Position numbers and translations under genes: made by a program
Part shown: positions 1-51,427 of the stretch, in pieces
Layout of the letters: the number at the start of each line of letters is the position of its first letter
Numbering within the stretch: the first letter of the stretch is position 1
The notes under the pieces: generated by a model
The model's database searches: none
The model's input: the letters and a program-made list of their open reading frames with translations, nothing else
Told to the model about the DNA's origin: nothing
Assembly: GCA_022564295.1 (NCBI GenBank)
Contig: JADFLR010000030.1
Coordinates: forward strand, 1-51,427
Direction: 5' to 3'
Origin: Bacteroidota bacterium
GTDB taxonomy: Bacteria > Bacteroidota > Ignavibacteria > Ignavibacteriales > Ignavibacteriaceae
Length of the DNA stretch: 51,427 bases

Positions 1-945
1 CTAACAGATAATTATTGCTATTCAATTCAAATAAGTCAAATACCATTGGATAACATCGATGAAACATTAAGGATATATAATTCTCTAAAAACAAAATATT
101 TAGTCTATTATTATAAGGGCCCCAATAAAGATAATTATCGAATTAGGGAATCTAAAATTAATGTAGGTTGTTTTGATTCAAAGATAGATGCAGAAAATTA
201 TATTAATATTTTTAAAAATGTTGAAGGCTATGATTCTAAAGTAGATAGCATACGACTATTTATTGATAGCTATAAAAATGAATTTGATATAATTTCTACC
301 CCTAGTACAATTTGGAAAAGAAGAGATAATTATACAGAAGAATTATTTATATTTGATAGTACTACAGTACAAAGATCATCGCTGAGTGTCTACTCAAAAG
401 CTGTGATTTCACCTGATGGTAATAATGTGATTTTTTATTTCAATAAAAAAATAATTAAGCTTAATTTAAAAACATTAGAAACTGCAACATTAGTCGAAAA
501 TTCAGATGTTTATTTTTGGGGATTATTTAACTCACAACCTAGATGGTCATATAATGGTGAATATATTGCTTTTTTAGATATCTATAGATGGGAAACAACA
601 ACAAGTTTATGGATTATAAGACCGGATGGTTCAAACCTTACTTGTTTAATAGACAATACTAACATAAATAGAGAAGCTATAAAATCATTTTTATGGCATC
701 CTACTAAAAATGAAATAATTTTTGTAGAAGGTTTTCCTTATGGTACAATAACCATTGGTGGTAGTTTATATTTTTGTGATTTAGATGGAAATAAACATAT
801 ACTGGCTGAGAAAAATGTTGAACATAGGAAAGAAATACATTTTAAATTTTTTATCGATGATAAATATATCTTTTACAGAGTTGGTCATTGGGATGAAGAA
901 TATATGCAAATATCGTATTCAGACCATACAATTGAAATACCCTGA
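1..945 (+). CDS. SPOR-like / beta-propeller protein, 5' end missing
   Basis: The reading frame is open from base 1, so the gene starts left of the window; the TTG at 46 is only the first start-like codon inside it. The first ~75 visible residues alternate YSIQIS..., a helix, YLVYYY, then INVGCF.S..DAENYI, which looks like a SPOR peptidoglycan-binding repeat (inferred from pattern). The rest (roughly residues 100-299 counted from 46) carries TolB/PD40-like blades: 'VISPDGNNVIFYF', 'PRWSYNGEYIAFL', 'LWIIRPDGSNL', 'FLWHPTKNEIIFV', 'LYFCDLDGNK'. Such combinations are usually envelope-located. The gene is very AT-rich compared with the operon at 1391. The exact function is unknown. Confidence 0.6.
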   Translation, partial: LTDNYCYSIQISQIPLDNIDETLRIYNSLKTKYLVYYYKGPNKDNYRIRESKINVGCFDSKIDAENYINIFKNVEGYDSKVDSIRLFIDSYKNEFDIISTPSTIWKRRDNYTEELFIFDSTTVQRSSLSVYSKAVISPDGNNVIFYFNKKIIKLNLKTLETATLVENSDVYFWGLFNSQPRWSYNGEYIAFLDIYRWETTTSLWIIRPDGSNLTCLIDNTNINREAIKSFLWHPTKNEIIFVEGFPYGTITIGGSLYFCDLDGNKHILAEKNVEHRKEIHFKFFIDDKYIFYRVGHWDEEYMQISYSDHTIEIP

Positions 946-1238
946 GAACAGTACATCTTTGCTGTCCGTTAAAACTACTTAATAATTAAAAAATCCTTTT
1001 TCACTTACATTCTAAATCAATATATATCTTTCTACAATTGAGTTTATTTTATTTGGCGGCATTGATAAAGAAGTCTAAGCCACAACTACTTCATTAAAAG
1101 TTATCTTCTGTAATCAATTTGAGGTGAGGTTTATTCCAAAAACATAACCCTGCTCAGGATTTTGTGGATTACTCTCAAAGAATAATTTCCCTGTAAAGAG
1201 TAAGTTTTTTTGTTAAAAAACAAAGAATATCTGAAAAT

Positions 1239-1268
1239 GTGCGTAACTTGTGAATAACCTGTGGATAA
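1239..1268 (-). promoter_or_regulatory. cluster of DnaA-box-like nonamers
   Basis: Three nonamers lie in one orientation at helical spacing: TGTGCGTAA (1239-1247, one mismatch), TGTGAATAA (1249-1257) and TGTGGATAA (1260-1268). The last two are perfect reverse complements of the DnaA box consensus TTATNCACA. A fourth near match, TTATCCAAA, lies at 1307-1315 on the other strand, and an AT-rich stretch lies to the left. It could be a DnaA-binding regulatory or origin-like site; no dnaA gene is near. Confidence 0.35.
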
Positions 1269-1297
1269 GTAGATCTGAATAGTTCGGTCCTATAATT

Positions 1298-1345
1298 AAA
1301 ATTGGCTTATCCAAATAACACCAAAATTGGTTCTTTCGGGGGAGC
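1298..1345. promoter_or_regulatory. candidate MocR operator repeats
   Basis: AAAATTGG occurs twice (1298-1305 and 1323-1330), 25 bp apart. The first copy is part of TTGG-CTTAT-CCAA and the second of ACCAA-AA-TTGGT. A further GCCAAAAT follows at about 1344. MocR/GabR/PdxR-type regulators often bind direct repeats in their own promoter (family knowledge). Assigning these repeats to the downstream regulator is inference from position. Confidence 0.35.
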
Positions 1346-1390
1346 CAAAATATTCATATCTTTAGTTAACAAAAACATCAGAGAGTAATT

Positions 1391-2878
1391 ATGATACTCC
1401 TTAACCTTAACCGGAAAAATGACATTCCTCTTTTCAGGCAGGTCTTTAACCAGTTAAAAGAAAAAATAGATAATGAAGTACTGAAGCCCGGTGACAGACT
1501 CCCGCCAACGCGTTCATTTTCCAACCAGCTTGGTGTTAACCGCACAACTATTTATAAAGCTTACCAGGAGCTTTGGGCTATGGGCTATATTGAAAGCCGC
1601 TCCGGTTCATACTCTTTTGTTAGGCAGCGCAGAGAGTTAATATTTTCCGATGTGGAATTACCTTCCAGTACTATCAATTGGGCGCTGAAGGCAAATCCGA
1701 ACGCTGAGAAAGCTTACCGGATGTTCGATGATATCGGATATCCGTTCAGTGAAGTTATAACGAAATTTGAGGGAATTGATTTTGCCAGACTTCATCCCGA
1801 CACACGAATTTTCCCGGTTAATGAATTCAGAAAATCTTTGAATAAAGTAATCACAAATAATGGTAGAGTTGTTTTAGATTACGGCGAATGTAAAGGCTTT
1901 GCACCCTTACGTGAATACATCGCACGCAGACAAAGATTGCATGGTATATCAATCAGCTCCGAAGAAATACTGATTACTAACGGGGCGCAAAACGCCATAG
2001 ACCTGCTGATGAAGTTATTGACAAAACCGGGCTCACGTGTTTTTGTTGAATCACCAACTTACGGTATGATAATTCCCACACTTACTTTTTATGACTGCGA
2101 AGTTGTAGGCATACCAATGCGGGAAGATGGAGTTGACCTGGAAGCTATTGAGAAAGAATTCAAAAACGGACTTCCGATTTTCTTCTATACAATGCCGAAC
2201 TTCCATAACCCCACCGGGGTAACAACAAATCAGGAGCAAAGAGAAAAGCTGATTGCACTTTTCGAACGATATAACATACCGATTATTGAAGATGCTTTTG
2301 AAGAGGAGATGAAATATTTCGGGAAGGTTCCGTTGCCGATCAAATCAATGGATATAAACCAGATAGTAATTTATGTAGGCAGCTTCTCGAAAATTCTCTT
2401 TCCCGGTATCAGACTCGGCTGGATTGCTGCGGATAAGGAATGTATAAAACGTCTCGCTGCTCTTAAACGTTTTAGCGATATCAGCACTGCGCTGCCCGAA
2501 CAGGCAGCCCTTGCAGATTTTTGCCAACAGGGGCATTACGAACTCCATATCAAACGGATCCATAAAATTTATCGCAAGCGGATGATGCTGGCTGTTCATA
2601 CGTTGGAAAAAAAAATAAATAACAAAAATGTAACCTGGATAGAACCAAACGGAGGATTTACTATTTGGTTATCAATGGATAAAATTACCCTCGATTACGA
2701 AGAGTTAAATAAAATATTTCAATCATACAAAATAAGACTTGCATTGGGCAAAGACTTCTTTCCACATGAAGAGAAAGAAAAATATTTCAGATTAGCTATT
2801 GCCAGTCTGGACGAGAAAGAAATTGTTGAAGGTATAGAGAGGCTGTCGAAAGCTGTCGATCATATCTATAACGGCTGA
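1391..2878 (+). CDS. MocR/PdxR-family transcriptional regulator (GntR HTH + aminotransferase domain)
   Basis: The N-terminal winged helix of GntR type (about residues 10-75) contains 'PGDRLPPTRSFSNQLGVNR' and 'TTIYKAYQELWAMGYIESR'. A fold-type I aminotransferase domain follows from about 115 to the end. PLP-site residues are visible: N273 in HNPTG, D301 in 'IIEDAFEEE', the Schiff-base lysine K334 in 'SFSKILFPGIRLGW', and a C-terminal 'FRLAIASL' arginine. The length of 495 aa is normal for MocR proteins, which use bound PLP or an aldimine as a signal and often control the adjacent pathway genes. Here it heads a same-strand operon of an aminotransferase, an acetyltransferase and an exporter. 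The ATG is preceded by AGAGAG. The effector is unknown. Confidence 0.9.
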   Translation: MILLNLNRKNDIPLFRQVFNQLKEKIDNEVLKPGDRLPPTRSFSNQLGVNRTTIYKAYQELWAMGYIESRSGSYSFVRQRRELIFSDVELPSSTINWALKANPNAEKAYRMFDDIGYPFSEVITKFEGIDFARLHPDTRIFPVNEFRKSLNKVITNNGRVVLDYGECKGFAPLREYIARRQRLHGISISSEEILITNGAQNAIDLLMKLLTKPGSRVFVESPTYGMIIPTLTFYDCEVVGIPMREDGVDLEAIEKEFKNGLPIFFYTMPNFHNPTGVTTNQEQREKLIALFERYNIPIIEDAFEEEMKYFGKVPLPIKSMDINQIVIYVGSFSKILFPGIRLGWIAADKECIKRLAALKRFSDISTALPEQAALADFCQQGHYELHIKRIHKIYRKRMMLAVHTLEKKINNKNVTWIEPNGGFTIWLSMDKITLDYEELNKIFQSYKIRLALGKDFFPHEEKEKYFRLAIASLDEKEIVEGIERLSKAVDHIYNG

Positions 2879-2909
2879 TACTTTGTTTTGATATTAAATT
2901 GGAGATAAT

Positions 2910-4112
2910 ATGAATTACGATAGAATACTTGCAGCCAGAACATCGCGGATAAAAGCAAGCGCGATAAGAGAATTGTTAAAATTAGCAGCGAACCCGGATT
3001 TGATCTCACTTGGGGGCGGTCTGCCATCACCTGAGAGTTTTCCCCTTGATCTCGTGATGGAACTAACTGAAAAAGTAATTAACAAGTATGGCTCAGCAGC
3101 TCTGCAATACGATACGACCGAAGGGTTTACTCCTTTGCGTAAAGCGCTGGTTGAATATATTAATGCAAAAGGTATTGATGCCGGTTTGGAAAACATTTAT
3201 ATAACTTCCGGTTCGCAGGGATTTTTAGATGCCATTGGAAAGCTGCTGATTACACCGGGAGATTATGTTGCTGTTGAAGGACCTACTTACCTCGCAGCGC
3301 TGCAGGCGTTTAACGCATATGAAGTACATTATGCCCAGATGCAAGTGGATAAAGAAGGTGTTATCCCTGAATCAATGGAGGAGATAATACAATCTTACCC
3401 TGTAAAATTCGTTTATACGGTTCCAACATTTCAAAACCCTTCAGGTAAAACCATCGGAGTACAAAGACGGGAAAAAATTGCAGAAATTATTTTAAAACAT
3501 GATGTGCTGCTAATTGAAGATGATCCATACAGTGCATTGCGGTACAAGGGTGAGGAGCTTCCTACTATAAAATCAATGGCGCCCGATAATGTAATTTATG
3601 CAAGTACGTTTTCCAAGATATTTGCCCCCGGGCTAAGGATAGGTTTTTTTGTGGCTCCCGAAAAACTAGGAAGATGGTTGGTCCTCATTAAACAGGGGGT
3701 TGATCTTAATACATGTACGTTTACACAAGCCCTGGCAACGGAATATTTAACCGGTGGTTATGTATCAAAACAGGTGCAAAAGAATATCAATTTGTACCGC
3801 CCAAAATTGGAGACTATGCTAAAAGAGCTTGAAGATAATTTCCCTAAAGATTTTAAATGGTGTGAACCGGATGGCGGAATGTTTTTATGGGTGGAAGGTC
3901 CGGAAGGAATGGATATGGAAAAAGTTTATAAGAGGGCAATTGAAAAAGGAGTGGGTTTTGTTCCGGGTACTTTTTTCTTCCCCAACCCTGGTGATGGAAT
4001 TGAAACAATGAGATTAAACTTTACAAATATAGCAGAAGAACAGATAAAGCAGGCAATTAAAATCTTAGCATCGGTTGTAGAAGAAGAGATGAAAATAACC
4101 AGCATTAATTAA
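2910..4112 (+). CDS. PLP-dependent aminotransferase, class I (LysN/2-aminoadipate-like)
   Basis: This 400-aa fold-type I aminotransferase has the subgroup's 'LISLGGGLPSPESFP' N-terminal signature, substrate-loop 'YDTTEGFTPLRKAL', N176 in 'FQNPSGK', D204/Y207 in 'EDDPYSALRY', and the PLP lysine K236 in 'STFSKIFAPGLRIGF'. It resembles the LysN/aromatic or 2-aminoadipate transaminases, which accept a broad range of amino acids, so the real substrate cannot be read from sequence. It lies 31 bp after the MocR gene and 12 bp before the GNAT gene, so the three are probably co-transcribed. GGAGA before the ATG is a good ribosome binding site. Confidence 0.88.
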   Translation: MNYDRILAARTSRIKASAIRELLKLAANPDLISLGGGLPSPESFPLDLVMELTEKVINKYGSAALQYDTTEGFTPLRKALVEYINAKGIDAGLENIYITSGSQGFLDAIGKLLITPGDYVAVEGPTYLAALQAFNAYEVHYAQMQVDKEGVIPESMEEIIQSYPVKFVYTVPTFQNPSGKTIGVQRREKIAEIILKHDVLLIEDDPYSALRYKGEELPTIKSMAPDNVIYASTFSKIFAPGLRIGFFVAPEKLGRWLVLIKQGVDLNTCTFTQALATEYLTGGYVSKQVQKNINLYRPKLETMLKELEDNFPKDFKWCEPDGGMFLWVEGPEGMDMEKVYKRAIEKGVGFVPGTFFFPNPGDGIETMRLNFTNIAEEQIKQAIKILASVVEEEMKITSIN

Positions 4113-4124
4113 AGAGGAGACTAA

Positions 4125-4628
4125 ATGAACAACGAAGTAATTATACGCTCTAAAAAAGAAGAGGATCGTGAAAAAGTTCTTGAGGTTGTAAACTCTTTTG
4201 TTAAAGATAGTTTTGCCGCTTACTCGGATGAATATTATTCTTCATCAATTGTGGATGAATGGAGTAATAAAGCAAAGGTTTTTTTGGTCTTGGAGACCGG
4301 GAATAAAGTTGTCGGTTTCGGATTTGTGGCTTCATACAAACCATTTAAAAGCTGTAATCACGTTGGAGTGCTTACATATTTTATCCTGCCGGAATATACT
4401 GGTAAAGGATTAGGCACAAAATTATTTAACCAGTTAATCTCAAAGGGCAAAGACTTAGGTATAACAAACTATCTCGCCCATATATCCTCCAGGAATGAAC
4501 AGAGTTTAAATTTTCATAAAAAGCATGGCTTTCAGGAAGTTGGAAGATTTAAAGATATGTCTGTAAAGTTAGGTGAATCTATTGATATGGTATGGGTTCA
4601 GAAACAATTTATTGTAAGATTGGCATAA
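4125..4628 (+). CDS. GNAT-family N-acetyltransferase (phosphinothricin/L-amino acid acetyltransferase-like)
   Basis: The protein is 167 aa. The acetyl-CoA pyrophosphate loop (motif A) is seen at about 88-102, 'LPEYTGKGLGTKLF'. Motif B follows at about 120-140, 'ISSRNEQSLNFHKKHGFQEV', and a 'DMVWVQKQF' strand ends the fold. This pattern fits the Pat/MddA-type subgroup that acetylates the amino group of amino acids or analogues such as phosphinothricin and methionine sulfoximine (family knowledge). The ATG follows AGAGGAG, a strong ribosome binding site. Its place between an aminotransferase and an exporter suggests it modifies the aminotransferase product or protects against it (inference). 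Confidence 0.85.
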   Translation: MNNEVIIRSKKEEDREKVLEVVNSFVKDSFAAYSDEYYSSSIVDEWSNKAKVFLVLETGNKVVGFGFVASYKPFKSCNHVGVLTYFILPEYTGKGLGTKLFNQLISKGKDLGITNYLAHISSRNEQSLNFHKKHGFQEVGRFKDMSVKLGESIDMVWVQKQFIVRLA

Positions 4629-4631
4629 CTA

Positions 4632-5519
4632 ATGAATCGTGGTATAGCTTTTGCTCTTGGTGCTTATATTTTTTGGGGATTACATCCAATCTATTGGAAA
4701 CTACTGCAAGACGTCCCGTCGTTTGAGATAGTTTCACATCGAATTATATGGTCATTTGTTTTTTTTGTTATAATAATTTCCTTTCGTAAGGGATGGAAGG
4801 AATTAAAAAAGAAAATTAAGGAAAGCAAAAATAAACTCATCCTCTTTGTACCAGCTCTTCTGATCGGATCTAACTGGGCTCTTTATATCTGGGCTGTTAA
4901 TGCCGACTTTATTATTGAAACAAGCTTAGGATATTTTATATGTCCTCTTATCACAGTCTTTTTGGGTGTCGTTATTCTTCATGAGAGTTTAAGAAGGATT
5001 CAATGGATTGCAGTGCTTATAGCCGGAACAGGTGTTTTGATTATGACATTCATTTACGGTCAATTTCCATGGATATCACTTTATCTTGCAGGAACGTGGG
5101 GAACCTATGGATTACTCAGAAAAAAGTCCCCGTTAAATTCAGTTGAAGGATTGACTCTCGAGATAACATTATTATCCTTACCAGCTATTATTTATCTTGT
5201 ATTTTTAACAACGAGTAACTCCGGTTCTTTTTTAACTGACCTTCCTACAAGTCTGCTTTTGGTAGGAAGTGGAATAACGAGCGGACTACCACTAATCGTA
5301 TTTATTGTGGGGGCGAGAATGATAAACCTCTCCTTAATTGGAATTTTACAGTACATCTATCCAACGCTTATTTTTATAGTTGGGGCTTTTATTTACGGAG
5401 AGCCATTGAGTGAAGCAAAGATGATCGGGTTTATGTTTATTTGGGGTGCATTAATTATATACACAATTGAAGGAGGTTTCTTTTTAAATAGAAAAAAAAT
5501 ACTGATCACAAATGACTAA
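4632..5519 (+). CDS. rarD: RarD-type EamA/DMT superfamily permease
   Basis: This 295-aa inner-membrane protein has about ten hydrophobic segments and begins 'MNRGIAFALGAYIFWGLHPIYWK', the typical RarD start. It also shows 'SHRIIWSF', 'NWALYIWAV' and 'ETSLGYFICPL', all RarD signatures. DMT permeases of this kind export small amino-acid-like molecules; RarD itself is poorly characterised. It begins 3 bp after the GNAT stop codon, so translation is probably coupled. The operon context points to export of an acetylated or transaminated product. Confidence 0.88.
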   Translation: MNRGIAFALGAYIFWGLHPIYWKLLQDVPSFEIVSHRIIWSFVFFVIIISFRKGWKELKKKIKESKNKLILFVPALLIGSNWALYIWAVNADFIIETSLGYFICPLITVFLGVVILHESLRRIQWIAVLIAGTGVLIMTFIYGQFPWISLYLAGTWGTYGLLRKKSPLNSVEGLTLEITLLSLPAIIYLVFLTTSNSGSFLTDLPTSLLLVGSGITSGLPLIVFIVGARMINLSLIGILQYIYPTLIFIVGAFIYGEPLSEAKMIGFMFIWGALIIYTIEGGFFLNRKKILITND

Positions 5520-5833
5520 CCTATTAGCAGAATAATCACGCCGTTTAGAATTTCATTCCGCAACTGAAGCCGAACAAGTGTAGCCTAATGCTGCACCTCC
5601 TTCAATCAGTGCCTGACCGTATTCCCGTCCAAAAGGCGTCGGGCAAGTTGGCTACCGGTTATTCACAACACCGTTATATGTAAAAAAACGAAATAATAAA
5701 TATAATAGAAAATAAACGCAATTGTGTTTATACCGCTAAATTGGGATTATAAGAAAAATTGTTTTTATACACTCGTTGTATGCTATTTAAATTTAGAATA
5801 AATTAAACATGATTAGTTATTTGAATATATAAA
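5520..5833. other. gene-free boundary of the accessory island
   Basis: The first ~160 bp are clearly richer in G+C and contain an imperfect palindrome (see the attC-like entry). From about 5680 the DNA turns abruptly AT-rich up to the PLD gene start. No ORF is convincing. This looks like the edge of inserted DNA. Confidence 0.5.
5569..5680. repeat. attC-like imperfect palindrome
   Basis: GCCGAAC (5569-5575) faces GTTATTC (5658-5664), and the arms GTAGCC (5580-5585) and GGCTAC (5650-5655) are perfect inverse complements. An inner CCCG/CGGG pair sits at 5624-5627 and 5640-5643, and CCGTTATATG ends the element (5671-5680). Size (~100 bp) and layout resemble an integron attC site, whose outer boxes are RYYYAAC and GTTRRRY, but the fit to those boxes is only partial. 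No integrase is in the window. Confidence 0.3.
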
Positions 5834-7204
5834 ATGAAATATAGAGAAGATAATAGCATTGAATTTTTGCCTAGCGGACACAGTTCTTATGATTTGAGGT
5901 GGAGAATACTAAACAGTGCACAGTCATCCATTCACTTAGTAACTTTTTCATTTATGAAAGATGAAACAACTAAAAAACTATTTGAGTTATTGAAAAGCAA
6001 AGTAGAAAAAGGAGTTAAAGTTCGAATAATTTATGATGAAATTGTTAACAGAACAACATTTATAGGTAGTTGGATAAAAGATTTACAGCAAAAAGGAATT
6101 GAAACATTTGGATACAACTCCTTAAAAGATGGGTGGCATATAGATTTTAAAAAAGGACATCCATTTAAACAGATTATGATGACCGTAAAACTAAAACTAA
6201 AACAACATTACCATGAAAAATACTTTATTGTTGATAACCAACATTTAATTATTGGAGGAATTAATTGGGGTGATAAATATGCTTTTGGTGGCATTAGACC
6301 TAAGGCATGGAGAGATACGGATGTTTATATGACAGGAGAAATAGTAAAAGATGTGCAACTTCAATTCTTAAAAGATTATACTATGCAAAAAGAATGGAAT
6401 GTGCAGAAGAAAATTAAAAAAATTAAATATCCTGAATTTGTTCTTTCTTACTTAGATACCTATAAAAATAATGATCATATTCGTTCAAAATATTCAAACT
6501 TGTTTGAAGATCAATCACCCAATAAAAAGTCTGACAACAAAATAAAAATTGCATACATAGCATATAAACCATACGACGAAAATGAATTAAAACTGACCAA
6601 TTTATTTTTAGAAAAAATCAAAAATGCTAAAAAAAGAATTTATTGGGGCTGTCATGGAATAAGACCCCCAAAAATATTTGCTGAGTATTTAGTTGAAGCT
6701 GTTAAGCGTGGGGTTGAAGTTCTTTTAATTACCAATTCAAAAAAATCATCGAAAACCTTAATGGTTAACGGTTTATTAGGTTGGATGTATTGGGAATGTA
6801 CCAAACATTATAAACACCTTTTAGAAAATGGAATTGAAATTTATGAGTGGCAAAAACCTGGTGCATTTCATTCAAAATATTTAATAATAGATGATGATTA
6901 TGTTTCCTTAGGATCATACAACATTGCTAATGGGTCTGGATACCATCATTCAGAAAGTAATATCATTATTGAAGATGAAAATTTTTGCGAAAAAGTATAT
7001 CAGCAATTTTTGATAGATTTAAAAGATTGTAAAAAACTAGATAAAAAGAAGTTCAAATTTCCTCGAGATAACGCCTTTAATCGAATAATACATGAACGAA
7101 ACAAAATGATTCGTGAAGACCTGCTCACTGAATCAATTAAAAAAGACCTTCAAGAGGGAAATTATAAGCAATTCCCATTATATGAATTCATCGACATTAG
7201 TTAA
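5834..7204 (+). CDS. phospholipase D-like protein with two HKD motifs
   Basis: This 456-aa PLD-superfamily protein has two complete catalytic motifs: H127-x-K129-x4-D134 in 'HYHEKYFIVDNQHLIIGG', and H346-x-K348-x4-D353 in 'FHSKYLIIDDDYVSLGSYN'. A single chain with two HKD motifs is the cardiolipin synthase/phosphatidyltransferase layout. There is no signal peptide or membrane segment, so it is probably cytosolic or membrane-peripheral. It could act on phospholipid; a nuclease role is less likely but cannot be excluded. It is followed after 15 bp by a C92-type hydrolase gene in the same AT-rich island, probably as one transcript. Confidence 0.85.
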   Translation: MKYREDNSIEFLPSGHSSYDLRWRILNSAQSSIHLVTFSFMKDETTKKLFELLKSKVEKGVKVRIIYDEIVNRTTFIGSWIKDLQQKGIETFGYNSLKDGWHIDFKKGHPFKQIMMTVKLKLKQHYHEKYFIVDNQHLIIGGINWGDKYAFGGIRPKAWRDTDVYMTGEIVKDVQLQFLKDYTMQKEWNVQKKIKKIKYPEFVLSYLDTYKNNDHIRSKYSNLFEDQSPNKKSDNKIKIAYIAYKPYDENELKLTNLFLEKIKNAKKRIYWGCHGIRPPKIFAEYLVEAVKRGVEVLLITNSKKSSKTLMVNGLLGWMYWECTKHYKHLLENGIEIYEWQKPGAFHSKYLIIDDDYVSLGSYNIANGSGYHHSESNIIIEDENFCEKVYQQFLIDLKDCKKLDKKKFKFPRDNAFNRIIHERNKMIREDLLTESIKKDLQEGNYKQFPLYEFIDIS

Positions 7205-7219
7205 TTTAAGGAAAAAATT

Positions 7220-7936
7220 ATGAAGATTATAACAAATATCCGTAACGGATTTTTAAAATTTTTTGGCGATATAAAGATATTTAAATTTCCTTTTTTTCTT
7301 TTATATGACCCAGGTAGTTATAAAGTAAAAGGAAATGAGGTTAGAACCGTCATTGAATCAATACAAAAAGGCGATATTTTGGTGAGAGGGTACACCAATT
7401 ATTTAGATGGTTTTTTTATACCTGGTTTTTTTAGTCATACAGGATTGTATCTGGGGAAAACCAAGAAAAGTGATTTAGGAAATTCTGATGTAGAAGTAGA
7501 TAAATTTCATGAGGGCGATCAAGTCGTAATTCACTCGATGGCAGAGGGTGTTTTTATGGAAGATGTGATCAGCTTTTGTAGATGTGATCACCTTATAATA
7601 TTACGTAGAAACACTAATATAGAATCAAATTTGGATCCAGAAGAATCCTTTAAAACTGTCTATGAAAAGTCATTGGAACACTTAGGAAAAAACTATGATT
7701 TTAAATTCGACTTTTCCGACAGAGGAAACCTATCCTGCACAGAACTAGTTTATGTTTGTAATGAAGATTTTTTACCTAAATATCAAGTAAAAATAAAAGA
7801 ACGTAATGTGTTTTTTAGCAAAAGGAAAATGCTTATTCCAGACGACTTTGTTACCAAAGAATTTGAAATTGTATTTACCTCAAAATCTGTTAAAAAAGTA
7901 ACTTTGGAAAAAATATTAAGGATAAACGATATTTAG
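7220..7936 (+). CDS. permuted papain-like (C92/YiiX-type) cysteine hydrolase
   Basis: The 238-aa protein shows the circularly permuted NlpC/P60 order: 'GDILVRGY' and 'FSHTGLYLG' with the catalytic His (H73) come first, then 'VVIHSMAEGVF', then the catalytic Cys (C173) in 'NLSCTELVYVC'. This matches the YiiX/YaeF/C92 group, predicted lipid- or amide-bond hydrolases related to LRAT acyltransferases. There is no clear signal peptide. A GGAAAA motif precedes the ATG, and it sits 15 bp behind the PLD-like gene. The pairing of two lipid-acting families suggests a joint membrane-lipid role (inference). Confidence 0.78.
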   Translation: MKIITNIRNGFLKFFGDIKIFKFPFFLLYDPGSYKVKGNEVRTVIESIQKGDILVRGYTNYLDGFFIPGFFSHTGLYLGKTKKSDLGNSDVEVDKFHEGDQVVIHSMAEGVFMEDVISFCRCDHLIILRRNTNIESNLDPEESFKTVYEKSLEHLGKNYDFKFDFSDRGNLSCTELVYVCNEDFLPKYQVKIKERNVFFSKRKMLIPDDFVTKEFEIVFTSKSVKKVTLEKILRINDI

Positions 7937-8022
7937 AAATTTTTAATTCAACTTTACTAACGCTGGATAGCGGATTAATTGAAGTTGCAAAACAAATGAA
8001 TATTAGTATAATAGAGGTATAA
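7894..8022 (+). pseudogene. truncated PIN-domain (VapC-like) toxin, C-terminal stump
   Basis: A frame without a start codon overlaps the end of the C92 gene and runs to TAA at 8020-8022. Its last ~30 residues, 'LLTLDSGLIEVAKQMNISII' followed by EV, match the conserved end of PIN toxins (the 'LLTLD..L...A....I' segment). The upstream part with the catalytic acidic residues is missing. It ends 1 bp before the antitoxin-like gene, a spacing typical of toxin-antitoxin pairs. This is probably the relic of a toxin whose 5' part was replaced by the PLD/C92 insertion. Confidence 0.5.
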
Positions 8023-8023
8023 A

Positions 8024-8242
8024 ATGAATACATATACATACACTGAAGCAAGGCAAAGATTGGCAGCTCTATTAGATAAAGCAAAAAAAGAAGGTAGTGT
8101 TTTAATAAAACGTAAGGATGGGACTATATTTGAATTGAGAGCTATATTAGGAAATAAGTCACCGCTTGATGTTAAGGGTGTAAACCTGAACCTCGGGCGG
8201 GAAGAAATATTAGAGATACTTAAAGAAGTTAGAACTCGATAA
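8024..8242 (+). CDS. Phd/YefM-type antitoxin
   Basis: The 72-aa protein begins 'MNTYTYTEARQRLAALLDKA', the DNA-binding start of Phd/YefM antitoxins, followed by 'VLIKRKDGTIFELR' and a C-terminal helix 'LGREEILEILKEVRTR' that would bind and block a toxin. The only partner in sight is the broken PIN stump directly upstream, so it appears to be an orphan antitoxin in toxin-first order. It might still repress transcription or neutralise a toxin encoded elsewhere. Confidence 0.75.
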   Translation: MNTYTYTEARQRLAALLDKAKKEGSVLIKRKDGTIFELRAILGNKSPLDVKGVNLNLGREEILEILKEVRTR

Positions 8243-8308
8243 TAATCTTTATTTACAGCCTGGAAGTACTGCCATATCTTAACGGAAAGTTACTTAACCG
8301 AGCGCGAT

Positions 8309-8992
8309 TCACTCCGCAATTGCAGCAGAGCAGGCAAAAACCTTTACCGCACCATTCTCAAGTAATATCTTCCCGCACTCTTTTATTGTAGCCCCGGTTG
8401 TTATTACATCATCCACTAAAAGAAAAGTTTTACCCTCAATCATTCTCTCCTGTTTTGCTTGAAAAGCTTCTGAAATATTTTCTTCTCGTTCCTTCAATGT
8501 TAAATCTGTTTGTGTTTCTGTGTACCTTATTCTCCTAATAAGATTATTTTTAACTTTAATCCCAAGCTCTTTCCCGATTCCAATTGTAATGTGCTTTGAT
8601 TGATTAAAACCTCTGTCAGCTTTTCTTATAGAATGAAGCGGTACAGGTAAAATAAAATCAACGCACCAGTTTTGAATTTGTTCCTTAAGTTTTTCACCAA
8701 TGAGTTTTCCTAAATATTTAGCATTGAGGAATCGCTTATTATATTTTATTGAATGTATTAGCAGTTGAAGCGCTTCATCTTTTTCAAAAACAAACAATGA
8801 TGTAAACCCGGAGATGATACTGGTTGATGCAAACTTCCTTTGATATTCTAAGTTTAGTCTGTCACTGTCAACCCTTTCTATGGATGAAAGACATTCATCA
8901 CAAATACAATTTTCTTCAAGCTCTAATTTCTTTTTGCAGGAAGGGCAGTAGCGTGGAATGAAGAAATCGAAAAAGCCGTTTATAATTTGCAT
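8309..8992 (-). CDS. comF: ComF-family phosphoribosyltransferase-like protein
   Basis: The 227-aa protein starts with a zinc ribbon, C16-x2-C19 and C31-x2-C34 ('RYCPSCKKKLE', 'CICDEC'). It has the family's 'LPVPLHSIRKADRGFNQS' segment at about 115-132 and a PRPP-binding loop 'LLVDDVITTGAT' at 191-202. ComF proteins are linked to DNA uptake and recombination in competent bacteria; biochemistry is limited. It stands alone on the minus strand. The three genes after a gap of ~230 bp run the same way but are separated from it by a palindromic hairpin. Confidence 0.88.
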   Translation of the reverse strand: MQIINGFFDFFIPRYCPSCKKKLELEENCICDECLSSIERVDSDRLNLEYQRKFASTSIISGFTSLFVFEKDEALQLLIHSIKYNKRFLNAKYLGKLIGEKLKEQIQNWCVDFILPVPLHSIRKADRGFNQSKHITIGIGKELGIKVKNNLIRRIRYTETQTDLTLKEREENISEAFQAKQERMIEGKTFLLVDDVITTGATIKECGKILLENGAVKVFACSAAIAE

Positions 8993-9035
8993 ATTACTTC
9001 TAACTGTAAAGAATGAATAACCGACTTAAAAACTT

Positions 9036-9055
9036 AACCGTTTAAACGGTTTTTT
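9036..9055. terminator. 16-bp perfect palindrome with T-tract
   Basis: AACCGTTTAAACGGTT (9036-9051) is a perfect palindrome followed by T4. On the minus strand it is followed by AAGTTTTT, so it could end the VWA gene transcript (stop at 9222), although it lies ~170 bp downstream. It could equally be a binding site upstream of comF. Confidence 0.35.
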
Positions 9056-9221
9056 AACAACGAAAAAATTAACCGGTTAGCTTGAACAACTTAAATTATG
9101 TAAAAAAAGATTCTTCTTCCCAATGAACCTACCTACCGCAGAAAGGTCGGGATTCAGAATGACATCCGAATTATTTATTATTAATTCGTTAGACAATCTC
9201 CTATCTATGAGCAGATTATTA

Positions 9222-11369
9222 CTAAAGCATCCCCGCTCTTTTTCGTAAAAACCACTCAAGAGAAAATAAGAAGATAACAATTGCCATCAACCATTCGTAA
9301 GACCATAGTGAAATATCGGAAGTTATGATCTTATCTTTTCTCGTCTTTTCATTTATACTTCGAATCTTATTAATTAGTTTTTCATAATCATCTGCAAAAG
9401 CAAACTCACCGTTGGTTTCGTTTGCAAGCAAGTTCAGAAACTCAAAATCCATTCTTGGATTTATCATTTCTATATCTAACTCCCCAACATTAAACCTGCC
9501 GTTATCTCTGCCGATAAGTTCACCTTCTAAAGTTACCGACCCGGTAAATTTATAATCATCTTTATCATTTATTCTTATTTGTCCTTCATATAAACCATTG
9601 CCAATACTTTGCAAATCAAGTTCGTAATTATCATTAGCCGATGTTATATTTAATTTTACCTCTGCATCGGAAACGGGATTGATCGCCTCATCGTAAACCT
9701 GTGCAGTGAACTCAACAATTTCTCCTAAAGAATAATTCCTTTTTATACTTTTTATACTAACCCTTTTGTCTGTATCAGAAGCGTTTAACCACTTCACAGA
9801 ATTTAAAATAAACTTATCGAACAGGTTATCTTTTTTACGAACCGTTTGAAGTTTCCACTTCCAGATATTTACACCCAGCACGGCTATCGATCTTTTGCTG
9901 CTGAAGCTTCTTGAAAGTATTAAGGGCGAGTTTAATACAACATTATTCACCTTCACTTTTGCAATAACTTTACTTTCCGGCTTGGGAAGGAAATCATACG
10001 AAGGTTGATATATTGGAGGCAGGTCGTTCCACGCTTCAACAATGTTTGTCGAATTATTTTGAATGATCGGATTGTTTTTTTGATCATCAAACACTTGTGG
10101 CTGAACTTCTCTGAATCCTTGATATGTGCTTCTTATAGAAAACGGTAAATCAGCTTGTATCAGGCTTAACTTGTTGATATCAGTTCCATTTGAGATTGTT
10201 ATGAAATAAGGGATTCTATCATCACCGATTCTTTTTACAATTTTAGTTATAACATCCTGCGGAGTGTTAAAAGAAGGGAATCCGATTAAGAAGAAAATAT
10301 CAGCGCTATCTATAAATGCCATTGAACCCTCTTCCACAAATCTATCTTTCGAAATCTGTGTTAAACTTTTTACGGTAAAACTATCTTCTCTTCTTAATGC
10401 ATTTTTAATAAAGGTAAGATCGGGTGAAGGGCTTCCCGCAATAACCAACACTCTTACTTTGTTGGATAAAACATTTATGTAAAACACCTTGCGATTATTT
10501 GCCGAAGTGAACTCATCATTAAGTTTAGAAATTGTAACGGTTAGTTTTTTCTCCCCGGAAGTTTTTGGAACGTACGTAAACAATTCATTTTGAATTCCAG
10601 AACTGCTCAATTCGATATTTTTTTGTTCGATAAGAATATTATCTTCATACAAAGAAATGTAAACATACCGATTACTTAACCCATTGTTTTGTATGGTTGC
10701 TTCAATAGTGGTGGGAGTTTCGGCATAAAGTAAGTTATTAGCAAGCACCCTTTTAACAGATACATCTATTATTTGTGTCGTATCTCCTATCCCTATTGTG
10801 AAGATTGGTAAGTTAAGGTTGCTTGCAGCATAAATGGAATTTGATCCTGAAGTTATAACTCCGTCTGTAATCAATGTGATTGTGGAGTAATTTTTTTCAT
10901 CTCTTTTTATAGAAGAAATAACATGTGATATGTTTGTGACAGGATCTTGAAAATCAAGTTTATTTAAACTGTCTTCCGACAACTTTATTACCTGATCTCC
11001 AAATAAATTAATCTCGTCGTTAGCTGATATTGGATTTGATAGGAAATTTTCAACTATGTCTTTTACATCATTAATTCTGTCAGTTCCGTCATCAATTGTT
11101 ATCGATCTTGAATTATCAACAAATATCAGGTTAACAGGTTCAAAAATTATTTTTTTCGTAAATGAAAGAATTGGTTCAAAAAAAATAAACAGAATGGTTA
11201 CCAAAGCAAGGGTTCTTAAAGCAACTAAAATTATTTTCTTTGATTTACTAACGGAAGGAATAGTAAACCTGTAAACATAGTATGAATAACTTCCAATTAA
11301 AATTATCGCGATTATAAAATATATTGCCGGGTAAGTGAGATGCAGACTGATCTCTTCATAACCAAACAT
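9222..11369 (-). CDS. VWA-domain membrane protein
   Basis: The 715-aa protein has two N-terminal membrane segments (about 14-34 and 47-66) and one near the C-terminus (about 690-707). The large central part should face the periplasm. A von Willebrand A domain begins at about 80 with a MIDAS motif D85-x-S87-x-S89 ('FVDNSRSI'), and 'TLITDGV' is the second conserved strand. Ig-like segments follow, and a flavodoxin/GATase-like section ('VRVLVIAGSPSPDLTFIK') lies in the middle. The layout resembles Bat/aerotolerance-like or 'glutamine amidotransferase-like' membrane proteins of Bacteroidota. No MoxR ATPase partner is nearby, and the function is unknown. Its start touches the stop codon of the PhzF gene. 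Confidence 0.75.
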   Translation of the reverse strand: MFGYEEISLHLTYPAIYFIIAIILIGSYSYYVYRFTIPSVSKSKKIILVALRTLALVTILFIFFEPILSFTKKIIFEPVNLIFVDNSRSITIDDGTDRINDVKDIVENFLSNPISANDEINLFGDQVIKLSEDSLNKLDFQDPVTNISHVISSIKRDEKNYSTITLITDGVITSGSNSIYAASNLNLPIFTIGIGDTTQIIDVSVKRVLANNLLYAETPTTIEATIQNNGLSNRYVYISLYEDNILIEQKNIELSSSGIQNELFTYVPKTSGEKKLTVTISKLNDEFTSANNRKVFYINVLSNKVRVLVIAGSPSPDLTFIKNALRREDSFTVKSLTQISKDRFVEEGSMAFIDSADIFFLIGFPSFNTPQDVITKIVKRIGDDRIPYFITISNGTDINKLSLIQADLPFSIRSTYQGFREVQPQVFDDQKNNPIIQNNSTNIVEAWNDLPPIYQPSYDFLPKPESKVIAKVKVNNVVLNSPLILSRSFSSKRSIAVLGVNIWKWKLQTVRKKDNLFDKFILNSVKWLNASDTDKRVSIKSIKRNYSLGEIVEFTAQVYDEAINPVSDAEVKLNITSANDNYELDLQSIGNGLYEGQIRINDKDDYKFTGSVTLEGELIGRDNGRFNVGELDIEMINPRMDFEFLNLLANETNGEFAFADDYEKLINKIRSINEKTRKDKIITSDISLWSYEWLMAIVIFLFSLEWFLRKRAGML

Positions 11370-12238
11370 TAATAGCTAAGTTCTCCCTTCAAAATAGTTA
11401 CAGCATTTCCTGCAATCATCAATTCATTTTTGCCTGGAGAAAAAGACACATTTACTCTTCCTATACGTCCAAGGAAATCTCCCTGTTCAAATGTGAAAGT
11501 TTTATTTTCAATATCTTTGTCAATCAAACATAATTTGTGCATAAATAACAACAATGGACCATTGGCTGAACCGGTAACAGGATCTTCATCAATACCGTAA
11601 AACGGTGCGAAAAATCTAAGATGCGCATCATTTTCTTTTTCAAATGTTTCTAAAGAAAAAACGGTTACTTCGGTGAATTCTCCTTTTTCCTTTGAGAGTT
11701 TCACCAGTTCTTTAAAATTTGGTTTTAAGTTTTTTATTGCATCAAGATATCTTACATAAATAAAAAGATTACCATTATTTTGCAGGATGAACGGATATTG
11801 ATCATCTATATCATTTTGTTTAATTCCAAGTATATTTATTATCTCATTATAACTACTTTCAAATGTTTTAAATTCAGGTATGTGTAATTTCATATAATAT
11901 GTATCGCCATCAACCCGGCATTCAATTACACCGGAAAGAGTTTCAAATGTTATGAATGATTTTTTTTGAATTATATTTCGTTCGGCTAAATAATGAAGTG
12001 ATGCAATTGTAGCATGACCGCATAATTCAACTTCGATTGCAGGTGTGAACCATTTTAATTTGAAGTCAGCTTTATTTGATGAAGAAATAAATGCGGTTTC
12101 AGAGAGATTCATTTCCATTGCGATTGCTTGCATCTCTTTATTTGTCAGATTATCTGCAAAGATAACAACAGCCGAATTTCCGTTGAACGGTTGTTTTGTA
12201 AAAGCATCTATCTGATAAATGTCATGAAGAGTTTTCAT
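11369..12238 (-). CDS. PhzF-family isomerase/epimerase
   Basis: The 289-aa protein has typical PhzF features: 'IYQIDAFTKQPFNGNSAVV' at the start, the catalytic glutamate E47 in 'MNLSETAFI', 'KWFTPAIEVELCGHAT' and 'YGIDEDPVTGSANGPL'. The family includes the phenazine enzyme PhzF and many uncharacterised isomerases; no phenazine genes are present, so the substrate is unknown. The gene overlaps the surE stop by 17 bp and ends against the VWA gene start, so surE, phzF-like and VWA are probably one minus-strand transcript. Confidence 0.88.
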   Translation of the reverse strand: MKTLHDIYQIDAFTKQPFNGNSAVVIFADNLTNKEMQAIAMEMNLSETAFISSSNKADFKLKWFTPAIEVELCGHATIASLHYLAERNIIQKKSFITFETLSGVIECRVDGDTYYMKLHIPEFKTFESSYNEIINILGIKQNDIDDQYPFILQNNGNLFIYVRYLDAIKNLKPNFKELVKLSKEKGEFTEVTVFSLETFEKENDAHLRFFAPFYGIDEDPVTGSANGPLLLFMHKLCLIDKDIENKTFTFEQGDFLGRIGRVNVSFSPGKNELMIAGNAVTILKGELSY

Positions 12239-13001
12239 TCTTGCTTACCTCAATATTCCATGTTTTTAATTTATCATAAGTTTCATAATCGGTAAGATCG
12301 AAATGAATAGGAGTTATAGCAACGAAATTATTTTTTATCGCTACCTGATCATATTCTAACTCAGTATCAACATCCGTCATATCTCCTGTAAGCCAGAAAT
12401 AATCTCTGCCATATGGATCGGTTCGCTTTTCGTAAATGTCATCCCACTTTGATTTACCCTGCTTAGTAACAAGTATTCCGGCAATTTTATCTTCCGGAAC
12501 ATCGGGCACATTTACATTTAGCAATGTTCCTAAAGCCAATCCGTGTTCTTTAATTTTAAGTGCAATCATTTTTGCAATCCCGGCTGCGTAAGAAAAATCT
12601 TTTACCCGGTGATTGGTTACTGAAATTGCGATAGACGGGATATCCATAATAGCAGCTTCACGAGCTCCGGAAACGGTTCCTGAATAAATAATATTTATTG
12701 CAGTATTCGATCCATGATTGATCCCCGAAACAACAAGATCGGGTGTTTCTTTCATAATATTTCGCATACCCATTTTTATACAATCGGCAGGAGTTCCATC
12801 AACAGCATAACCGAAAAAAGTTCCGTTTATATAATACTCCTGAACTCTTAACGGTATTTGCATAGTGATTCCGTGCCCAACGGCACTTTGTTCCTGCCGT
12901 GGTGCAACAACGGTAACTTCACCAATTTCACTCAATGATTTTTTAAGTGCGGCAATTCCTGCTGAGTCTATACCATCATCATTAGTTACTAATATTTTCA
13001 A
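12222..13001 (-). CDS. surE: 5'/3'-nucleotidase SurE
   Basis: SurE is a metal-dependent phosphatase for nucleoside monophosphates and short polyphosphates. The sequence shows 'ILVTNDDGIDSAG' (metal-binding DD), 'VVAPRQEQSAVGHGIT', 'DGTPADCIKMG', 'DLVVSGINHGSN' and 'YSGTVSGAREAA'. I chose the TTG at 13001, giving MKILVTNDDG as in other SurE proteins, because a TTGAGGG ribosome binding site stands 9 bases upstream. A longer frame from TTG 13016 would swallow that site. It heads the minus-strand group, divergent from pgeF. Confidence 0.92.
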   Translation of the reverse strand: MKILVTNDDGIDSAGIAALKKSLSEIGEVTVVAPRQEQSAVGHGITMQIPLRVQEYYINGTFFGYAVDGTPADCIKMGMRNIMKETPDLVVSGINHGSNTAINIIYSGTVSGAREAAIMDIPSIAISVTNHRVKDFSYAAGIAKMIALKIKEHGLALGTLLNVNVPDVPEDKIAGILVTKQGKSKWDDIYEKRTDPYGRDYFWLTGDMTDVDTELEYDQVAIKNNFVAITPIHFDLTDYETYDKLKTWNIEVSKNENSS

Positions 13002-13136
13002 TATATTTACCCTCAACTCAATTAAAAGATTTTCTAAAATACTACTAAAGAATTATAGTCTCAATTCTAATTAATTTCTGTATTATTAAATTTATTAATA
13101 TTCTTAAAAATTGCAGATAATATATACACAGATTAA

Positions 13137-13877
13137 ATGTTGATTATCAATCCATATATTTTTAAACAATTTCCCGAAATAACTTTCGGGTTTAGTATTA
13201 AGGTTGGTTTGCAAAGAAAGAAACCATATTATTTTAATATGTCCTACAGTGTTGGGGATGAACCGCAGGATATAACAGAAAACCGCGAAAGTTTTTTTAA
13301 TAAACTCGGATTGAATACGGAATCTGTTGCATATCAAAAACAAGTTCATAGTGATAAAATTTCTTTTGTTAAAGTCGGAGGAGCTTGCGGTGAAAGCGAT
13401 GCAATGGTTACCAATAAAAATAATATTGGGCTGGCAATTAGTACTGCAGATTGTTGTGCCGTGTTTATTTATGATCCTGTAAATAAAGTTATAGCAGGTG
13501 TCCATTCAGGTTGGCGCGGAACGAGTAAAGCAATTCTGTTAAAAGTATTACAATCTTTAGCTAATGAGTTTGATTCTGCACCGGGAGATTTGATTTGCTA
13601 TTTAAGTCCTTCCATTTCAGAAAAAAATTATGAAGTTGGTGCTGAAGTTGCAGAGCAGTTTGATCTGAATTATTTGAAACAAAGAAACGGAAAATATCAT
13701 CTCGATATTCCTAAAATCAACGAAGATATATTATTAAACTATGGTGTAATCCCACATAATATTCAGGTATCGAATCTGTGCAGTTATGAATATTCATCTG
13801 TCCTTCATTCATACAGGAGAGATGGGAATAAATCAGGCAGAGCATTGGGTTTAATTGCACTGAGAGGTGGTGATTGA
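13137..13877 (+). CDS. pgeF: peptidoglycan editing factor PgeF (YfiH/DUF152)
   Basis: The 246-aa laccase-like fold protein has zinc-site residues H71 ('YQKQVHSDKI'), C106 or C107 ('STADCCAVF') and H123 ('AGVHSGWRGT'), and ends with 'HSYRRDGNKSGRALGLI'. PgeF removes wrongly incorporated L-serine-containing precursors from peptidoglycan synthesis in E. coli; older annotations call it a polyphenol oxidase. The length is normal. It is divergent from surE and is followed with a 3-4 base overlap by a DMT permease. Confidence 0.9.
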   Translation: MLIINPYIFKQFPEITFGFSIKVGLQRKKPYYFNMSYSVGDEPQDITENRESFFNKLGLNTESVAYQKQVHSDKISFVKVGGACGESDAMVTNKNNIGLAISTADCCAVFIYDPVNKVIAGVHSGWRGTSKAILLKVLQSLANEFDSAPGDLICYLSPSISEKNYEVGAEVAEQFDLNYLKQRNGKYHLDIPKINEDILLNYGVIPHNIQVSNLCSYEYSSVLHSYRRDGNKSGRALGLIALRGGD

Positions 13878-14794
13878 AAGCAGGCGGAGTAAAAATATTT
13901 TTTGTTTATGCTATGCTCTGTTTTATATGGGGTTCCACCTGGCTTGCAATCCGGTTTGGATTAGAATCATTAACGCCAATTTATTCTGTTGGATTAAGGT
14001 TTTCACTTGCTGCTTTTTTCATTTTAATTTTAATGAAAATTCGTGGTGTAAGATTGCAATTGGATAAAATATCTATCCGGCTTTATTTGATAATGGGATT
14101 CTTATCTTTTGTAATACCCTTCGGTTTAGTTTACTGGGCTGAACAGTATGTTCCTTCAGGGATGGCATCCGTTCTTTTCGCAGTGTTCCCGTTTTTTGTT
14201 GCAATATTTTCTTTTCTTTTCATCGCAAGCGAATCTCTTGATATTTTTAAGATATTTGGAATTGTTATCGGCTTTTCAGGAATAATAATTATTTTTTCCG
14301 ATTCATTTAGTGGAGATATTAATCATTATTTAATTGGAATGTTTGCAATTGTTATAAGTGCAATTATGCAGGCAGGAATTGCCATCACAATTAAAAAATA
14401 CGGTCATCATTTAAATCCTTTATCAATGAATTTTGTTCCAATGCTGATTGCCGGAATTTTTATGGTGGTCATCGGGTTGGCAATTGAAGATACTTCAACA
14501 AACAGTTTTGGGCTGAATGCAGTTCTATCAATTTTATACCTGGCATTTTTCGGAAGCGTTATAACTTTTACTTCATATTATTGGCTGTTGAAAAAAATCA
14601 ATATTGTTATTCTTTCATTAACTGCATTTATTACACCAATTACAGCACTGATTTTAGGCTATATATTCTACAATGAACAACTTTCGACAAATGATTTTGT
14701 TGGCTCTGCGTTTGTTTTGTTTGGTGTACTTGGAGCTAATTTCGGCAATCTGTTAAGAATTAGGAAGAAAGCATTTATTGAAGAGGATGGTTAA
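13874..14794 (+). CDS. EamA/DMT-family permease
   Basis: This 306-aa inner-membrane protein has about ten hydrophobic helices and two EamA repeats: 'CFIWGSTWLAIRFGLESLTP' and 'YWAEQYVPSGMASVLFAVFP' in the first half, and 'FITPITALILGYIFYNEQLS' in the second. The start is TTG at 13874, overlapping the pgeF stop (TTGA), which suggests coupled translation. The cargo is unknown; relatives move amino acids or metabolites. Confidence 0.88.
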   Translation: MKAGGVKIFFVYAMLCFIWGSTWLAIRFGLESLTPIYSVGLRFSLAAFFILILMKIRGVRLQLDKISIRLYLIMGFLSFVIPFGLVYWAEQYVPSGMASVLFAVFPFFVAIFSFLFIASESLDIFKIFGIVIGFSGIIIIFSDSFSGDINHYLIGMFAIVISAIMQAGIAITIKKYGHHLNPLSMNFVPMLIAGIFMVVIGLAIEDTSTNSFGLNAVLSILYLAFFGSVITFTSYYWLLKKINIVILSLTAFITPITALILGYIFYNEQLSTNDFVGSAFVLFGVLGANFGNLLRIRKKAFIEEDG

Positions 14795-14857
14795 CACGAT
14801 TAATTTTCATATTTTTACAAGCTACATAGTATTGATAAATTTATTAACTAATTCTAT

Positions 14858-15232
14858 ATGCAAAATATAATACGAATTAGAAAAGCAACCTTTTATGGTT
14901 ATCACGGTGTAAAATCAGAAGAGCAAAGTGTGGGCGGAAAGTTTGAAGCTGATGTAGATATCTACACTAATTTTACTGATGCAGCAATTGAAGATAATTT
15001 GGATAAAACGATTGATTACCATGAAGTTTATTCGTTTATGTATCATCTTGCATTAGAGCAAAAGTATTATTTGATTGAATCATTGGCAAGCAAAATAGCT
15101 GATGAATTGCTGAAAAAATTTAAACGTATTGATAAAATTGTTGTAAGAATTAGAAAAAACAATCCTCCCTTAGGCGGCGTGGTTGATTGTGTTGAGGTTG
15201 AAATAGTTAAAGACAGATCGGAAATAAATTAA
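14858..15232 (+). CDS. folB: dihydroneopterin aldolase FolB
   Basis: FolB cleaves 7,8-dihydroneopterin to 6-hydroxymethyl-dihydropterin in folate synthesis. The 124-aa protein shows 'FYGYHGVKSEEQSVGGKF' with catalytic E22, the 'TIDYHEVY' segment (Y54), 'LIESLASKIAD' and the catalytic K100 in 'RIRKNNPPLGGVVD'. The length is normal. The next gene, folK, acts on its product. Confidence 0.92.
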   Translation: MQNIIRIRKATFYGYHGVKSEEQSVGGKFEADVDIYTNFTDAAIEDNLDKTIDYHEVYSFMYHLALEQKYYLIESLASKIADELLKKFKRIDKIVVRIRKNNPPLGGVVDCVEVEIVKDRSEIN

Positions 15233-15272
15233 ACAAAAATTTACTAAAATTAAGAGAGAAGAAATAAATAAC

Positions 15273-15770
15273 CTGGCTTACATAGGGATCGGTTCAAACA
15301 AAGGGAACAGAACAGATTATCTGATATCCGCTATTGATACAATAGATAGTAATCCGGAGTGCAAAGTTGTTACCGTTTCTTCAGTTTATGAGACAAAACC
15401 TTTTGGTTATAAAAACCAGAATAATTTTTTAAATGCGGTTATAAAAATTACTACAAACTATTCTCTTTTCGGGTTGTTTGATTTTCTTAAACGAACAGAA
15501 AGTGAATTGGGAAGACAATCCGAAATAAAATGGGGACCGAGAGAAATTGATCTGGATATTTTATTTTTTAACGATTTGATTTATACGGATGAAAATATTA
15601 CTATTCCTCATATAGGAATTACTGAAAGAGATTTTGTTTTAATTCCGCTATCTGAAATTGAACCTGAATTGATTCATCCGGTGATTGCCAAAAAAATCAG
15701 TGAGATTGAACTTCCCGATACGGGTTCAAATATAATTAGTAAATCTGATATTAATATTCTAATAGAATGA
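15273..15770 (+). CDS. folK: HPPK, FolK, with non-canonical start codon
   Basis: 2-Amino-4-hydroxy-6-hydroxymethyldihydropteridine pyrophosphokinase, the step after FolB. Family motifs cover the whole length: 'AYIGIGSNKGNR', 'VSSVYETKPFGYKNQNNFLN', 'KWGPREIDLDILFFND' (Mg-binding D-x-D) and 'ERDFVLIPLSEIEPELIHP'. The frame, open from 15228, has no ATG, GTG or TTG before the conserved AYIGIGSN. I place the start at CTG 15273, which begins the protein where relatives begin; ATA 15264 is the alternative. AGAGAG at 15253-15258 is the likely ribosome binding site. ATG-only gene finders would start at TTG 15474 and miss the first 67 residues. Confidence 0.85.
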   Translation: MAYIGIGSNKGNRTDYLISAIDTIDSNPECKVVTVSSVYETKPFGYKNQNNFLNAVIKITTNYSLFGLFDFLKRTESELGRQSEIKWGPREIDLDILFFNDLIYTDENITIPHIGITERDFVLIPLSEIEPELIHPVIAKKISEIELPDTGSNIISKSDINILIE

Positions 15771-16435
15771 GTGAAAAAGATTTTAAACCCAACGTAAAAT
15801 ACATTGCCATTGAAGGTGTAATTGGGGCGGGGAAAACCAGTTTGGCAAGGAAATTAAAAAATAGATTAAATGCCGAATTGCTGCTTGAACAATTTGATGC
15901 AAATCCTTTTCTCGAAAAATTTTACAGCGATAGAAGCAGATATGCTTTTCAAACACAAATGTTCTTTTTAATAAACAGATTTAAACAGCAGGAAGAACTA
16001 AGCCAGGAAAACTTATTCAGAGATTACATAGTTTCCGATTATCTTTTTGAAAAAGACAGAATATTTGCCTACCTGAATTTGAACAGCGAAGAATTAAAAC
16101 TTTACGAGAGTCTATATCCGCTCTTAGAACGAAGTTTGAGAAAGCCCGACCTTGTTGTATTTCTGCAATCTTCGTCTGATCGGTTAATGCACAACATAAA
16201 AAATCGTAATCGTAAAATTGAAAGAGCACTAAACAGAAGTTATATAGAAGATTTAAGTGAAGCGTATAATCATTTTTTCTTTCGTTATAACAGTACACCA
16301 CTTCTTATTGTTAACTCAACTGAAATTGATTTTGTTAACAGCCATGGTGATTTTGAAGAATTATTCAAGCAGATATTCAGAGAAGATAGAGGTGTAAAAG
16401 AATATTTTAAACCCGAATCGAAGAGGGCAGGATGA
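15767..16435 (+). CDS. deoxynucleoside kinase (dGK/dAK type)
   Basis: This 222-aa salvage kinase phosphorylates deoxynucleosides. It has a P-loop 'GVIGAGKTS' (17-25), substrate-site 'EQFDANPFLEKFYSD' and 'FQTQMFFLINRFKQ', an 'SDYLFEKDRIFAYLNL' segment in place of the DRS motif, and a lid with 'RNRKIER'. It overlaps the folK stop by 4 bases (ATGA) and the next gene by 4, so it is part of the folB-folK transcript. This folate/dNK pairing is common in Bacteroidota (from memory). Confidence 0.88.
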   Translation: MSEKDFKPNVKYIAIEGVIGAGKTSLARKLKNRLNAELLLEQFDANPFLEKFYSDRSRYAFQTQMFFLINRFKQQEELSQENLFRDYIVSDYLFEKDRIFAYLNLNSEELKLYESLYPLLERSLRKPDLVVFLQSSSDRLMHNIKNRNRKIERALNRSYIEDLSEAYNHFFFRYNSTPLLIVNSTEIDFVNSHGDFEELFKQIFREDRGVKEYFKPESKRAG

Positions 16436-16647
16436 CAGGATTTTTTAGAGTCATATTATTTTTAATTTTATTTCTTATCGTTATAAAAGTAGTCAAAATG
16501 ATTGCAAGATACTTCTTATCGCATAAGAAAACAGTGGATAACATAAATCAGCAGCGGAGTAAGAAACCACAGCGTTTTGATGATGTTGAAGAAGCCGACT
16601 TCAAAGAAATTCCTTCCGAAAATAAGAAAGAGAAAGAAAACAATTAG
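16432..16647 (+). CDS. small membrane-anchored protein
   Basis: The 71-aa protein has one N-terminal membrane helix (about 4-24, 'FFRVILFLILFLIVIKVVKM') and a charged, probably cytosolic tail rich in K, E and Q. It resembles the short DUF4834-like proteins of Bacteroidota only in general build. The 4-base overlap with the kinase gene and the 5-bp gap to the GT9 gene support that it is translated. Confidence 0.6.
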   Translation: MTGFFRVILFLILFLIVIKVVKMIARYFLSHKKTVDNINQQRSKKPQRFDDVEEADFKEIPSENKKEKENN

Positions 16648-16652
16648 ACTTA

Positions 16653-17750
16653 ATGGCAGCCAACTCCTTCATATCTAATTTTATTTATTCTATATTTGAA
16701 AAAACTCTTGCGGTAGAAGAAAACAAAAGTCGGGATATTGGCACTCCAAAAAAAATTATTATTATTCGTCAGCATAATCAATTGGGAGACCTGTTGGCGG
16801 GCGTTTCTTTATTCAGAGCATTTAAAGAGACTTATCCTGAATCGCACATTACACTTTTAGTTAGTCCGTTTAATTATCCCGGGATGGTTAAAAATAAGTA
16901 TATCGACAGGATATTCGTCTTCGATAAAAAAGAACTTTTTAATCCGTCATATTTTGTGAGATTAAAAAAAATATTAGCTGAAGAATATGATCTTGCAATT
17001 GTTCCGGTTGTGGTTTCAATTTCCTTTACTAGTAATTTATTAGCGAGATTATCAAATTCTAAAATAAGAATCGGTCCTCAATCACTTGATGGAAAAGTAA
17101 ATAAAAGCGCATTTTTTTTCGATCGAAGAGTCTCAATTGATTGGAGAAATCATCCTGATTCAAATGTATCAGAAAGAAGTTTGGATATAGTGAGACCGTT
17201 TAGAATTAATACGGAGAATTATCATTCTGAGATATCGTTTGATGATGAGGAAATGAAAAATGTTGAAAAGTTTCTTGCTGATAATAATTTTGATGAAAAT
17301 AAAAATCTGGTTGGTCTGCATGTTGGTGCAGGAAAACCGTCCAACAGATGGTCCTTACAAAAATATACATTGTTAATTAATAGGTTAAATTCTGCTCATT
17401 CTATCAATTTTTACCTAACAGGAAGCAAAACCGATAAAGATGAAATTGATTACCTCGTTAATGAACTCGATTTTAAGGTTGGATTGTTCATAAATAGACC
17501 TATTCCCGAAGTAGCTGCTTTAATTTCAAAATCGGATTTATTTATTTCAAATGATACTGGCATAATGCATGTATCAGGTACGACGGATACACCGCAAATA
17601 TCTATATTTGGACCAACTAATCCGTTTAACTGGGCGCCGATTGGACCCACTAAATATTTCATCCGTAAATCGGAATTAATTGAAGATGTTGCTGTTGATG
17701 ATGTTTATCAGCTAAGCAATATGATTTTAAGGAAGGTAAAACAAACATGA
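16653..17750 (+). CDS. glycosyltransferase family 9 (heptosyltransferase-like)
   Basis: The 365-aa GT-B protein opens its fold with 'KIIIIRQHNQLGDLLAGVSLFRAF' (35-58), typical of ADP-heptose:LPS heptosyltransferases. Donor-site segments are 'VGLHVGAGKPSNRWSLQKY', 'SNDTGIMHVSGTTDTPQISIFGPTN' and 'FNWAPIGP'. The enzyme adds a sugar to lipopolysaccharide or another surface glycan at the inner membrane's cytosolic face. The donor is unproven. It lies between a small membrane protein and a Ppx/GppA gene, with a 4-base overlap to the latter. Confidence 0.87.
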   Translation: MAANSFISNFIYSIFEKTLAVEENKSRDIGTPKKIIIIRQHNQLGDLLAGVSLFRAFKETYPESHITLLVSPFNYPGMVKNKYIDRIFVFDKKELFNPSYFVRLKKILAEEYDLAIVPVVVSISFTSNLLARLSNSKIRIGPQSLDGKVNKSAFFFDRRVSIDWRNHPDSNVSERSLDIVRPFRINTENYHSEISFDDEEMKNVEKFLADNNFDENKNLVGLHVGAGKPSNRWSLQKYTLLINRLNSAHSINFYLTGSKTDKDEIDYLVNELDFKVGLFINRPIPEVAALISKSDLFISNDTGIMHVSGTTDTPQISIFGPTNPFNWAPIGPTKYFIRKSELIEDVAVDDVYQLSNMILRKVKQT

Positions 17751-18706
17751 AAAATTGCATTGCTGCAGTCGATATGGGAACGAATTCTTTTCACTTGATA
17801 ATTGTACAGGTAAGAAAAGACGGCTCATTTAAAATTATAGATCGTGAAAGAGAAGTAGTTCGTTTAGGTTTTCACAAAGGTGAGGACCTCAATACTATAT
17901 CCGAAGGGGAAATTGAAAAAGCAATTGATGTTTTGCGCGACTTCAATAAAATTGCAAAATTTTACGGTGCCGATTTAAGAGCCATTGCAACAAGTGCTGT
18001 TAGAGAAGCAAAAAATAAGGATGAATTTCTAACAAAAGTATATGAAGCTACAGGTATTTTTGTTGAAGCGATTGAAGGAATTAAGGAAGCAGAGCTTATT
18101 TACCTTGGTGTACTTAAAGCTCTTAGGGTAAAAAAGAAACGCGTGCTTTGTGTTGATATTGGCGGAGGCAGCACCGAATTTTTGCTCGGTGATAAAGGCA
18201 GACCAATCTTTGCCGAAAGTATAAAGATAGGAGCCGTTCGATTGAGTAAAATGTTCTTTCCTGATTATCACATATCTCCACGAAGTATTATTGAATGCGA
18301 TAAGTATATAGCAAGTAAAATATTGGCTAAATCAAATTTGCATTCTCACCATCAATTCGACTGTGTGGCGGGAACATCGGGAACCATTAACGCGGCTGGC
18401 AGTATCCTGTATTTCAGAAGGCACAATGAATTTGCTAAATCGTTAAACGGATTTACATTTAAAGCAAACGAGTTGTTTGAAATGACTGAAGATGTTCTTA
18501 GATGTGAATCACCGGTTGATCGTCTTTCCATTAAGGGTATGGAAATTAAGAGAGCTGATATTATTCCCGCTGGATTATTAATTTTAAGAAAAGCGATTGA
18601 AATATTTGATATCGAAAAGATGATAGTTTCAGAAAATGCATTGCGCGAAGGTATCATCATAGAAACGATTAAACAAGAAGATGAACATATGGTAATTTCT
18701 GTTTGA
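17747..18706 (+). CDS. Ppx/GppA-family phosphatase
   Basis: The 319-aa ASKHA-fold enzyme shows 'AAVDMGTNSFHLIIVQV' (phosphate 1), 'ATSAVREAKN', 'FVEAIEGIKEAELIYLGVL', 'VLCVDIGGGSTEFLLGD' (phosphate 2) and 'DCVAGTSGTINAAGSIL'. These enzymes hydrolyse polyphosphate or (p)ppGpp. This short form lacks the C-terminal HD-like domain of E. coli Ppx, so exact substrate choice is open. It is the last gene of a plus-strand run that begins at pgeF. Confidence 0.88.
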   Translation: MKNCIAAVDMGTNSFHLIIVQVRKDGSFKIIDREREVVRLGFHKGEDLNTISEGEIEKAIDVLRDFNKIAKFYGADLRAIATSAVREAKNKDEFLTKVYEATGIFVEAIEGIKEAELIYLGVLKALRVKKKRVLCVDIGGGSTEFLLGDKGRPIFAESIKIGAVRLSKMFFPDYHISPRSIIECDKYIASKILAKSNLHSHHQFDCVAGTSGTINAAGSILYFRRHNEFAKSLNGFTFKANELFEMTEDVLRCESPVDRLSIKGMEIKRADIIPAGLLILRKAIEIFDIEKMIVSENALREGIIIETIKQEDEHMVISV

Positions 18707-18955
18707 TTGTGAATAAAATTGCAATTGTCATTCTGTATGAGTCTTGTCAATATATTTCTAAACCTGTTTACTTAAATTCTACATTACAATAACAAGTTCC
18801 CTTCTGAATGACGGATGAGTGTTTCATCTGTTTATATTTCCAGTTTCAACCATGGTTTAGTATGAAAACATGACTGTATGGCTGCCCGACTTTTGACGGG
18901 ATTGTATGTAATGAAACCAAAAGTTGCCGTGTATATGCATTTTGATAATCTTTTT

Positions 18956-19012
18956 GAATCATTCCACACGCATCCATTCAACCATTCATCCATACATAAT
19001 TCCATTTCACAA
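18956..19012. repeat. degenerate CATCC/CATTC word run
   Basis: The stretch repeats ATCATTCC, GCATCCATTC, CCATTCATCC and ATTCCATTTC with little other sequence. It looks like a decayed simple repeat; no function is evident. Confidence 0.35.
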
Positions 19013-19026
19013 GTATAATCATTCCC

Positions 19027-19070
19027 TTTGCCAAAAACATTCCTTCGGAAGTGGGCAAATAGTTTTTTTT
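19027..19070 (+). terminator. Rho-independent terminator-like hairpin
   Basis: TTTGCC (19027-19032) pairs with GGCAAA (19054-19059). An inner TTCC/GGAA stem (19040-19043, 19047-19050) lies around TTC, and eight T follow at 19063-19070. It may end the upstream transcript or act as a leader attenuator for lepA, which starts 70 bp later. Confidence 0.55.
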
Positions 19071-19139
19071 ACTCGTTCCATCTGCCTTTAATTAAACAGC
19101 CACCCTCAGTATATTTACAATTCATTTAATCGAAGTTTT

Positions 19140-20933
19140 ATGGAAGATTTAAGGAACTTTTGCATTATAGCACATATCGATCATGGTAAATCAACAATTG
19201 CCGATCGTCTTTTAGAAATAACAGGTGCGGTTTCTGAAAGAGAAGCGAAGGCACAAGTATTGGATGATCTGGATCTCGAAAGAGAAAGAGGCATTACCAT
19301 CAAATCTCATGCAATCCAGATGCACTATAAAGCTAAGGACGGAGAGACATACACACTCAATTTAATTGACACTCCCGGGCATGTTGATTTCAGTTATGAA
19401 GTATCACGTTCGCTTGCAGCATGCGAGGGTGCACTGTTAGTGGTAGATGCTGCTCAGGGTGTTGAAGCACAAACAATTAGTAATCTTTATCTCGCAATTG
19501 AAGCTGGGCTGGAAATCATTCCCGTTATAAATAAAATAGATTTACCAAGTGCCGAAGTTGATAGAATAACTCATCAAATAATTGATTTAGTTGGCTGCGA
19601 CGAAGACGAAATCTTGAAAGTAAGTGCTAAAGAAAAAATTGGATTCGATGAATTACTTGAAAGAATCGTAAATAAAATCCCTTCACCGAAAGGTGATCCT
19701 GATGCTCCTTTGCAGGCACTTATTTTCGATTCTATTTTTGATCCTTACAGAGGAGCAATTGCTTATATCAAAGTATTTAACGGAACGTTGAGAGTAAAAG
19801 ATAAAATAAAATTCTTTGCTGTTGATAAAGCTATGGAAGCTGAAGAGATTGGTGTGCTGGGGTTGAATAAAGTTAAAACTAAAGTACTCTCAGCTGGAAA
19901 TGTTGGATATTTGATCCCCGGAATTAAAGAAGTTAAAGATGCTAAAGTAGGTGATACAGTTACCCATGTAATAAATGGTACCGAAGAAGCTCTTCCGGGT
20001 TATGAAGAAGTTAAGCCGATGGTTTACAGCGGACTTTATCCAACCGACACCGATGACTTTGAAAATTTGCGTGATGCTTTAGATAAATTTCAATTAAATG
20101 ATTCGGCACTGGTTTATCAGCCGGAAACTTCTGTAGCATTGGGATTTGGTTTTCGCTGCGGTTTTTTAGGCTTGCTGCACATGGAAATTGTACAGGAACG
20201 ATTATATCGAGAATACGATCAATCTATTATTACAACATTACCGAATGTTGAATATTATGTTTATACAAAACGGGGGAAAAAAATTGTTGTTGATAATCCC
20301 GCAGATATGCCTCCGCTTGGAGATATCGACTATATTGAAGAACCATATATAAAAGCACAAATTGTTACACCATCGGAATATGTTGGAAACATAATGAAGC
20401 TTGCAATGGATAAACGCGGTACATATAAAAATACAACTTATATTGATCCGACACGTGCTGATCTTGAATTTGAATTCCCACTTTCTGAAATAATATTTGA
20501 TTTTTATGATAAGCTGAAATCAACTACGCGTGGTTATGCATCATTAGATTATGAATATATGGGATATAAGAAATCTGATCTGGTAAAACTCGATATTCTT
20601 CTGAACGGAGATCCGGTAGATGCACTTTCAGTAATTGTGCATCGTTCAAAATCTTACGAGTGGGGTAGAAAAGTCTGCAGCAAACTTAAAGAGCTTATTC
20701 CGAAGCAAATGTTTGAAGTAAACATTCAGGCATCAATTGGTTCTAAAGTTATTTCTAAGTCCGTAGTTAAAGCACTCAGGAAAAATGTTCTCGCGAAATG
20801 TTACGGGGGGGATATAACTCGTAAAAGAAAACTACTGGAAAAACAGAAAGAGGGTAAGAAACGCATGAAGCAGGTAGGTAATGTGGAGATTCCGCAGGAA
20901 GCATTTTTAGCTGTACTACAGTTGGATGAATAA
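19140..20933 (+). CDS. lepA: elongation factor 4 (LepA)
   Basis: The 597-aa ribosome-binding GTPase is full length. G1 is 'AHIDHGKST' (11-19), the switch/G2 region is '[11 protein letters not shown]', G3 is '[12 protein letters not shown]', and G4 is 'NKIDLPSA'. The LepA-specific C-terminal domain ends '[20 protein letters not shown]'-like, as in E. coli. It helps back-translocation/ribosome biogenesis under stress (family knowledge). The gene is directly followed by signal peptidase I, the classic lepA-lepB order. Confidence 0.97.
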
Positions 20934-20957
20934 CCTTTTCCGGTAGGTAGAATAACC

Positions 20958-21794
20958 ATGAAAAAATTTATTCGTTTGATATTTTTTCTAATTATTCTGG
21001 CAATCTTTTTAAGAGCATTCATTTTAGATGCTTTCCGTATTCCAACTTCTTCTATGGCTGATACATTGTATCCGGGTGATTTTATAATTGTAAATCTTGC
21101 TGCATATAAATTAAACACACCACGAGAAATACCAATCTTAGGGTTATCCATTCCTTCAGTAAATATTTTTGACACAGGCAAACCTGAAATAAACGATTTG
21201 ATTGTGTTCAAATTTCCTGCAATTAATTCTGACGATGCTGTTTACAATAACATCAATTTAATAAAACGCATTGTTGCTTTACCTGGTGATACTTTGCAAA
21301 TCATAAATAAAAAGATTTTTATTAATAGGAAGGAAATTAACTTACCTGAAACTGCTCGGCACGGCTTTGAGAATATCAAACCAAAAGGCAAAGAAGATGA
21401 AGGCATTTTTTACAGCGGTACAGGATGGAACAGCGATAACTACGGCCCGGTAAGAGTTCCCGCTATGGGAGACACAATAAAAATTAATACTGATAATATT
21501 GAAATCTGGAAACGGCTTATAGTTTATGAATATGAAGAAAAAGTTGTGCGGAAGGAAGGTTCCGTAATAACAATCGATGATAAACCGGTTCGTAATTATG
21601 TTATTAAAAAAAACCATTATTTTGTTATAGGCGATAACTTTAACAACAGCCGTGACAGCAGATATTTCGGATTTGTTAATGAAGATATGATCCTTGGTAA
21701 AGCAATGTTCATCTATTTGTCTATTGATCCGGCTAAATCAGGGAGCGACTTCATTTCAAAAATAAGATGGAAAAGAATATTTAGAGGAATGTAA
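20958..21794 (+). CDS. lepB: signal peptidase I
   Basis: This 278-aa membrane serine protease cleaves signal peptides of exported proteins. It has one N-terminal membrane helix (about 5-22), catalytic serine S32 in 'RIPTSSMADTLYPGD', catalytic lysine K103 in 'NLIKRIVALPGD', and the family box 'VIGDNFNNSRDSRYFG'. A 24-bp gap separates it from lepA, so the two are probably co-transcribed. Confidence 0.94.
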   Translation: MKKFIRLIFFLIILAIFLRAFILDAFRIPTSSMADTLYPGDFIIVNLAAYKLNTPREIPILGLSIPSVNIFDTGKPEINDLIVFKFPAINSDDAVYNNINLIKRIVALPGDTLQIINKKIFINRKEINLPETARHGFENIKPKGKEDEGIFYSGTGWNSDNYGPVRVPAMGDTIKINTDNIEIWKRLIVYEYEEKVVRKEGSVITIDDKPVRNYVIKKNHYFVIGDNFNNSRDSRYFGFVNEDMILGKAMFIYLSIDPAKSGSDFISKIRWKRIFRGM

Positions 21795-21879
21795 TAATTT
21801 AGTACCTGTTAATTGTTGTTTTATTCTTCCCTCGGTAAATAATATATTGTTATTTATTTTTCAATAATCTGATATTTTA

Positions 21880-23868
21880 ATGAAACTTGTTTTTTTTCTA
21901 ATTATCGCCATATCATTTTCAAATTCTTTCTCTCAAACAAAGTATCTGATTTATTTTAAGGATAAAGGAATAACTGTAAGTGAACGATTAGAAAAAAGCA
22001 GCAATCTGTATCAATCTGCTTTAAGCGAATTGACCGAACGAAGCATCAACCGGAGGATTAAGAATTTAGGTGAAGGAAATATTATTTCGTTTGAAGACAT
22101 TCCGATAAAACCCGGTTATATTTTTTCTTTAGAATCGCTTGGGATTAAAATTGAGAACAACCTTAAATGGTTCAACGCTGTTTCTGCTTATTTAACCGAT
22201 CAGCAATTTGAAGAAATACTTCAATTAAATTTTATTGATAAAATAGATAAAGTTAGAATATTAAAATTCAGCAATAAACTTCCGGAAGTTACCGGTCCTC
22301 TCAGTAAACAATCCTATTTGGATTTCCCGATTAATTATGGTGAATCATTCGATCAATTACAGTTATCTGATATTCCAATCGTGCACTCAAAGGGAATTAC
22401 CGGCGAAGGTGTTCTAATAGGAATGTTAGATACAGGATTCGATTGGACGAATCACGAATCCCTGCAGAATGCAACCATTCTAGCTGAATACGATTTCGTT
22501 AATAAAGATTCAATCACTTCTGATGAAGAAAATGATCAACCCGGACAGCAGAATCACGGGACACTTACATTCTCTGTAGTTGGCGGATTTAAAGACAGTT
22601 CATTAATTGGTTCCTGCTTCGGTTCTGATTTTATACTTGCTAAAACAGAAGATATAAGAAGTGAAACTCATGTAGAAGAAGACAACTATGCAGCCGCATT
22701 GCAGTGGATGGAAAATTTAGGAGTTGATATTACAAGCGCTTCACTTGGTTACAGCCAGTTCGATGCTTCCACCTTCTCTTACACTTACGAAGATATGGAT
22801 GGCAAAACAACAATTGTAACACGTGCAGCAGAGGTTGCCTTTAGAAAAGGAGTATTAACGGTTAACTCTGCCGGCAACGAAGGGGGAACTCCGTGGTTTT
22901 TTATTATTGCGCCTGCTGATGGATTTAACACAATTGGCGTCGGCGCGGTTGATCTTAACAATCAGATTGCAAATTTTAGCAGCAGGGGACCTTCATTCGA
23001 TGGAAGAATAAAGCCCGATATTGTGGCAGACGGTGTTTCCGTGTTTGGTGCATCAGCAGGAAATTTTAATGGTTACACTCGTGCAAGCGGTACATCTCTT
23101 TCTGCACCGATTGCAAGTGGTATCGCTTCATTGCTTCTTTCAGCATATCCGCATTTAAAAAATACTCAGTTAAGAAATATCTTATTTGAAACTGCCGGAA
23201 ACACAACAACGCCAAATAATGAAAGAGGTTACGGTTTATTGTCAGCGTTACGCGCAGTTGAGTTCCCCAATCTAAAATCCACACAGGGTACGTTTACAAT
23301 TCATAAAATGTTTATAGAGAAGGAAAATATATTAGCAAATCAAGTTTCAATTAATTTGTTTGCAGAGGGACATATAATTGAACCACAAGAAATGCAATTT
23401 GATGGTGAAAGAACCTATACATTTAAATTACCGTACTTTTTTAACGGTGATGTAATACAATTTTATTTTACATATTCTGATAGCTTAAATAATTCTTTCC
23501 GCGAACCGGCACAAAAAAATTATGAAATTATTTATAGTCAATTAGAAGTTTCTCTTAATATACCTCTTGAAAGAAGATTTACCGATTTTATTGTCAGTGA
23601 AGTTTATCCGAACCCGTTTGTACCTTTCACACATAATTTCACAAGAGTATCTTTAAAATCAAGAGGTAACGAAAAGTTAAGAATTGCAATTGTTGATGCA
23701 ACGGGACAGCAGTTAAAACTTTTCGAAACAGAAACCATAGATGGTGAAAATTATTTTGATTGGGATGGTTTTTCCGATAGAGGACTGCCTTGTGCCAGCG
23801 GCGTTTATTATTATTTAATTCGAATGGGAGATAAAGATTTTGGCAGAAAAATGATTCTCCTTCGCTAA
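21880..23868 (+). CDS. secreted S8 (subtilisin-like) protease with C-terminal sorting domain
   Basis: The 662-aa protein has a signal peptide (about 1-19, ending 'NSFSQ'), a pro-region, and a subtilase domain with D184 ('GMLDTGFDW'), H226 ('NHGTLTFSV'), oxyanion N333 ('SAGNEGG') and nucleophile S406 ('ASGTSLSAPIASG'). The C-terminal ~85 residues ('VYPNPFVPFTHNF' ... 'GVYYYLIRMGDKDFGRKMIL') form a FlgD-like/type IX sorting domain, so the mature protease is expected on the cell surface or outside. It follows lepB after 85 bp and may be its own transcript. Confidence 0.9.
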   Translation: MKLVFFLIIAISFSNSFSQTKYLIYFKDKGITVSERLEKSSNLYQSALSELTERSINRRIKNLGEGNIISFEDIPIKPGYIFSLESLGIKIENNLKWFNAVSAYLTDQQFEEILQLNFIDKIDKVRILKFSNKLPEVTGPLSKQSYLDFPINYGESFDQLQLSDIPIVHSKGITGEGVLIGMLDTGFDWTNHESLQNATILAEYDFVNKDSITSDEENDQPGQQNHGTLTFSVVGGFKDSSLIGSCFGSDFILAKTEDIRSETHVEEDNYAAALQWMENLGVDITSASLGYSQFDASTFSYTYEDMDGKTTIVTRAAEVAFRKGVLTVNSAGNEGGTPWFFIIAPADGFNTIGVGAVDLNNQIANFSSRGPSFDGRIKPDIVADGVSVFGASAGNFNGYTRASGTSLSAPIASGIASLLLSAYPHLKNTQLRNILFETAGNTTTPNNERGYGLLSALRAVEFPNLKSTQGTFTIHKMFIEKENILANQVSINLFAEGHIIEPQEMQFDGERTYTFKLPYFFNGDVIQFYFTYSDSLNNSFREPAQKNYEIIYSQLEVSLNIPLERRFTDFIVSEVYPNPFVPFTHNFTRVSLKSRGNEKLRIAIVDATGQQLKLFETETIDGENYFDWDGFSDRGLPCASGVYYYLIRMGDKDFGRKMILLR

Positions 23869-23879
23869 AGTTTACCGAC

Positions 23880-23923
23880 CGAAACGATTTGTAGGTTGGC
23901 TTAGGAGGACAAATCCTCTTTCG
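23880..23923. repeat. stable hairpin, possible REP-like element or terminator
   Basis: CGAAA-C-GATTTGT (23880-23892) pairs with ACAAATC-CTC-TTTCG (23909-23923) around a 16-base loop. It begins 12 bp after the protease stop codon. There is no T-tract, so it may be an mRNA-end hairpin or the relic of a dispersed repeat. Confidence 0.4.
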
Positions 23924-24094
23924 TTGAACCAGCAATTCACTTTTTGCTTAAAATAAAGTTATCAACTACCCAAGTGATTTCAAATCTAAACTTTTCGTAG
24001 CATTGAATGCTAATTAGCTTTGCAATAAAAAATAATACTTCATAGTTTGATAATAGTCATTTTAATAATTATTTATTCTAGTATCGGAATTGCT

Positions 24095-25069
24095 TTGCTG
24101 CAAAGATCTGTGGTAAGTATAGATATGGGCGGGACGAAAGTCCTCGCTGCTGTATTAAATTCAGAAGAGGGGATTATCGCAAGTGTAAAAAAACCTACTA
24201 ATCCTAACTCTTCAAAATCAGAATATATTGGAATATTGGCAAACATTATTTATGATGTTATTAATGAAGCCTGTATAAAGGAAAAACACATTGAGGCAAT
24301 CTGTCTTGGTGTTCCCGGTTCAGTTAATCCATATACGGGAGTTATTGGATTAGCACCAAATTTGGATTTAGCTGATTTCAATATAAAAGATAAACTGCAA
24401 GAGAAAGTCTCCATTCCCGTACTTGTTGAAAACGATGTAAACCTTGGTGCACTAGGAATTAAAAACTTTGGTGTCGGTAAAAAAGCAGTTAACATGCTTT
24501 CAGTATTTATCGGTACAGGTATTGGCGGAGGATTGATATTAGATGGAAAAATTTATCGCGGTTCTAAATTTGTTGCCGGTGAAATTGGACATGTTCTTGT
24601 GGATAAAAACGGTCCTATTTGCGGCTGTGGAAACAGGGGATGCTTTGAGACAATTGCAAGCAGAACCGCTATTGTGAACAAAATAATTAATGATATAAAA
24701 TCCGGAAAGAAAAGTGAACTGACCGATATTGTGAAAGCAGGAGATAGAATTAAAAGTAAATCGTTGGCAAACGCTGTAACCAATGATGATAAAGTTGTCA
24801 TAAAACGAATTTCAGACGGCTGTGATGTTATTGGCGGAGTTCTTGCAAGCTTATCCAACTTTATGAACTTTGATATGATTGTTTTAGGCGGCGGGATGAT
24901 TGAAGCATTGGCTAATTTTATGCTTCCGAAAATTGAAATTGCATTTTATAATCATGTTCTTAACACATCTGCCGAAGGATTAAAAATTCTTCCATCCAAA
25001 TTAGGTGATGATGCGGCTATTTGGGGAGGGATTGCATTAGCAGAAGAGTTTTTGGGAGTGAAAGTTTAA
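24095..25069 (+). CDS. ROK-family sugar kinase (glucokinase-like)
   Basis: The ATP-dependent sugar kinase shows 'SIDMGGTKVLAAVL' (phosphate 1), 'ICLGVPGSVNP', 'VENDVNLGALG', 'FIGTGIGGGLILDG', 'GEIGHVLVD' and the ROK zinc motif 'CGCGNRGCFE'. The frame extends upstream to a TTG at 24047, but the extra hydrophobic residues are unlike the family. TTG 24095 or GTG 24110 fits better; neither has a strong ribosome binding site. Glucose or another hexose is the likely substrate. Confidence 0.87.
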   Translation: MLQRSVVSIDMGGTKVLAAVLNSEEGIIASVKKPTNPNSSKSEYIGILANIIYDVINEACIKEKHIEAICLGVPGSVNPYTGVIGLAPNLDLADFNIKDKLQEKVSIPVLVENDVNLGALGIKNFGVGKKAVNMLSVFIGTGIGGGLILDGKIYRGSKFVAGEIGHVLVDKNGPICGCGNRGCFETIASRTAIVNKIINDIKSGKKSELTDIVKAGDRIKSKSLANAVTNDDKVVIKRISDGCDVIGGVLASLSNFMNFDMIVLGGGMIEALANFMLPKIEIAFYNHVLNTSAEGLKILPSKLGDDAAIWGGIALAEEFLGVKV

Positions 25070-25105
25070 GGGCTGCATATGTACTTTTAGAAGTGTTTTG
25101 TTTCC

Positions 25106-25144
25106 CGCAAAGCCCGCAAAGGAATAAATGCAAAGAGCGCAAAG
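25106..25144. repeat. CGCAAAG short repeat cluster
   Basis: CGCAAAG occurs at 25106, 25115 and 25138, with TGCAAAG at 25129. Such CGCAAAG arrays are scattered in intergenic DNA of many unrelated bacteria (from memory). Here it sits between convergent genes, close to the ABC-F stop. Confidence 0.55.
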
Positions 25145-25150
25145 ATTATT

Positions 25151-27097
25151 TCATTCAAATTGGGATTCAATATTTACCAACGCTTCGCTCAGCTCTTCCC
25201 ATTTTGTCGTAACTCCGGAAAGTTCTTCTTTAATTATTTTAAACTCCTCATTTGAAGAGAAAGTTTTTTTAGGATCATTATAAGTTTCCGGTTTGGCTAA
25301 TGTAATTTCTATTTTTTTTTCTTTTTCTTCTAAATCTTCGATCTTCTTTTCTAACAGTGCTATTTCACTTATCAAATCTTTTGTTGCATTATATTTTGCC
25401 TGTCTTTTTTCTGCCTCTATTCGCTTCTGTTCTTTTTTAGAAGTTACCGATTTATTTCCAATTGTAATTTTTTGTTCCGCATCATTTATATTCAATTCTT
25501 TTCTTTTAAACATGTAATAATCAATTCCGCCGCTAAAAGTTTGAATTTCCCCCTTTCTTATTTCAACCACTTTACTCACTATCGGCTGGAGAAAATCAAC
25601 ATCGTGAGACACAAGTATTAACGATCCGCTAAAATTGATGAGTGCCTTCTGAAGAACTTTTTTAGATGAAATATCAAGATGATTTGTTGGTTCATCAAGC
25701 ACAATAAAATTTGATTTGGTTAACAAAATTTTTGCGAGAGCCACACGACTTTTTTCACCACCCGAAAGCACACCAACTTTTTTGAAAACATCATCGCCCT
25801 TAAATAAAAATGCACCAAGGATGGAACGAAGCTCACCGATTGTCTTATTTTCAGCTATTCCATCAACCGTTTCAATTATGTCAATATCGGGCTGAAGATT
25901 ATCGGCGACATCCTGTGCATAATAAGAGATAATTGTGTTATGTCCTAAAATCCTTTCACCGCTGTTATAATCTAAATTATCCGCAATAATTTTAGCGAGA
26001 GTGGTTTTACCTGCGCCATTTGGTCCTACAAAAGCAATTTTTTCTCCTCTGTTTATAACCAAATCTACACCGCTGAATATTTGATTATTTCCGTAAGATT
26101 TATTAATTGATATCAATTCAATATTTACTTTGCCGCTTTTTGGTGGTTCGGGAAAACTAATTTTTATATCGCTTTCGTTTTGCGGTAGTTCTATTGTTTC
26201 AAGTTTTTCTAATTGCTTTATTCTGCTTTGTACTTGCTTTGCTTTTGTGTTCTTATATCTAAAGCGTTCGATGAATCTCTTTGTCTCTTTAATTTTTTTC
26301 TGCTGCAGCTCATATTTGTGGTTTAACTGTTCATCTCTTTCATCTTTATATTTAAGGTAAGCGTTATAATTGCCGCTGAAAATTGAGAATGTATTATTAA
26401 ATATTTCATAAGTTTTTGAAGTGGTTTGCATAATAAAATGTTTATCATGCGAAACAATTATCATTGCACCCTTGTAACTTTTAAGAAATGTTATCAGCCA
26501 TTCTAATGAATCTATATCAAGATGATTTGTCGGTTCATCAAGCAACAACATATCGTTTTGCGAGATGAGAATTTTTGCTAATGCAATTCTCATTTGCCAG
26601 CCGCCCGAAAATTCATCCGTTAAACGATTAAAATCAGTTTCTTCAAATCCCAAACCAACTAATATTTTCTCAACATTCGATGAAGAGCTGTATGAATCCA
26701 ATTCTTCCAATCTTTGATAAACTTCGCCTAAATTATTTATAAGATCCTGCTGCTCATCCGGCAATATATTTTTTGCAGATAATGCTTCGGTGAGTTCAAG
26801 TTCTTTAATTTGTAATGAAGTAATGTCTGATAACGCGCTTGATGCTTCTTCAATTAAAGTTTTTCCACTGTGGATTACATGATCTTGGGGAAGGTAACCG
26901 ATTGTGGTTCTTTTTTGTTTGCTTATAGTTCCTTTCTCGGGTTGGAGTTGGCTGCTAAGAATTTTAAAAAGAGATGATTTACCGCTGCCGTTTGCACCAA
27001 CAAGTGCAGCTTTATCGCCCGAATTAATTCTGAAACTTACATTTTGAAATAAATATTTCCCTCCGAATTGAAGTGAAATATCAGATATATCTATCAT
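25151..27097 (-). CDS. ABC-F family ATPase (ribosome-associated, Uup/YbiT-like)
   Basis: The 648-aa soluble protein has two ABC domains and no membrane segments. The first has Walker A 'GANGSGKSSLF', signature 'FSGGWQMRIALAK' and 'LLLDEPTNHLD'. The second has 'GPNGAGKTTLAK', 'LSGGEKSRVALAK' and 'IVLDEPTNHLD'. A lysine-rich linker (about 230-310) lies between them, and a C-terminal coiled coil follows (about 560-645). ABC-F proteins act on ribosomes (translation factor or antibiotic protection). It lies 39 bp downstream of the propeller gene on the same strand. Confidence 0.92.
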   Translation of the reverse strand: MIDISDISLQFGGKYLFQNVSFRINSGDKAALVGANGSGKSSLFKILSSQLQPEKGTISKQKRTTIGYLPQDHVIHSGKTLIEEASSALSDITSLQIKELELTEALSAKNILPDEQQDLINNLGEVYQRLEELDSYSSSSNVEKILVGLGFEETDFNRLTDEFSGGWQMRIALAKILISQNDMLLLDEPTNHLDIDSLEWLITFLKSYKGAMIIVSHDKHFIMQTTSKTYEIFNNTFSIFSGNYNAYLKYKDERDEQLNHKYELQQKKIKETKRFIERFRYKNTKAKQVQSRIKQLEKLETIELPQNESDIKISFPEPPKSGKVNIELISINKSYGNNQIFSGVDLVINRGEKIAFVGPNGAGKTTLAKIIADNLDYNSGERILGHNTIISYYAQDVADNLQPDIDIIETVDGIAENKTIGELRSILGAFLFKGDDVFKKVGVLSGGEKSRVALAKILLTKSNFIVLDEPTNHLDISSKKVLQKALINFSGSLILVSHDVDFLQPIVSKVVEIRKGEIQTFSGGIDYYMFKRKELNINDAEQKITIGNKSVTSKKEQKRIEAEKRQAKYNATKDLISEIALLEKKIEDLEEKEKKIEITLAKPETYNDPKKTFSSNEEFKIIKEELSGVTTKWEELSEALVNIESQFE

Positions 27098-27136
27098 TAA
27101 TCAGAAAAGATTATTATTGAAAGGATAAAACTAAAT

Positions 27137-29386
27137 CTACTTACGGAAAACGGCAACCTTTCCAGTTATAGTATTGTTTCCTCCGCTATCGATAGCAATT
27201 AAAATATAAATCCCACTATTAATCAAATTACCATTTGCATCTCTGCCGTCCCAAAAAGCTGTTCTTCCTCCTGGTGATGAAAATTCTGCAACAAGTTTGC
27301 CATCAATTGTGAGAATTTTAATATCAGAATCACGAACCAGTCCATCAATAGTTAAAAGATTACTTCCATCCGTAACCACAAATGGATTGGGGTAGATGAA
27401 AAGTTCATCGAAAACTTCTTTTGGTTTTGTGAACGGTGTTTCGAACGACGTTAACCCTTTATCGGTTCCCACATAAACAATTCCGGCATTTTCATCAATA
27501 GCCACACTTATAATTCTATCTGAGAAAATGGGGCTGTTTTTTGAATCATAAGCGGCTAACAATCTCGAACCATCAGAATTAACAAGCAGTAAACCCTGAT
27601 TAGTAGCTATCCATTTTTGGTTTAACGGATCAACAGCAATATCATTTATCGACTGCTGCCTTAAGGTGAAGATGGATGACATACGTAAAGATGGGTCGTT
27701 GGTTGCAGAAGAAGTAATTGTATTTGTCTGCGAAATTACATTAACTCCCAATCCAGTTCCAATCCACACATCACCTCGTCTGTCAACTACAATTGAGCGA
27801 ATATCATTACTGTTAAGTCCGTCGGCTGATGATATATATCCTGATCGGTCATCACTTGGGTCGTCGAAAGTTTTCATCTCATTAAAGTAATACAATCCGC
27901 GCTTCAATGCGTCATCGGAATTATACCATTTTGTGTCGTAAGGATCTATATCAAGATTAAAATGTAATAATAAAGATCTGTTTTGTTCAGCAGGAATTTG
28001 AAAATGGTACCATACGCTATCGGGTGTAAGCATACTTAATTGCTTTCGGTCTGCTGCACTGAAGTTAAGTACCCATAAATTATTTTGCGAATCATTTCCG
28101 AATCCAGTTATTACAAGAAAATTAGGATTATTGGGAATGCCCTGCATTCCGCTGTTTGACGTATTAAAAGTTTCAAATAGATTTCCGTCCGTTCGAACAA
28201 ATCCAAAGCCCCATGTACCAAGGTATGCTGTATTATCAGGTGAATTAAAAACTTCGTAAATGTCGTTATGAGGAAGCTGTGGAGTATTTTCTACATCGTA
28301 GTTTACCCACGTTTCTTTATCGAATGTATAAAAGCCAACCCCTGCTCCGTCTCTACCGCTTGCAGACCATAAAACACCGTTCCCATCAACACTTATACTT
28401 GGAAATTGATTGGCGGCAGGACCATTAGGAAATAGAAATTCCGGGCTGTTCTCTGTATCTAATTTCAAAATACCATTACTACTTGCACCGGCAATTCCAA
28501 ACTGCTGATTTAAAGAAAGACGTTTAAGTGAATGCGGAGAGGAATAAAGCTGTAATGCTCCCCCATTTTGATAGATGTAAATTGTATTTTCCGAAAGAAT
28601 TACTAATGAATCACCTGCTGAAATTATATCGGAAACAACTTTGTTATTAAACTGCGGGATGAACGGAAGCCACTGTATGCCATCGAAACTTGAAAGACCT
28701 TTATCTGTAGCCGCTACAAATGCATCTAAATATTTAACAATTTTTATCGCCTTATCCGAAGGCAATCCATCCGAAGAGTTATAAGTATTCCATGATTCCG
28801 GCGCTGAAAGGTTGGTTGCTCCAGGTTTTTGAATTGCTATTCCTTCATCAGTGCAAACATAAAACAGGTTAAACTTAAACGCATAGTTCACACGAGTGTT
28901 TGTTGTAAATTCTCCAAACTTAAAAAATGTATCAAAGAATAAAAAACTATTTGCATCAATAAGCGAAACCCCAAAATCGGAAGAAACGATTATCGTATCG
29001 GATATTGTACTGAGGTCATTAATTCGTTTATTAACCTGGTTTGAATTTGCAATATCAAGGATCACACTAAATGATTCATCCTCAGGATTGTGAATATCAA
29101 TTACTCCGTTTGTACTGCCAAACCAAACATTTCCCATATTATCGAGTGTTATACTTGTGAGAGATATGCCTTGAAGCCCATCTGCTTTTGAAAGAACACT
29201 AAAAGAATTATCCTGAAGAGAAAATTTAAAAGCACCTCCATCGGTTGCAGCCCAAATTGTGTTATCATAAAAATTTACATCCGAAACACGTTTCATATCG
29301 GTGTAATTTTTCCAATTGGTAATCTGCTGTGGGAAAGAAGAAAGAGAATAAAGGATTACGAGTAGGAAAAATATTTTATCTCTCAT
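27137..29386 (-). CDS. secreted two-component-regulator-type beta-propeller protein with sorting domain
   Basis: From ATG 29386 the protein has a signal peptide ('MRDKIFFLLVILYSLSSFPQ'). Repeated Reg_prop blades follow, such as 'IWAATDGGAFKF', 'VWFGSTNGVIDI', 'VWIGTGLGVNVI', 'KWIATNQGLLLV' and 'VYVGTDKGLTSF'. The C-terminal ~90 residues ('IYPNPFVVTDGSN' ... 'FWDGRDANGNLINSGIYIL') are a FlgD-like/type IX sorting domain. A TTG start at 29410 would only add 8 residues before the signal peptide. No kinase domain follows, so this is a stand-alone propeller at the surface, probably binding or scaffolding. Its ligand is unknown. Confidence 0.85.
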   Translation of the reverse strand: MRDKIFFLLVILYSLSSFPQQITNWKNYTDMKRVSDVNFYDNTIWAATDGGAFKFSLQDNSFSVLSKADGLQGISLTSITLDNMGNVWFGSTNGVIDIHNPEDESFSVILDIANSNQVNKRINDLSTISDTIIVSSDFGVSLIDANSFLFFDTFFKFGEFTTNTRVNYAFKFNLFYVCTDEGIAIQKPGATNLSAPESWNTYNSSDGLPSDKAIKIVKYLDAFVAATDKGLSSFDGIQWLPFIPQFNNKVVSDIISAGDSLVILSENTIYIYQNGGALQLYSSPHSLKRLSLNQQFGIAGASSNGILKLDTENSPEFLFPNGPAANQFPSISVDGNGVLWSASGRDGAGVGFYTFDKETWVNYDVENTPQLPHNDIYEVFNSPDNTAYLGTWGFGFVRTDGNLFETFNTSNSGMQGIPNNPNFLVITGFGNDSQNNLWVLNFSAADRKQLSMLTPDSVWYHFQIPAEQNRSLLLHFNLDIDPYDTKWYNSDDALKRGLYYFNEMKTFDDPSDDRSGYISSADGLNSNDIRSIVVDRRGDVWIGTGLGVNVISQTNTITSSATNDPSLRMSSIFTLRQQSINDIAVDPLNQKWIATNQGLLLVNSDGSRLLAAYDSKNSPIFSDRIISVAIDENAGIVYVGTDKGLTSFETPFTKPKEVFDELFIYPNPFVVTDGSNLLTIDGLVRDSDIKILTIDGKLVAEFSSPGGRTAFWDGRDANGNLINSGIYILIAIDSGGNNTITGKVAVFRK

Positions 29387-29527
29387 TTTTGTTCGCCTTT
29401 GTAAATACAATAATGGTAGAGATTTTTCTCTTCGTATCCTATATATTAAAAATGAAAGTAAATATTTATATGTAAAATAAAAAACTTTAATATTAATTAA
29501 AGTGGTAAAAGAAAGTATCTAAAAAAT

Positions 29528-30358
29528 CTAAGCAGAATTTTTTAATAATCTTGTTCGCATTGCATCAACAACAATCGGTGTAGTAAAAAATTTTCCGAAT
29601 TTGCTATCATCTTCACGTTTTCCACCATGAAAATCCGAACCGCCGGATTCCAGCAGAAAATATTCATTAACAATACCACGATAAAACCTTATCAACTCTC
29701 TTGAATGAGAAGGATGAATAACTTCAATACCATCGGCACCAGCATCAATTAGCTCTTTAATCATACTCTCGGGCATATGACCAGGATGAGCAATGAACGA
29801 TAACCCTCCAGCATCCGAAATAATTTTAAATGCGCTCTGCGGCGAAAGATGAACTTTGCGTTCGTAAGCAGGGCCTCCATTTTTAATATACCTGTTGAAC
29901 GCTTCGAAATAAGAATTTACAATTTCTTTTTCAAGCATTACCTGTGCTATGTGCGGTCTTCCCACGGCTGAGTTTTTTGCTTTTTCTAAAACATCATCTA
30001 AAGTAATTTCAAAACCAAGATTATTTAATTTCTCAACAATTCTTGCTGCTCTTCGCACACGTTCTTCACGAAAGAATGTTAGATAATGTGCAAGTTCTTT
30101 ATTTTCAATATCAACAAAATATCCTAATATATGAACCTCGGCGCCTCGCAAATCGGAGCTGATCTCAACACCAGGAATTATTTCGACACCAAGTTTTTCA
30201 CCAATCTTGGTCGCTTCCTCAATAGCATTAACGCTGTCGTGGTCAGTTATGCTGAGGATATCAATTTCCGCATCTTTAGCTTTATGCACAAGATCTTCGG
30301 GAGAATAAAATCCATCCGAATAATTTGTGTGTGAATGTAAGTCTACTTTGCGTTTCAA
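29528..30358 (-). CDS. PHP-domain phosphoesterase (RNase AM/YciV-like)
   Basis: The 276-aa protein has the metal-binding PHP motifs: 'KVDLHSHTNYSDG' (HxH), 'SITDHDSVNAI' (DHD), 'PGVEISSDLRGAEVHILGYF', 'FIAHPGHMP' and 'GSDFHGG'. Relatives hydrolyse 3',5'-nucleotide bisphosphates or trim RNA 5' ends. It lies 16 bp behind the Crp/Fnr gene and is probably in its transcript. Confidence 0.88.
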   Translation of the reverse strand: MKRKVDLHSHTNYSDGFYSPEDLVHKAKDAEIDILSITDHDSVNAIEEATKIGEKLGVEIIPGVEISSDLRGAEVHILGYFVDIENKELAHYLTFFREERVRRAARIVEKLNNLGFEITLDDVLEKAKNSAVGRPHIAQVMLEKEIVNSYFEAFNRYIKNGGPAYERKVHLSPQSAFKIISDAGGLSFIAHPGHMPESMIKELIDAGADGIEVIHPSHSRELIRFYRGIVNEYFLLESGGSDFHGGKREDDSKFGKFFTTPIVVDAMRTRLLKNSA

Positions 30359-30374
30359 AATTTGTAAGTTTTTA

Positions 30375-31061
30375 TCAGTTAAATAATTCTTTAAATTTCT
30401 CGTAGTTGATTATTCTAAGTTTGGAACCTTCTAATTCTACAAGCCCTTTTTTTGCAAAGGAGTGAAGAGTTCGGGAAATAGTTTCTCTCGAAGTTCCTGC
30501 CATATTAGCAAGTTCGTGCTGAAAGGGGAGTTTTTCAATTTCAACTATTCCATGTTTAATTCTTCCAACATCATCGGCTAACTGTAAAAGTACAGTAGCA
30601 ACCTTACCTTCGGCATCTTTAAGCGACAGGGCTTTTATTTTCATACCTTGTGCTCTTAACCGTTGAGTAAGTTCCTGGAGCAAGGTAACCGATACTTCGG
30701 GATGTTTGTGCAATAAATCCAGAAAGTCACTCCGTTGAATAATAAAAAGTTTTGAATCTCCCATTGCAATGACACTTGCCGAACGATTTAAACCGTCGAG
30801 CAGCGCCATCTCGCCAAAAAAATCAGAGGGGTTGAGAATTGATAATATTACTTCTTTACTTGGGTCGTCGCTGCTGCTTCGGCAGACTTTAACCTTTCCC
30901 GAAATAATAACAAACAATGCCGAACCGTCTTCCTCTTCAGTAAGGATGACAGAGTTTTTAGCGTATGTGCGAACAGTACCAAGTTTGGAGATTTTCTCCA
31001 AAGTTTCGGAATTTAGATCCGAAAAAATTGGTACCGAAGTTAAAAAATCTATGTTTTCCAC
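30375..31061 (-). CDS. Crp/Fnr-family transcriptional regulator
   Basis: The 228-aa protein has a cyclic-nucleotide-binding barrel (about 10-130) with 'GEMALLDGLNRSASVIAMGD' and a dimer helix. The C-terminal winged helix follows (about 155-225), 'LANMAGTSRETISRTLHSF'. No cysteine cluster of the FNR type is visible, so a small ligand is the likely signal. It leads a two-gene minus-strand transcript with the PHP gene, divergent from the PpiD-like gene. Confidence 0.9.
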   Translation of the reverse strand: MENIDFLTSVPIFSDLNSETLEKISKLGTVRTYAKNSVILTEEEDGSALFVIISGKVKVCRSSSDDPSKEVILSILNPSDFFGEMALLDGLNRSASVIAMGDSKLFIIQRSDFLDLLHKHPEVSVTLLQELTQRLRAQGMKIKALSLKDAEGKVATVLLQLADDVGRIKHGIVEIEKLPFQHELANMAGTSRETISRTLHSFAKKGLVELEGSKLRIINYEKFKELFN

Positions 31062-31263
31062 AATCCTTTATCCATTCCTGAGAAAAGCAAGTAAAAATAT
31101 GCCTGTAAATACTCAAAGTCAATAATTTAGAAAAATAGATATTTTGGGTTTGGAAAAAGAAGTGAGTAAAACATGAAAATTTAATGCAAATTACATTGTT
31201 TTTTTTGTACGCCGTATCTATTTTAAAATTCTGATTTTTAAAATTTAAGGAGTAATACTAATT

Positions 31264-33354
31264 ATGGCTATGATGGCCAAAATGAGAGGCTTGGCACCCG
31301 CTTTTATTATAACGGTAGGTGTATTATTTGTACTATTTATGGTAATCTCCGATTCCAATGTAATGGAAGCACTAGGTGGCAGGACTAACAACGTGGGATC
31401 GATCAATGGAGTAGATATCACTTATCAAGAATTTCAGGCAGCACTCGATCAGCAAAGAGAAGTGAGACGACAAAGTGGTCAGGAAGTTGATGACGAACAA
31501 ATAGATCAGTTCAGGAATCAGGTTTGGGATTTTGTTGTTTCGCAGATATTAATTGAGCAACAAGTTAAAAGATTAGGTATCACAGTTTCCGATGAAGAAA
31601 TTAAAGATATTATTTTAGGCGATAATCCCCCGACTTTTCTAAAGCAAAACTTTATCGATTCGGTTGGTAATTTCAATAGAGAACTTTATGAGAATGCACT
31701 CTTCGATCCTCAAAATGAACAAGCCTTGATCAATGCCGAGGAATCGGTACGGCAATTTAGATTAAACGAGAAGTTGCAAAGTATTATTCTTGCATCAGTA
31801 AATGTTACTGAAGATGAAGTTTTAAGAAAATTTATTGACCAGAATATTTATGTGAACGATGCTGAATACGCTTCGATTTCGTTAAGTATTTTTCCTGATT
31901 CTATTATCCAAGTAACGGATGAAGATTTAAGGAAATATTACGAAGACAATATCAATAAGTATAAAGAGAGTCCAAAAAGAAAATTGAAATTTGTTCTCTT
32001 CGGCAATCAACCTTCAAAGAAAGATTCGCAATTAGTAATTAAAGACCTCGATTATGTTAAATCAAATTTTGAAGGAGAAGATACAACCAACTTTAAATAT
32101 TATGTGGAAATTTATTCTTCTCAATCATATTCGAAAGATACTTTAGCGATGTCATCTTTTAATACTGAAGCAATCGAATTATTCAAATCCGCTGAGCCGG
32201 GAGACATTGTAGGACCGGTTACGGCTCCTGAAGGTGTGGTACTTTATCATTTCCTTGGGACGATTACGACAAACGATGCAATGGCAAGAGCTTCGCATAT
32301 TCTTATTAATAAAGAGGGTGATGATGAGAAAAATCTGGTAGAGGCAAATACAGTTTATAACCAGCTTATTGCCGGAGCAGAATTTGAAGAGCTTGCAACT
32401 GAAAAATCAGGTGACCCCGGTAGTGCTAGCCGGGGTGGAGACCTTGGATGGTTCGGCAAAGGTAAGATGATAAAGGAGTTTGAAGAAGCTGTGTTCAACG
32501 GAAAAATTGGAGAAATACAAAAACCTGTTAAAACTTCGTTCGGCTATCACATAATAAAGGTTACTGATAGATCCAATAAAAAATATATTGTTGAAAAGAT
32601 TGTTAATGCTGTAAAACAATCGGCTACCACTCGCGATGAAAGATATAATGCTGCGAATGATTTATCATATCTGGCAAATAAAAACGGTTTTGAAAAAGAA
32701 TTGGGTTTAATGAATTATAATAATCAGGAATCGGGTTATTTCACCGAGGACTCGAAATCAATACCAGGAATAGGTGTAAACGAAAGATTGGTTAAGTGGA
32801 GTTTTGAAAATGGATTAAACTCGGTTAGCGATGTTTATAAAGTAGCTCAGGGATTTTTGGTTGCAACTATTTCTGAAATGATAGAAGGTGGAATAATACC
32901 GTTTGATGAAGTTAAAGATCAGCAAAAACCAAATGCCGTTAGAATTAATAAACTAGTCAGAGCAAGATTGCTTGCAGAAGAATTACGTTCGAAACTAAAC
33001 AACGATTTAAAGAAGATAACTGAACTTGACCCCCGTTTTACTGTTAAAAATACGGGAAGGTTTAATTCTGAAACTAACATACCGGGTATTGGCAAAAACT
33101 ATACTTTTATTCAAGCTTCAATTTATGCAGAACCAAACGTAATTTTGGAACCGGTAGAAGCAAGTACAGGTTACTTTTTAGTAAAAGTAATTTCTAAGTC
33201 ATCGTTTGATTCAACTGCTTATTCAATGCAGAGTTCAACAATAAGAAATAATATTATACAGCAAAAAAAGAGAACATTGGTTTCGCTGTGGCTGAATGCA
33301 TTAAAAGAAAAATCAGATATTGTAAATAACATGCATTTGTTCTATGGATATTAA
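31264..33354 (+). CDS. membrane-anchored peptidyl-prolyl isomerase, PpiD/SurA-like
   Basis: The 696-aa periplasmic chaperone is held by one N-terminal membrane helix (about 14-30, '[17 protein letters not shown]'). A SurA-N-like helical domain follows, '[20 protein letters not shown]'. A parvulin domain lies at about 340-440, with '[11 protein letters not shown]', '[18 protein letters not shown]' and '[14 protein letters not shown]'. A second, degenerate parvulin-like part may follow near the C-terminus ('[12 protein letters not shown]'). It would help fold exported and outer-membrane proteins. GGAG precedes the ATG, and a strong terminator follows the gene. Confidence 0.9.
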
Positions 33355-33375
33355 AATGAAATAGTTCCTTATTTT

Positions 33376-33425
33376 ACCCCCATCTAATTCATTAAAAGGA
33401 ATTATTTGGGGGTTTGTATTTTTAA
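33376..33425 (+). terminator. Rho-independent terminator after ppiD-like gene
   Basis: ACCCCCA (33376-33382) pairs with TGGGGGT (33407-33413). An inner AATTC/GAATT stem (33386-33390, 33399-33403) is followed by TTGTATTTTT. Confidence 0.8.
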
Positions 33426-33472
33426 AATTATTATGCTAATTACATAGGTAAATACTTTTTTTGCTTTCTAAA

Positions 33473-34186
33473 ATGAACAGAAAATTTCTTTTCATATTGA
33501 TGCTATTAATTAACTTTCCACACTTTTGCCAATATAATGGGAAGGATTTTAGTCTTGGCGCTTATGGATTTTACACAACTTCAGCATCAATATTTTTAAA
33601 CCCTAATGCATCCGATATTGTGCTGAGAAATTCATCGTTTGACATAGAAGACATATTTAATCCCGGTGTGGATATCAGGTTTCGGGTAAGTGAACCTCTT
33701 ATTTTAGGGCTGAGTGTTGAATATATGAACATCACAGAAACAGTTCCCAACTTAAATGTTTTTCTGGGTGGCTCTATTGTTACGATTGATGTTGAGGACG
33801 GATTTAAATTAATCCCGATTGAATTTACTGCATACTACCTTCTTCCTTTTTCCACGGTAGGATTTAAATTTTTAATGGGCGGCGGACTTGGATATTATAA
33901 CGGAGAATTCATCAGAAAAATTGGTGATGCAGACCTTACTAGTGTTCAAGAGGAAAACGCAATCGGAATTCACGTTTCTGTGTCTATGGATTACTTACCT
34001 ATAAATAATGTTGCGGTTCGTTTTCAAATGAAATTCAGGGACCCGCAGTTTACTGTAACGAGTCAGTACAACCAAACAGAAGTTGAATACCAGGGACATA
34101 TCATCATTCTTCCCGAGGAATCATTTGATACAAAAATTAATGTGGATGGTATTACTTTTATGCTTGGCGCTGCATTTCAATTTTAA
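33473..34186 (+). CDS. outer-membrane beta-barrel-like protein
   Basis: From ATG 33473 the protein has a signal peptide ('MNRKFLFILMLLINFPHFCQ') and then alternating strands with glycine/aromatic turns ('FSLGAYGFYTT', 'ILGLSVEYMNI', 'FLMGGGLGYYNGEF'). It ends in 'FMLGAAFQF', with the C-terminal Phe typical of outer-membrane barrels. An 8-strand porin-like or OmpW/OmpA-like fold is plausible. A TTG at 33461 would add only four residues. Its function is unknown. Confidence 0.75.
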   Translation: MNRKFLFILMLLINFPHFCQYNGKDFSLGAYGFYTTSASIFLNPNASDIVLRNSSFDIEDIFNPGVDIRFRVSEPLILGLSVEYMNITETVPNLNVFLGGSIVTIDVEDGFKLIPIEFTAYYLLPFSTVGFKFLMGGGLGYYNGEFIRKIGDADLTSVQEENAIGIHVSVSMDYLPINNVAVRFQMKFRDPQFTVTSQYNQTEVEYQGHIIILPEESFDTKINVDGITFMLGAAFQF

Positions 34187-34249
34187 TGTTTCTTTTTCTT
34201 CTTATCGATTTTGAATTTCCGTAATTTTCTTTAATTAAAATTTTTTTTT

Positions 34250-34807
34250 ATGATGAGAAGAAATATATTCTTTCTTGCCGGATTTATGGCTTCCGGTAAA
34301 AGTACAATAGGACCGATAGTTGCAAATACACTCGGATGGATTTTTTTTGATCTTGATAAGGAAATAGAAAAAAGAGAAAATAGAAAAATCACAAAGATAT
34401 TTGAAGAAGATGGGGAAGATTATTTCAGGCATAAAGAAACAGAGATTTTAAAAGAAATTTCTAACGGTGAGAATTTGATAATTTCTTTGGGCGGAGGGAC
34501 TATGATAATACAGGAAAACAGAGAATTTATTAGGGGGAATGGCAAGCTTATTTTTCTTCGCTCTTCACCCGAAGTTGCTTACAGAAGATTAAAACATAAA
34601 AGAGATAGACCTATTTTATTTACGGATGACAATGAGTTGGCAAGACAAAGTGTAGTGATAGAAAGAATTAAATCGTTAATGAAAGAGAGAATGAAATATT
34701 ACCAAAAAGCCGATTATATTTTCGATACCGATTACGAATCCATCGGAAAAACGGTGGATAAAATTTCCAGAATAATGCTTAAATTATCAAAAAAACATAA
34801 TCATTGA
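34250..34807 (+). CDS. aroK: shikimate kinase
   Basis: The 185-aa P-loop kinase shows 'FLAGFMASGKSTIG' (Walker A), 'FFDLDKEIEKREN' (shikimate-binding D), 'FRHKETEILKEI' (R), 'ISLGGGTM' (GGG) and 'KRDRPIL' lid residues. It phosphorylates shikimate in aromatic amino acid synthesis. The aroB start overlaps its stop (TTGA). Confidence 0.94.
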   Translation: MMRRNIFFLAGFMASGKSTIGPIVANTLGWIFFDLDKEIEKRENRKITKIFEEDGEDYFRHKETEILKEISNGENLIISLGGGTMIIQENREFIRGNGKLIFLRSSPEVAYRRLKHKRDRPILFTDDNELARQSVVIERIKSLMKERMKYYQKADYIFDTDYESIGKTVDKISRIMLKLSKKHNH

Positions 34808-35901
34808 AAAAGATAATCGTAAAAACCAATCTTAAATCGTATCCTGTTTTTATCTATAATTCGGAATTAAACAAATTACCGGAAAAATTGGATAAGCAGA
34901 AATTGTTTAAAAATCTTTTAGTAGTTATAGATGAAAATGTTGCCCATTATTATCAGACCAAAATAAAATCTGTATTTTCCAATCACTTGGGTAAAATCCG
35001 CTATTATATTTTACCTTCCGGGGAGAAAACCAAATCAGAAAGAGAATTAAAGAAAATTTATGACTTCCTTCTAAAAAATAATTTTGGAAGAGATACAGTT
35101 TTAATTGCAATCGGTGGTGGAGTCACAGGCGACCTTGCAGGATATGCTGCATCAACTTTTATGAGGGGGATTCAATTAGTTCACGTTCCAACAACTTTTC
35201 TCTCAATGATTGACAGCTCAATAGGCGGTAAAACCGGAATTAATTTTAACAAAAAGAAAAATATTATAGGCGCATTTTATCAGCCGCGATTAGTATTTAT
35301 TGATATTATGTTTTTATCCACTCTGCCGTCAAGAGAATTTAATTCTGCTTTGGGTGAGTTGATTAAGTACGGTTTAATTTCGAATATAGATTTTTATAAT
35401 TTTTTATCGGATAATCTTGAAAAAGTAAAATCTTTGAATGATAGAGTAATTAAAGTTGTTGTAGAAGAATCTGTTTTAATTAAAGCCGGAGTCATTCAGC
35501 AGGATGAGTTTGAACAAAGAGGTATAAGAGAAATATTAAACTTAGGGCACACTTTTGCTCATGCAATTGAAAGTGAACTCGGTTTCAGAGTAAAACATGG
35601 TGAAGCTGTAACCACCGGAATAATATGTTCACTATTTCTCTCGAATAAAATTGGATTGCTCGATACTTCAAAACAAAAAAATCTATTACGTTTGCCAGTC
35701 AGCGTTCAGCTTCCGGCAATTATCAAAAAAATAAACAATCAAAATGTATTTGATGCAATGCGCAGCGATAAAAAGAATAAAGATGATAAGATAATGTTCG
35801 TGTTAATTTCTGGAATTGGAAATTTGTTAGTTGATGTTCCTGCTAAGAAAAGAGACATCTTTTATGCATTAGATAAGATGAAAGAAACTTGTTTAGTTTA
35901 A
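34804..35901 (+). CDS. aroB: 3-dehydroquinate synthase
   Basis: The 365-aa NAD- and zinc-dependent enzyme closes DAHP to dehydroquinate. Visible are 'AIGGGVTGDLAGYAASTFMRG' (NAD), 'VPTTFLSMIDSSIGGKTGIN', 'GELIKYGLI', and the zinc ligands E in 'GELIKYG', H in 'LNLGHTFAHAIE' and H in 'VKHGEAV'. TTG 34804 is the only start that keeps the N-terminal strand and overlaps aroK by 4 bases. An aroK-aroB pair is standard in bacteria. Confidence 0.94.
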   Translation: MKKIIVKTNLKSYPVFIYNSELNKLPEKLDKQKLFKNLLVVIDENVAHYYQTKIKSVFSNHLGKIRYYILPSGEKTKSERELKKIYDFLLKNNFGRDTVLIAIGGGVTGDLAGYAASTFMRGIQLVHVPTTFLSMIDSSIGGKTGINFNKKKNIIGAFYQPRLVFIDIMFLSTLPSREFNSALGELIKYGLISNIDFYNFLSDNLEKVKSLNDRVIKVVVEESVLIKAGVIQQDEFEQRGIREILNLGHTFAHAIESELGFRVKHGEAVTTGIICSLFLSNKIGLLDTSKQKNLLRLPVSVQLPAIIKKINNQNVFDAMRSDKKNKDDKIMFVLISGIGNLLVDVPAKKRDIFYALDKMKETCLV

Positions 35902-36250
35902 AGAGGAAAAACTGCTAAGTCTTGAGGGCGAAACTTAGCAGTTTTGTGTGTCATTATCGGAGGGATGCTATGCTTAAACTATTTCTGCTCTCTTATTATC
36001 AATTCACATGCCACTATCAGGAATAGATAAAACCTATCCAAGAACTTGATTTTTTATAAAAATACAAATTATTCGGTAAATATTACTTGTAATCTTAACC
36101 TATTACGAGTGAGGATAGGGGTATATTGCTGTGTTGAGGTAATTTGCTGATTAAAATTCCACCCCATTTCCGGAATTTGAAAATTTGAATGTTAGTAATT
36201 TTTGTTATGTGCAATTACTGGTTGAAAAGGGAAGAAAGTTTACTAAGTAC
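35902..36250. other. gene-free region, 349 bp
   Basis: It begins with the aroB terminator hairpin. The remaining ~300 bp is AT-rich, without a supported ORF or recognised repeat, and lies between convergent genes. Confidence 0.55.
35908..35945. terminator. terminator hairpin between aroB and sensor kinase
   Basis: AAAACTGCTAAGT (35908-35920) and ACTTAGCAGTTTT (35933-35945) form a perfect 13-bp stem around a 12-base loop. A/T ends on both strands make it able to work in both directions. Confidence 0.8.
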
Positions 36251-37465
36251 TTAACAATGCTTCAACATTATCATAAATGTTGTACCTTCTCTTTGAGCGG
36301 ATGATTTTACAAATATTTTACCGTTGTGGTATTCTTCAATTATTCTTTTGGCAAGACTCAAACCCAATCCCCACCCCCTTCTTTTTGTGCTGTAGCCCGG
36401 TCTGAAAATATCTTTCCTGCGTTTTATATCAATTCCTTTTCCGCTATCCGATATTTCAATTTCAACAAATTCTTTTGCCTTACTGATATTAATTTTTATC
36501 CAGCCATTTTTGTGTTCGATGGCATCCAAAGCATTTTTTATCAGGTTTTCAATAACCCATTCAAACAATTCGGAATTCATTTGTGCACAAACTCGCTTAT
36601 CACCTTCAATGGTGAGTGAAACCGATTTAGCTGTTTGCGGAAGACGTCGTTCAAAATAATCGGTTACCTTTTTTAGTTCATCATAAATAACCGCTTGTTT
36701 CATCTGCGGTTTTGAACCAATATTTGAAAACCTGTATGTAATCTTATTAAGTTTTTCAACATCGTCGGTTATTTCTTCCGCAATGTCTAAAACTTTATCC
36801 GGTTCTTTATAACGCAGCTTTAACATTTCCAGCCAACCCATTAAACTCGAAATAGGAGTGCCGAATTGGTGCGCTGTTTCCTTTGCCATCCCAACCCAAA
36901 TATTACTCTGCTCGCTTTTTTTAATGTTGCTGAATCCAATATAACCCAGAATAATGAAAATAGCAGCAATAATAATTTGTACGTAAGGATAGTATTTTAA
37001 TTGCGTTACTAACTCCGAATCACCATAATGTATTTTTGTTAGGATAAGTGTATCGGCATAAGTAACAAAAATTGGTGGATGGATTTCATCCATTTCCCTA
37101 ATTTTTTCTGAAATGAATATGTTTAATTCCTCTTCTGAAAGTGTTGTATCGTATTCAATATTTCGAAAATCAGTTCGGTTGTAAATGTTTACGTTATCAT
37201 TGGCATCAGATAATATTAACGGGAAATCAATTGGTTTTATTATATTATCGAAAAGGAAAGTTATGTCCTCATTTGGATTTGAAGAGTTAGCTAAGTACTC
37301 AATTCCTTTCGCATAAAGTTCCACAATCTCTTTTTGTTTTCGCTGAAGCTGGGTTACAAGGTTTTGAGTATAGATTAAGGTTCCAACCGCAATTACTAAT
37401 GCTATAATTACCAGCAAAATTTTTATGTTTATCGATGCAGGACCGCCGGACATTTTCATTTTCAT
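36251..37465 (-). CDS. sensor histidine kinase
   Basis: The 404-aa protein has two membrane helices (about 14-33 and 160-178) around a ~125-residue periplasmic sensor. An H-box follows, 'VGMAKETAHQFGTPISSLMG' with H199. The HATPase domain carries N-box 'ENLIKNALDAIEH', G1 'EISDSGKGID' and G2 'GWGLGLSLAKRIIEEYH'. It has no receiver domain and no response-regulator gene beside it, so its partner is encoded elsewhere. The 'HQFGTPISSL' H-box is a variant found in FCB-group kinases (from memory). Confidence 0.88.
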   Translation of the reverse strand: MKMKMSGGPASINIKILLVIIALVIAVGTLIYTQNLVTQLQRKQKEIVELYAKGIEYLANSSNPNEDITFLFDNIIKPIDFPLILSDANDNVNIYNRTDFRNIEYDTTLSEEELNIFISEKIREMDEIHPPIFVTYADTLILTKIHYGDSELVTQLKYYPYVQIIIAAIFIILGYIGFSNIKKSEQSNIWVGMAKETAHQFGTPISSLMGWLEMLKLRYKEPDKVLDIAEEITDDVEKLNKITYRFSNIGSKPQMKQAVIYDELKKVTDYFERRLPQTAKSVSLTIEGDKRVCAQMNSELFEWVIENLIKNALDAIEHKNGWIKINISKAKEFVEIEISDSGKGIDIKRRKDIFRPGYSTKRRGWGLGLSLAKRIIEEYHNGKIFVKSSAQREGTTFMIMLKHC

Positions 37466-37573
37466 AAATCCAAAAATGTTTTGTAATCGGATATAATAAA
37501 ATCGTTCATTTAATAATAAATATTCCAGTCAATATGTTATACGATTTGCGGCAGGAAATATTTAAAAAAGTTT

Positions 37574-38925
<1,352 letters not shown>

Positions 38926-38951
38926 AATTCAATGTTCAAATATTAATCCCT

Positions 38952-39293
38952 TTACGAAGAGAATTTTTTAACAGCATCGTCTACATTATCAGAAGTTTCG
39001 AAAATTGTAATAAGTTTTGTGATTATAAGCAAACTCTCGATTTTTTCGGTAACACCTGCTAGTATTAAACGACCTTCAGCTTTTTTAACAGTTGTTAAAC
39101 CGCCAATCAACATTCCTAACCCCGAACTATTCATAAATTTTACTTTCGATACATCAATGATAACGTTTTTCTTATCCTCTTCAATAACTTTATGCAAAGT
39201 TTCGTTGAAGTTTTTTGTATCATCGCCACCCATCACATTTCCCTTTAATGATATGATGACTGCATCATATTTTTCACTAACTTTAATTTTCAT
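38952..39293 (-). CDS. STAS-domain anti-sigma factor antagonist
   Basis: The 113-aa SpoIIAA/RsbV-like protein has the phosphorylation-loop serine S57 in 'VKFMNSSGLGMLIGG'. Such proteins bind an RsbW-type kinase when unphosphorylated and release its target. The ORF is monocistronic (own terminator), divergent from the ECF sigma gene and ~5 kb from a second STAS/kinase pair with which it may exchange partners. Confidence 0.87.
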   Translation of the reverse strand: MKIKVSEKYDAVIISLKGNVMGGDDTKNFNETLHKVIEEDKKNVIIDVSKVKFMNSSGLGMLIGGLTTVKKAEGRLILAGVTEKIESLLIITKLITIFETSDNVDDAVKKFSS

Positions 39294-39434
39294 GTATAAC
39301 TCCTTTAAATTTTCGGCTCAATTTAAGTAGATGCTTCTACTTTTGCAAGTTTGCATAATTACTGATAGATTTTAAAAATCGATATACAAAATTAAAACTT
39401 TAGGGAACAAATAAACATGCTTACCGTCTAAAAA

Positions 39435-40031
39435 ATGAATTTAAATAAAGAAAATAGTGAATTGCCGCAGCCACAAATATTAAAGTTAGACGACGATTTT
39501 TCTCTTGTTAAGAGGTTCATCGATGGAGATGAATCAACTTTCCGGCTGCTTGTACAAAGGCATAAAGAAACAGTAAGAAATATAATATATCTGACTTTGG
39601 GTGATTCCGATGCGGTGGATGACATTGCTCAGGAAGTTTTTATTACTGTTTACAAAAATCTTAAAAACTTTCGTTTCGAATCACTGTTTACAACGTGGCT
39701 ATACAGAATTACGGTAAACAAATGCAAGGATTATCTGCGAAAGAAAAATGTTAGAAAAATTTTCGTACCGATAAAAGAAGCGAGCGGAGAACTTAGAAAC
39801 GATTCAATAACAGAAAAAAACGATATCTCTAAAATAGTAATGAAAGCAATATCAAAATTACCGCAAAAGTTAAAGGTTCCGCTGCTGCTAAAAGATATTG
39901 AAGGATTTAGTTACCAGGAGATTGCAGAAACTATGGAATGTGAAATTGGTACCGTTAAATCAAGAATATTCAGGGCAAGAGAAGGACTTAAAAAAATTCT
40001 TCAGCCAATTGAAGCGGAGTTGATGGAATGA
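39435..40031 (+). CDS. ECF-type RNA polymerase sigma factor
   Basis: The 198-aa protein has sigma-2 ('FRLLVQRHKETVRNIIYLTL', 'VDDIAQEVFITVYKNLKNFR', 'FTTWLYRITVNKCKDYLRKK') and sigma-4 ('LPQKLKVPLLLKDIEGFSYQ', 'EIAETMECEIGTVKSRIFRAR'). It is RpoE/SigW-like. The stop codon overlaps the start of the anti-sigma gene by 4 bases, the usual layout of such a pair. Its own promoter is probably in the 141-bp gap to the STAS gene. Confidence 0.92.
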   Translation: MNLNKENSELPQPQILKLDDDFSLVKRFIDGDESTFRLLVQRHKETVRNIIYLTLGDSDAVDDIAQEVFITVYKNLKNFRFESLFTTWLYRITVNKCKDYLRKKNVRKIFVPIKEASGELRNDSITEKNDISKIVMKAISKLPQKLKVPLLLKDIEGFSYQEIAETMECEIGTVKSRIFRAREGLKKILQPIEAELME

Positions 40032-41581
40032 GCCGCAATTCAAAAGACTTTGAATTACTTTCCGCTTACCTTGACAATGAACTTTCTCATGGGGAAAGAG
40101 TGCAATTGGAGGAAAGCATCAAATCTTCTCTCCAACTTCAAAAGAAACTTGAAGACCTGAAAAAGATTAAACAACTTATATCATCATCGTATAAAAAAAT
40201 TCCTGAATCACCTTATTTTGAAACAAGACTTTTTGCTTCATTAGACTCAAAAAAACCATGGCATAAAAAAGTTTTAAAATGGTCGCCTGCAGTCGGGCTT
40301 GCATTTGCTACAGTTATTATTATGGTTGTATTAAGGACTAATCCGGATATATTTAATAATTTAATCGAGGAGCAAAAATCTAATATAGCCGGATTTTACA
40401 AAGAGAATTTACAACCACTTCTGCTTACCGCCGATTTAAACAATGAAGATATTTTCAATTTTGCTATGTACAAGCAACTACCTCTCGATAAAGATGATAG
40501 AAAAATTCTTCATATCGATTACGATAAAACAGGAAAAGAATTTTTTGAAATTAAAAGTGTCAAACCTATACAAAACGGGAATAATCTTGAAAAGTTTATT
40601 GTTGCATTAAACCTTGATGAAAAGGGGAAAAAACAAATTGATTCTATAATGAATCGGTACGCCGAAGAACTTGAAGCACAAATTCTTATAAACAAAAATA
40701 ATACTGTTGCTATTAATTCTAACCTATGGAATTATCAACGAGCGATTCAAACGGACTTACTGGCTTTTGCAGAAAAATCTAACTGGCAGGAATTTCAGAA
40801 GTTTGTTCCTAACACAGTTTCTTATACTAATAGCCGTGATATTGTTTTAGCAGTGAAGGAAATTAGAAACACACATAACAACAACTATATTTTTCTTACT
40901 CCAGATTCAATTTTTTCAGAATCGATTGAGTTTGATCTCCAAGAATACAAACTTCAGTTATCAGAACTTGAAAATGAATTGAACGAACAGAATCGTAATC
41001 AACGTAAAATTCAATTCCAATTCTCATATGAATCATCGTTGCAAAAATTTGAGGATAAATTGCATAGCAATTTTAAAATTATTTTCGATTCCAATCTTTG
41101 CAGAGTTGAAATATTAGAGTTTGATTTTCCCGATGTGCATTTCCCTGATTTTGATAGTCTCTTTATTGCTTATGATAGTGTTGCTAGTAATTTTAAATTT
41201 CATTCGCAATACATTCCAAGGATTGAATACTTTGATAATAAAATACAATTCCATTTTGATGGGGATTCGTTAAGAACTTATGAGTTTGAGTATTATAAAT
41301 TTGATTTGGATTCTTCGATGGAATTTCAAAGTGAATTGCTTGACTCCCTTAAAAGCAACAGTTGGAATAATTTTTACAACTTTAACGATTCTTTGGTTTT
41401 CAAGGGCATACCGAAATTAGACAGCTACTTTAAATATTATGATGGCGATGTTGAAATAAAATTGGAAATGGAGCATTTAGGAAAAGAGCTTAAAAAATTC
41501 AGAGAAGAAATGAAACAATGGAAAGAAGAATTCAAACGTGAATTCCAATCTCGGGATAAGGATAATAACGGTATAAAATAA
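40028..41581 (+). CDS. membrane anti-sigma factor with large extracytoplasmic domain
   Basis: The 517-aa protein begins with a cytosolic anti-sigma-like helix bundle ('FELLSAYLDNELSHGERVQLEESI') that lacks the zinc-binding His/Cys of ZAS domains. One membrane helix lies at about 86-103. The remaining ~410 residues are highly charged and rich in Asn, Asp, Phe and Glu with predicted helices, and end in a coiled-coil-like 'LGKELKKFREEMKQWKEEFK'. I do not recognise this outer domain; it may sense an envelope signal. It is coupled to the ECF gene by a 4-base overlap. Confidence 0.75.
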   Translation: MSRNSKDFELLSAYLDNELSHGERVQLEESIKSSLQLQKKLEDLKKIKQLISSSYKKIPESPYFETRLFASLDSKKPWHKKVLKWSPAVGLAFATVIIMVVLRTNPDIFNNLIEEQKSNIAGFYKENLQPLLLTADLNNEDIFNFAMYKQLPLDKDDRKILHIDYDKTGKEFFEIKSVKPIQNGNNLEKFIVALNLDEKGKKQIDSIMNRYAEELEAQILINKNNTVAINSNLWNYQRAIQTDLLAFAEKSNWQEFQKFVPNTVSYTNSRDIVLAVKEIRNTHNNNYIFLTPDSIFSESIEFDLQEYKLQLSELENELNEQNRNQRKIQFQFSYESSLQKFEDKLHSNFKIIFDSNLCRVEILEFDFPDVHFPDFDSLFIAYDSVASNFKFHSQYIPRIEYFDNKIQFHFDGDSLRTYEFEYYKFDLDSSMEFQSELLDSLKSNSWNNFYNFNDSLVFKGIPKLDSYFKYYDGDVEIKLEMEHLGKELKKFREEMKQWKEEFKREFQSRDKDNNGIK

Positions 41582-41842
41582 TTTTTTTTGGTTATAATTA
41601 AATCAAAGTACATGTTTTCCCAAAGCACTATTTATCATTCCCATTTCCCTAGGAATAACATTGTCATTACTCCTACCTATTAAGTAAAGTCCATTCTCTT
41701 TCCATCAATTCAACCATCCTGCAATATCCCCGTTCAAATATCTTTTCTTTACATAGGATTAAAAAAAGTGTATTTTCACATATTGCATGGTAGACTCAGT
41801 GTTTTTAAGGTGAAATATTTTAGAATAAATTTTTATGGGTAA

Positions 41843-43978
41843 TTGAACTCGAACAGAAATAATATTATCGACAGTTTTCAATTCAGGTTGTTCTTAATTT
41901 CTGTAGGTGTGTTGCTGGTTTTTAAGTTGTTTGTTTCAAGTTCCGACCAGCTTGTTTATGGGATCATAAGTGATATTCTGCTACTGTTTACAATCACTTT
42001 CCTTTTTATTTCACTGGTTGGATTTTTCGAAGAGAGGAAAATAAACCCTTTATCACTTATAATGAACATAGGAATAATTAGTGCTTTTATTTTCTTCTTA
42101 ATTTTTTTTTACAGCTCTATAATTTCTCTGTTCTTTGAAAATGTGAATGATGATCCAAGTAATCCAGGATTTCTCTCAACAATATTTACGTTTGTTTATT
42201 TTCTTCTCATAATCGGTTTTACAACGTATGTTCTTGTTGCACTGAGGCATCTGTTCTTTTTAGGTCAAAGTACTAATAAGCATATTTATTTTAATACAAT
42301 GATTGTTTTCTTTCTGCTTGCTTCACTATCCATACGATTTACTACATCAGATGAACTTTCATTTATAAGCACTACGTTCTTTATAGTTTCTACACTATTG
42401 ATGTTAATTAATTCTTTAAGAATATCGTGGATAGCATTTTTAACAAAGAAAGAAAAAATCACTTTACTTTTTATGTCTGTTGTAATTACTGTTCTGTTCA
42501 TTGTTAATGCAAGTAATACCGGAAATGATAACTCGATCAATTTGATTTTTCTTTCTTTTTCTAAATCATTTAACGTTTTTGTTTCGTTAATTTTGATTTA
42601 CAGCGCGATTTATTTCAGCATGCTTTTCTTTACAACGTTGTTTCATATTCCAACGGCAGAGGTATTCGATAGGAAAGCTCAGGAAGTTTCATCGCTGCAA
42701 TACTTTAGCAAACTTATTACGCAGGTTTTGGATTTTGATGAGCTTACAGAAACAGTAACTGATATTACAATAAAAGTAAGCAACGCAGATGCATCATGGA
42801 TAATCTGGAAAGAGCATAATGATTTTGTACCTATTGCAAACAATAATATCGGCTTTGTTGATTCTGAATTGATAAACAAATTTATTCTGCGAAAGGTTAG
42901 CTGGGATGGTTTAAGTGAGACAACATTTTTGAAACTTACGGAGTTTGATGAGTTGGTAAAGGTAAGCAAGCTTTATAAAGCCCTTGCTGTCTCACCTTTA
43001 AAAGCGCACGGAAAAGTAAAGGGTTTGCTTGTTGCTGTTCGTAAAGATGAAACAAGATTTAACGAAGAAGATAGAAATGCGATAGCCACTTTTTCTGATT
43101 ATGCTTCGGTTGCAATTGAAAACTCAGGGTTGCTTGAAGAATCGATTGAGAAAGAAAGACTTGAAAAAGAACTTGATGTTGCACGAGAAATTCAGAAAAA
43201 AATATTACCTGAAAAAAATCCTGTTTACGATGGATTAGAAATATCATCTGTCTTCATACCTGCTTTTGAAGTTGGTGGTGATTTTTATGACTTTTTCGAA
43301 ATTTCTAAAACCAAACTTGGTTTTGTAATTGCAGATGTTTCAGGCAAAGGTATTTCAGCAGCTTTTATTATGGCAGAGGTGAAAGGAATTTTTGAATCTC
43401 TTTCAAAAATAATTGAGAGTCCGAAAGAAATACTTATGAAAGCAAATGAGATTTTAAATCGCACATTAGATAATAAAACTTTTGTAAGTGCAGTTTATGG
43501 CTTGATAGATATTGAAAGAGGTCAGATGAAAATTTCGCGCGCGGGTCATTGCCCCGTAATTCTTTTACGAAATGATATTGCACAAAGTGTGAAGCCATCC
43601 GGTATAGGATTAGGTATTAGTGAAGTTGATCATTTCAAAGAACATCTTGATGAAGTAATAATTGAACTTGAAGAAAATGATACTATTGTGCTTTATACGG
43701 ATGGAATAACGGAAGCAAAAAATGAAAATCTTGATGACTTTGGCGAAAAATATTTTACTGAGATTCTGCTTGAGAACAGAAATAATATAGTTGATGAAAT
43801 TTCAAAGAAAGTAATACAGGCAGTTACAATGTTTTCTTATAATCATTCGCAGTATGACGATATTACTTTAGTAATTTTAAAATGGAAACCCCTCCAATCC
43901 GAAGAAGGAAGACGGGACAGGCAAAAAATTAAAACAGACGGAGATAAAAAATGGCAGAATTCAGCACATCAATTATAA
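41843..43978 (+). CDS. membrane-GAF-SpoIIE PP2C phosphatase
   Basis: The 711-aa protein has about eight N-terminal membrane helices (to ~270), a GAF domain (~285-430), a linker helix 'LEKELDVAREIQKKILPE', and a SpoIIE/RsbU-type PP2C domain with 'VGGDFYDFFE', 'ADVSGKGISAAFIMAEVKG', 'YTDGITEAKN' and 'YDDITLVIL'. Such phosphatases dephosphorylate STAS antagonists. The start is TTG at 41843; the nearby ATG at 41834 runs into a stop. The 3' end overlaps the STAS gene by 28 bp. Confidence 0.88.
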   Translation: MNSNRNNIIDSFQFRLFLISVGVLLVFKLFVSSSDQLVYGIISDILLLFTITFLFISLVGFFEERKINPLSLIMNIGIISAFIFFLIFFYSSIISLFFENVNDDPSNPGFLSTIFTFVYFLLIIGFTTYVLVALRHLFFLGQSTNKHIYFNTMIVFFLLASLSIRFTTSDELSFISTTFFIVSTLLMLINSLRISWIAFLTKKEKITLLFMSVVITVLFIVNASNTGNDNSINLIFLSFSKSFNVFVSLILIYSAIYFSMLFFTTLFHIPTAEVFDRKAQEVSSLQYFSKLITQVLDFDELTETVTDITIKVSNADASWIIWKEHNDFVPIANNNIGFVDSELINKFILRKVSWDGLSETTFLKLTEFDELVKVSKLYKALAVSPLKAHGKVKGLLVAVRKDETRFNEEDRNAIATFSDYASVAIENSGLLEESIEKERLEKELDVAREIQKKILPEKNPVYDGLEISSVFIPAFEVGGDFYDFFEISKTKLGFVIADVSGKGISAAFIMAEVKGIFESLSKIIESPKEILMKANEILNRTLDNKTFVSAVYGLIDIERGQMKISRAGHCPVILLRNDIAQSVKPSGIGLGISEVDHFKEHLDEVIIELEENDTIVLYTDGITEAKNENLDDFGEKYFTEILLENRNNIVDEISKKVIQAVTMFSYNHSQYDDITLVILKWKPLQSEEGRRDRQKIKTDGDKKWQNSAHQL

Positions 43979-44319
43979 ATAAAGGTGATGTAAGCGTTAT
44001 AAATTTATCCGGGTATCTAGATGCTCACACTGCCCCAACGCTCGAGGATAATTTCACCGATTTAATTGATCAGAATAAATTTAAAATTGTTGTTAACTTC
44101 AATGATCTTGCTTACATAAGTAGTGCGGGCTTGGGAGTGTTCATGGCTTATATTGAAAAGATAAGAAACAATAACGGCGATATTAAGCTGACCAATATGA
44201 ATGATAAGGTTTTTAACATTTTTGATTTACTCGGCTTCCCTTTGCTTTATGAAATATTTAAAACTGACGAAGAAGCTGTAACTAAATTTAATGAGAGTAG
44301 TGGAGTTGGCAGTAAATAA
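43951..44319 (+). CDS. STAS-domain anti-sigma factor antagonist (RsbV-like)
   Basis: The 122-aa protein has the phosphorylatable loop 'LAYISSAGLGVFMAYIEK' (likely S58). It overlaps the upstream phosphatase gene by 28 bp and the downstream kinase gene by 29 bp, so phosphatase, antagonist and kinase are made together, as expected of a partner-switching unit. Confidence 0.9.
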   Translation: MAEFSTSIINKGDVSVINLSGYLDAHTAPTLEDNFTDLIDQNKFKIVVNFNDLAYISSAGLGVFMAYIEKIRNNNGDIKLTNMNDKVFNIFDLLGFPLLYEIFKTDEEAVTKFNESSGVGSK

Positions 44320-44743
44320 AAAAAATATTAGTGAACTGATTGTTAAAAGCCGAACTGAAAATCTCTCTTTAATAAGAGATTTTGTCAGTAATAAAGCTTC
44401 TGCGGCAGGTTTAAGCAAAGAAGATATTGAGAATATTATGCTTTCGGTTGATGAAGCTTGTACCAACATTATTAAGCATGCTTATAATTCTTATCCCGAT
44501 GGCGAAATAGTAATAAATCTTGAATTTAATTCCGAAAAAATTTCGATAAGCATAATAGATCACGGCAGTACATTCAATCCGGATACTGTTCCGGATCCCG
44601 ATCTTCAAAAATATTACAAAAACGGAAGAGTGGGCGGCTTGGGTATGTATTTAATGAAAACACTTATGGACGATGTTAAATATATTTCTGTTCCGGGTGA
44701 ATACAATAAGGTACTATTATCAAAAAAAATTAATGTTGCCTAA
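44291..44743 (+). CDS. RsbW/SpoIIAB-like anti-sigma serine kinase
   Basis: The 150-aa GHKL ATPase shows N-box 'SVDEACTNIIKHAYNSYPDG', G1 'SIIDHGSTFNPD' and G2 'VGGLGMYLMKTLMDDVKY'. It would phosphorylate the STAS antagonist and bind a target when the antagonist is phosphorylated. No SigB/SigF-type sigma gene is next to it, so the target is open. The ATG lies inside the STAS gene. Confidence 0.9.
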   Translation: MRVVELAVNKKNISELIVKSRTENLSLIRDFVSNKASAAGLSKEDIENIMLSVDEACTNIIKHAYNSYPDGEIVINLEFNSEKISISIIDHGSTFNPDTVPDPDLQKYYKNGRVGGLGMYLMKTLMDDVKYISVPGEYNKVLLSKKINVA

Positions 44744-44748
44744 AATTG

Positions 44749-46428
44749 ATGACTGATATGACTAACTTGAAATTAAAACGCAACCTTACTTCGCTTGTAG
44801 AGTTTAGCAGGGTTATAAACTCAAGCATCGATTTGCAGTTTATTCTTAATAATGTTTTGCTAAGTTGTTTGGGAAAGTTTTTATCAACAAAAGGATTAAT
44901 CGCTTTAAATGAAAATGGTAAAATAGTAATTAAAATTTCTAAAGGATTGAGTGATGGAATTGTTGAGAATTTTCCTGCCTTGCGTGCAAATGAAGATTGT
45001 CTTTCAGATGATCGATTAAATAAATTTATGAAATCAGCAAAGTTAATAGCTGCTGAAGAAATAATCTCATCCGATTTTTGTATCGGTTTGGTTTGCCTCG
45101 GCGAAAAACTAGACAAAACCGATTACACAAAAGACGATCTTGAATTTTTAAAAACAATATTAAACATATCGGCAACTGCAATTCAAAACTCAATAAAGAT
45201 AAATGAACTGCAGGGTGTTAACAGGGAACTTGATTCAAAAATAAACCGGCTTAGTTCGCTGTTCGAACTGAGTAAAGAATTCGGTTTTTTTTCCGAATCG
45301 ACAAAAGTAGCAAAGCTGTTGGTCTTCTCAATCATTGGGCAGTTCCTTGTTTCAAAATATGCTGTAATATCGTTTGATGGAGAAGATATTAAAATACTTG
45401 AATCAAAATATGATGATGAAGATTTGAATAATGGTTTAAAGATATGCGATTGCGGAATGATAACAAGTTCGATAAATAAAACCGATGTATTAAAATCTTA
45501 TCCGGTTCTTTATGAGATGGGTGTTAATCTTATTGTTCCAATGGAAGTGCAAGGCAGGACTAAAGGTTTAATATTGTTGGGCGAAAGAATAACCAAACAA
45601 CCTTATTCGGAAGCTGATATAGAATTCATATATTCTGTTGGAAGTCTTGCAATTATTTCTATTGAGAACAAAAGATTGTTCATTGAAGAATTAGAAAAGC
45701 AAAAGATGGAAGAAGACCTGGAACTGGCAAGAGAAATACAGCAAAATTTATTACCCCAAACTTTACCCCGGTTTAGTAATTTTGATATTGCTGCAGTTAA
45801 TATGTCTTCAAAACAGGTTGGCGGCGATTATTATGATGTAATACCATTTGATGAAAATAATTTTTATATAGCAATCGCAGATGTTTCCGGTAAAGGAACT
45901 CCGGCTTCTTTGCTGATGGCAAACATACAGGCATTCTTACAGGTTATTTGCAGGCATGGATTGGAGATTGAAAAATCAACAGGATTAATTAACGATTTGA
46001 TTTCTGCAAATACAAGCGACGGAAGGTTCATTACGTTTTTCTGGGCTCTTATTAATAACGAAGAAAAAAAGATGACTTATGTTAATGCCGGTCATAATCA
46101 TCCTTTGTTCATTAGAGATGGTGAAATAAGAAAACTTCATAAAGGCGGAATGATACTTGGTGTGATGGAAACAACAATTCCTTATGATTCGGAAACGATT
46201 AACTTGCAAAAGAATGATGTGATTGTATTATTTACAGATGGAATATCCGAAGCAATGAACAAGGAATCGGAAGAATTTTCTGATGAAAGATTGGAAGAAA
46301 GTAGTGTTAAGCTATCATCACTTTCAGCAAAAGAAATTTTAGATGGAATAAAGAATGAAGTTACTGATTTTACAAAAGGTGCATCACAATCGGATGATAT
46401 TACCATGGTTGTCATAAAAGTAAAGTAA
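44749..46428 (+). CDS. tandem-GAF SpoIIE PP2C phosphatase
   Basis: The 559-aa soluble protein has two GAF-like domains (about 10-155 and 165-310). The helix 'EEDLELAREIQQNLLPQTLP' follows, then a PP2C domain with 'VGGDYYDVIPFDE', 'ADVSGKGTPASLLMA', 'FTDGISEAMNKE' and 'SDDITMVVI'. No membrane segment is present, so it should sense a cytosolic signal. I use ATG 44749 rather than the TTG one codon earlier. It starts 5 bp after the kinase gene and ends 6 bp before the next phosphatase. Confidence 0.9.
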   Translation: MTDMTNLKLKRNLTSLVEFSRVINSSIDLQFILNNVLLSCLGKFLSTKGLIALNENGKIVIKISKGLSDGIVENFPALRANEDCLSDDRLNKFMKSAKLIAAEEIISSDFCIGLVCLGEKLDKTDYTKDDLEFLKTILNISATAIQNSIKINELQGVNRELDSKINRLSSLFELSKEFGFFSESTKVAKLLVFSIIGQFLVSKYAVISFDGEDIKILESKYDDEDLNNGLKICDCGMITSSINKTDVLKSYPVLYEMGVNLIVPMEVQGRTKGLILLGERITKQPYSEADIEFIYSVGSLAIISIENKRLFIEELEKQKMEEDLELAREIQQNLLPQTLPRFSNFDIAAVNMSSKQVGGDYYDVIPFDENNFYIAIADVSGKGTPASLLMANIQAFLQVICRHGLEIEKSTGLINDLISANTSDGRFITFFWALINNEEKKMTYVNAGHNHPLFIRDGEIRKLHKGGMILGVMETTIPYDSETINLQKNDVIVLFTDGISEAMNKESEEFSDERLEESSVKLSSLSAKEILDGIKNEVTDFTKGASQSDDITMVVIKVK

Positions 46429-46434
46429 ATTGAA

Positions 46435-48993
46435 ATGAACAGTATCAAAGCAACATATCTTAAATGGAAATCCAAATTAATAGCCGGATTTTCCATCGCA
46501 TTAATTGCAGTGGCTCTACTTAACATCTACTATGTTCTTGAAGTAAGGGTTACAAGTAACGATGAATGTTTGTGGATACCAAAAAAAATAAATAAAGACA
46601 GCACGGCAATATTTTTTGATTTGGTGAAAGTAGAAGGAGTTAGCTGGAATGCAGGTATAAGGAACGGCTATCAGTTATTAATGATAAATGGAGAATTTTT
46701 AAACTATACATTACAGGCTCAAGATATACTGAACAGAGTAAAGGGTGGGGAATATGCGGATTATCTTGTTAAAAAACCGGATGGGGAAATTGTAACCACA
46801 AAAGTTTATATTAAAAAACTTATTCAATACGGTAGTCTTGCAAATTCTTTAAGCGCATTATTCTGGATGCTGATTGGATTTATAGTTTTAACAGCTAAAC
46901 CCGAAGGCAGGACTCATAAACTGTTTTATGCATTGGGTGTCTTTGCCGTGTTTACATCCATGGCTGTATTGATGCAATTGGATTATAGGATTATTGATCA
47001 TGTAAAAGAACAACCGGTTTTTTCTTTTCTCATTTCCTCCATTTGGGTTATTGGAATCAGTTTTGTTGGTCCTACTTTATTAAACTTTTTCTGGAATTTT
47101 CCGCGCCCATTTAAATTTGCTGAAAAACTCTGGGTTAGACGAACGCTTTTTATAGTGCCTGCAATATGTTCATTATTGATTATCACCATGCTGGTTTTAA
47201 TTTTTGGATATTACATACTTCCGATGCGCAATTTTTATCTCTTTATAGAATGGTATGGTAATTTTATAATGGCTGTTAACGCGGTTGCACTTATCTCTTT
47301 AATTGTGCAGTACAGAAGAATAAAAAACAAAGAACAAAGGAAACCAATCTTCCTAATAATCGTCGCATTTATTTTTGGTATTGCTGTTGCAGTTTATGCA
47401 AGTAAAATTGCCCCGGCTATAACCGATACTATTTTTAACTCTCCTGAATACTATGCTCCAATTGTACTTGTTGCATTAGTACCGTTAATATTTGGCTATG
47501 CTATCTTTAGATATCAGTTAATGGATGTAAGTGTTGTAATAAGAAATACGATCATGTACGGTGCAGCTACTTTAACTCTGGCAGCCATTTACTTTTTTGT
47601 TGTTTACGTTGCCGGTCAGGGAATAAGTTCGGCATTAGGGGTGGAAAACCAGGGAATTATTGCCGGAATATTTTTTATAATATTTGCTATAGTTTTTCAA
47701 TCAACAAAAAACAGATTTCAGGATTTTCTTACCAAAAGATTTTACCCGGAACAGTTTGCGCATCAGCGTGTGCTTATGGAATTGAGTAATGAATTGGCTA
47801 CAGTGGTAGGATTAGATAATATCCTGGAGTTGATGAAAAAAACATTTGTTGATGCACTCAATATAAATAAGTTTGGAATCCTGATAAGAGATAAGGACAA
47901 TAATCTAAGTTTAACTAAGTGTGTTGGCATAAATGAAGAATGTATTATTACCAGTTCAAACATTGCACATTTCTTAAAAGAAAGAACTTTAATTACAAAA
48001 AATCCTGCAATCGAACAAGCTGATTTCAAAAGTGTTTTCCCGGATATGGCAGATAAGCTTATCGAAGAAGAAATATACACCGTAATCCCTATGATAATTA
48101 ATAACAAGATTGTTGGATTGCTGCTCTTCGGATTGAAATATTCAGGTTCCCACTTTGCTGGTAAAGATATTGAACTGTTGTGGGCTGCTGCAAATCAGGC
48201 AGCAGTTTCAATTGAGAACGCACGCTTGTACGATACCGAAGCACAGAAACTGAAAATTGAACAGGACCTTGATACTGCAAGGAAAATACAGGAGAGCTTA
48301 TTACCCGCGTGTATTCCCCAAATAAGAAATCTTGATATATGCGGTGAAATGATCCCTGCAATGCAGGTCGGCGGCGATTACTATGATCTTCTCCCGGTAA
48401 ATGGTTCAGATTCAAAACTGTTTGTTATAATAGGCGATGTTTCGGGTAAAGGACTTGCAGCTTCACTTTATATGACAAAACTCCAGACTATGGTACAGTT
48501 CGCATGTACAGCGGATTCAAGCCCGAAAGAAATATTGGTAGAAATAAACAAAAGGATTTACAGTGAAATAGAACGTAATTGGTTTATAACAATGTCCATT
48601 GCTTATTTCGATCTTGAAAAGAAAACAGTTAAGTTTTGCCGTGCAGGGCATATGCCTTTGCTAACTGCAGAAAACGGTACTGTACAATCCCACCGTACGC
48701 AGGGGATAGGTGTTGGATTGGAAAAAGGTGAAATATTTGAAGAATCTCTTATTGAACAGGAATTAAGTCTGAAGCCGGGACAAATCTATGCTTTCTTTAC
48801 GGATGGGATTACGGAAGCAATGAACGAGCAGCACGATTTATTTGGTGAAGATAATTTATCTTCAATTTTAAAAGATAAATCAACCAGCCGGTCCAACGAT
48901 ATTATGCAGGAGATATGGAACAAGATAAATTCCTTCCGCGGCTCCGCCGAAGTTAATGATGATATGACAATGGTTATCATTAAGGTGAATTGA
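46435..48993 (+). CDS. PDZ-membrane-GAF-SpoIIE PP2C phosphatase
   Basis: The 852-aa protein begins with a membrane helix (about 14-36). A PDZ-like segment follows ('VEGVSWNAGIRNGYQLLMIN', about 62-125), then eight more membrane helices (to ~425), a GAF domain (~440-600), the linker 'EQDLDTARKIQESLLPA', and a PP2C domain with 'VGGDYYDLLPVNG', 'GDVSGKGLAASLYMTKLQTM', 'FTDGITEAMNEQ' and 'NDDMTMVII'. The N-terminal PDZ would lie outside the inner membrane and could read envelope stress. It is the last gene of the partner-switching cluster and is followed by a terminator. Confidence 0.88.
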   Translation: MNSIKATYLKWKSKLIAGFSIALIAVALLNIYYVLEVRVTSNDECLWIPKKINKDSTAIFFDLVKVEGVSWNAGIRNGYQLLMINGEFLNYTLQAQDILNRVKGGEYADYLVKKPDGEIVTTKVYIKKLIQYGSLANSLSALFWMLIGFIVLTAKPEGRTHKLFYALGVFAVFTSMAVLMQLDYRIIDHVKEQPVFSFLISSIWVIGISFVGPTLLNFFWNFPRPFKFAEKLWVRRTLFIVPAICSLLIITMLVLIFGYYILPMRNFYLFIEWYGNFIMAVNAVALISLIVQYRRIKNKEQRKPIFLIIVAFIFGIAVAVYASKIAPAITDTIFNSPEYYAPIVLVALVPLIFGYAIFRYQLMDVSVVIRNTIMYGAATLTLAAIYFFVVYVAGQGISSALGVENQGIIAGIFFIIFAIVFQSTKNRFQDFLTKRFYPEQFAHQRVLMELSNELATVVGLDNILELMKKTFVDALNINKFGILIRDKDNNLSLTKCVGINEECIITSSNIAHFLKERTLITKNPAIEQADFKSVFPDMADKLIEEEIYTVIPMIINNKIVGLLLFGLKYSGSHFAGKDIELLWAAANQAAVSIENARLYDTEAQKLKIEQDLDTARKIQESLLPACIPQIRNLDICGEMIPAMQVGGDYYDLLPVNGSDSKLFVIIGDVSGKGLAASLYMTKLQTMVQFACTADSSPKEILVEINKRIYSEIERNWFITMSIAYFDLEKKTVKFCRAGHMPLLTAENGTVQSHRTQGIGVGLEKGEIFEESLIEQELSLKPGQIYAFFTDGITEAMNEQHDLFGEDNLSSILKDKSTSRSNDIMQEIWNKINSFRGSAEVNDDMTMVIIKVN

Positions 48994-49231
48994 TAATAAA
49001 ACCCTTACTGAATTGCTTTTCCCAACCCCTGCTTAATAACATAGGCGGGTTTTTTTATTTGTTGTATAACTCCAAGAATCGTTTAAATATTCAGATAAAA
49101 TAGTTAAGTTAATCTTAATAAATATTTCTATGCTAAAATTCATTCGACTTTCTCCACAATTCCTTTATTAGTATATATATAATGATCCTTCTCTTGAAAC
49201 AGATTATTTATAAATCTTTTTAATAATCTTC
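48994..49231. other. bacterial-archaeal junction region
   Basis: This 238-bp gap separates the last bacterial gene from the first archaeal one. It starts with a bacterial-type terminator and shows no gene. On the minus strand TTTATAAA at about 49208-49216, just after the archaeal nusA stop, resembles an archaeal TATA box. The rps12 gene that usually follows archaeal nusA is absent. A sequence join probably lies here. Confidence 0.5.
49024..49060 (+). terminator. terminator-like hairpin after the phosphatase cluster
   Basis: AACCC (49024-49028) pairs with GGGTT (49047-49051), with partial pairing inside (CT/AG with a bulge), followed by a T-rich tail at 49050-49060. Confidence 0.5.
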
Positions 49232-49645
49232 TTAAACTATCTTCAGATCTTTACCGAAGTTATCCTCGACAATCTTGCTTAACTCTAACAAACGTCGCCT
49301 ATTCCTTCCAATCAAGGCCGCCTTGCTCCTAATTCCTGCTGTAAGAATAAAAATATCATTTTTCAACTCAAGAGAAATAAAAGTAACGGGGCTGACAACA
49401 TCTCCAACAAAGCGTGTTGCATCTTCAATACCTAAAGACTCTTTGACAATCCTCACCTTCTTGCCAAGCTTTTCTTGAATGTATTTTATATTTTTTCCAG
49501 AAGGGCCAATAGCCCTAGACATATTTTTGTCCGAAACCGAAAAAATGATTACATTATTATAAACAAAACAGTTCCTAGTGCTAACACCACTTACTTTATG
49601 TAAAAGGTTAATATATCTCATAGTCTGCATGTTTATCGTTGCCAT
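49232..49645 (-). CDS. nusA: archaeal NusA-like KH-domain protein
   Basis: This 137-aa protein is the short archaeal form of the transcription factor NusA, which has only KH domains and none of the S1 and N-terminal parts of bacterial NusA. It shows 'TMRYINLLHKVSGVSTRNCFV', 'SRAIGPSGKNIKYIQEKLGK' (KH GxxG) and 'FILTAGIRSKAALIGRNRRR'. It lies 14 bp after L30e with AGGGGT as ribosome binding site. The order rpoA-L30e-nusA is that of archaeal genomes. Confidence 0.88.
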   Translation of the reverse strand: MATINMQTMRYINLLHKVSGVSTRNCFVYNNVIIFSVSDKNMSRAIGPSGKNIKYIQEKLGKKVRIVKESLGIEDATRFVGDVVSPVTFISLELKNDIFILTAGIRSKAALIGRNRRRLLELSKIVEDNFGKDLKIV

Positions 49646-49659
49646 TATCTGTTACCCCT

Positions 49660-49899
49660 TTACTTTTTTAAACCAAAAACTTCACATTCAAACTCGAGTT
49701 CAAGTTTATTAGATAAATCCTGCTTACCAAACTCTAACTCCTCGATTGCGATCTTATTCGTATCTAATAGTTCTCGAATTTCCATTCTACAGTCTGAAGG
49801 GAGGATTACTTTTTTTAAATTTTTTGCATTTTTTAGAGTTTGCTTCACCCCAAAGAAAACCTTTCCATTCTCGATATTCTTTTTTAACTCATGTACCAT
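49660..49899 (-). CDS. rpl30e: archaeal ribosomal protein L30e
   Basis: The 79-aa protein is shorter than usual L30e (~100 aa). It has 'NGKVFFGVKQTLKNAKNLKK' (the 'G..G...T.....K' RNA-binding start) and 'VILPSDCRMEIRELLD'. L30e belongs to the archaeal/eukaryotic large subunit and does not exist in bacteria. It sits between rpoA'' and nusA, the usual archaeal place. Confidence 0.8.
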   Translation of the reverse strand: MVHELKKNIENGKVFFGVKQTLKNAKNLKKVILPSDCRMEIRELLDTNKIAIEELEFGKQDLSNKLELEFECEVFGLKK

Positions 49900-49933
49900 C
49901 TTTTTTATTTAACAAAATCATTCCACGTAGGAA

Positions 49934-49950
49934 CTATTTAAATATATATC
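49934..49950 (-). promoter_or_regulatory. archaeal TATA-box-like element
   Basis: Minus strand GATATATATTTAAATAG contains TTTAAATA about 40 bp upstream of the L30e start codon, the distance expected for an archaeal TATA box plus a short leader. It lies in the 59-bp gap after the rpoA stop. Confidence 0.4.
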
Positions 49951-49958
49951 TAATGAAT

Positions 49959-51427
49959 TCACTTCTTCTTACGCTTGCCTTCATCATCTTCCTCTCTAAC
50001 AAGCCTGCCAGTAACATTCACCAACAAACCCGGAAGACCGGTACCAATAGGGACTGGTTGGTTAAGCATGATGTTTTCAATTACGCTTTCTAGATCATCA
50101 CGTTTACCTTGTATTGTGGCATTAACAAACTGCTTGTCAGGAGTCTCAAAAGCAGCCCTAGCGAAAATACTCGACTTATGGGATATAATTCCCATCCTAG
50201 TTACTCCACGAACCAGTCCAGATGAGGTCATTGCATCTGCAACGAGATCAAGATGTCTATGGTTAATGTCAAGACCTTGGCTCTCAAGAACTTTATTAAC
50301 CTCATCGACAACCGCCTGCCTTGCAGCATCGATACCAATGACATCTGCTATTTCATGTATGTTGTTTGTAAAGACTTTATTCTTATTAACTCCCTTCATC
50401 TCAAGAACTTCTTTTAGATTGCTACCTGCTGTCAAGATTACAAAATCTCTTCCTCTATGTGCCACAACAACATGAGAGATATTCTTAACACCAGAGATCA
50501 TGGTTTTTCTTAGCTTTTCTTTAAGCTTATACATTGCTTTGAAGTCCAAGTCTGGTGTTGAAAGTATGATCTTAGTCTCTTTATTCTTAACATCAAAACC
50601 CTTTTCTATCAACCTGTCTGCTATCTTTTGAGAACCTACATGAACAGCCCTTAAGGATTTGACGTCTAGCTCTATTTCCGTTTTCTTTCTTCCAAAGTCA
50701 AGTCTGATTTCTGAGGAAATTTCTTCTAATGTAACTTCTTTAATTTTCTCCGCAAGAACTCTTGCTCCTTTTTCATTATTATTATCTTTATCAAGATATA
50801 TCTCCATAGTAGGAGTCGAAGGCTGTTTTCTTGCATCGAAGATTTCAATTAACCTAGGTAACCCTTGTGTGACTTGCATTTCTGCAACACCAGCGGAGTG
50901 GAAAACGTTCAAAACCATCTGGGTTGACGCCTCTCCAAAACTCTGGGCAGTTATAACCCCCACGGCTTCTCCAGGAGGCACATTCATACCAATATGAAGG
51001 CCTGCAACGTCAAAACCATCCCCACCATAAGAGAACTGAATTATATTCTCTGAGGCATCTCTTACAGTGAAGTCATACTCTAACTTCAAATCTTGCAAAG
51101 CGCTCACAAGTCTTCTATACAAGTAACCAGACTTTGGCGTTCTCAACGCAGTATCCATCAACCCATCTCTTCCTGTAATAGAATTGAAGAAAAACTCATG
51201 AGGCTTAAGACCATCGAAGAATGAACTTTTAATGAACCCATGGGCATTTGCTCCCATATCTCCTTTCTTGAATTGAGATATAGTGCGTTCATTATAACCA
51301 AAGTTAATGCGCTGATTCCATAAAGATTGCTGACCAACAAAACATCCAATCTGAGTGATATTTAGAGCACTACCCCCACCGCCAGCAGAGATCATCTTGC
51401 TCACATTACCATCCTTTGGCAAATATT
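49959..51427 (-). CDS. rpoA2: archaeal RNA polymerase, A' C-terminal part fused to A'', 5' end missing
   Basis: The ~489 visible residues run off the right edge. The first ~125 are the end of subunit A': 'ALNITQIGCFVGQQSLWNQR', 'ERTISQFKKGDMGANAHGF', the bridge-helix region 'TGRDGLMDTALRTPKSGYLY'. Then A'' follows in one frame with the trigger-loop region 'PPGEAVGVITAQSFGEASTQ', 'VFHSAGVAEMQVTQGLPRL', 'FDARKQPSTPTMEIYL' and the C-terminal 'DLVADAMTSSGLVRGVTRMG' and 'SSIFARAAFETPDKQF'. In most archaea A' and A'' are separate genes; here they are joined and the linking part is very short. The TTG at 51422 is not the true start. Confidence 0.88.
   Translation of the reverse strand, partial: YLPKDGNVSKMISAGGGGSALNITQIGCFVGQQSLWNQRINFGYNERTISQFKKGDMGANAHGFIKSSFFDGLKPHEFFFNSITGRDGLMDTALRTPKSGYLYRRLVSALQDLKLEYDFTVRDASENIIQFSYGGDGFDVAGLHIGMNVPPGEAVGVITAQSFGEASTQMVLNVFHSAGVAEMQVTQGLPRLIEIFDARKQPSTPTMEIYLDKDNNNEKGARVLAEKIKEVTLEEISSEIRLDFGRKKTEIELDVKSLRAVHVGSQKIADRLIEKGFDVKNKETKIILSTPDLDFKAMYKLKEKLRKTMISGVKNISHVVVAHRGRDFVILTAGSNLKEVLEMKGVNKNKVFTNNIHEIADVIGIDAARQAVVDEVNKVLESQGLDINHRHLDLVADAMTSSGLVRGVTRMGIISHKSSIFARAAFETPDKQFVNATIQGKRDDLESVIENIMLNQPVPIGTGLPGLLVNVTGRLVREEDDEGKRKKK

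Follow-up and report, generated by a model that had tools for sequence, protein, structure and literature searches.

An archaeal rpoA-L30e-nusA block at the end of a bacterial contig, very probably attached by a false join at a repeat

The window analysed here, a stretch of 51,427 bp, is the entire contig C28 of a bacterial genome of 4.07 Mb in 59 contigs, which is rated 100% complete with 0.24% contamination. Exact overlaps with another contig end were found at 20 of the 110 readable contig ends of this genome (eight ends, from four contigs, read as N and were left out), each of them 127 bp long, and such uniformity would point to a de Bruijn assembler run at k = 127. As expected for an assembly of this kind, the left end of the window (1-127) shares 127 bp exactly with contig C56 of the same genome. 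The window contains no N, at the junction described below or elsewhere.

The right end of the window carries, on the minus strand between 49,232 and 51,425, the 3′ part of an archaeal rpoA, an L30e-like gene and an archaeal nusA, all with intact reading frames. These three genes had been recognized from the sequence in an earlier note, and Pfam and NCBIfam profiles together with Pacearchaeota relatives bear this out. The rpoA fragment (49,959-51,425, 488 codons), assigned by profiles, relatives and a tree, matches Pfam RNA_pol_Rpb1_5 (4e-76) and Rpb1_4 (6e-13), as well as NCBIfam rpoA2 (1e-112) and the C-terminal part of rpoA1, the last two scoring below cut-offs set for whole proteins, as the contig end truncates the gene. 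With the rpoA1 C-terminus and rpoA2 both matched, a single uninterrupted frame covers the last part of A′ and the complete A″. Hence, the gene is not a separate A″, as first described, but a fused A′-A″ gene of which the contig holds the 3′ part. The L30e-like ribosomal protein gene (49,660-49,899) is weak by profile (NCBIfam L30e 5e-5, below cut-off; Pfam E value 0.098, with no Pfam match at the 0.001 threshold) and is assigned by its position and by 47-54% protein identity to the gene that occupies the equivalent position in four Pacearchaeota loci (L003-L006). L30e matches were found in 6 of the 19 related loci searched and in none of the others. The nusA gene (49,232-49,645), with its KH domains, is assigned by profiles and relatives (KH_5 1e-6; TIGR01952 nusA_arch 4e-17, 62.9 bits, below the cut-off of 74.35). 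It is followed on the same strand by a probable archaeal spacer of 111 bp (49,121-49,231), whose TATA-like box (49,205-49,214) resembles the one after nusA in L006; an archaeal origin is presumed for 49,121-49,204, to which no match was found in the relatives.

The 17 related loci used for comparison (L002-L018) fall in the DPANN range. The rpoA fragment is nearest to L002, with 77% amino-acid identity over 478 residues, and is 70-76% identical to L003-L009; these nearest relatives are mostly labelled Pacearchaeota. In the tree, it pairs with L002 with moderate support (84/95) inside a group of nine rows, the other eight comprising seven labelled Pacearchaeota and one, L008, labelled only “uncultured archaeon”. 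Fifteen of the 17 related loci (L002-L016) encode the fused A′-A″ protein in a single ORF of 1,107-1,165 codons, while rpoA is split in L017, and in L018 an intein with a LAGLIDADG domain lies within the A″ ORF. A literature search on fused polymerase subunits in DPANN returned nothing direct; a section of one report (PMC13257274) gives a single accession for a Woesearchaeota Rpo1. L012 is titled Nitrososphaerales, yet its rpoA falls among the DPANN rows of this tree, which was built without other archaea, possibly as a result of misbinning. The lack of rps12 beside nusA had been taken as a sign of a false join, an argument which loses its force here since rps12 follows nusA in only 6 of 15 related loci (L006, L010, L011, L012, L015 and L017) and not in the other nine, as read by eye from the flanks. 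A search of 181 genomes for the donor archaeon found no near-identical genome, the best match reaching 73% DNA identity over 1.4 kb.

A search of the genome for the N-terminal polymerase domain of rpoA returned as its sole match the bacterial RpoC on C44, encoded there by an open frame of 1,430 codons; the remainder of the archaeal gene is therefore absent from this genome. This bears on the suggestion that the bacterium uses the archaeal RNA polymerase A′-A″, L30e and NusA. The open reading frames are intact, which would fit such use, but the fused gene is represented by its last 488 codons only, its N-terminal archaeal part was not found in the genome and the bacterium has its own RpoC. Archaeal A″ is not known to be usable by a bacterial polymerase. 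Functional transfer can be regarded as vanishingly improbable. The missing overlap partner at the archaeal end of the contig was also considered as an argument, the last 200 bases of C28 having no match in the rest of the genome. However, it was dropped, as 90 of the 110 readable ends are likewise without an overlap.

To the left of the block, the profile scan covered eight window proteins, part of the genes of the window, and placed LepA, SurE, bacterial signal peptidase I, AroB, PurA and the type IX secretion protein PorZ above NCBIfam cut-offs. Across 40,028-48,993, five genes keep the order seen in the same-genus genome G002. The last of them closes a bacterial signalling cluster and encodes a SpoIIE-type phosphatase (46,435-48,993, plus strand; SpoIIE 3e-40), which was matched in 41 of 41 genomes (the own genome and 40 relatives), with 71% identity in the same-genus genomes G002 and G004. 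A contig that is truly archaeal, or co-binned with archaeal sequence, and whose bacterial part was misbinned, would account for archaeal genes at one end, but it is extremely unlikely given the collinearity with G002, the bacterial profiles of LepA, SurE, AroB and PorZ and the overlap of the left end with C56 of the same genome.

Bacterial sequence extends beyond the SpoIIE-type gene. The earlier note had set the boundary at 48,993, and everything tested on its left is indeed bacterial; on its right, the segment 48,994-49,120 (plus strand) corresponds to a bacterial terminator and the leader of a repeated 54-codon gene, by identity to contig C3 of G002 (G002:C3) and to contig C42 of the own genome, so that archaeal sequence begins only at about 49,121. 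G002:C3 is 92% identical to 48,716-49,123 and then runs on into the 54-codon gene. C42 likewise continues into this gene; its identity to the window is 87% over the 106 columns up to 49,123, with an exact run of 35 bases shared with C28 (49,086-49,120). Compared base by base, the window departs from both at 49,121, two chance matches making 49,121-49,123 ambiguous, which puts the breakpoint between bacterial left and archaeal right at 49,120/49,121. The SpoIIE gene of G002:C3 is a 91-codon fragment at the contig edge with 98% protein identity, whereas the full G002 orthologue on C98 shows 71%; hence G002:C3 may come from another strain or copy. The evidence from C42 is independent of this caveat. 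The contig G002:C3 also carries two tyrosine recombinase genes. The terminator-like sequence at 49,026-49,055 has near copies in G002:C3 and, in the own genome, four matches at up to three mismatches, itself counted, while the reversed control gave none.

The 54-codon gene is whole on C42 and reaches the ends of C53 and C58. The start of C42, the end of C53 and the start of C58 all lie in this gene and share an identical stretch of 127 bp. From the start of the exact run between C28 and C42 to the end of C42, the repeat measures 284 bp. It is entered by two sequences (C28 and C42) and left by two (C53 and C58). The gene (L044:9745-9909; L062:38-199, on C42) encodes a basic protein, is repeated in the genome and breaks its assembly; a profile search of the protein found no family match.

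The sequence expected to the right of the SpoIIE-type gene can be read from related genomes. Thirteen kin genomes were selected from the 40 relatives, seven at first and six more thereafter, with longer stretches used for some of the first seven in the second round. A first count, with secF-like genes in three of the seven, was superseded by these longer stretches and additional genomes. In 7 of the 13 (G002, G006, G009, G016, G018, G023 and G024, of which G006 and G023 are single-contig genomes), secF follows the SpoIIE gene in convergent orientation, at less than 5 kb in five of them and at about 16 kb in G006 and about 22 kb in G016. No secF was found 3′ of SpoIIE in the remaining six, within 3 kb in G004 and within about 9-11 kb in G008, G013, G014, G020 and G026. 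The interval between the SpoIIE cluster and secF-secD in L045, L047 and L048 (from G004, G006 and G016) holds genes which, by eye, resemble type I restriction-modification genes. The own secF-secD genes, identified by profile, are found on C53, 1.5 kb short of its end and oriented as the order SpoIIE-secF predicts. The gene order of the kin, taken together with this position, gives the expected order C28, repeat, C53, and the repeat followed by C53 is very probably the true right neighbour of C28, the archaeal 2.3 kb taking the place of the rest of the repeat. Two other candidates were considered: C58 ends in the same 127 bp, but synteny favours C53, and C22 matches the post-repeat part of G002:C3 at 83%, but the match is internal to C22, which indicates that G002:C3 and this genome have different gene orders beyond the repeat.

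These observations argue for an assembly origin of the block, and C28 is in all likelihood a metagenome-assembly chimera with a false join at 49,120/49,121. Its two parts differ in organismal origin, Pacearchaeota-like on the right and bacterial on the left, the breakpoint falls at a repeat where C42, C53 and C58 also end, and the expected neighbour lies elsewhere in the assembly, near the end of C53. The proposal of a false join within the 238-bp gap between the bacterial and archaeal genes, made in the earlier note, fits these results: bacterial homology ends in the repeat at 49,120, the expected secF-secD neighbour is on another contig ending in that repeat, and the archaeal gene was found in no other genome of the family and phylum sets. 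The falseness of the join itself is strongly suggested by comparison of sequences. The first 49,120 bases would come from the bacterium and the last 2.3 kb from an uncultured Pacearchaeota-like (DPANN) archaeon, presumably from the same sample. The true bacterial path would run from the SpoIIE gene through the repeated 54-codon gene into the secF-secD block, the assembler having left the repeat unresolved and, on C28, gone on into archaeal sequence. Assemblers can make false joins via a chimeric read, at small k or in gap closing. As an identical run of 35 bases is too short to connect paths at k = 127, one of these three routes is assumed here.

Several points weigh against a chimera. The window lacks N, the shared run is too short for k = 127, the archaeal frames are intact, secF was not found in 6 of the 13 kin stretches and G002:C3 may represent another strain or copy. 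In addition, misassemblies are described as relatively rare compared to mis-binning in the sections consulted of the GUNC paper (PMC8201837). The composition of the block speaks for a chimera but leaves some room. By tetranucleotides, the block is archaeal-like when set against bacterial and archaeal control windows: a discriminant with 96% cross-validated accuracy places it with archaea, at a score of 1.56 (36 bacterial windows, -2.49 to 1.38; 36 archaeal windows, -0.80 to 2.76). However, one bacterial control window, at 1.38, scores almost as archaeal as the block, and the distance of the block to the bacterial centre (5.84) exceeds the 95th percentile of the bacterial windows (5.72) but lies within their range (maximum 6.81).

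The same features could be read as a genuine event, in which part of a DPANN chromosome was recently inserted beside the repeated gene and is carried as a passenger without a role in transcription. A junction without N and intact archaeal frames would fit such an event, a site next to a repeated gene is conceivable, and extra genes do lie between SpoIIE and secF in some of the kin. If true, a block of informational genes would have passed between domains very recently and would be seen here before its decay. Against it stand a breakpoint inside a repeat where three other contigs of the assembly also end, and an rpoA cut by the contig end whose other part is absent from the genome. The contig ends inside the archaeal gene, and bacterial sequence is therefore seen on one side of the block only. 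The same arrangement in an independent genome was regarded in the earlier note as an argument for a real junction. Queried with the archaeal rpoA fragment, only the own genome matched among the 80 of the family set (E values up to 1e-40) and among the 395 of a phylum sample (E values up to 1e-50), two overlapping sets with 79 and 394 other genomes, respectively. Such an insertion is thus very unlikely. The archaeal-type ribosomal family S3Ae, tested as a single marker, gave no match in the genome; of the 14 controls, the 4 archaea were positive.

With a chimera as the preferred reading, the block has no biological significance as a gene transfer and is not evidence of one. C28 should be cut at 49,120, lest the archaeal genes be counted as a bacterial gain. 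More generally, the interdomain transfer of an informational gene can be mimicked where a repeat, here of about 284 bp, coincides with a second organism in the sample, even in a genome with completeness and contamination ratings as favourable as these (100% and 0.24%).

Two known systems offer a comparison. The rpoA(A′-A″)-L30e-nusA block of Pacearchaeota (L003-L006) has the same gene order and the same fused A′-A″ gene, with protein identities of 74-76% for rpoA, 57-62% for nusA and, as given above, 47-54% for L30e. Unlike in these loci, the block is represented here by its 3′ end alone, attached to bacterial DNA. In L002, which has the nearest rpoA, no L30e match was found between rpoA and nusA. 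The chimeric contigs of metagenome-assembled genomes described in the sections consulted of the GUNC paper (PMC8201837) are likewise composed of pieces from two organisms, which meet at a repeat belonging to one of the two. Unlike the chimeras described there, the breakpoint of C28 is placed to within a few bases, and its expected true neighbour, the repeat followed by the secF-secD end of C53, can be named from sequence alone.
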